A stretch of DNA of 32,445 nt from Candidatus Binatota bacterium (GTDB taxonomy: Bacteria > Desulfobacterota > Binatia > UBA1149): assembly GCA_012960245.1 (NCBI GenBank), contig DUBO01000016.1, forward strand, positions 1 through 32,445, written 5' to 3'. Below are positions 1-32,445 of this stretch, one piece after another. The notes beneath the pieces were generated by a model. That model did not search any database. It worked only from the letters and a program-made list of their open reading frames with translations, and had not been told where the DNA came from. The position numbers and the translations under genes are program-made. The first letter of the stretch is position 1; every line of letters begins with the position of its first letter.

Positions 1-2
1 CC

Positions 3-37
3 CCCCCCCAGGTGGGGGTTTTTGGGCCGGTGTCGGG
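3..37. repeat. 35-bp direct repeat, left copy
   Basis: This stretch is identical to 6066-6100, base for base. It starts with a C run, then AGGTGGGGGTTTTTGGG and GGTGTCGGG. Read on the plus strand it contains a CCCCC/GGGGG stem with an AGGT loop (5-18) followed by five T, which looks like a small intrinsic terminator. No plus-strand gene visible here needs one. On the minus strand the copy lies downstream of the 210-1004 gene, and whatever gene follows lies outside the window. Similarity stops right after base 37. Bases 38-209 between this repeat and the first gene show no gene that I can support. Confidence 0.9.
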
Positions 38-209
38 CTCTCCAGCACGCTCAGACAACGAATGGAAAACCCAGATTCCTTGCTGGCGAGGCCTCTGTAG
101 ACGCTGCCAAGGTTGTATCCCAGTCCCGGATGGAGTCTCGGAAACTGGGTTCAGAGCTGCGGCCATGCACCATCCACTTGAACGGCCAAGGCTGTAAGCA
201 GGGCCTTTC

Positions 210-1004
210 TCACTCGCAGACACCGTCACCGTCATTGTCTGTGATGCAGGTTCGGAAGAGATCGGCGGTGTTCGCGTCCCGGTTCTTGGGCCGCCGCCAC
301 TTGGTTCCGCCGTCCCGATCCCATTCGAAGCCGATGCCCTCGCTGACGTGGATACCTCCACCCCCAAAGCCGCTGGCTAAACGCACCTCGAAGTCGAACG
401 AGCCGCCGTAGTCGAAGTCGACCGTGCTGGTGGTGATGGTGTCCCAGGCAGCGTCGTCGAGGACCACCTGCCCGCCCACCTCCAGCAAGATGGTGTCCAT
501 GAAGTGCTCTCGGAACGACATCTTGCCGTCGGCGTCGTAGATCTGCCCCGTGTAGACGACAGTCCAGTGCTGCTGCCACGGCCCGTTGGGCTCGGCCCGG
601 TTCGTCCAAGCCGCGTTGGGCCCGCCCTCGAGCACCACCGGCACCACGGTCCCGTCCCCCTCGGTCAACTGGAATTTGGCCCCCAGGGGACATACAGACG
701 GCACGGCGGCCGGGGTGAAGGTCATGTCCGTGACGTTTGCGTTGGTGACGAAGTGGTCGAGGCTGGTCACGGCCTCACCCGCTTCCGTGAAATTCTCGAA
801 GCTAAAGTTCGAAAACAGGGCACCACCGACTTCGTCTCCCCATAAGATGTCGCTGTACTCACCGTAGAGCACGTTGTTCGTGGAAAAATTAGACGGCGGG
901 ATGTTGTAGTGCTTCTTTAAGAAGGATGGCGCCGACAAGGACACGGTCGTCCTCTTCGACGAAGCTCGAGCTGCGCTGACGTAGAAGCGCACATCATCCG
1001 TCAC
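210..1004 (-). CDS. Secreted-type protein with PA14-like module, sibling of the large upstream protein
   Basis: This is a 264-residue protein of unknown function. Its C-terminal half (about residues 125-255) closely resembles residues 330-457 of the neighbouring giant protein. Shared landmarks are AAWT, GPW, the GQIYDADG / GEIYDADG segment, VLDD, GIGFEWD and the NTAD.FRT end. The module looks like a PA14-type or other beta-sandwich carbohydrate-associated domain (inference). The C-terminus, DNDGDGVCE, resembles a calcium-binding DxDGDG loop. The only start is a GTG whose GTGA overlaps the upstream stop, which suggests translational coupling. No signal peptide is visible although the module looks extracellular. 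The protein may therefore be the broken-off tail of the upstream protein, split by a real or artefactual frameshift, rather than an independent gene. Confidence 0.7.
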   Translation of the reverse strand: MTDDVRFYVSAARASSKRTTVSLSAPSFLKKHYNIPPSNFSTNNVLYGEYSDILWGDEVGGALFSNFSFENFTEAGEAVTSLDHFVTNANVTDMTFTPAAVPSVCPLGAKFQLTEGDGTVVPVVLEGGPNAAWTNRAEPNGPWQQHWTVVYTGQIYDADGKMSFREHFMDTILLEVGGQVVLDDAAWDTITTSTVDFDYGGSFDFEVRLASGFGGGGIHVSEGIGFEWDRDGGTKWRRPKNRDANTADLFRTCITDNDGDGVCE

Positions 1005-4000
1005 GGAGTCACCGGGAACTCGTAGTAGGCGAAGCCGCCGACGCCCAGGTCATTGACCAGCCAGGGGATGTCGCCTGCCGCGTCCACCATCGAGACCCAG
1101 GTCGCGGTGCTCGCCGACTCTGTGGTGATGACGATCTTTGCATTGACGACGGCGACGTTGGTGATGGTCGCACCGTCCGAGAGCGAGAAGTAGGACTCGG
1201 CTCCTGTCTGCAGCGTCATCGCGCCCCCCGTAGCGCCGTAATCGATCTCGAGCGTCGTTGGTGAAGTCCACGTCGCGCTTTGAGGGTTGGGAGCGTCGAT
1301 GTTCCCAGGGGGCGTCACGCCGTAGATCTCCCGGCTGACGATGCGGCTCATGCGGTCGCCCCACTCGGTATACGCGATGGAGTAGAAGTGACAGCCGTCA
1401 TGGCCGCTCACGCCCGTGGTGCTCATGCTGGCGGGCACCTTGGGCAACAGGGTCGGCAACTCGCGTTGGACGTTTCGGCTCCAGGTCGGATTGCCGCAAC
1501 CCGCGCGAATTTGAAACGGAAAGACGCCCTCGACGTTCGGATAGTCCTCGAGCCACGCGGTGTACATCGTCGTCCAGAGGCCGAGATAGGTGTTGTAGGC
1601 CATGGTGGTATCCTCCTCACCCTGGTGCCAGAAGATGGCTCGCACAGCGTCTTCGACTCCGGCCTGACGCACACGCCAGAGCAAGCGGCCGTAGATCGTG
1701 TCTGGATTCTCGGGGTTGGCGTCATCCCGCAGGTGCTCTGCGACCGGGGTTCCGCCAACCGCTCCGTTGAACACGAGGATCGGGATACCATGTTCATCTT
1801 TGAGATTGTTGGCCAATTGAAGTCCCCACTGACCGATCGAGCCAATCCAGGCGCCGGCCTCAGCGACGGCGATATTGAAGCCGTACACGCTCGTCACCGC
1901 GGAGCCGCTGGTTCCCCAGCTGCGAACGAAGGTGTTGACCCCATTGTCCGCGGTGTTTTCGTCGTGGTGATCAGGAGCTTGAGCGTTGGACTGCCCGTCG
2001 AGCAGAATGGCATCGCCACACACGATGTCCTCGATTTGATCGACGGTGCGAAAGAAATCGTTGCTGTAGGTCCACTCGATGAACACGTCATAGAGCGCCA
2101 GCTCTGCGTCGATGGTCTGCGTGATCGAAAACACCGGCGAGGTGCTGCTGCTGGCGCTGTACGCCACGCCATCACGCGTCAGCCGGATGCGCGCCTCGGT
2201 GGCGCCACCGGTCAGCTGACCGCTGACCGTGACCTGGCACTTGTTGTTGCCGAGATCCCGTGTCAGAAAATGTAGAGCCCCCGGCGCTTCGGTGACCGTC
2301 AAGCCACACGTGGGGCACTCCTCGTCGATCGGGTCGTCACACCAATCAAGCCACGTATAGCCACTGTCAGGGTCGCAGGGACAGGCCAGCCCATCGCCGC
2401 TTGAAGCGAGGGTGGTGCAGTTCGCGTTGTTGGCATCACAGAAGGTCAGGGCCCCCACGAATTCGTTGACGCAAAAGTCTGCTGGGCTGTCGATGAGCTC
2501 GCCGCCGATGGTCACATTGTCGAAGACGAGCTCCGAGATCATGGCGTCTGCTCGGCCATGGAGCATGTTGGGATGGCCCAAGACGCTGTTGGCTGCGATT
2601 TCGATGTTCTTGAAGACGATACCCGTAATGTCCCCTGGCAATCGTTGTTCGTAGAACATGCAGGTGGATGGGCCCTGCCAGGCCCCATTGGCCGCCAGGC
2701 AGTTCCACTCGGTGACATTGGCGCAGGTCTCCTCAACGTCATCCCAGGTCCCCCCTCCTTCCAGGCAGTATTTCTCTTCCGAGTCGGAGCTGAAGATCTT
2801 GTTGTTGTAGGGATCGCCGGCCTGGGTGAGGATATAGAAGGGCTGAAGGGTGGGAAAGGGGTCGTGAACCTTGATGTTCTGAAAGACCAAACCGGGACCG
2901 CCTGGACCTCCACCCTCTGCCCGTATGCTGAAGATGCGACCGCCATTCCAGAGGTCCCAAGCGCCGCGTGAGTAGAGGACATCACTGTCCTCAATCACAA
3001 CAGTGGGCGCATCCAAGCCACTCGCATGGCAGCCCACTTCGCTGGTACAACCCACGGCGGTCATCAAGAACGCGGTACCGTTTGCGTCGTTCCACATGGT
3101 CACACGACTGAACCCGCGTCCACCCACATAGGACGAGTCGTCCTGGGTGCGTATGAAGCTGTCCTCGATCCTCACGTTACCGAAGGGATTGATGCCGTCC
3201 CCGTTGGCACGCCAGGTGAATATCTTGACCCAGCGAATATCCGTAGGTTGGGACGGATCGTAGCCTGCATAGAGCATCAAAGAGTGGTGAGCGGAGTCCG
3301 CGATGGTAATCCCTTCCACAGATGTATCGTATGCTCCCGCGATGTTGATGGGGTTATGCATCGTCTGGTCGATCAGGGGAGGGGTGGTGTGGAGTGGGTG
3401 CGCCAGGCGCGCTCCCGAAAGCGTTCCGGAGCCGAAGATCCGAATGTTGTTACCGTCGTTCCAGTCGTTGTTGCGGAGGGCTCCATAGACCATGGCGTCT
3501 CCCGGGAGGTAATAGCTTTTTCCCAGGTGGACGGGAAAACCCGCGCCAATATCGTGGATGCCGGGCTCAAAGTAGAGAATATCCCATCCATCGCCATTGA
3601 GGTCGATGCTGGCAAGGTTCGTTCCTCCTGCCTCAACAACCTGAACTCTCTGATCCAGGGGATGCGGCCGATCCTGAAGCGACGGGTTGCTAAAGATGGT
3701 GAGGGTGTGAATGGGAGGCCCCTCGTAGCCATAGCCGGTATGCTGACTGTCCATTTGTCCGTCAATATCCACCGTGATTTGCACTGGATCGCTGATGGTA
3801 ACGAACACTTTGCCACCGACCACCGTAGAGGTGCCCTTGCGCGCGGGATGTACGACACCCGTGGTGATTAGGGTCCCATCCACCCTGGAAATTTCGATCT
3901 CAACGGGATGGTTATAGGGCATTTCAAAGTTGATATAGGTGTTTGTCCATCCGGCGAGAGCGTCAAAATAACCGCCATGGCCGAAATCGTCACCACATTG

Positions 4001-6001
4001 CGCAGCGGGGCTGGGCTGATCTGCGCAATCGTATTTGCACACACCGCTCGCGTGGACACCGGCAGGGTACTGGCAGTACATATTCGTGGCGCAGTCGTTC
4101 GAGTGGATGCATGCATCGAGGACGGACGCGCTGCTGCTGCAACTACTGGTGCACAACCCGCTCTTGGCGCCGGTGATGAACGCAAAGGGCGTAAGCCATT
4201 CGCTGACGCCTACAGAGCGAAGCCGAAAGCTATAGGTCGGGGACGGCGCCAGCCCGGGCACTGGACCGTCAACGTGGAGGTGATCGTTACCGGAGGGGGC
4301 CTGACACGTCGTCCCTCCCGAGCAGATCAGGCCGGACTGACAGTAGGTATTGGCGGCGCTGCAATCGCCGCCCAAGGACACTTCTGTCTGACAGAAGCCC
4401 TGGTAGCAAGAAAGCCCCGATGCGCAGACGGTGCTGGCAGCAGAGCAGCTACCGCCGGCAGCCACTTCCATCTGGCAGGTGCCCGCCGTGCACGCCGATC
4501 CCACAGGACAGAGGGTGTGGGCGTGTGTGCAATCTCCGCCCAGCGCCTGCGATAAGTGGCAGATATTGGCGCTGCAGACCAGGCCGGAGATGCAGGACGC
4601 ACTGGCGCAGTCACCGCTGTAGGGCACACCCACTTCCGTGCGGAACACATCGGCCGTGTTCGAATCAGTGTTTTGGGGTTTTTCCCAGTTGGTGCTGCCT
4701 GCAGGATCCCATTCGAAGCCGATGCCGTTGGCGACACCGGCACCACCCACACCGTTGTGCAGGCGAAGCTCGAAGCTATGCCAGCCGCCGCCGCCGCAAT
4801 CTACCGAGCTTGAGGTCTCACTCCACCAGTCGGTATCATCGAGAACCGTTTGGCCACAAACTGTCAGCTTGACGTTGTCGTCGAAGTCCTCGCGGAAAGC
4901 CATCTGGCCATCGGCGTCGTAGATCTCTCCCGAGTAGTTGATGGTCCAGTCGGCCTGCCACGGTCCGCTTGGCTCCAGCAGGTCCGTCCACGCCGCGCTG
5001 GGCCCCAATGGATCAATTCCTCCCACCGCCCCGGAGTTTGAGCTGACGGTGTCCAGGTTCCCCGGGTTGGGGCTTGTGCTGGTGCCGGAAGGGGCGTCTA
5101 CGCCGCCGGCCCGCAAGCCCGTCACGTACTGGAGCTCAGTTGGGTCGCCACAATCCCGAGTGAGTCCGTCCGCCTGGTTGATCAGCTGGCAGACGTCGAT
5201 GGCAACCTCCTCGGCCACGCAGTCGGCGTGGGCCTCTGCGGTGCAGCCGGGCAAGAGGCTGTCGAGATCTAGACCCTCGTCACATTTCGACACGCTCCTG
5301 CCGATCCCTCCATTGGCGCCCAGGCACGCCTTGGCAATCTTGCCCTTTTGGTCCGGCTGCGGCGCGTCGCCGCCGCCCTGGCATTGATTCTCGAGTTCTT
5401 CGGCACTGTCGACCGACCCGTTCTTGAAAGCCGCTTTCGCACACGAGGTAAATTCCTTGAGGCGGGTCGACTGGCACTTTGTCGCCGCCTTCCACACTTT
5501 TTGCTGGCACTTTGCCCCAGCCTTGTCCGTCAACGCCGTCAGGAGAACTCCAGAGTCGAGATCGGCTCCGAAAATGTCGTGAGAGAGTTCAACCGCCTTG
5601 GTTGTACCTGCGCCGTTGACCGTCGAGGCATCAGTCGCCGCGTAAGAGGGGAAGCGGCTCACGCCCCCCTTGTCCAGGCCGACGCACGCCTTCTGGAAGT
5701 CGGCAATCGTCTTCTGCGTCGCCTTGCCGATCTTTCCTTTTTCGTCGGCGATCGCACAGCCCTCGAGCGTCACGAGAGTGGGATCGGACTTGCTGAGGGG
5801 CTTGCCGCTGGCATGGTTCTTCAGGCACCCGGCGATCTGCTTGGCGACGGTCGCGTCGACCTTTGTCATACCCTTGTTCAGACTGCTCACGCATTTCTGC
5901 TGGTCCTTGGTGAGTAGCTCGGCGTGGGCGTCGCCGATACCGGCCATGGAGATGGCCGCAAGCGTTACGGTGATGGCGACTAAGATGTTGGTGAGTTTAA
6001 T
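1001..6001 (-). CDS. Giant secreted multidomain protein: Cys-rich region, PA14-like module, beta-helix, SGNH acetylesterase
   Basis: About 1666 residues, probably exported, acting on an extracellular glycan (inference). In order from the proposed start: signal peptide 1-27 ending DAHA; a Cys-rich helical region, about 30-290; a PA14-like module, about 330-457; four short Cys repeats of about 27 residues with an SGLxC-type core, 461-567; a right-handed parallel beta-helix resembling GH28/GH49 enzymes, about 785-1170, with acidic segments NGDGINPFG and TQDDSSY; and a sialate O-acetylesterase (SASA/SGNH) domain, about 1325-1560. The last shows GQSNAQ (Ser1338), FWHQGEED and DGCH (Asp1535, His1538), so its triad looks intact. 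The start is uncertain. The frame is open to a TTG at 6166, but that would translate the 35-bp repeat. The signal peptide begins at an ATT at 6001 preceded by a G-rich SD-like run, and the first in-frame ATG (5947) would cut into it. The gene has lower GC than the ligA side of the window. Confidence 0.85.
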   Translation of the reverse strand: MKLTNILVAITVTLAAISMAGIGDAHAELLTKDQQKCVSSLNKGMTKVDATVAKQIAGCLKNHASGKPLSKSDPTLVTLEGCAIADEKGKIGKATQKTIADFQKACVGLDKGGVSRFPSYAATDASTVNGAGTTKAVELSHDIFGADLDSGVLLTALTDKAGAKCQQKVWKAATKCQSTRLKEFTSCAKAAFKNGSVDSAEELENQCQGGGDAPQPDQKGKIAKACLGANGGIGRSVSKCDEGLDLDSLLPGCTAEAHADCVAEEVAIDVCQLINQADGLTRDCGDPTELQYVTGLRAGGVDAPSGTSTSPNPGNLDTVSSNSGAVGGIDPLGPSAAWTDLLEPSGPWQADWTINYSGEIYDADGQMAFREDFDDNVKLTVCGQTVLDDTDWWSETSSSVDCGGGGWHSFELRLHNGVGGAGVANGIGFEWDPAGSTNWEKPQNTDSNTADVFRTEVGVPYSGDCASASCISGLVCSANICHLSQALGGDCTHAHTLCPVGSACTAGTCQMEVAAGGSCSAASTVCASGLSCYQGFCQTEVSLGGDCSAANTYCQSGLICSGGTTCQAPSGNDHLHVDGPVPGLAPSPTYSFRLRSVGVSEWLTPFAFITGAKSGLCTSSCSSSASVLDACIHSNDCATNMYCQYPAGVHASGVCKYDCADQPSPAAQCGDDFGHGGYFDALAGWTNTYINFEMPYNHPVEIEISRVDGTLITTGVVHPARKGTSTVVGGKVFVTISDPVQITVDIDGQMDSQHTGYGYEGPPIHTLTIFSNPSLQDRPHPLDQRVQVVEAGGTNLASIDLNGDGWDILYFEPGIHDIGAGFPVHLGKSYYLPGDAMVYGALRNNDWNDGNNIRIFGSGTLSGARLAHPLHTTPPLIDQTMHNPINIAGAYDTSVEGITIADSAHHSLMLYAGYDPSQPTDIRWVKIFTWRANGDGINPFGNVRIEDSFIRTQDDSSYVGGRGFSRVTMWNDANGTAFLMTAVGCTSEVGCHASGLDAPTVVIEDSDVLYSRGAWDLWNGGRIFSIRAEGGGPGGPGLVFQNIKVHDPFPTLQPFYILTQAGDPYNNKIFSSDSEEKYCLEGGGTWDDVEETCANVTEWNCLAANGAWQGPSTCMFYEQRLPGDITGIVFKNIEIAANSVLGHPNMLHGRADAMISELVFDNVTIGGELIDSPADFCVNEFVGALTFCDANNANCTTLASSGDGLACPCDPDSGYTWLDWCDDPIDEECPTCGLTVTEAPGALHFLTRDLGNNKCQVTVSGQLTGGATEARIRLTRDGVAYSASSSTSPVFSITQTIDAELALYDVFIEWTYSNDFFRTVDQIEDIVCGDAILLDGQSNAQAPDHHDENTADNGVNTFVRSWGTSGSAVTSVYGFNIAVAEAGAWIGSIGQWGLQLANNLKDEHGIPILVFNGAVGGTPVAEHLRDDANPENPDTIYGRLLWRVRQAGVEDAVRAIFWHQGEEDTTMAYNTYLGLWTTMYTAWLEDYPNVEGVFPFQIRAGCGNPTWSRNVQRELPTLLPKVPASMSTTGVSGHDGCHFYSIAYTEWGDRMSRIVSREIYGVTPPGNIDAPNPQSATWTSPTTLEIDYGATGGAMTLQTGAESYFSLSDGATITNVAVVNAKIVITTESASTATWVSMVDAAGDIPWLVNDLGVGGFAYYEFPVTP

Positions 6002-6065
6002 GGTAGATCCCCCCCGGCGACCCGCGACCCTACCACCACTGCCGACCTCCTGTCTAGGGGTTCGA
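6002..6065 (-). promoter_or_regulatory. Leader of the giant secreted gene, with an alternative SD-GTG start
   Basis: On the minus strand a good Shine-Dalgarno, AGGAGG (6051-6046), sits 6 bases before a GTG (6039-6037). That GTG opens a 19-codon frame ending at 5980, which overlaps the start of the large gene out of frame. One extra G in the seven-G run (6009-6015) would join this GTG to the signal peptide. The complement of GGGGT-TCG-ACCCC (6057-6069) can form a hairpin that competes with the C5/G5 hairpin of the adjacent repeat for the same bases, 6068 and 6069. Leader peptide, sequence error and true start all remain possible. Confidence 0.4.
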
Positions 6066-6100
6066 CCCCCCCAGGTGGGGGTTTTTGGGCCGGTGTCGGG
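6066..6100. repeat. 35-bp direct repeat, right copy
   Basis: A perfect second copy of bases 3-37. It lies between the CHR transporter stop (6117) and the giant secreted gene, so on the minus strand it is in that gene's upstream region. The hairpin CCCCC-AGGT-GGGGG is at 6068-6081 with T at 6082-6086. The two copies bracket about 6.06 kb carrying the two secreted-protein genes. It could be a shared upstream regulatory element, a recombination remnant or a dispersed repeat family. Confidence 0.9.
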
Positions 6101-6116
6101 GTCCGAGGGCGTCCCG

Positions 6117-7370
6117 TCAGAACAGGAACCAACCGGCGATTCCTGCTGCGGGGATAACCGCGACAAGCCCGATCTCGAAACGCACCAGGGCGACGAACGC
6201 CACCACCATGATCAGCAACGAAGGCAGGATCGTCGATACGTACTCGGCTACAGGGACCTGGCCCTGCGGCACCGAGTTCCCCAGTATTATGACGCCGGCG
6301 ACGGCGATCATGCCCACCACGGCCGCTCGAATTCCGCGCAGGGCTCCCTGCGCGCGACGGCTTGCCTTGATGTGGTCAAAAACCTGGGAGGCGGCAATCA
6401 TCAGTACGGCCGGCGGGCCGAAGATAGCCGCCGTGGCAACCAGCCCGCCGACTATTCCCCAAAGCGGGCCATGTTGTTCCATTGCTACCTTCTGTCCGAT
6501 GAACGCCGCGCAGATCACGATAGGCCCGGGTGTCATCTGGCTGAAAGCAATACCGTCGTTGAACTCTGCGACGGTCAACCAGCCGGCGTCTGTGACCACC
6601 GCGTCCATGATCAGCGGGATGAAGACGTAACCGCCGCCGAACAACAACACGCCTAATCCCCCGAAGGTCAGACCGATCTGGGCGATGCCGTCGGGGTCAA
6701 GGGGAGGGGCCGCGAGGTAGAGTCCGGCAAGGGACAGTGGCAGGGCAACCATGGCGAGCAGGCGGGCAACGGGTAACGGTGTCCCAGGAGGCGGCGGAGA
6801 ATCGTCCGGTTGCAAAAGCGCCATGCCCGCGATCGCTGCACCTGCGAGTATGCCCAGGTTGACCCACAGCTTGATCGATGGGGGCGAAACGAACAGGAGC
6901 ACCGCTGACCCGACGGCGAGTAACCAGGTGAGGGGTTCCCGTACGCACTTGCCCCACATGCGTAGAACGACACTGAAGATCACTGCCGATACCGCGGGAA
7001 TCAGGCCGGCAAAAAACCCGTCCAGCACCGCCATGTCCTGTGCGACTCCGAAGTACAGGAAGGTCAGGATCGTAACCAGGACGTAGGTGGGCGTCAGGAT
7101 GCCCACCACGGAAGCAAGTGCCCCGAGCGATCCGCCGCAGCCATACCCGACGTAAGCCGCCGTGTTTACCGCCTGGGGACCGGGAAGAACGTTGGCAAGC
7201 GAGATACCATCGAGCATGTCCTCCTGCTCGATCCAGCCGAGGCGCCGGGCAAACACGTCCTCGACCACGGAGATCACGGCCATGAAGCCGCCAAACGAGA
7301 CGCAGCCTATCTTGAAGAATTCCCAGCCTAGTCGCAGGGGGTTTTTCCGGCTGGTGGGCGCAGGAGTCAT
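6117..7370 (-). CDS. chrA: CHR-family (chromate-type) ion transporter
   Basis: A 417-residue membrane protein of the chromate ion transporter family, whose known members export chromate, probably by acting on a sulfate-like oxyanion. Two homologous halves are visible, as expected for the long (two-domain) type. The N-terminal half has FFKIGCVSFGGFMAVI and LANVLPGPQAVNTAAYVGY. The C-terminal half has GLGVLLFGGGYVFIPL and FSQMTPGPIVICAAFIG. These are the duplicated FGG and PGP signatures, and about ten hydrophobic segments follow. I chose the ATG at 7370, giving a protein starting MTPAPTSRK. It lies 4 bases after the stop of the sulfotransferase fusion, so the two are probably one transcription unit. 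The substrate is not shown by sequence; given the partner, sulfate or another oxyanion is as plausible as chromate. Confidence 0.88.
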   Translation of the reverse strand: MTPAPTSRKNPLRLGWEFFKIGCVSFGGFMAVISVVEDVFARRLGWIEQEDMLDGISLANVLPGPQAVNTAAYVGYGCGGSLGALASVVGILTPTYVLVTILTFLYFGVAQDMAVLDGFFAGLIPAVSAVIFSVVLRMWGKCVREPLTWLLAVGSAVLLFVSPPSIKLWVNLGILAGAAIAGMALLQPDDSPPPPGTPLPVARLLAMVALPLSLAGLYLAAPPLDPDGIAQIGLTFGGLGVLLFGGGYVFIPLIMDAVVTDAGWLTVAEFNDGIAFSQMTPGPIVICAAFIGQKVAMEQHGPLWGIVGGLVATAAIFGPPAVLMIAASQVFDHIKASRRAQGALRGIRAAVVGMIAVAGVIILGNSVPQGQVPVAEYVSTILPSLLIMVVAFVALVRFEIGLVAVIPAAGIAGWFLF

Positions 7371-7374
7371 GGTC

Positions 7375-8736
7375 TCATGCAAAGCGCACGATGAGGTGCT
7401 CGGAGATTGCCCACAGGATCCTGACCGCAATGCCGGGGTCGTTCTCTTCGAGCGCGGCGAAATCCTGCCGGCGCAGGTGAAACACCCTGGAAGTTGTCAG
7501 CGCCCGCACGGTGGCTGTTCGTGGCTTTCCGGTAATGAAGCCCAGTTCGCCGAACGGCGCGCCGTCGGCCAGGACGGCGATCTCCTCGTCGTCCTGCAGC
7601 ACTTCGAGTGAACCGGAAATAACGAAGAACAGGTCGTTTGTCGGTTCCTCCTGCCACATCACCGTGTCACCGGGCTCGTAGTGCCGCTCTTCGAGGTAGG
7701 CGAGCAGCCGAAGGATCTCGGCGTGGGAGAGCCCCTTGAGGAAGTAGACGCGCTCGGTGAGGAGTGAGAGCTGGTGCTGCCGTCGCTCGAGGTCTTCGCT
7801 GTCCATGAAGGCTTTCTGCGATTCCTTGGACCGCCGGTTTTCTTCGTCGAAGCCGGCGAGGTCTTCGGGGGTGAAGACCTGCTCCTGGCCCGGCTGGGTA
7901 AAAACACGCTCGTAGCCCAACTGGTCAAGTACGTCTCCGGCGACGGACTCGATGATACGGACAGACTCCTCGCTCATCTCGCGAAGAAATTTGCGCGAGT
8001 TGTCTTTCATGACGGGCTGGTCGAGGTTCTGCCATAGTTGGCTCTTGCTGGCCGTGCTCACCGCATCACTGGAATCGTGGAAGCTGAGCATTTCTTCGCG
8101 GAACGGGATGTCGAGGAACTTGCAGCAATCGCGAAGAATATTCTCAGGGTTCTCCAACAAGTCCTCGTAGCAGAGGCTGAAGAACCGTTGCGGTCCTATG
8201 CGCTCGCGCTCGGACAGGCACATGCGCTGTAGTTCAGCCCATCGCCTGGCAATGTGATACGGATGCTTCTCGCCGATGACGGCCTTGGTGAAGGACAGGG
8301 TGACGTCCCTGCCATCCCGGTAGAGGTAAATGTATTTCGGGTCTCCGAAGTAGGCATCCAGCTGGGAAGCGAACTCGATATAGCCCATGCTTTTACAGGC
8401 CCACATGTCCTGCCCGTGGGCTTCGGCATAGGTGTCCATTATCGCTCCGAATATGGCCACCAGTGAGCGCTCGCGACAGCGCGATGCGATGTCGGCCCGG
8501 TCGAGCGTCTCCAGTGGGTTCCACGGAACGGGATTGCGCTCGATGAGAGCGCAGCAGTCATCGACGAGCTGATGCCAGTTGGAGTCCTTGGAGATGTCGC
8601 CGAAAGACGCCACCAGGGGCATCATGCGCGTAAGAACGTGTGCGGGGTGGGGCGCGGCGATTCCTGCCTGCGCGAGCATAAGCCTGAGCAGGTTGGAACC
8701 GGATCGCTGCTCACCGACGATGAAGACTGCTTTCAT
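7375..8736 (-). CDS. Sulfotransferase fused to a cyclic-nucleotide-binding domain
   Basis: 453 residues with two domains. Residues 1-280 are a PAPS-dependent sulfotransferase. The 5'-phosphosulfate loop is GEQRSGSNLL (8-17), and the 3'-phosphate site is YRDGRDVTLS (139-148), carrying the expected Arg and Ser. Residues 325-450 form a CRP-type cNMP-binding beta-roll. Its phosphate-binding cassette, FGELGFITGKPRTATV, has the conserved Glu397 and Arg406, so nucleotide binding looks possible. A charged linker of about 45 residues joins the domains. No DNA-binding helix-turn-helix follows the roll, so this is more likely allosteric control of an enzyme than a transcription factor (inference). The start is the ATG at 8736, because the longer TTG frame at 8745 adds only three residues before the beta-strand. 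The acceptor substrate is unknown. The gene directly precedes the CHR transporter. Confidence 0.88.
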   Translation of the reverse strand: MKAVFIVGEQRSGSNLLRLMLAQAGIAAPHPAHVLTRMMPLVASFGDISKDSNWHQLVDDCCALIERNPVPWNPLETLDRADIASRCRERSLVAIFGAIMDTYAEAHGQDMWACKSMGYIEFASQLDAYFGDPKYIYLYRDGRDVTLSFTKAVIGEKHPYHIARRWAELQRMCLSERERIGPQRFFSLCYEDLLENPENILRDCCKFLDIPFREEMLSFHDSSDAVSTASKSQLWQNLDQPVMKDNSRKFLREMSEESVRIIESVAGDVLDQLGYERVFTQPGQEQVFTPEDLAGFDEENRRSKESQKAFMDSEDLERRQHQLSLLTERVYFLKGLSHAEILRLLAYLEERHYEPGDTVMWQEEPTNDLFFVISGSLEVLQDDEEIAVLADGAPFGELGFITGKPRTATVRALTTSRVFHLRRQDFAALEENDPGIAVRILWAISEHLIVRFA

Positions 8737-8856
8737 GTTGCGCAACCATTTTTGATTGTCGGCTATAAATCAAGGCCCGCGGTCCGGCCCCCCCCGCGGT
8801 GGTACTGGTCGCTGCCTCGGTGTCGCGGCCGCCGCCCAGCCGCCCCACGCCAAGCG
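8737..8856 (-). promoter_or_regulatory. Intergenic region upstream of the sulfotransferase fusion, with inverted repeat
   Basis: 120 bases between the acylphosphatase stop and the sulfotransferase start. An AT-rich patch holds TTGATT (8752-8757) and AATCAA (8768-8773), a perfect 6-bp inverted repeat with a 10-base spacer just upstream of the start. A GC-rich part (8776-8803) contains two CCGCGG palindromes. A promoter is expected here, but I cannot identify a convincing -35/-10 pair. Confidence 0.3.
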
Positions 8857-11288
<2,432 letters not shown>

Positions 11289-11403
11289 CTACCACGTGCA
11301 CAGGCAGAATATAGGGCGGCGGGGTGCAGAAAGGGTCGCCACGCTAGGTTCCCGGGGGGTAGAATGAATGGATGTCCACCGCCTTGGCGGGGGAGGGGGT
11401 TAC

Positions 11404-12129
11404 ATGGCTGGCAATCAAGTGGCAAAGGCGCCTCACGGCATTACGGCTTATTTCCTGAGCCTGGTTTTTCTGGCCTCGGCCGGCCTGGTGCTGGCCACGG
11501 CCGGCCCGCCCGCCGGTCCGCCCGCTCCGATGCCGAGCTGGGTCGAATGGCCTGGCGGCGACCACGCTATAACTACCACCGAGGTCACCGTGGAGCAGTA
11601 TCTCGCCTGCGTTGACGAGGGTGCCTGCGATCCGGCCAACCACCGCGACTGCAACTCGGCCGACCCCGCGCGCGTGTTGCACCCCATGAACTGCGTCAAC
11701 TGGTTCGGCGCCTCCCAGTACTGCGCCTGGTCGGGCGGACGCTTGTGTGCCGAAGACGAATGGATCGATGCCTGCGGTGGCGCGGGCGAGGGTCGCGGCT
11801 GGCCTTACGGCTACGTGTTTGAAAGTGGCAGGTGCAACGTGCAGTCGACCAGCGAGCCGGTAGAAGGGCTCGAGAGGGCCAGCGCCCCGGTGGCCAGCAT
11901 GCCCGGTTGCGAGGGCGGCCTGGGTGGCTTGTACGACATGGCCGGCAATGTGAGCGAGTGGCTGGCGGCCTGCAAGCAGGACTACTGCAAGTTTCGCGGC
12001 GCCGGTTATCTGAGCAACGATCCGGTCGACGTGTTTACCGGTTGTGGCGGCGTGTGTGCGGGCAACAAGAAGCCCTTCATGTCGGGCACGGTCGGGATAC
12101 GCTGCTGCAGGGATATTACGGCCGGTTAA
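11404..12129 (+). CDS. Secreted, cysteine-rich FGE/SUMF1-fold protein
   Basis: 241 residues. A hydrophobic signal sequence (about residues 10-35) precedes a formylglycine-generating-enzyme-like (FGE-sulfatase) domain. Recognisable parts are the [14 protein letters not shown] opening, [40 protein letters not shown] and a C-terminal VGIRCC. At least a dozen cysteines suggest a disulfide-stabilised exported protein. Many such paralogues lack sulfatase-modifying activity, and no sulfatase is visible nearby, so catalysis is not claimed. The start is the ATG at 11404, behind a GGGGGAGGGGG run; an ATG at 11368 would add 12 residues without improving the signal peptide. The stop overlaps the convergent cold-shock gene's stop in a TTAA. 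Confidence 0.85.
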
Positions 12130-12509
12130 GCGGTCGAGGCGTCGTCCGTAGCGTCATCGTCCGTAGCGTCGCCGTCCGTAGCGTCGCCGTCCGTAGCGTC
12201 GCCGTCCGTAGCGTCATCGGCAGCCGCATCATCGCCATCACTGCTCTCATCAGCCGGCTCATCTCCCGATGCTTCGGCTGAATCCGATGCTTCCGGCGAA
12301 TCTGGCTGTCCCAACCTGACTACGTTCTCGGCTTGCGGACCCTTGGGGCTGTCGGAGATTTCGAACTCAACCGGTTCGGCCTCCTCGAGCGAGCGAAAGC
12401 CGTCTCCGCCTATCGCGGAGAAGTGCACGAATACGTCAACGCCTCCATCCTGCTCGATGAAGCCGTAACCTTTAGCGTTGTTGAACCACTTTACCCGGCC
12501 TTGGGGCAT
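12126..12509 (-). CDS. Cold-shock-domain protein with long acidic repeat tail
   Basis: 127 residues. Residues 1-68 form a standard CSD beta-barrel: [15 protein letters not shown] (RNP1) and VFVHFSAI (RNP2), ending AENVVRL. It would bind single-stranded RNA or DNA. The remaining 60 residues are almost only Asp, Ala, Thr, Ser, Glu and Gly, including several GDATD units encoded by a 15-bp tandem repeat. Usual Csp proteins stop at about 70 residues, so this tail is an addition. It is probably disordered, could reduce or tune nucleic acid binding and may vary in length. The start is the ATG at 12509, with an upstream GGGAAAAG as SD. The stop overlaps that of the convergent FGE-like gene. Confidence 0.93.
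12144..12218. repeat. 15-bp tandem repeat, five units, in the cold-shock gene
   Basis: Five consecutive units of GTCCGTAGCGTCNNC. The three inner units are identical (GCC ending) and the first and last end in ATC. The 15-base period keeps the reading frame and encodes five-residue acidic units of Asp, Ala, Thr and Gly in the minus-strand cold-shock protein. Slippage could change the tail length in steps of five residues without a frameshift. Confidence 0.95.
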
Positions 12510-12706
12510 ACTTTTCCCTGCCGCGGTCGGCGCGATGCTGCGCCGGGCGAACCAGGTGACGCTAGGAGGGCAGACCCCAATTGTCAAGCGGCGGTCAGCT
12601 TATGACAGGGGTGTTACTCGGTTCCAGCCGCGTGGCGGGGTGGGGTTCATATGGGCGCTTCATTACAGCAATGACCTTGCCGGCGACCCCCCGCTGAGTG
12701 GATACT

Positions 12707-12734
12707 CCTCCTTGCCCGCAAAGGGCCAAGGAGG
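12707..12734 (+). promoter_or_regulatory. Hairpin sequestering the Shine-Dalgarno of the ComEA-like gene
   Basis: CCTCCTTG (12707-12714) pairs perfectly with CAAGGAGG (12727-12734). The stem continues with CCC/GGG (12715-12717 with 12723-12725) after a single bulged C at 12726, closing on the loop GCAAA. The complete SD AAGGAGG (12728-12734), 8 bases before the ATG at 12743, lies inside the stem. An upstream AGGAGGG (12564-12570) could compete for CCTCC. No T run follows, so it does not look like a terminator. The architecture resembles an RNA thermometer or translational switch (inference). Confidence 0.6.
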
Positions 12735-12742
12735 TCAAGTAA

Positions 12743-13105
12743 ATGAACAACACAGTAAACAGGACGACAAGCAGGCAGGTGGTGGTTTCGTCGTGCAGAC
12801 GGGTGTCGCCCGGGCGCAGGTTGCTGCCGGGGCTGGCCATGGCGGTGGGCCTGCTCGCGGTTTCCCTCGTGGCCGTGACACCGGCCGACGCCGTGGCGAA
12901 GACCGATATCAACCGGGCTGGCATCGAGCAGCTCATCGAGTTGCCCGGCGTCGGACCGGCCAAGGCCCGTGCCATTGTCGAAGCCCGCGAAGCCTCTCCT
13001 TTCAGTAGCGTTGACGATCTCGCCAGGGTGAGCGGCATCGGCCCGGCCACGGTGGATTCGCTGCGCGAGTACGTGATGGTGGCGCCGCCAGGCAAGAAAA
13101 AATAG
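12743..13105 (+). CDS. Exported ComEA-like helix-hairpin-helix protein
   Basis: 120 residues. A long n-region with several Arg leads into a hydrophobic segment ending VTPADAVA, consistent with a signal peptide or membrane anchor. The C-terminal 65 residues form a ComEA-type double HhH: DINRAGIEQLIELPGVGPAKA and FSSVDDLARVSGIGPATVDSL. ComEA relatives bind double-stranded DNA at the cell surface or periplasm during DNA uptake. No other competence genes are visible, so uptake is not shown here. The gene has a textbook SD that is hidden in a hairpin. Confidence 0.88.
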   Translation: MNNTVNRTTSRQVVVSSCRRVSPGRRLLPGLAMAVGLLAVSLVAVTPADAVAKTDINRAGIEQLIELPGVGPAKARAIVEAREASPFSSVDDLARVSGIGPATVDSLREYVMVAPPGKKK

Positions 13106-13116
13106 CGGGTCGGTTG

Positions 13117-13143
13117 ACGTGACTTCGACCGCCGGGGTCACGT
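13117..13143 (+). other. Inverted repeat after the ComEA-like gene
   Basis: ACGTGAC (13117-13123) and GTCACGT (13137-13143) form a perfect 7-bp stem with a 13-base loop, starting 12 bases after the ComEA-like stop. No T run follows, so it is at best a weak or factor-assisted terminator. It could also be a palindromic protein-binding site. Confidence 0.3.
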
Positions 13144-13169
13144 TGATCGCCGTGTCGGACTGGCGGATA

Positions 13170-13221
13170 GGCTGGCGGCGAGTCGGGCTGCATGGTATTC
13201 AATCCGAATCCGCCGCCAGCC
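13170..13221 (+). promoter_or_regulatory. Long-loop hairpin just upstream of the phosphotransferase SD
   Basis: GGCTGGCGGCG (13170-13180) is perfectly complementary to CGCCGCCAGCC (13211-13221), an 11-bp stem with a 30-base loop. It ends four bases before the SD AGAGGAG (13225-13231) of the TTG-started phosphotransferase. A second CTGGCGG at 13160-13166 could pair with the same right arm, giving two alternative foldings. Confidence 0.4.
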
Positions 13222-13237
13222 AATAGAGGAGAACGGC

Positions 13238-14293
13238 TTGTCTGCCGAAGAACAACTCAAAGCACTGTCGCTGTTCATAGCGTCGCGTAACGGCGCGACC
13301 GACGTCGACCTGTCTGCCTACCGGGCGCACACCGAGGGCTTCTCGATGGAGACCTTTTCTTTTGACGCCCGCTGGATCGAACCCGGTGGCGAGGTTTTTG
13401 ATGGCCGCCTCATCGCCAGGGTACAGCCCGAGGCCGGCTTGCTTGAGCCCTACGATCTCAGGCCGCAGGTACTGGCCATGCGGGCAGTTCACGGCACAGT
13501 GGCCGTGCCCGAGTTGCTGTGGTTCGAAGAAGGGTCCGAGGTCCTGGGCGCTCCGTTCTACGTGAACCGTTTCGTTGCGGGCGACGTGCCCGTGCCCAGC
13601 GAAGGTCCCTCGGGCGAGCTGCCCATAGAAGACCCGCTTGAGCGCGAATCGCTGGCCCGCGATTTTGCGGGCAACCTGGCGGCCCTGCATCGCTTTGACT
13701 GGCAGGCAGCCGGGCTCTCGGAACTCGGCGGGCCCGACGGCGTTCCCGAAGACGGCCGCGACGCCGCGCGGCGGGCGGTGGCCAACTGGCGTGGCTACCA
13801 CGAGCGCTCGCGCGCGGGTGCTGCGCCGATGATGGCGCGCGCTTTCAAGGAGCTCGAGGCGAGGCTGCCCCGGGAATCTCCGCTATGTCTTGTGCACGGT
13901 GATTACCGCACCGGAAATTTTCTGCGCGTGGGTGGCCGCATCACCGCTATACTCGACTGGGAAATGACTCACCTGGGCGACCCCATGGAAGACCTGGCCT
14001 GGGCCTGTTCGCGTATATGGCGCGGCCAGAGCGACATGCCGGGACTGTTGGTCGAGCGCGAGCGACTGCTCCTCATGTACTCGGAGGCGGGCGGGTTGGA
14101 CATCGACGAGCAGCGGCTGGCCTTCTACGACCTGCTGGCGGCCGTCAAGATGTCGGCCATCATGACCACGGGCCTGCGCGCCTGGGCCGACGGCCGCACC
14201 AACGACGTGCGCATGTTGATGTTTCGCCACCAACTGGCCGGCCTGCAGGTCATCATGGCCGAGTCAGCCGGTGTAGTGGGGGCCTTGAGCTGA
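13238..14293 (+). CDS. Phosphotransferase family protein (APH/ACAD10-like kinase fold)
   Basis: 351 residues with the aminoglycoside-phosphotransferase/choline-kinase fold. The Brenner motif HGDYRTGNF (His220, Asp222) gives the catalytic base, and ILDWEMTHLGDPMEDLAW gives the metal-binding Asp240. Relatives include the N-terminal kinase domain of ACAD10/11, which phosphorylates 4-hydroxyacyl-CoAs; this is consistent with the acyl-CoA genes elsewhere in the window but does not prove the substrate. The start is the TTG at 13238, with SD AGAGGAG six bases upstream. The next gene begins 2 bases after its stop. Confidence 0.87.
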   Translation: MSAEEQLKALSLFIASRNGATDVDLSAYRAHTEGFSMETFSFDARWIEPGGEVFDGRLIARVQPEAGLLEPYDLRPQVLAMRAVHGTVAVPELLWFEEGSEVLGAPFYVNRFVAGDVPVPSEGPSGELPIEDPLERESLARDFAGNLAALHRFDWQAAGLSELGGPDGVPEDGRDAARRAVANWRGYHERSRAGAAPMMARAFKELEARLPRESPLCLVHGDYRTGNFLRVGGRITAILDWEMTHLGDPMEDLAWACSRIWRGQSDMPGLLVERERLLLMYSEAGGLDIDEQRLAFYDLLAAVKMSAIMTTGLRAWADGRTNDVRMLMFRHQLAGLQVIMAESAGVVGALS

Positions 14294-14295
14294 GC

Positions 14296-14736
14296 ATGGC
14301 GCTGCTCGATCACGAAAAAATCATCGAGGCGCTAGCGGCCACGCTCGAAAACGAGGTGTTGCCGGCACTGGGCCAGGGCCCGGCCCGGCTGCAGCTCTAC
14401 TCGGTGCTCGACGTGCTGGAAAACCTTTCGGCCTATCTTGAGTGGGGCGGGCAACTGGCCGAACTCGAGGTCGCCGCCTGCCGTCGTGCGGCCAGCCAAC
14501 TGGCGGGCTTGCTCGAGGGTGAGCTGTCGGCGCGCTGCCGCGACTTTGCCGCGGAGACCGGCGGTGGTGATACCGCGCTCGAAACCGCCCGCACGCTGCT
14601 CGTCGATGTCATCGAGAGTCCGGCCTTCGACTCGCCCGAGGTCAGGGCGGCGGTGGATGCCTGTCTTGGAGAGTCCGTGCTCACGGCGGCCATGTTTATG
14701 AAGCCGCCGCGACTTACCGAGGTTTCCAAGGGCTGA
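14296..14736 (+). CDS. DUF6285-like small protein, partner of the phosphotransferase
   Basis: 146 residues, mostly helical, without signal peptide or membrane segment. The N-terminus (LDHEKIIEALAATLENEVLPAL) and the internal LYSVLDVLENLSAYLEWG resemble the DUF6285 family, which commonly sits directly downstream of ACAD10-type phosphotransferases; I recognise this from family knowledge, not from a search. The ATG is 2 bases after the upstream stop, so the pair is almost certainly cotranscribed. A stretch of this frame inside the phosphotransferase gene is also open but is not coding. The function is unknown; an accessory subunit of the kinase is a reasonable guess. Confidence 0.75.
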   Translation: MALLDHEKIIEALAATLENEVLPALGQGPARLQLYSVLDVLENLSAYLEWGGQLAELEVAACRRAASQLAGLLEGELSARCRDFAAETGGGDTALETARTLLVDVIESPAFDSPEVRAAVDACLGESVLTAAMFMKPPRLTEVSKG

Positions 14737-14748
14737 GCGCCCGGTCTT

Positions 14749-15492
14749 TCAGCGCGACGAGAAGACCGTACTGCGAGGAAGCCCGAAGAGCTTGATCCAG
14801 CGGCTGAAGGTGTCGTCGCTCAAGCGTTGCAGCTTGTCGATGTGCTGCAGCGTGTCGCTGCGTATCTGCTCGGGGTCTATGGCCCCGTTGAGATCGGTTA
14901 TTTCCTGGCGGTTGTGCGGTACGGTGAGCCACCTTTCGACCATGGGCCTGTCTACTTCGAGGTGAAACTGGAACCCGTAGGCGGTGTCGCCATAACGGAA
15001 GGCCTGGTTTTCGCAGTCGGGTGAGCTGGCCAGGTGCACGGCTCCGCTGGGTATGTCGAAGGTATCGCCGTGCCACTGAAAGATGTGCTCGGTGTCCGAC
15101 ATGCCGGCAAACACCGGATCGTCAGCGCCCGCCGGGGTGGGGTTGATCTGGTACCAACCGATTTCTTTGCTGTGGTGCGGTCGCACATCGGCGCCCAGGG
15201 CGCGGGCCAGTATCTGCGCGCCAAGGCAGATGCCGAGCACGGGCATGCCCCGCTGCAGGGCTTCGGCCACCAGCTCGACCTCGACGGCCAGGAAGGGGTA
15301 GAGGTCCACCTGGTCCACGTTCATGGGTCCACCCAGGACGACCAGCCCGAAGTAACCGTCGAGACTGGGGCGGGCCGCGGGGTCGCGGTCAAAGTTGACG
15401 TAGCGTATGCGGAAGCCCGAATCCTTGAGCAGGGGGTTCAGGGTACCCAGCAGCTCATGGGCTACGTGCTGAAAGACGAGTATTTTTCGCAT
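14749..15492 (-). CDS. Class I glutamine amidotransferase (GMP-synthase-like)
   Basis: 247 residues. The triad of a class I GATase is complete: Cys89 in GICLGAQILA, and His177 and Glu179 in GFQFHLEV. The oxyanion strand GGPMNVD also fits. There is no synthetase domain, so this is a stand-alone amidotransferase of the type annotated as GMP-synthase-like or gamma-glutamyl-amine hydrolase-like. It would act in the cytoplasm, releasing ammonia from glutamine or cleaving a gamma-glutamyl compound; the substrate cannot be read from sequence. The start is the ATG at 15492 (MRKILVFQHV), because the upstream extension to 15531 is not family-like. It converges on the DUF6285-like gene with a 12-base gap. 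Confidence 0.88.
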   Translation of the reverse strand: MRKILVFQHVAHELLGTLNPLLKDSGFRIRYVNFDRDPAARPSLDGYFGLVVLGGPMNVDQVDLYPFLAVEVELVAEALQRGMPVLGICLGAQILARALGADVRPHHSKEIGWYQINPTPAGADDPVFAGMSDTEHIFQWHGDTFDIPSGAVHLASSPDCENQAFRYGDTAYGFQFHLEVDRPMVERWLTVPHNRQEITDLNGAIDPEQIRSDTLQHIDKLQRLSDDTFSRWIKLFGLPRSTVFSSR

Positions 15493-15649
15493 GTGGGAGC
15501 GGTGCCTCGAGCACCAGTCTAAGCCTAACACCTGGGGGCGTCCGCGTCAGCCGGCAATGCCGGGGCGCCAGCAGGCCCCGGGCCAACAAGCAGTGCGGCA
15601 GGGTGGGGGGCGGTGGCCCGCTCGCGCGAATGCGTTTATGCTCTAGGTT

Positions 15650-16177
15650 ATGCGCGCCCCGGTTGTCAGCCTGTTCCTGCTTGCCTTGCTGTTGCCGGCA
15701 GCGTTTCTGCCGGCCTCCCTGGGCCAGGCCCATGCCGCGGCAGCTGCCCAGCTCGAAATTCTCAGTTTCGGCAGCGGCTCGAGCGAGATAAACGTGGTGC
15801 TCGACGGCGACAAGCTCTCGATGTTTGCCAACCAGGTATCGGCTGATCTCGTCATGCGTCATCTCAAGGCCGTGGGCGGGCCGACCTACAGCTCGCTTGA
15901 GCCCCTGACCCGGCCGATCAACCTGTCGCTGCACGGTGTCACCTGGGAGGCCATGCTGCGCAGGATGCTGATGGGCTACAACCTTTCGTTTCACTACAAG
16001 GGCTCGCGGGTGGATCACGTCAGGATACTGCACCTGACCCCGACCCGGCCTTACAAGACCCCGCGCTTGTTGCAGAGCCGTGCCGAGTGGACCCGCCAGG
16101 AGCAGGACTCGTTGGAGGCGCGTGCGCGCGCCGTTGCCACAAGCGCCAGGTCGGGCGAGGGCGCCGGCCAGCACTGA
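15650..16177 (+). CDS. Exported protein with stand-alone secretin/TonB short N-terminal (STN)-like domain
   Basis: 175 residues. A signal peptide (about 1-29, ending QAHA) precedes an STN-like region (about 55-130). The segment VSADLVMRHLKAVGG...INLSLHGVTWEAMLRRML...YNLSFHYKG...VRILHL follows the pattern of the periplasmic N-domain of secretins and FecA-type receptors. No barrel, secretin or TonB-box domain follows. The C-terminus is a short basic/acidic tail. It may be a periplasmic adaptor or an orphan domain. It is divergent from the amidotransferase. A possible -10, TATGCT, lies at about 15636, without a clear -35. The assignment rests on pattern, not a search. Confidence 0.7.
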   Translation: MRAPVVSLFLLALLLPAAFLPASLGQAHAAAAAQLEILSFGSGSSEINVVLDGDKLSMFANQVSADLVMRHLKAVGGPTYSSLEPLTRPINLSLHGVTWEAMLRRMLMGYNLSFHYKGSRVDHVRILHLTPTRPYKTPRLLQSRAEWTRQEQDSLEARARAVATSARSGEGAGQH

Positions 16178-16200
16178 AGCCGGCCCGGCGGGCAGTGAAC

Positions 16201-17400
16201 ATGACTTTCAGCCGCAACGAAAAACACGTCCTCCAGCTGACAGCGGTCGGCCACTTCGGCGCCCACTTCGCCATGCTTCTTTTTCCGACCGTGGCCGTCG
16301 TGATGGCGGCCGAGGAAGGGCTGGCACTGGAGACCGTACTCGGATGGAGCTTTGCCGGTTTCATGCTCTTCGGCGCCGGAGGCCTGCCGGTGGGTTACCT
16401 GGCCGATCGCCTGCGCGCTGTCTGGGTGGTGAGGGTGGGGGTGATAGGCCTGGGCCTTGCCGTGATGGCAGTGTCGAGGGCCGACCCGGGCCCGGCCCTG
16501 GCCCTGTCGCTGGCCCTGGTCGGTGTGTTCGCCAGCCTCTACCACCCGGCGGGGCTGGGCCTGATCTCGAGAACCGTTGCCGCCCGCGGCGAGGCCCTGG
16601 GCATAAACGGAATGTTCGGCAACGTGGGCATAGCCGGCGCGCCGCTGGCAGCCCAGCTGGCTTGCTCGGCCTGGGGCTGGCGCGGTGCCTACCTGGTCTT
16701 GGGCGCGGGCCTGCTCGTGATGGGTCTGCTCGTGGCCATGCGCAGTATCAACGAGGCCGCACCGGGTAGCCTGACGGCCGACGACCAGCACGAAAGCGGC
16801 GAGCGCAGGCGACTGTTTCTCATACTGCTGGTGGCCATGACGTTCGGTGGCCTGGCCTACCGCGCCAACACCGTGGCCCAGCCGGCCTACTTTGACGCCA
16901 GGGTAGGGCAGATGGGCCACGGCGTGGCCACGTCGCTGGTCTACGGGCTGGGCATCCTCGGTCAATGGGCCGGCGGCCGCCTGGCCGATCGCTACGACCT
17001 TCGCATTCTTTATCTCTGCTTCCAGGCCCTGGCGCTGCCCTTCGTGTTGCTGATGAGCGTGTTGGCCGGCTTGCCACTGTTGGTCGCGGCGGCTGGCTAC
17101 GTGTTTTTTGCCATCGGCATGCAGCCCATAGAGAACAGTCTCGTGGCACGCTTCACGCCCGACCGTTGGCGTTGCACGGGCTACGGCCTCAAGTTCTCGG
17201 TGGTGTTCGGCATAGGTGCGCTGTCGGTACGCGGGGTGCAGCAGTTTCTCGAGCACGGCACGCTGTCGGGCGTGTTCGTCGCGGTGGGCGGCATCATAGC
17301 GCTGCTGGTCTGCGTGGCTGCCTACCTGGCCTGGCGCACGCGTGCGGCACCCATACTCAACTACGCCGCCACCCCGGTGGCCGAACGCCAGTCCGGATAA
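16201..17400 (+). CDS. Major facilitator superfamily transporter (Fsr-like)
   Basis: 399 residues with about 12 hydrophobic segments in two groups of six, a typical MFS length. The loop GLPVGYLADRLRA between TM2 and TM3 matches the MFS signature, and the second half has a matching GGRLADRYDLR. The start HVLQLTAVGHFGAHFAMLLFPT resembles fosmidomycin-resistance (Fsr) type exporters. The ATG at 16201 follows the STN-like gene by 23 bases, so they may be cotranscribed. The start is set by the first membrane helix; a longer open frame to 16087 lies within the upstream gene. Substrate unknown. The stop abuts the convergent beta-propeller gene without a spare base. Confidence 0.9.
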   Translation: MTFSRNEKHVLQLTAVGHFGAHFAMLLFPTVAVVMAAEEGLALETVLGWSFAGFMLFGAGGLPVGYLADRLRAVWVVRVGVIGLGLAVMAVSRADPGPALALSLALVGVFASLYHPAGLGLISRTVAARGEALGINGMFGNVGIAGAPLAAQLACSAWGWRGAYLVLGAGLLVMGLLVAMRSINEAAPGSLTADDQHESGERRRLFLILLVAMTFGGLAYRANTVAQPAYFDARVGQMGHGVATSLVYGLGILGQWAGGRLADRYDLRILYLCFQALALPFVLLMSVLAGLPLLVAAAGYVFFAIGMQPIENSLVARFTPDRWRCTGYGLKFSVVFGIGALSVRGVQQFLEHGTLSGVFVAVGGIIALLVCVAAYLAWRTRAAPILNYAATPVAERQSG

Positions 17401-18540
17401 TCAGTTCAGGGAGTAGAGCAGCACGTCCACCGGAAACGAGCCTTCGATGGCATCGGTGCTGGCGCTGGGAAACGAGGGCGGGTCGCCATCGGCGTCCAGC
17501 AGGTAAACGTCCACGCGGTCGAGCCCAGCCTGGGCCACGTACAGCACCCCCCGGTTAAGGGCCAGTCGGCTGGTGAACGCCGAGGTGTCGGCCAGCGTAG
17601 AAGACCGTGGCAGCAGGTCGGGAAGGCTGCCGTCAGGGTTAACGTCGTATACATCAACACGACCCGAGCTGTACGCGGCGGTGTACATGCGCCGACCGTT
17701 GTCCGAAAGGGCCATGTGCGTGTACCACTCCTCGGGGGCAGTCTCGGAGTCGGGCAGGTCGCTGAGCAGCCCCGTGGAGGGGTCCACGTCGTAGGCGTTT
17801 ACGTTTTCGCCAAACAAGTCGGTGGCGTAGAGTATGCCGTTGCGAATCAGCAGTGCGTCCGAGTCGCCCACGAGCGTCTGTGGAACCTGGGGCTCGGGTT
17901 CGGAGGGCAGCCCGCCGCCGGCCTGCAGAAGATAGGTATCTATGCGATCCGTGTTCTGGGCAACGGCGTAGAGAAAACCGTTGGCCATGGCGATGCTGCG
18001 GTAGTCGGCCGCGAAACTCGAGACCTCCGAGTGGGGTACGCTGCTCAGCCCACCGAGCGAGTCGAGGCGATAGGCCGCCAGCAGGTTGCGGCGTCTTGCC
18101 GCCACGTAGAGGAAGTCGCCCGCCACTATCATTTCCATGTAGCTGGCGCCGGGCTGGATGTCGCTTTCCGACGACGGCTGCGCGGGCAGGCTGCCGTCGG
18201 CTGCCAGATTGAGCGAGACCAGCGAGTTGTCCAGGGCCACGTAGAGCACGTCGCCGGCCGCGGTCAGGCGCCTGGGGTTGATCAACGAGGTGCTGCTGAA
18301 AGGCAGCGCGTCGGGCAGGCCGTTGGAATCCAGTCGGTAGGCGTCCACGCTGTTGGATTGGGACGAGGCCACGTAGAGTACGGCTGCGCCCTGGTCGCCA
18401 TCGCCGGGACCCGAGCCGGGCAGCGCAGTAGCCGTGCCGCCACCGGCCCCGCAGCCGCCTGTCAACGCGAGCACGAGCGCCAGGCCCGTGAGCAGGCAGG
18501 GCGAGGGTGTCAGCGGGCGGGTTGCACACGAACCAGACAT
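17401..18540 (-). CDS. Beta-propeller (lactonase-like) lipoprotein
   Basis: 379 residues. The N-terminus has a lipoprotein signal with lipobox LTGGC and a Gly/Ala-rich linker, so the protein is probably anchored in a membrane facing the periplasm or cell surface. The rest consists of repeated blades of about 50 residues in the style LYVA...N.V..Y.L...G.LP, as in 6-phosphogluconolactonase/YncE-type propellers. Examples are VLYVASSQSNSVDAYRLDSN and RMYTAAYSSGRVDVYDVNPD. The catalytic residues of true lactonases were not recognised, so a binding or structural role is as likely. The start is the ATG at 18540. It is divergent from the THUMP gene with a 59-base gap. Confidence 0.85.
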   Translation of the reverse strand: MSGSCATRPLTPSPCLLTGLALVLALTGGCGAGGGTATALPGSGPGDGDQGAAVLYVASSQSNSVDAYRLDSNGLPDALPFSSTSLINPRRLTAAGDVLYVALDNSLVSLNLAADGSLPAQPSSESDIQPGASYMEMIVAGDFLYVAARRRNLLAAYRLDSLGGLSSVPHSEVSSFAADYRSIAMANGFLYAVAQNTDRIDTYLLQAGGGLPSEPEPQVPQTLVGDSDALLIRNGILYATDLFGENVNAYDVDPSTGLLSDLPDSETAPEEWYTHMALSDNGRRMYTAAYSSGRVDVYDVNPDGSLPDLLPRSSTLADTSAFTSRLALNRGVLYVAQAGLDRVDVYLLDADGDPPSFPSASTDAIEGSFPVDVLLYSLN

Positions 18541-18599
18541 GGAACAGAAGGAGTAACCGACGCGGCCCAAGGTGTCCAGCAGGCGCCGCGAATCACGAC

Positions 18600-19196
18600 A
18601 TGAGACAAGGAGCACCAGACGCCCGAGATTGGAATACCCTGCTGGTGCTGCGTGAGCGTCGCCTGGCGGGCCTGTTGAATAAGCTGCGCCCGCTGGGACG
18701 GTTTCGTACCTCGGGCTACCCCCGTGTCCTGCTCGGCATGGTGGACGACAAGGGCCACGACAGCGCGCCCGGCAACGAGGATCGCGATGGCAACGGCGAT
18801 CGAATAGCCCGCGTGGTGGATTTTTTCGAACAGAACCCCGAGCTGGCTACCGAACTGCAGCGCGTGGTGCCCGTGGAGGCCTCGCCGCTTTTTGAACGCG
18901 ACGACGTGACCGAGACTTTGTGCGTGGCCATGCACGACAAGGGGGTCGAGCTCGCCGGTCGGAGTTTTCACGTCAGGGCTCACCTGCGCGGGCTCAAGGG
19001 ACGGCAGGAGACCACCGCCGTGGAGGGCGCACTGGGAGAGTTCCTGCTCGAGAGGGCCGAGTCCGGCGGCAGCGCGGCGACAGTGACCTTCGGCGATCCC
19101 GATGTCGTGGTCGCTGTCGAGGTGGCCGGAAGGCGCGCGGGCTACGCGTTTTTTGAGAGGGAGCAGCGCGCGTTGCCCCTGTTGTGGAAGGCCTGA
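18600..19196 (+). CDS. Tan1-like THUMP-domain RNA-binding protein
   Basis: 198 residues. The N-terminus WNTLLVLRERRLAGLLNKL and RVVPVEA are followed by a THUMP core, SFHVRAHLRGLKG...VEGALGEFLL...VTFGDPDVVVAVEVAG. This layout (N-terminal ferredoxin-like part, then THUMP, with no catalytic domain) is that of eukaryotic/archaeal Tan1, which binds tRNA for the Kre33/NAT10 acetyltransferase. An Asp/Gly/Asn-rich insertion (about 50-68) is unusual. Bacterial THUMP domains are usually fused to an enzyme (ThiI, RlmKL). Whether this one delivers tRNA to an unlinked enzyme is inference. The ATG at 18600 is chosen because upstream residues are not family-like. Confidence 0.7.
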   Translation: MRQGAPDARDWNTLLVLRERRLAGLLNKLRPLGRFRTSGYPRVLLGMVDDKGHDSAPGNEDRDGNGDRIARVVDFFEQNPELATELQRVVPVEASPLFERDDVTETLCVAMHDKGVELAGRSFHVRAHLRGLKGRQETTAVEGALGEFLLERAESGGSAATVTFGDPDVVVAVEVAGRRAGYAFFEREQRALPLLWKA

Positions 19197-19211
19197 CGGC
19201 CTGGCCAGTAC

Positions 19212-20219
19212 TCAGGGAGCCAGCTGTACCTTCACCGATCCGCTGGACTTGTCGCTGGCGCATTCAAAAGCGGCCTGTGCCTGCTCGAGCGGAAAGGTAT
19301 GCGTCACCAGGGCACTCATGTCCGAAGAACGCTCGTCCAGCATCTCTATCGCCACGTCAAAATCCGAACGGTCGCCCGGCCGGTTGTAGACCATGGCGGC
19401 GGTGATGGTCACTTCTTTCATCAGCGCCGTCATCGGGTTGAACGCGGGTGCGTGGTCGAACACTCCCACCATGACAATCCTGCCACCGGGTGCCACGGCT
19501 TCTACCGAATCGGCCAGCGTGTCGGCCGAACCGCCCACGGTCTCGATGACCACGTCGGGTTTGACGGTAGACGAGGTGACACGGGTGGGGTCAATAACTT
19601 CGTTGCAACCCAGTGCAAGCGCCAGTTCTTTCTGGGCCGGGTAGCGGGCCGATACAGCCACGTGACGCGCGCCCAGTTGGCGGGCGGCCACAATGCTCAG
19701 CAGCCCAATGCTGCCCGCTCCGAGCACGAGCACGTTTGAATCCTCGCCTATGCCTCCCAGGCGAGCGGCGTGCACGCACACGGCGGTGGGTTCGACCAGG
19801 GCGCCCAGCGAATCGTCCACGCTGTCGGGCAGCGAGTACAGGCATTCGGCTGGAGCGAGCACGCGGTCGGCCATGCCCCCCGCGGCGGTTATGCCAAGCA
19901 GGCCAAGCCGTGGGCACAGGTGGTAATCGCCGCGCAGGCAGGCGGCGCAGGCGCCGCACCTGAGCAGCGGCTCGACGGCCACGCGTTGGCCGCTGTGAAG
20001 TCCTTCGACGCCGTCGCCCAGTGACTCGATCTCGCCGCACATTTCGTGTCCCGGGCACACGGCGGGCGTGGGTCCGTTGCCGTGGAACCAGTGCAGGTCA
20101 CTGCCGCACACGCCGCAGCGAGACACCCTGAGCGCCACCTGCCCCGGGCCCGGCGCGAGGTCGTCGCTTTCGTGCAGCTCCAACTTGCCCGGCGCTGTAG
20201 CTTTCACTCGGCGCGACAT
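19212..20219 (-). CDS. Zinc-dependent medium-chain alcohol/polyol dehydrogenase
   Basis: 335 residues, MDR family. Catalytic zinc ligands are Cys35 (RCGVCGSDLH) with His58 and Glu59 (CPGHEMCGE). The structural zinc lobe is Cys88, 91, 94 and 102. The Rossmann motif VLVLGAGSIGLLS binds NAD(P). It resembles sorbitol/threonine dehydrogenase-like members, which oxidise secondary alcohols; substrate unknown. It begins 3 bases after the stop of the upstream acyl-CoA dehydrogenase, so it is the last gene of the tetR-acd-acd-adh unit and may process an alcohol made from, or entering, the acyl-CoA pathway. Confidence 0.92.
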   Translation of the reverse strand: MSRRVKATAPGKLELHESDDLAPGPGQVALRVSRCGVCGSDLHWFHGNGPTPAVCPGHEMCGEIESLGDGVEGLHSGQRVAVEPLLRCGACAACLRGDYHLCPRLGLLGITAAGGMADRVLAPAECLYSLPDSVDDSLGALVEPTAVCVHAARLGGIGEDSNVLVLGAGSIGLLSIVAARQLGARHVAVSARYPAQKELALALGCNEVIDPTRVTSSTVKPDVVIETVGGSADTLADSVEAVAPGGRIVMVGVFDHAPAFNPMTALMKEVTITAAMVYNRPGDRSDFDVAIEMLDERSSDMSALVTHTFPLEQAQAAFECASDKSSGSVKVQLAP

Positions 20220-20222
20220 GCC

Positions 20223-21449
20223 TCAGTTAAGTTCCTTGCTCGAGTAGCCCAGTATCGAGCGGGCCACGATCATCAGGTTGATCTGCTGCGTGCCCTCGAA
20301 GATGTCGTTGATCTTCGCGTCACGCATCCATTTCTCGAGCAGGTTTTTGCGCGAGTAGCCCAGTGGCCCGAGCAGCTCGACAGCCTTCTGGGTGATGAGT
20401 GTCACCGCCAGGCCCGCCTTGGACTTGCACATGGATGCCTCGCGGCTGTTGCGCTCGCCGCGGTCCATCATGTTACAGGCTCTCCAGGTCAGCAGCCGGG
20501 CTGCCTGCAGCTGCGACTGCATGTTGATGACTTCTTTTTCGAGCACGGTCATTTCGCGCGTACCCGCCTCGTAGCGAATCTCGATGCCGGCCTCGACGAG
20601 CGCGTCGGTGACGAAGTCTATCGCCGCCTGGGCTATGCCCAGAGCGCTGGCCGCCACTATGGGGCGGGTGGCGTCAAAAGTAGCCATGACTCCCTTGAAA
20701 CCCTCGTGGCCCTTGTCCGAAATGTCGGCCGACCCCAGGAGATTGTCCGCGGGAATGCGGGCGTCTTCGAGCCTGATGGCGGCGGTGTCCGACGCGCGTA
20801 TGCCCATCTTGTGCTCCAGCTTGTCGACGGTTACGCCCGGCGTGCCGGCGGGCACGATGAAGGACTTGATCGCGGCGCGCCCCTTCGATGCATCGAGAGT
20901 CGCCCACACGACCACGAAGCCGTCTGAGTCTTCGAGTGCGCGCTTACCCGAGGTGCAGAAGATCTTGGTGCCGTTGAGCACCCACTCGTCGCCGTCGCGC
21001 ACCGCCGTGGTGGCCACCTGCTTGGAATCCGAGCCGAAATGCGGCTCGGTAATAGCCATTGCAGCCCAGCGGGGCTTGCCCGAATGAAAGTCGCCCAGGA
21101 AGCGCTTTTTCTGCTCGGGGGTGCCCGCCGCGTTGACCGCGGCGCCACCCAGGGCGGGGTTGGGGATGGAAAGATATAAGCCGGCGTCGCCCCAGGAGAG
21201 TTCTTCGATTTGTATGGCGGCTATCAGGGTCCGCTCTGACGGGCCCTTTTTCTTGTTTTCCGCGTCGCCGGAAATCTGCGCATCCGCAGGACTCGCGGAG
21301 CTGAACTCCCACATGGTGTTGAAAAAATCCCACGCGTCGCTGTGCTCGTTCTCGTCGAATTCACGAGAGATGGGCCGCATCATGTTTTCGGCCACCGCGT
21401 GTATGAGCTCGCGTCGTTGCAGGGCTGTCTCTGAAAGTGAAAAATCCAT
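20223..21449 (-). CDS. Acyl-CoA dehydrogenase (first of pair)
   Basis: 408 residues, FAD-dependent, introducing a 2,3-double bond in an acyl-CoA. The flavin signature AITEPHFGSDSKQ is at about 132-144. The C-terminal IFEGTQQINLM contains the Glu that acts as catalytic base in MCAD-type enzymes. An insertion of charged residues near 60-72 (DAENKKKGPSERT) precedes the second helix. The start is the ATG at 21449, with SD GAGGAG upstream; the open frame extends further to 21515 but lacks family similarity there. It lies 43 bases after the second dehydrogenase in the same direction. Chain-length specificity cannot be read. Confidence 0.95.
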   Translation of the reverse strand: MDFSLSETALQRRELIHAVAENMMRPISREFDENEHSDAWDFFNTMWEFSSASPADAQISGDAENKKKGPSERTLIAAIQIEELSWGDAGLYLSIPNPALGGAAVNAAGTPEQKKRFLGDFHSGKPRWAAMAITEPHFGSDSKQVATTAVRDGDEWVLNGTKIFCTSGKRALEDSDGFVVVWATLDASKGRAAIKSFIVPAGTPGVTVDKLEHKMGIRASDTAAIRLEDARIPADNLLGSADISDKGHEGFKGVMATFDATRPIVAASALGIAQAAIDFVTDALVEAGIEIRYEAGTREMTVLEKEVINMQSQLQAARLLTWRACNMMDRGERNSREASMCKSKAGLAVTLITQKAVELLGPLGYSRKNLLEKWMRDAKINDIFEGTQQINLMIVARSILGYSSKELN

Positions 21450-21492
21450 GTCGTTGTCTCCTCGTGTTTTTCTGCTGTCAGGCCGTGCCTGT

Positions 21493-22575
21493 TCAGACCG
21501 ATGCCAGGCCCTCAAATATTGCGAAGCCGCGTCCGTTGCGGGCCCACAGTTCTACCGGATGGTCACGTATGAAGCCGTGACCGCCGAGCACCTGCACTCC
21601 ATTGTCGGTAACCATCATCACCGCGTCGGCGGAGTAGCTCCTCGCGATAGACACCTCGCGCACCACGTCGCCACCCGAGTCGAGTTTCCACGCGGCTTCC
21701 TGGCCGAGCAGGCGGGCGGCGTCGACCTCTATCGCCATCTCGGCGAGCATGAAGGCGATGGCCTGTTTCTGGGCGATCATGGTTCCAAAGGCTTCGCGTT
21801 CCTTGGCGTAGTCGCAGGCGTATTCGAGCGACGCCTTGCCCACTCCAACCGCCATGGCCGACTGGGCCACGCGACAGCGACGGATGAGGTCCGAGGCGTC
21901 GCCTCCCAGGCGCATCGATGCCGGTACGCGGCAGTCCTTGAAGTGGATCTCGCGGGTGTCGAGCGCGTTGAGGCCCAGGTTTTTCTCGCGCTCGCTTATC
22001 TCGAGGCCCGGCGTGCCGGCGCGCACGGCCAGCGCGGCGATGCCGTTGTCGGCGGCCGCGTAGGCGATTATCCACGGCGACGCCGCTGCCAGCGCGACCT
22101 GGCATTTATCGCCGTTTATAACGTAGTCGTCGCCGTCGAGCACGGCGGTGGTCTTGAGGTCGAAGGCGCTGTTTCCCCAGCCGGGCTCCAGCAGGGCGGC
22201 AGACCCGGGGGTGAATTCTTCGCCCGTGTAGTCCGACAGTATCTCGGCCTGCTGCTGCTCGTTGCCCAGCAGTACCACCGGGTCGATGACCAGGCGTGGA
22301 CTCAACACGTGGGCGGCTATCGAGAGGTCGCCCTCGGCCAGTGCCTCGGCGATAATGGTGCCGGTGATGGCCGACGGCTCCTGGCCGAAGCCGCCGCAGG
22401 CCTCGGGTATGGTGGCCTGCGCGAGTCCGAGCTCCCAGGCTTCCTGGGCCAGCGCGGGGGGAACCTCGCCGCTCTCGTCGGCCTCGTGACCGGCTGGTCG
22501 CAGGCGCTCGCGTGCAAAGGCCGCGACCGTGTCGCGTATGAGTTGCTGTTCTTCGTCGAGGTGAAAATCGATCAT
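21493..22575 (-). CDS. Acyl-CoA dehydrogenase (second of pair, short form)
   Basis: 360 residues, shorter than the typical 380-400. N-terminal helices are MIDFHLDEEQQLIRDTVAAF and GLAQATIPEACGGFGQEPS, and the C-terminal domain has QVLGGHGFIRDHPVELWARN. The flavin-contacting segment is less canonical than in its neighbour (PGSAALLEPGWGN), so this copy may be the diverged subunit of a heteromer, as seen in FadE-type pairs of actinobacteria (inference). The ATG at 22575 overlaps the TetR stop as ATGA and has SD GGAGAAAG. A much longer open frame upstream in this reading frame is not coding. Confidence 0.92.
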   Translation of the reverse strand: MIDFHLDEEQQLIRDTVAAFARERLRPAGHEADESGEVPPALAQEAWELGLAQATIPEACGGFGQEPSAITGTIIAEALAEGDLSIAAHVLSPRLVIDPVVLLGNEQQQAEILSDYTGEEFTPGSAALLEPGWGNSAFDLKTTAVLDGDDYVINGDKCQVALAAASPWIIAYAAADNGIAALAVRAGTPGLEISEREKNLGLNALDTREIHFKDCRVPASMRLGGDASDLIRRCRVAQSAMAVGVGKASLEYACDYAKEREAFGTMIAQKQAIAFMLAEMAIEVDAARLLGQEAAWKLDSGGDVVREVSIARSYSADAVMMVTDNGVQVLGGHGFIRDHPVELWARNGRGFAIFEGLASV

Positions 22576-23216
22576 CTGCTTTCTCCGTTTTCTTGTAGTG
22601 AGTCCGCGCGGGCACCGCTGAGCGATACGAGGAGGGTATCGATGTAGTGACCGAGGGCGTCGTGTATGCAGAAACTGTCTGGGTCCTGGTAGTACTGGAT
22701 CTCCGCTCCGAGAACGGCGCTGGTGTAGGCCGAGGCCACACGCTCGGGGTCTACGTCGGCACGAAACAGTTCCTGCCGCTGTCCCCGTCGTATGAGCCCG
22801 GCAAGGAAGCGCCTGAATCCCCTCATGGTGGACCGCAGTTGGTCCGAAACCTGCTCGTTGGTGTCGATGCTCTCGATCATGAGGGTTATCAGGAACCTGG
22901 GGTGGTCTTTGGACATCGCGTGGTCCTGGCACACGTGGGCGATGCTGCGCAGGGCCTCGTCGGCGGCCAGGCCGTCGCAACTGGTTTGCACTCTTTGCTC
23001 AAACTCGGCGATGCGGTCGAGCACCGTGGCCGCGAGCAGGTCCTGCTTATCGCGAAAGTGGTAGTAGATCGCCCCCTTGGTGACACCCGCGCTGCGGGCG
23101 ATGCGATCTATCGAGGATCCCGCGTAGCCGTAGCGCGAAAAACAGTCGGCGGCGGTGGCCAGCAATTCGCTGCGCGACCTTCCTTCCTTGGCCAATCCGT
23201 TGCTTGTCGGCGACAT
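22572..23216 (-). CDS. TetR-family transcriptional regulator
   Basis: 214 residues. The N-terminal helix-turn-helix (about 15-62) is typical: LLATAADCFSRYGYAGSS, IDRIARSAGVTKGAIYYHF and DKQDLLAATV. The C-terminal helical ligand domain resembles TetR_C types tied to acyl-CoA metabolism. It is the first gene of the acyl-CoA dehydrogenase unit and divergent from the AhpD-like gene with 26 bases between starts. Its ATG lies inside an imperfect palindrome, so autoregulation together with control of the divergent gene is likely. The effector is probably an acyl-CoA or related compound (inference). Confidence 0.93.
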   Translation of the reverse strand: MSPTSNGLAKEGRSRSELLATAADCFSRYGYAGSSIDRIARSAGVTKGAIYYHFRDKQDLLAATVLDRIAEFEQRVQTSCDGLAADEALRSIAHVCQDHAMSKDHPRFLITLMIESIDTNEQVSDQLRSTMRGFRRFLAGLIRRGQRQELFRADVDPERVASAYTSAVLGAEIQYYQDPDSFCIHDALGHYIDTLLVSLSGARADSLQENGESR

Positions 23217-23232
23217 ACCGAACGTTTAGTAT
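23204..23232 (+). promoter_or_regulatory. Promoter-like sequence of the AhpD-like gene
   Basis: TTGTCG (23204-23209) and TAGTAT (23227-23232) match the sigma-70 hexamers at four of six positions each, with exactly 17 bases between. Transcription would start about 23239-23240, only a few bases before the ATG at 23243, so the mRNA would be nearly leaderless. No Shine-Dalgarno is present, which agrees with this. Confidence 0.5.
23215..23232. promoter_or_regulatory. Probable TetR operator (imperfect palindrome)
   Basis: ATACCGAACGTTTAGTAT matches its reverse complement at 14 of 18 positions: ATAC and GTAT arms around a central AACGTT. It covers the TetR start codon and the -10-like box of the divergent gene, the place expected for a repressor that blocks both. 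Confidence 0.55.
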
Positions 23233-23242
23233 TATTGCTGCG

Positions 23243-24553
23243 ATGAGTCAAAAGATGCACAGCTCGGGGCACTTGGAGACGAAGCCGGTTGACCCAGGCG
23301 GTATAAACGTGGTCTCTTTGAGCCTGCGCGCTATGGCTTGGATTCGTCAGATACCCCCGGCGCGGGCCGGGGGACGGTTGGCCGGTGTTTACCGGGAAAT
23401 ACGCAGCGAGGTTCCGCGTGTGCCCAACCTCATGCAGGTTTTCAGCCTGAGGCCCGAAACCATGGAGGGCCTGTATCGCTCCTGGTTGTCCTCGATGTGG
23501 AACGGGTCGGTAGACCGGCAGACCCGCGAGCTCATGGCCCTGGCCGTGGCGCGCTCGGCTCGCTGCGATTACTGCGTAGACTCGCACCTGGTGTTTCTCC
23601 AGGCCTGCGGCATGGACCGCGACCAGGCCTTTGCCATCGAGCGCGATAGCGCTGCCCTTGAAGATTTGCCCGAAGCTGTTCGCGTAGCGATGGAACTCGC
23701 CTCCCGCTTGACCTCCGACCCACGCAACTTGTGTGACGAAGACCTGTTAGCCTTGCGAAGGTGCTGGCCAGTGCTTGAACAGCGTGTTGAGCTGATCTCG
23801 GTGGCTGCCGGCTTCAACTGCATTACCAGGGTGGCCAACTCGCTGGGTGTCGACCAGGAAATACCGCGGAGCGTTCGTCGTTTTGCAGCGGGCAGGCGCG
23901 GCGCTATTTCGCTCTTGTCGCGGCTCACCGCGGTGAGCATGGACATGGACTTCAAGCCGGTTCCTGCGAGACCCCCTGAAGAAAACCTGCGCGCCCTCGA
24001 TTTTCTTTTCTTCTCGCAGCTGGGGTTTGCTTCGTTGCCGCCTGGCTTCACGGTTCTCCAGCACTGCCCCGAGATGTTTGACGGCCAGCTCAGGCTCATG
24101 GAAAAGGCCGTGGCCGTCATGCCGCGCGATCGCTGGATGAGGCTGGGGCTGGTCATCGGCAAGCTAACGGGCTGCGATTACTTTTCGGAAAACTGCGCTG
24201 CATGGCTGGAGCAGCGCGGCGTGGACTCGGCCGACGTCGTGGCGGCGGCCGAGGGTGCCCAGTCGTCGCTGGCCGACGCCGAGAAGTGCTGCCTGCGCTT
24301 CGCGCGCGACCTTACCCTGCACTCGCACACCATGGACGAGAGCCGGGTGCGCGGGCTGAGGGCTGCCGGGCTTTCGGACGGCGCGATTCTCGATCTTGCC
24401 TTCGTGTCGGGGGTCTTTAACGGCATGGTGCGCCACGTGGCGGCCCTGGCCGTTGAAGAAAGCGTGGCTGATGAGTCCGAATCCCTGGTCGAAAGCGACG
24501 ACGCGTCGGGGCATCTCAACGGAAACGCACCGGCTGGCGATGACTTCCACTGA
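23243..24553 (+). CDS. Tandem AhpD/carboxymuconolactone-decarboxylase-like protein
   Basis: 436 residues with two AhpD-like helical domains. The first (about 45-210) has the complete redox motif Cys108-x2-Cys111-x3-His115 (CDYCVDSH) with the upstream Glu in RQTRELMALAV. The second (about 245-410) keeps the frame GKLTGCDYFSENC, but the resolving Cys is Phe314 and the His is Cys318, so it is probably inactive or altered. AhpD-type proteins act as peroxidase partners or thiol-disulfide reductants; stand-alone members are often of unknown role. The start is the ATG at 23243. A short acidic tail ends the protein. It is divergent from tetR and probably regulated by it. Confidence 0.85.
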   Translation: MSQKMHSSGHLETKPVDPGGINVVSLSLRAMAWIRQIPPARAGGRLAGVYREIRSEVPRVPNLMQVFSLRPETMEGLYRSWLSSMWNGSVDRQTRELMALAVARSARCDYCVDSHLVFLQACGMDRDQAFAIERDSAALEDLPEAVRVAMELASRLTSDPRNLCDEDLLALRRCWPVLEQRVELISVAAGFNCITRVANSLGVDQEIPRSVRRFAAGRRGAISLLSRLTAVSMDMDFKPVPARPPEENLRALDFLFFSQLGFASLPPGFTVLQHCPEMFDGQLRLMEKAVAVMPRDRWMRLGLVIGKLTGCDYFSENCAAWLEQRGVDSADVVAAAEGAQSSLADAEKCCLRFARDLTLHSHTMDESRVRGLRAAGLSDGAILDLAFVSGVFNGMVRHVAALAVEESVADESESLVESDDASGHLNGNAPAGDDFH

Positions 24554-24656
24554 GGGCGTTCCTGCCAATTCTTTTACAGCGCGGCTGGCCGGTTGACGAT
24601 GATGTGTATAGGGTAGCGGTGCGCGCCTCGTCGGTGCGCAATTGGAGGCGCTTGAA

Positions 24657-25799
24657 GTGGTGGACAAGTCTATAGACGGCGAAGTATCGGGTAAGCTGTT
24701 CCGGTTTCTCTCGGCCATGCATCCCTCGCTGTCGCGTGCCGAGCGACAGAGCTTTGCCGAGTACGATGCCGATTCCTGGTATCCGTGGAACGGTGAGATC
24801 GCCAGTCGTTTTAACGAGTTGATGCGCAGCGCGCCGCGCGACAGCAGCTTCGCCCGCGGCTTTGCCTACGTGGCGCAGAAGGCGATTCCCGAGGGCCGTT
24901 ACCTGTCGGTGCCGGAATTGCTCGAATACCTCGACCGGCTGCCGTCGGCCTTCAGGGGCGAGTACGGCAGCGGATTCGAGACCAGGCTTGAAGAGCCCTT
25001 CAAGGCCAGGATCAGCTACGCGGGAATGCCGGGCTTCGCCAACAGTTGCATAGCGGTGGCCGGCGAGCTTGCTCAACGCTTGCAGGCTTCGGGTGGCAAG
25101 GGAGTGCGGGTGCGCCACGTGGAAGGCTGCCGGCTGCAGGACGAAGAACGCTGCAATTTTGAGGTCACGTGGAAGTCCGAGGCCGATCCCCGCGGGGCCG
25201 AACTGATGGCGGCTTCTTCGCTGCTGGGCGAAGAAGCGCAGGACCTGCTCGTTCCTGAAACAGACGGCGATCTGCGCGAATCCGTGTCGGCCGATAACTG
25301 GAACTTTGCCGACGACGCTCAGCCGGGTGAGGACGTCCCCTTGCAGGAAGACGCTCAGCCGGCCGACACCGACGAAGCCACCTTGGCCCACGAAGCAGCG
25401 CCGCCCCACGAAATCACGCCGCCGCCCGAGCCGGTGACTGCCCCGGTGACTGCCCCGGTGTCTCCCCCGGTGCAGGAGTCTTTGCAGGAGTCCACCCAGG
25501 CGCAGGTGGCCGAGAGCACTGCCGGCGGACTGGCCGAAGTCTTGTCGACCCGGAATGCGTCGGTGACATCGGGCGACGATCTCTTCGGTATGCTCAAGCA
25601 ACGCCTGGAAGTTGCCGATCACCAAGCGGCACTATACGAGCAGGCCCGCGGTGAGATCGATCTGCTGCGCAGCGAACTCAATCGTGCTGGTGAAGAACAC
25701 CGTCGCGCTCTTGACGAAGCCGAGCAGCGCATCAGCGAAACCCGCGTGCAGCTGGCGGCGCTCAAGGACAACATCCGCAAGCTGGTATCAGACCGCTGA
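24657..25799 (+). CDS. V4R/HNOB-like sensory-type protein with C-terminal coiled coil
   Basis: 380 residues, cytoplasmic by appearance. Residues 5-175 resemble the V4R/heme-NO-binding-like family common in Myxococcota. SWYPWN, VPELLEYLDRLPSAF and the end EGCRLQDEERCNFEVTW carry the two-Cys feature (Cys158, Cys166) near the last strand. Residues about 210-300 are a Pro/Glu/Ala-rich linker with short repeats (TAPVTAPVSPPV), and 310-378 form a charged heptad-like coiled coil. It could be a ligand sensor that oligomerises, but this is inference and a ligand is not shown. GTG at 24657 is chosen because GGAGG (24644-24648) lies 8 bases upstream; the TTG at 24642 overlaps that SD. Confidence 0.65.
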   Translation: MVDKSIDGEVSGKLFRFLSAMHPSLSRAERQSFAEYDADSWYPWNGEIASRFNELMRSAPRDSSFARGFAYVAQKAIPEGRYLSVPELLEYLDRLPSAFRGEYGSGFETRLEEPFKARISYAGMPGFANSCIAVAGELAQRLQASGGKGVRVRHVEGCRLQDEERCNFEVTWKSEADPRGAELMAASSLLGEEAQDLLVPETDGDLRESVSADNWNFADDAQPGEDVPLQEDAQPADTDEATLAHEAAPPHEITPPPEPVTAPVTAPVSPPVQESLQESTQAQVAESTAGGLAEVLSTRNASVTSGDDLFGMLKQRLEVADHQAALYEQARGEIDLLRSELNRAGEEHRRALDEAEQRISETRVQLAALKDNIRKLVSDR

Positions 25800-25813
25800 G
25801 CTTTTCCTGCAGG

Positions 25814-26581
25814 GTGGTACTCGTCGGCCCCCAGGGCGGGGCCAACGTGGGCTCGGTGTGCCGGGCCATTGCCAACATGGGCGGGGCATCCCTGTGCACG
25901 GTGAACGAGGAGTTCGATCTTGAGCAGGCTCGCATCATGTCGGTGCACGCGCACCCGGTTCTCGAAGCGCGCCTGCGCTGCTCTTCCCTGCAGGAGGCCG
26001 TCGCTGGCTGCACGACGGTGGTGGGTACTACCGCGCGCGAGGGCCCCTACCGCAGCCGTACGAGCGACGTGCGCCAGGTGGCCGCCAGCTTGCTGGCCGA
26101 GCACGACCACGGCGACCCGCGGCCGGTAGCGCTCGTGTTCGGGCCCGAGGACCGGGGTTTGTCCAACAGTGAAATCGCCGCCTGTCACCGCTTGGCCTGC
26201 ATTCCCACCGAGGAGAGTTATCGCTCTCTCAACCTGGCCCAGGCCGTTCTGCTGTGCCTGTACGAACTGCGTCGAGCCGGTGAAGGCAAGTTGCCGACGT
26301 CGGGGAGCGATTCCGTTGACGAGCAGCACCCGCGCGCCGACGCCGGCGCCTCCGACGCGGCCATGGAAGCGCTGGAGCAGGCCCTGCTGCAGATCGGTTT
26401 TCTGTCCGAAGACAACCCCGGTCACATCATGCAGTCGCTCAGGTCGGTGTTCGGCAGGGCCGGGCTCGATGAACGAGAGCTGCGCATCGTCCGCGGCCTG
26501 GCGCGGCAGGTGAGCTGGTTTGCAGAAGGTGGCCGCGAGGTGGCCCTCGCCAAGCGAAAACAGGGCCGCCGCCTGCGCTGA
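25814..26581 (+). CDS. TrmJ-like SPOUT RNA 2'-O-methyltransferase
   Basis: 255 residues. The knotted SPOUT signatures are clear: VLVGPQGGANVGSVCRAIANMG at the N-terminus, VFGPEDRGLSNSEI in the middle and IPTEESYRSLNLAQAVLLCLYEL at the knot. The C-terminal 80 residues are helical, as in TrmJ, which methylates the 2'-hydroxyl of nucleotide 32 in tRNA using SAM. The start is uncertain: GTG at 25814 has only a weak SD and the gene follows the previous stop by 14 bases, so translation is probably coupled. An rRNA or other tRNA target cannot be excluded. Confidence 0.9.
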   Translation: MVLVGPQGGANVGSVCRAIANMGGASLCTVNEEFDLEQARIMSVHAHPVLEARLRCSSLQEAVAGCTTVVGTTAREGPYRSRTSDVRQVAASLLAEHDHGDPRPVALVFGPEDRGLSNSEIAACHRLACIPTEESYRSLNLAQAVLLCLYELRRAGEGKLPTSGSDSVDEQHPRADAGASDAAMEALEQALLQIGFLSEDNPGHIMQSLRSVFGRAGLDERELRIVRGLARQVSWFAEGGREVALAKRKQGRRLR

Positions 26582-26668
26582 ACTGTTCTCTTTGACAACC
26601 TGCCGTCGCGGTGCGCCCCTTTGCAAGCGAACAGGGCAGCGACTACCTTGCGGCCACGGAGGAAAGCA

Positions 26669-26968
26669 ATGGTAGTCATAACAGCAAAGTTAAGAGCGGC
26701 CGAGAACTGCGAAGACGAGGTGGCCGAAGCGCTCTCGAGCATGGTCAACTGGGTGACCGAAAACGAAGCCGACACCCTGACCTACACCCTCAACCAGTCG
26801 GCGTCAGACCCGCGCGACTTTCTCGTGTTCGAACGCTACACGAGCCGCGCGGCACTGGACTCTCACATCGGGTCGGATCGCATGAAGCAACTCAACGGTG
26901 AGCTCGGGGGCAAAGTGGAAGGGCCGCCTTCTGTCGAGTTTTACGGTGAAGTTGCCGCCAAGCTCTAG
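26669..26968 (+). CDS. Antibiotic-biosynthesis-monooxygenase (ABM) domain protein
   Basis: 99 residues, a single ferredoxin-like ABM domain: VVITAKLRAAENCEDEVAEAL, then TLTYTLNQSASDPRDFLVFERYTSRAALDSHI. Family members include quinol/heme-degrading oxygenases and many small enzymes without cofactor, so the reaction cannot be named. The SD GGAGGAAA sits just upstream of the ATG at 26669, which discards a longer frame. It precedes the MaoC gene by 22 bases and may share its transcript. Confidence 0.85.
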   Translation: MVVITAKLRAAENCEDEVAEALSSMVNWVTENEADTLTYTLNQSASDPRDFLVFERYTSRAALDSHIGSDRMKQLNGELGGKVEGPPSVEFYGEVAAKL

Positions 26969-26990
26969 GGCGCAGGAGAGACGGTAGACA

Positions 26991-28064
26991 GTGGCAGTGA
27001 TCGCAAGAAAAACCGGGCATTACCTCGAGGATTTCAGGCTGGGGCACGTGTTTCGCCACAAGGGTGGCAAGACGGTGAACGAGGGCCTGTTCAACGCCTT
27101 TACCGAGTTCAACTTTACGACCAACGCGCTTTGCAAGAACGCGGAGTTCGCCAGGTTGCACGGCTTCGAGGGGCTGGTCTGTCCGCCGGGCCTGGTTATG
27201 AACGTGGTCTTCTCGCAGACGGTAGAAGACATTTCGGAAAACGCGCGCGCCAACCTCGAGTACATCAACATGCGCTTCGGTGCGCCGGTGTACGTGGGCG
27301 ACACGCTCGAGGCCGAGACCACGGTGGTGGGCATCAAGCCATCGTCCAAGGACAACGACCGCGGTGTCGTACACGTGAGCACGGTTGGCCGCAAGCAGGA
27401 CGGGCGGGTCGTTATTGCCTTCGAGAGAAAGGTGCAGGTGTGGAAGAAAGACCTGGCCGCCAAGGTCGACGCGGGCGAGCTCGACGAGAAGCCCTCGGTG
27501 GAGTGCTCGCCCGAGATCCCGGCCTGGGATCCGGGGGCCGACTACGACTCGCGCGCCTACCTGTCGAGCGACCACGGTTACATGGAGGACTTCACGGCGG
27601 GCGACGTCTACGCGCACTCGCGCGGCCGCGTCATGACCGACGAACACATTGCTCTTACGGCTGTGCTCGACAACACCAGCCAGGTGCACTGCAACCAGTT
27701 CCTTATTGACCAGAACCCGGAAAAATACATCGGTGGTCGCCTGATCATTTTTGGGGGCATTCCGTTCAATCTCTGCCTGGGCCTGAGCTGTCCCGACATA
27801 GCCGACAACTCGCCGGCTGATGTCGTCTACACCACCGGTCGCCATACCGCGCCGCTGTTCGCCGGTGACACGGTTTTTGCCGAGACCGAGATCCGCTCGG
27901 TGGGAGACTACCCGGGCCGCGAGGACCTCGGCCTGCTGGCGGTCACGCTCAGGGGTTACAAGCACCGCCCAGCGAAGGAAGGCGAAGACGGGCCGCAACG
28001 GGTGGATATTTTTTACCTGGAGCGTGAGCTGGCTGTTCGCCGGCGCAGCCACTACACGGCGTGA
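26991..28064 (+). CDS. MaoC-type hydratase with two hotdog domains (mesaconyl-CoA hydratase-like)
   Basis: 357 residues. Two hotdog domains are visible. The first (about 10-155) has FTEFNFTTNALCKNAEFA and YVGDTLEAETTVVG. The second (about 195-345) has DNTSQVHCNQFLIDQ, GRLIIFGGIPFNLCLGLS and FAGDTVFAETEIRSVG. The pairing resembles beta-methylmalyl-CoA dehydratase/mesaconyl-CoA hydratase, but the usual D-x-N-P-x-H dyad is changed in both halves, so the substrate is unsure. The start GTG at 26991 has an upstream GGAGAG. Its stop overlaps the next gene's GTG in GTGA. Together with the acyl-CoA dehydrogenases it points to acyl-CoA breakdown. Confidence 0.85.
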   Translation: MAVIARKTGHYLEDFRLGHVFRHKGGKTVNEGLFNAFTEFNFTTNALCKNAEFARLHGFEGLVCPPGLVMNVVFSQTVEDISENARANLEYINMRFGAPVYVGDTLEAETTVVGIKPSSKDNDRGVVHVSTVGRKQDGRVVIAFERKVQVWKKDLAAKVDAGELDEKPSVECSPEIPAWDPGADYDSRAYLSSDHGYMEDFTAGDVYAHSRGRVMTDEHIALTAVLDNTSQVHCNQFLIDQNPEKYIGGRLIIFGGIPFNLCLGLSCPDIADNSPADVVYTTGRHTAPLFAGDTVFAETEIRSVGDYPGREDLGLLAVTLRGYKHRPAKEGEDGPQRVDIFYLERELAVRRRSHYTA

Positions 28065-29065
28065 GCGCAGGCGGCACGGTTGACGGCCGTGGCCTCGACG
28101 GTTGCGTGCTGGTGGAGGCCCCGTGCTTGATGAGCCTTGCCGTTGTCGGCGACGACGCGGTTGAGTACCTGCACGGCCGGCTGAGCTGCGACGTGGCGGG
28201 ACTGGCCCCGGGGCAGGGTGCCCACTCGCTGTTGCTCACGCGGCAGGGGCGCGTGCAGGAGATGCTGGCGGTTTACCGTCGTGCCGATGATCTCTTGCTC
28301 GTTGTTGACCGCGGCAGGTCCAACTCGGTGATGGCCGCGCTCGAGGAATTCATCGTGGCCGACGACGTTGAGTTCGAGTCTTGCGAGCAGGCCGGGTCGC
28401 TGTTGCTGCTGGGGCAGAACGCGCCCGCCTTGCTGGCCGGCGCGGCGTCGGATTTTTCGGAGCTGAACCTTTCGGGTTTGGATCTCAGCCTGCGACGGCG
28501 CGCGGACCTCTGCGTGCCGTCCTTGGAATTGCTGCCTGGTCCGGGCTCAGACCCTGCACAGGTGAGCGCCGCTCTCCAGGAACTCGGGGCAAGCATGGGC
28601 GAGCCGGCGTTGCTGGATCGCATGCGGATAGAAAGCGGTATGCCCTTGGTCGGGGTCGACGTGGACGAGCAACGGATGGCCATCGAGGCCCGGCTGGAGT
28701 GGGCCATTCACTTTGCCAAGGGCTGCTACGTGGGCCAGGAAGTAATCGAGCGCAGCGTCAGCCGCGGACGCGTCAACCATCTCCTGTGCCTGTTGCAACT
28801 TGACCCGGCCGGCGCTGGTCTCGACGCAGCCGAGGTGGCCGGGTTGCAGGTAGCCGGCGGCAGCCCTGCCGATATCGTGACCAGCGTGTCGATGGGCGCG
28901 GGGGGAGACAGCGAAGTGGCCCTGGCGCTGGCTTACCTTCCCGCGGCCATGGCCGAGGCCGGCAGCGTGGTCGAGCTGGAGAGCGACGGCGTTGTTATTG
29001 TCCGCGCCACGGTCGCTGAGTGGCCCCGGCCCCGCGTGCTGGCGGGCAGGCAATCGCCTGCTTAA
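28061..29065 (+). CDS. ygfZ: YgfZ/GcvT-like folate-binding protein
   Basis: 334 residues, GcvT fold. The YgfZ signature K-G-C-Y-x-G-Q-E is present (KGCYVGQEVIER, Cys222), as is the N-terminal VGDDAVEYLHGRLSCDVA. YgfZ uses tetrahydrofolate to support assembly or repair of some Fe-S enzymes, such as MiaB in E. coli. The GTG start overlaps the MaoC stop, so translation is probably coupled. The C-terminal barrel is shorter and less conserved than in E. coli. Confidence 0.87.
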   Translation: MSAGGTVDGRGLDGCVLVEAPCLMSLAVVGDDAVEYLHGRLSCDVAGLAPGQGAHSLLLTRQGRVQEMLAVYRRADDLLLVVDRGRSNSVMAALEEFIVADDVEFESCEQAGSLLLLGQNAPALLAGAASDFSELNLSGLDLSLRRRADLCVPSLELLPGPGSDPAQVSAALQELGASMGEPALLDRMRIESGMPLVGVDVDEQRMAIEARLEWAIHFAKGCYVGQEVIERSVSRGRVNHLLCLLQLDPAGAGLDAAEVAGLQVAGGSPADIVTSVSMGAGGDSEVALALAYLPAAMAEAGSVVELESDGVVIVRATVAEWPRPRVLAGRQSPA

Positions 29066-29067
29066 GA

Positions 29068-29137
29068 AAAGGGGGTTATCGGACGCCGCCCCCTTTGTGC
29101 GCAACCGGAGGGTGGCTCACGCTGTGAGCCGGCCACC
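29068..29137 (+). terminator. Two hairpins between ygfZ-like gene and nuclease
   Basis: The first hairpin pairs AAAGGGGG (29068-29075) with CCCCCTTT (29089-29096), an 8-bp stem with a 13-base loop two bases after the stop. The second has GGTG plus GCTCAC (29111-29120) pairing with GTGAGC (29124-29129) and CACC (29134-29137), ten pairs with a four-base bulge. No long T run follows either, so termination is plausible but not proven. A TACACT box at 29142-29147 could start the next transcript. Confidence 0.4.
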
Positions 29138-29184
29138 GGGTTACACTGCCCGTGGCCTGAAAGCCAGGTCGTGATAGGCAGCTC

Positions 29185-30579
29185 ATGAAAGGCGACTTCG
29201 TCTACGTCGATCTCGAAACCACCGGAACCCGCGCGGTCGCCGACCGCGTGACCGAGGTGGCACTCATACGCGTGCACGACGGCAAGGAGCTGCGGCGCTG
29301 GTCGAGCCTGGTGGACCCCGGCTGCCCGGTCCCGTCCTTCATCACCGGCCTTACGGGTATAAGCGACGAGATGGTGCGAGAGGCTCCGAGCTTCGTTGAC
29401 CTGGCCGACGACCTGCTCGAAATGCTCGACGGCGCGGTGCTCGTGGCCCACAACGCGCGCTTCGACTACGGCTTTCTGCGAGCGGAGTTCAAGCGCGCCA
29501 ACCGAAGCTTCCAAGCCCGCACGCTTTGCACGGTGCGGTTGGCCCGCAAGCTGTTTCCCGGCCACCGCAGCTACGCGCTCAGTGCCCTGCTCGAGCGCCA
29601 CGACCTCAACTGCGCCGCTCGTCACAGGGCCATGGGAGACATCGAGGCGGTGCTTTCTTTTGTCGAGCTGGCCGAGCGCGAGCTGGGTCGCGACCGGGTC
29701 GAGCAGGAAGTCGCCGCCTTGCTCTGCCTGCCAACGCTGCCCGCCGGTCTCGATTCCGACCTGGTGGCTTCGATTCCCGACAGCCCTGGTGTGTACAGGT
29801 TCTACGGCGAGCGGCGATGCCTGCTCTACGTGGGCAAGAGCGTGCGGCTGCGCAGCCGGGTGCTGTCGCACTTTTCTTCGCAGAGCGCGACCCTGACCGA
29901 CGCGAGGCTGGCGCGACAGGTGCGCGACGTAGAGTGGACCGAGACGGCTGGTGAGCTCGGCGCCCTGTTGCTCGAGGCCCGCACCGTCAAGACTGCGCGC
30001 CCGCTCTACAACCGCGCGCTCAAGGGAAGCGCGCGCGCACTGGCCGTCGAACTCGTCGAGGACCGCGACGGCTACCTCGGCGCACGTCTCACCGACGACT
30101 GGGACCCGGCCGACAGTGAGCGCTACTACGGAATGTTTCGTAGTCGTAAACAGGCCGAGGCCCGCCTGGACGAGTTGTGCCTGGAACACGAACTGTGCAG
30201 GCGGCGCATGCGCCTGGAGAAGCTGGGCCCCGCTTGTTTCGGCCACCGCCTGGGACGCTGCCGTGGTGCCTGCCTGGGGCAGGAGAGCGCCCAGGGTCAC
30301 AACGCGCGCGTGCGCGTGGCCATGACGGGCCTGCGCCACAAGGCCTGGCCGTGGAAGGGGCCCATAGGCATACGCGAGCACAACCGTGCCGGGCGCATGA
30401 GCGAACTGCACGTCGTTGATCGCTGGCGCCACCTGGCCACGGTGGCCGACGAGGCCCAGTGGTACGACAACCCGGTGCTGCCCGAAAGCCGTAGCCCCGA
30501 CCGCGACGTTTATCGTCTGCTGGTGCAGCAACTGTTCTCGGGTGCCGCCGGGGCAAAAATAGAAATAGTCCAGCTCTGA
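29185..30579 (+). CDS. DnaQ exonuclease fused to Cho/UvrC-type GIY-YIG endonuclease
   Basis: 464 residues. Residues 1-165 are a DEDDh 3'-5' exonuclease: DLETTG (Asp9, Glu11), HNARFDYGFL and the HRAMGD box. Residues about 198-290 are a GIY-YIG domain: PGVYRFYGERRCLLYVGKS with Arg and the acidic LLLEARTVKTARPLYN end. The C-terminus carries the Cys-containing segment CFGHRLGRCRGACLG, typical of Cho/UvrC relatives. This exonuclease-Cho fusion is known in actinobacteria and proteobacteria and is thought to work in nucleotide excision repair by incising next to lesions and trimming. It contains no UvrB-binding UVR motif that I can see. ATG at 29185 is preceded by AGGCAGC, a weak SD. Confidence 0.9.
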   Translation: MKGDFVYVDLETTGTRAVADRVTEVALIRVHDGKELRRWSSLVDPGCPVPSFITGLTGISDEMVREAPSFVDLADDLLEMLDGAVLVAHNARFDYGFLRAEFKRANRSFQARTLCTVRLARKLFPGHRSYALSALLERHDLNCAARHRAMGDIEAVLSFVELAERELGRDRVEQEVAALLCLPTLPAGLDSDLVASIPDSPGVYRFYGERRCLLYVGKSVRLRSRVLSHFSSQSATLTDARLARQVRDVEWTETAGELGALLLEARTVKTARPLYNRALKGSARALAVELVEDRDGYLGARLTDDWDPADSERYYGMFRSRKQAEARLDELCLEHELCRRRMRLEKLGPACFGHRLGRCRGACLGQESAQGHNARVRVAMTGLRHKAWPWKGPIGIREHNRAGRMSELHVVDRWRHLATVADEAQWYDNPVLPESRSPDRDVYRLLVQQLFSGAAGAKIEIVQL

Positions 30580-30628
30580 ACACGCGCGGCGCTCAGCGGC
30601 AGGCGCTTGCCCTTGAGAGGGCTGCGGG

Positions 30629-32445
30629 TTGCCGCAACTATGGGCCACGGTGCTTATCGATCTCGTACTCCTGCTGGCCATAGCCTGCGCGGGCCTGTTG
30701 GCCGGGCGGCTGCTGGGACTGCCGGCCATGGTGGCCTGGCTGCTGGCCGGCGTTGTTGCCGGCCCGGCCGGCCTGGGCCTGCTCGGCTACAGCGACAACC
30801 TCGCTCGCCTGGCCGAACTGGGCGTTGCCCTGCTGCTGTTCGGCGTTGGCGTGGAGTTCTCGCTGGTAGGTCTTCGCCAGCGGCTGGCTCGCTTGCTCGC
30901 TACCGGTGGCGCCCAGGTGGTCGTGACGGCCGGGGCCACGACGCTGCTGTTTCACGAAATGGGGCTCACCATGCAGGTGGCCGTCGTGGGGGGCATGCTC
31001 GTGTCGCTGTCGAGCACCGCGGTGGTGTTCCGGCTCTACTCGGTCAGCGGTGAGCTGAGCGCTCCGCACGGCCAGGCAGCGGCCGGCGTGCTGCTGTTCC
31101 AGGACCTCGCCCTGGTGGCCATGATGATGGTGCTGCCGCTGCTCGGTGGCGCCGCCAACGCTTCGGCGCTGGAGCTGGCCATGGGGGTCGCGCGGGCGGT
31201 CGCGGCCGTTGTGTTCCTGCTGGTCGCCGCGCGCGCGTTGTTGCCGCCCTTGCTCGAGCTGGCCGCGCGGGCGGGCGCCGCGGAGTTGTTTCCGCCGCTG
31301 GCCCTGCTGGTGGCGCTGGGCACGGCCATGGGCGCGTCGGCGCTGGGCTTGTCGTTGCCCGTGGGTGCTTTTCTGGCCGGCCTGGCCTTGTCGGGCAGTC
31401 CCTACGCCCAGCAGGCCACGGCCGAGTTGCTGCCACTCAGGGACGCGTTTCTCGCGGTGTTTTTTACGAGCGTGGGTCTGTTGTTCGCTCCCGCCGAGAT
31501 CGGCTCCGGGGGCTTGCTGGTGTTGGCGATTCTCGCCGCCGTGCTGCTCAAGGGCGCGGTTTCGGCGGCAGTGGTGGCCCTGGGTTGGCGCTCTGTTCGC
31601 GTGGGCCTGATGGCGGGCGTGGGCCTGGCCCAGGTGGGCGAGTTCTCCTTCGTGCTCGGGCAGGAAGCGCTGGGCCTGGGCCTGATCGACGATGCGTTCT
31701 TCCAGGGTTTTCTCGGCGCGGCCATCCTGAGCATGGCCGTTACGCCTTTTGCCACCCAGGCTGCGCGGCGGCTATACGACATTGATATCAGCGCCCCGGG
31801 TGGCGACGACCAACAGGCCAACGCTCGAGCCGGTGCTCCGGGCAGCGAGCGCGTGCTGCTGCTCGGCTACGGGCAGGCGGGACGCGCCATGGCCCGCGTG
31901 CTTGACTCCTCGGGCCTGTCGTTCGTGGCACTTGATCTCGCGGTTGACCGCGTGAACGAGGGTGTTGGCGATGGCTACGATCTGCGTTTCGGCGACGCCT
32001 CGCGGCGCGCCACCCTCGAGGCCGCCGGTGGAGCCAACTGCAGGGCCGTGGTCGTAGGGCTGGGCGATCCCTGGGCCACGCGCGCGGCAGTCAGGTTGCT
32101 CCGGCAGATGAACCCGGATGCGCCGATCCTCGCGCGCGCTGGTAACGAGGAAGAAATATCGGTGCTCGAAAAGCTCGGTGCCGACGAGGTCATAAGCACC
32201 GGTTTCGAATCGTCGGTGCACCTGCTCGCTTCCCTGCTCGAGCACCTGGGTGTGCCGCGTCATGTCGCGCGAGTGCAGGAATCGATACTGCGCATGGATG
32301 CTTACGGCGTGCTGAGGGGCCACGCGGCCTCGGCGCAGTTGTTGCCCGAGGTGGATAGGCTGCTCAGGGGGGGCACGCTGGTGACGGCCGAGGTTATGCA
32401 GGGTAGCCGAGCTTGCGGCAGCAGCCTGGCCAGGCTCGTGGCGAA
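30629..32445 (+). CDS. CPA2/Kef-type cation:proton antiporter with RCK domain (partial, runs off window)
   Basis: At least 605 residues; no stop before the end. The N-terminal about 380 residues form the sodium/hydrogen exchanger domain, with LPAMVAWLLAGVVAGP, LLLFGVGVEFSL, the SLSSTAVVF segment, LLFQDLALVA and AQVGEFSFVLGQ. Then follows a TrkA-N (RCK) nucleotide-binding domain, VLLLGYGQAGRAMARVL, and the start of a C-terminal RCK subdomain. Kef-type proteins exchange potassium for protons and are gated through the RCK domain. A GTG at 30650 has no SD; the TTG at 30629 has GAGAGG 8 bases upstream and is preferred. The reading frame is not the one of the longest open frames in this stretch but has consistent membrane helices throughout. 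Confidence 0.9.
   Translation, partial: MPQLWATVLIDLVLLLAIACAGLLAGRLLGLPAMVAWLLAGVVAGPAGLGLLGYSDNLARLAELGVALLLFGVGVEFSLVGLRQRLARLLATGGAQVVVTAGATTLLFHEMGLTMQVAVVGGMLVSLSSTAVVFRLYSVSGELSAPHGQAAAGVLLFQDLALVAMMMVLPLLGGAANASALELAMGVARAVAAVVFLLVAARALLPPLLELAARAGAAELFPPLALLVALGTAMGASALGLSLPVGAFLAGLALSGSPYAQQATAELLPLRDAFLAVFFTSVGLLFAPAEIGSGGLLVLAILAAVLLKGAVSAAVVALGWRSVRVGLMAGVGLAQVGEFSFVLGQEALGLGLIDDAFFQGFLGAAILSMAVTPFATQAARRLYDIDISAPGGDDQQANARAGAPGSERVLLLGYGQAGRAMARVLDSSGLSFVALDLAVDRVNEGVGDGYDLRFGDASRRATLEAAGGANCRAVVVGLGDPWATRAAVRLLRQMNPDAPILARAGNEEEISVLEKLGADEVISTGFESSVHLLASLLEHLGVPRHVARVQESILRMDAYGVLRGHAASAQLLPEVDRLLRGGTLVTAEVMQGSRACGSSLARLVA

Follow-up and report, generated by a model that had tools for sequence, protein, structure and literature searches.

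The window, a 32,445-nucleotide contig of a Candidatus Binatota genome (G000), encodes a sulfotransferase fused to a cyclic-nucleotide-binding (cNMP) domain, followed at once by a transporter of the CHR family. We give a probability of roughly 0.55 to the reading that this pair is a horizontally acquired, probably co-transcribed cassette for PAPS-dependent sulfation, in which the CHR protein would carry an anion of the pathway and the cNMP domain would switch the enzyme. The features concerned are given below in window positions.

6073..8853, no strand: acquired stretch, absent from the genus-mate G001
7375..8736, minus strand: sulfotransferase-cNMP fusion gene, 453 aa
Layout of the fusion protein: Sulfotransfer_3 at residues 4-213, C-terminal part and linker to about residue 328, cNMP-binding domain at about 335-453
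8692..8715, minus strand: 5'-phosphosulfate-binding loop GEQRSGSN, residues 8-15
8290..8328, minus strand: 3'-phosphate-binding motif YLYRDGRDVTLSF, residues 137-149, with R140 and S148
7444..7689, minus strand: cNMP_binding core, residues 350-431 (Pfam E 4e-20, 72.1 bits, cut-off 27.5)
Residues 395-410 of the fusion protein: phosphate-binding cassette FGELGFITGKPRTATV, with E397 and R406
6117..7370, minus strand: CHR gene (Chromate_transp twice) of the sulfotransferase-linked clade, 417 aa

The fusion proposed in the initial annotation was found to be real, with both domains assigned by Pfam within a single ORF. The Sulfotransfer_3 match (E 8e-28, 98.7 bits, cut-off 27) covered profile positions 2-215 of 216. 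A full-length homologue, 85% identical, in another genome excluded a chance ORF or an assembly join as the source of the fusion, and the flanks of the cassette, which match those of G001, excluded assembly chimera or contamination. For the sulfotransferase part, the closest solved structures were the CurM sulfotransferase and the tyrosylprotein sulfotransferases, with which the PAPS-binding loops and the conserved Arg/Ser align. In CurM (4gbm), the PRSGST loop aligned with GEQRSGSN of the window enzyme, as did the 3'-phosphate-binding motif. Unlike CurM, the window enzyme is the product of a stand-alone gene instead of being part of a polyketide synthase, and it has a C-terminal cNMP domain and a CHR partner.

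For comparison we have used a clade of 21 sulfotransferases (20 genomes and one plasmid type), with relatives 38-86% identical to that of the window. The members came from a 321-genome sample of the class of the homologue's genome (L032), from order-wide searches and from a plasmid search, which contributed Serratia. R11, S12, G13 and S14 were invariant in 21/21 members, and so were R140, D141, R143 and D144 of the 3'-phosphate-binding motif, with S148 nearly so. H30 and H33, nearly invariant across the clade, are candidates for the catalytic base. As a separate observation, G000 (2.8 Mb) contains 11 Sulfotransfer_3 matches, of which the clade search placed the window's alone in the clade; its genus-mates have 8-9.

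The gene clusters of seven of the 21 members include sat, cysC or a fusion of the two (L032, G276, G337, G470, G489, G496 and Serratia). The set on a conjugative plasmid of Serratia sp. JSRIV004/002 comprises sat-cysC, tauE, the sulfotransferase gene, cysQ, whose product removes the by-product PAP, and chrA. Its sulfotransferase (46% identity) and its CHR protein fall in the same clades as those of the window. This automatically annotated operon differs from the window cassette in having no cNMP domain and in providing its own PAPS synthesis and PAP removal, and the literature searched held no description of it as a system. The window cassette is without PAPS-synthesis genes; homologues of ATP sulfurylase and APS kinase are found in G000 (G000:C12 and G000:C36). 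Given sat/cysC in seven clusters, cysQ in Serratia and these host homologues, the window sulfotransferase is best read as PAPS-dependent and as using host PAPS.

The CHR gene begins, as the initial annotation had stated, exactly 4 bases after the sulfotransferase stop, with bases 7371-7374 between the stop and the CHR ATG. Its product contains two Chromate_transp stretches (Pfam E 7e-73, 244.6 bits) and scored 186.6 against the NCBIfam chromate efflux model TIGR00937 (cut-off 171.7). It thus resembles the long-chain ChrA/CHR chromate transporters, which likewise have two such domains, and differs from them in belonging to a separate clade with its own motif signature and in its sulfation gene context. 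The initial annotation had supposed that sulfation and transport could be linked, and had named separation of the two genes in relatives as the observation that would speak against it. We found the CHR gene in the same cluster as the sulfotransferase gene in 18/21 clade members, in either order, which makes the link much stronger than the sequence of the window alone could show. In these 18, the genes either adjoin directly or have between them sat-cysC (G496), an APS-kinase fusion (G489) or cysQ (Serratia); in G513 the CHR gene was 5.6 kb away, and in G516 and G490 none was nearby. The clade genomes hold only 0-3 CHR genes each, usually with two domain matches per gene, so chance does not explain the adjacency. 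A rough chance model (about 1% per genome) gave a binomial p near 1e-32 for 18/21, a value that ignores shared descent and serves as a guide only. No paper uniting sulfotransferase, chromate transporter and PAPS was retrieved by the literature search.

Phylogenetic analysis agreed with this association. A single branch (SH-aLRT 98.6) set the 20 sulfotransferase-linked CHR proteins apart from 13 unlinked paralogues, the latter coming nearly all from the same genomes; one of the 20, that of G518, neighbours a more distant sulfotransferase. Linked CHRs carry the signature FGG[FY]M, mostly joined by LPGPxAVN, where most unlinked paralogues show FGGPxGQI and LPGPEAQQ. The window CHR reads SFGGFMAVI and LPGPQAVN at these places and still satisfies the family model, the FGGPxGQI/LPGPEAQQ pair being a subfamily mark that the model does not require. 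The sulfotransferase and CHR trees showed the same three main groups, namely window-L032, G276-G337-G470-G471 (not resolved as a clade in the sulfotransferase tree) and the rest.

Other genes were seen in some of these clusters. In the order of G180, PhnD-like (Phosphonate-bd) proteins lie beside the CHR-sulfotransferase pair (L110:10100-12116, L140-L144, L146-L148), in two or three copies at some loci; L110 showed neither an ABC permease nor an ATPase alongside them. The same clusters also contain a second and only distantly related sulfotransferase (about 28% identity; L142:9123-10337, L143:6086-7354, L144:4272-5429, L151:4491-5714), and at L151 it is the one adjoining the CHR gene.

In the mechanism that we propose, host ATP sulfurylase and APS kinase, identified by homology, would make PAPS, and the sulfotransferase would pass the sulfuryl group on to a small acceptor, one that many bacteria are likely to have. 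This step is suggested by the intact PAPS-binding residues, by the lack of pathway-specific genes in the cassette and by the retention of the cassette after transfer between classes. The sulfation of a surface compound, suggested in the initial annotation, received no support, as no polysaccharide gene set adjoined the sulfotransferase-CHR pair in the clusters examined (gene lists inspected by eye) or on the annotated plasmid. The CHR protein would carry an anion of the same pathway. Sulfate for PAPS synthesis seems the likeliest cargo, an assignment that we hold with somewhat less than even confidence.

The alternative to sulfate supply is less probable, though by no means slight: the CHR protein would work outward, as exporter of the sulfated product or as overflow valve for surplus sulfate or its analogues (chromate, selenate). 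Characterised CHR proteins do expel chromate (PMC2751784; PMC5699817), and the family has been tied to chromate efflux with a possible chromate/sulfate antiport (PMC2751784 and a title cited there). The Serratia set has, besides CHR, its own TauE/SafE permease next to the sulfotransferase, which favors export and weakens a pure sulfate-import role. Against an overflow valve, the response of Synechocystis to ethylene fits uptake better: chrA (slr1457, of this or another CHR clade) falls together with the sulfate ABC transporter slr1452-1453 and the sulfotransferase sll5042 (PMC6508509). Between supply of sulfate and export of product, we lean slightly to supply; a role of the CHR protein in sulfate or oxyanion stress is possible. 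On pSYSM of Synechocystis, a CHR gene also lies within a few kb of sulfotransferases, those of the synechan (xss) cluster for a sulfated exopolysaccharide. Those enzymes are very distant from the window's (about 20% identity) and stand among many glycosyltransferases, and the CHR gene lies beyond a transposase, so that the link may be chance.

We have also looked for the fusion in other genomes. The scan of genome contigs yielded a single full-length homologue, in the Acidiferrobacteraceae MAG L032, 85% identical without gaps, and a CHR gene directly follows it, so that the fusion with a CHR neighbour recurred once. The L032 order is sulfotransferase-cNMP, CHR and a gene, truncated where the contig ends, that encodes both an ATP-sulfurylase and an APS-kinase domain; the CHR spacing in L032 equals that of the window if the start is read from the junction sequences as GTG 4 nt after the stop. 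At another contig end (L111:3688-3900, G098:C85), the opening 44 codons of the L032 gene recur with few differences before the sequence diverges; a strain variant probably shows here what lies upstream in the L032 operon.

A cNMP domain was present in only two of the 21 clade members, those of the window and L032, and absent from the 19 non-fused sulfotransferases (38-58% identity). Residues up to about 328, comprising the sulfotransferase C-terminal part and the linker, are common to the fusion protein and its non-fused relatives. The 321-genome sample gave four close relatives that match residues 1-328 and end soon after; their C-termini lie about 20 residues or less from the position past which the window protein goes on into its cNMP domain. 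The domain was thus most simply added after the ancestral C-terminus in the window-L032 branch. At thresholds that would miss distant fusions, no other sulfotransferase-cNMP fusion appeared in the window's class (148 genomes), in the orders of the L032 genome (109), G180 (57) and G276 (6) or in the 321-genome sample. Searches of viral contigs and phages returned no relatives, and no description of such a fusion was found in the literature search.

The initial annotation had noted intact Glu397 and Arg406. Their numbering is exact, and both occupy canonical positions in a complete phosphate-binding cassette. The best solved-structure matches of the cNMP domain were cGMP-dependent kinases, and E397/R406 of FGELGFITGKPRTATV aligned with FGE...R.AT in PDB chains of PKG; both residues are conserved in the L032 homologue. 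A threonine directly follows the cassette arginine. Threonine at this position is typical of PKG sites and alanine of PKA sites, a hint of cGMP that is not to be relied on. Between the window and L032 copies, the sulfotransferase part gave dN 0.075 and dS about 2.6, and the cNMP part dN 0.133 and dS 1.16. With dN/dS well below 1 in both domains and only 52% agreement at third codon positions, both halves of the fusion are under purifying selection. Both hosts could plausibly make a cyclic nucleotide, since they have class III cyclase homologues, a two-domain one in G000 and its genus and at least six in the L032 genome. Domain, residues and selection are consistent with binding of cAMP or cGMP, which would switch the enzyme. 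An AlphaFold2 model built from a two-row alignment had a pLDDT of 41 and is the basis of no claim.

The same sulfation module could be at work with a cNMP domain that is a structural or protein-interaction part, no longer responsive to cyclic nucleotides. Many bacterial cNMP-fold domains do not bind cyclic nucleotides, and the cNMP half of the fusion evolves slightly faster than the sulfotransferase half. However, the full signature, E397 and R406 included, is kept in both copies with synonymous sites near saturation, and we regard a non-responsive domain as unlikely. Cyclic-nucleotide gating of the fused sulfotransferase is a good hypothesis, confined to one transferred branch; because the non-fused relatives have no cNMP domain, such control is at most a feature of that branch. 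In G276 (L107:10737-11411) and G470 (L152:3074-3865), CRP-family genes lie divergent from cysC-CHR-sulfotransferase, and the cNMP domain of the G276 protein has the cassette Glu and Arg intact; in FNR-like neighbours of G512, G513 and G517 these residues are not obviously kept. One could be inclined to read this as regulation of transcription in one branch and regulation built into the enzyme in another, although two cases are few. The CRP-family domain and the fused cNMP domain are only weakly alike.

The initial annotation had compared the fusion with the cAMP-gated protein acetyltransferases of mycobacteria. One of these, the GNAT enzyme Pat, is regulated by cAMP and likewise combines group transfer with a cNMP domain. 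Against the NCBIfam Pat model, only the cNMP part of the window protein gave a match (E 7e-7, score 28.4 against an equivalog cut-off of 460), and Pfam assigned no acetyltransferase domain to the fusion protein. The window's cNMP domain is C-terminal, whereas the Pat model was matched at its start, and the catalytic folds differ. The likeness would thus be one of working principle, an analogy without a shared family.

Comparison with the genus-mates supported the acquisition of the cassette. Where the window has 2.78 kb, G001 has 91 bp between the same flanks, which on both sides are 92-95% identical to the window in DNA sequence. Neither G001 nor G002 has any CHR gene, and the sulfotransferase clade was found in no other genome of the window's class among those searched. 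The window LigA is 95-96% identical to those of G001/G002 and 48% to that of the L032 genome, while identity to L032 is 85% for the sulfotransferase and 81% for the CHR protein. The two genomes appear to belong to different classes, and the simplest account is that G000 recently acquired the cassette from a relative of the L032 organism. The G+C content of the two cassette genes is 0.60 and 0.63, against 0.67 in the neighbouring ligA. The cassette ends showed neither direct nor inverted repeats of at least 9 nt, and there were no mobile-element genes inside the cassette. A promoter scan of the cassette gave no sigma-70-like site, and one terminator-like site, on the plus strand, was no better than shuffles.

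The surroundings of the cassette also differ among these genomes. After the CHR gene, the window encodes on the minus strand (1001-6166) a large protein, rich in Cys, that contains a SASA esterase domain and whose N-terminus aligns with an ATG start in G001; its start codon seems changed beside the insertion, since the window reads ...STIKLTN there. G002 has a different gene after ligA, possibly phosphotriesterase-like as judged by eye (L105:1-1650, G002:C28), so that this position seems variable within the genus. A protein with an FGE-sulfatase (formylglycine-generating-like) domain is encoded close by (11368-12129, plus strand); it is also present in G001 and G002 and hence is not part of the cassette.

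Movement between classes, together with the location of one relative on a conjugative plasmid near transposases, could suggest that the CHR and sulfotransferase genes are neighbours through hitch-hiking on mobile DNA, with no shared function. However, the gene order varies, with cysC, sat-cysC or cysQ in between, the association persists to CHR identities of about 40%, and most cases lie on ordinary contigs with housekeeping-looking neighbours as judged by eye (e.g., glutamine synthetase), which makes this explanation very improbable. Slightly more remote still is transport of bicarbonate, a role once suggested for the CHR proteins found in chemolithoautotrophs, since the CHR listed as a potential inorganic-carbon transporter in Thiomicrospira neither rescued an E. 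coli test strain nor was induced at low inorganic carbon (PMC12628692), and the neighbours of the clade CHRs are sulfate-activation genes.

CHR proteins are widespread though chromate is rare in most habitats, which raises the question of what they natively carry. That they occur in varied genomic contexts has been noted (PMC2751784). We tentatively propose, at a little under even odds, that a distinct CHR subfamily natively serves PAPS-dependent sulfation by moving sulfate or product, and that in one horizontally spread branch the partner sulfotransferase is directly gated by a cyclic nucleotide. The empty site and the cross-class transfer show that the sulfotransferase and CHR genes move as a unit, and a CHR clade tied to sulfotransferases and PAPS enzymes offers a concrete hypothesis on the native role of CHR, testable in the culturable Serratia. 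Direct cyclic-nucleotide control of sulfation, if true, would be a new kind of output for bacterial cAMP/cGMP signalling, and the fusion would be, as far as our searches show, the first second-messenger-gated sulfotransferase.
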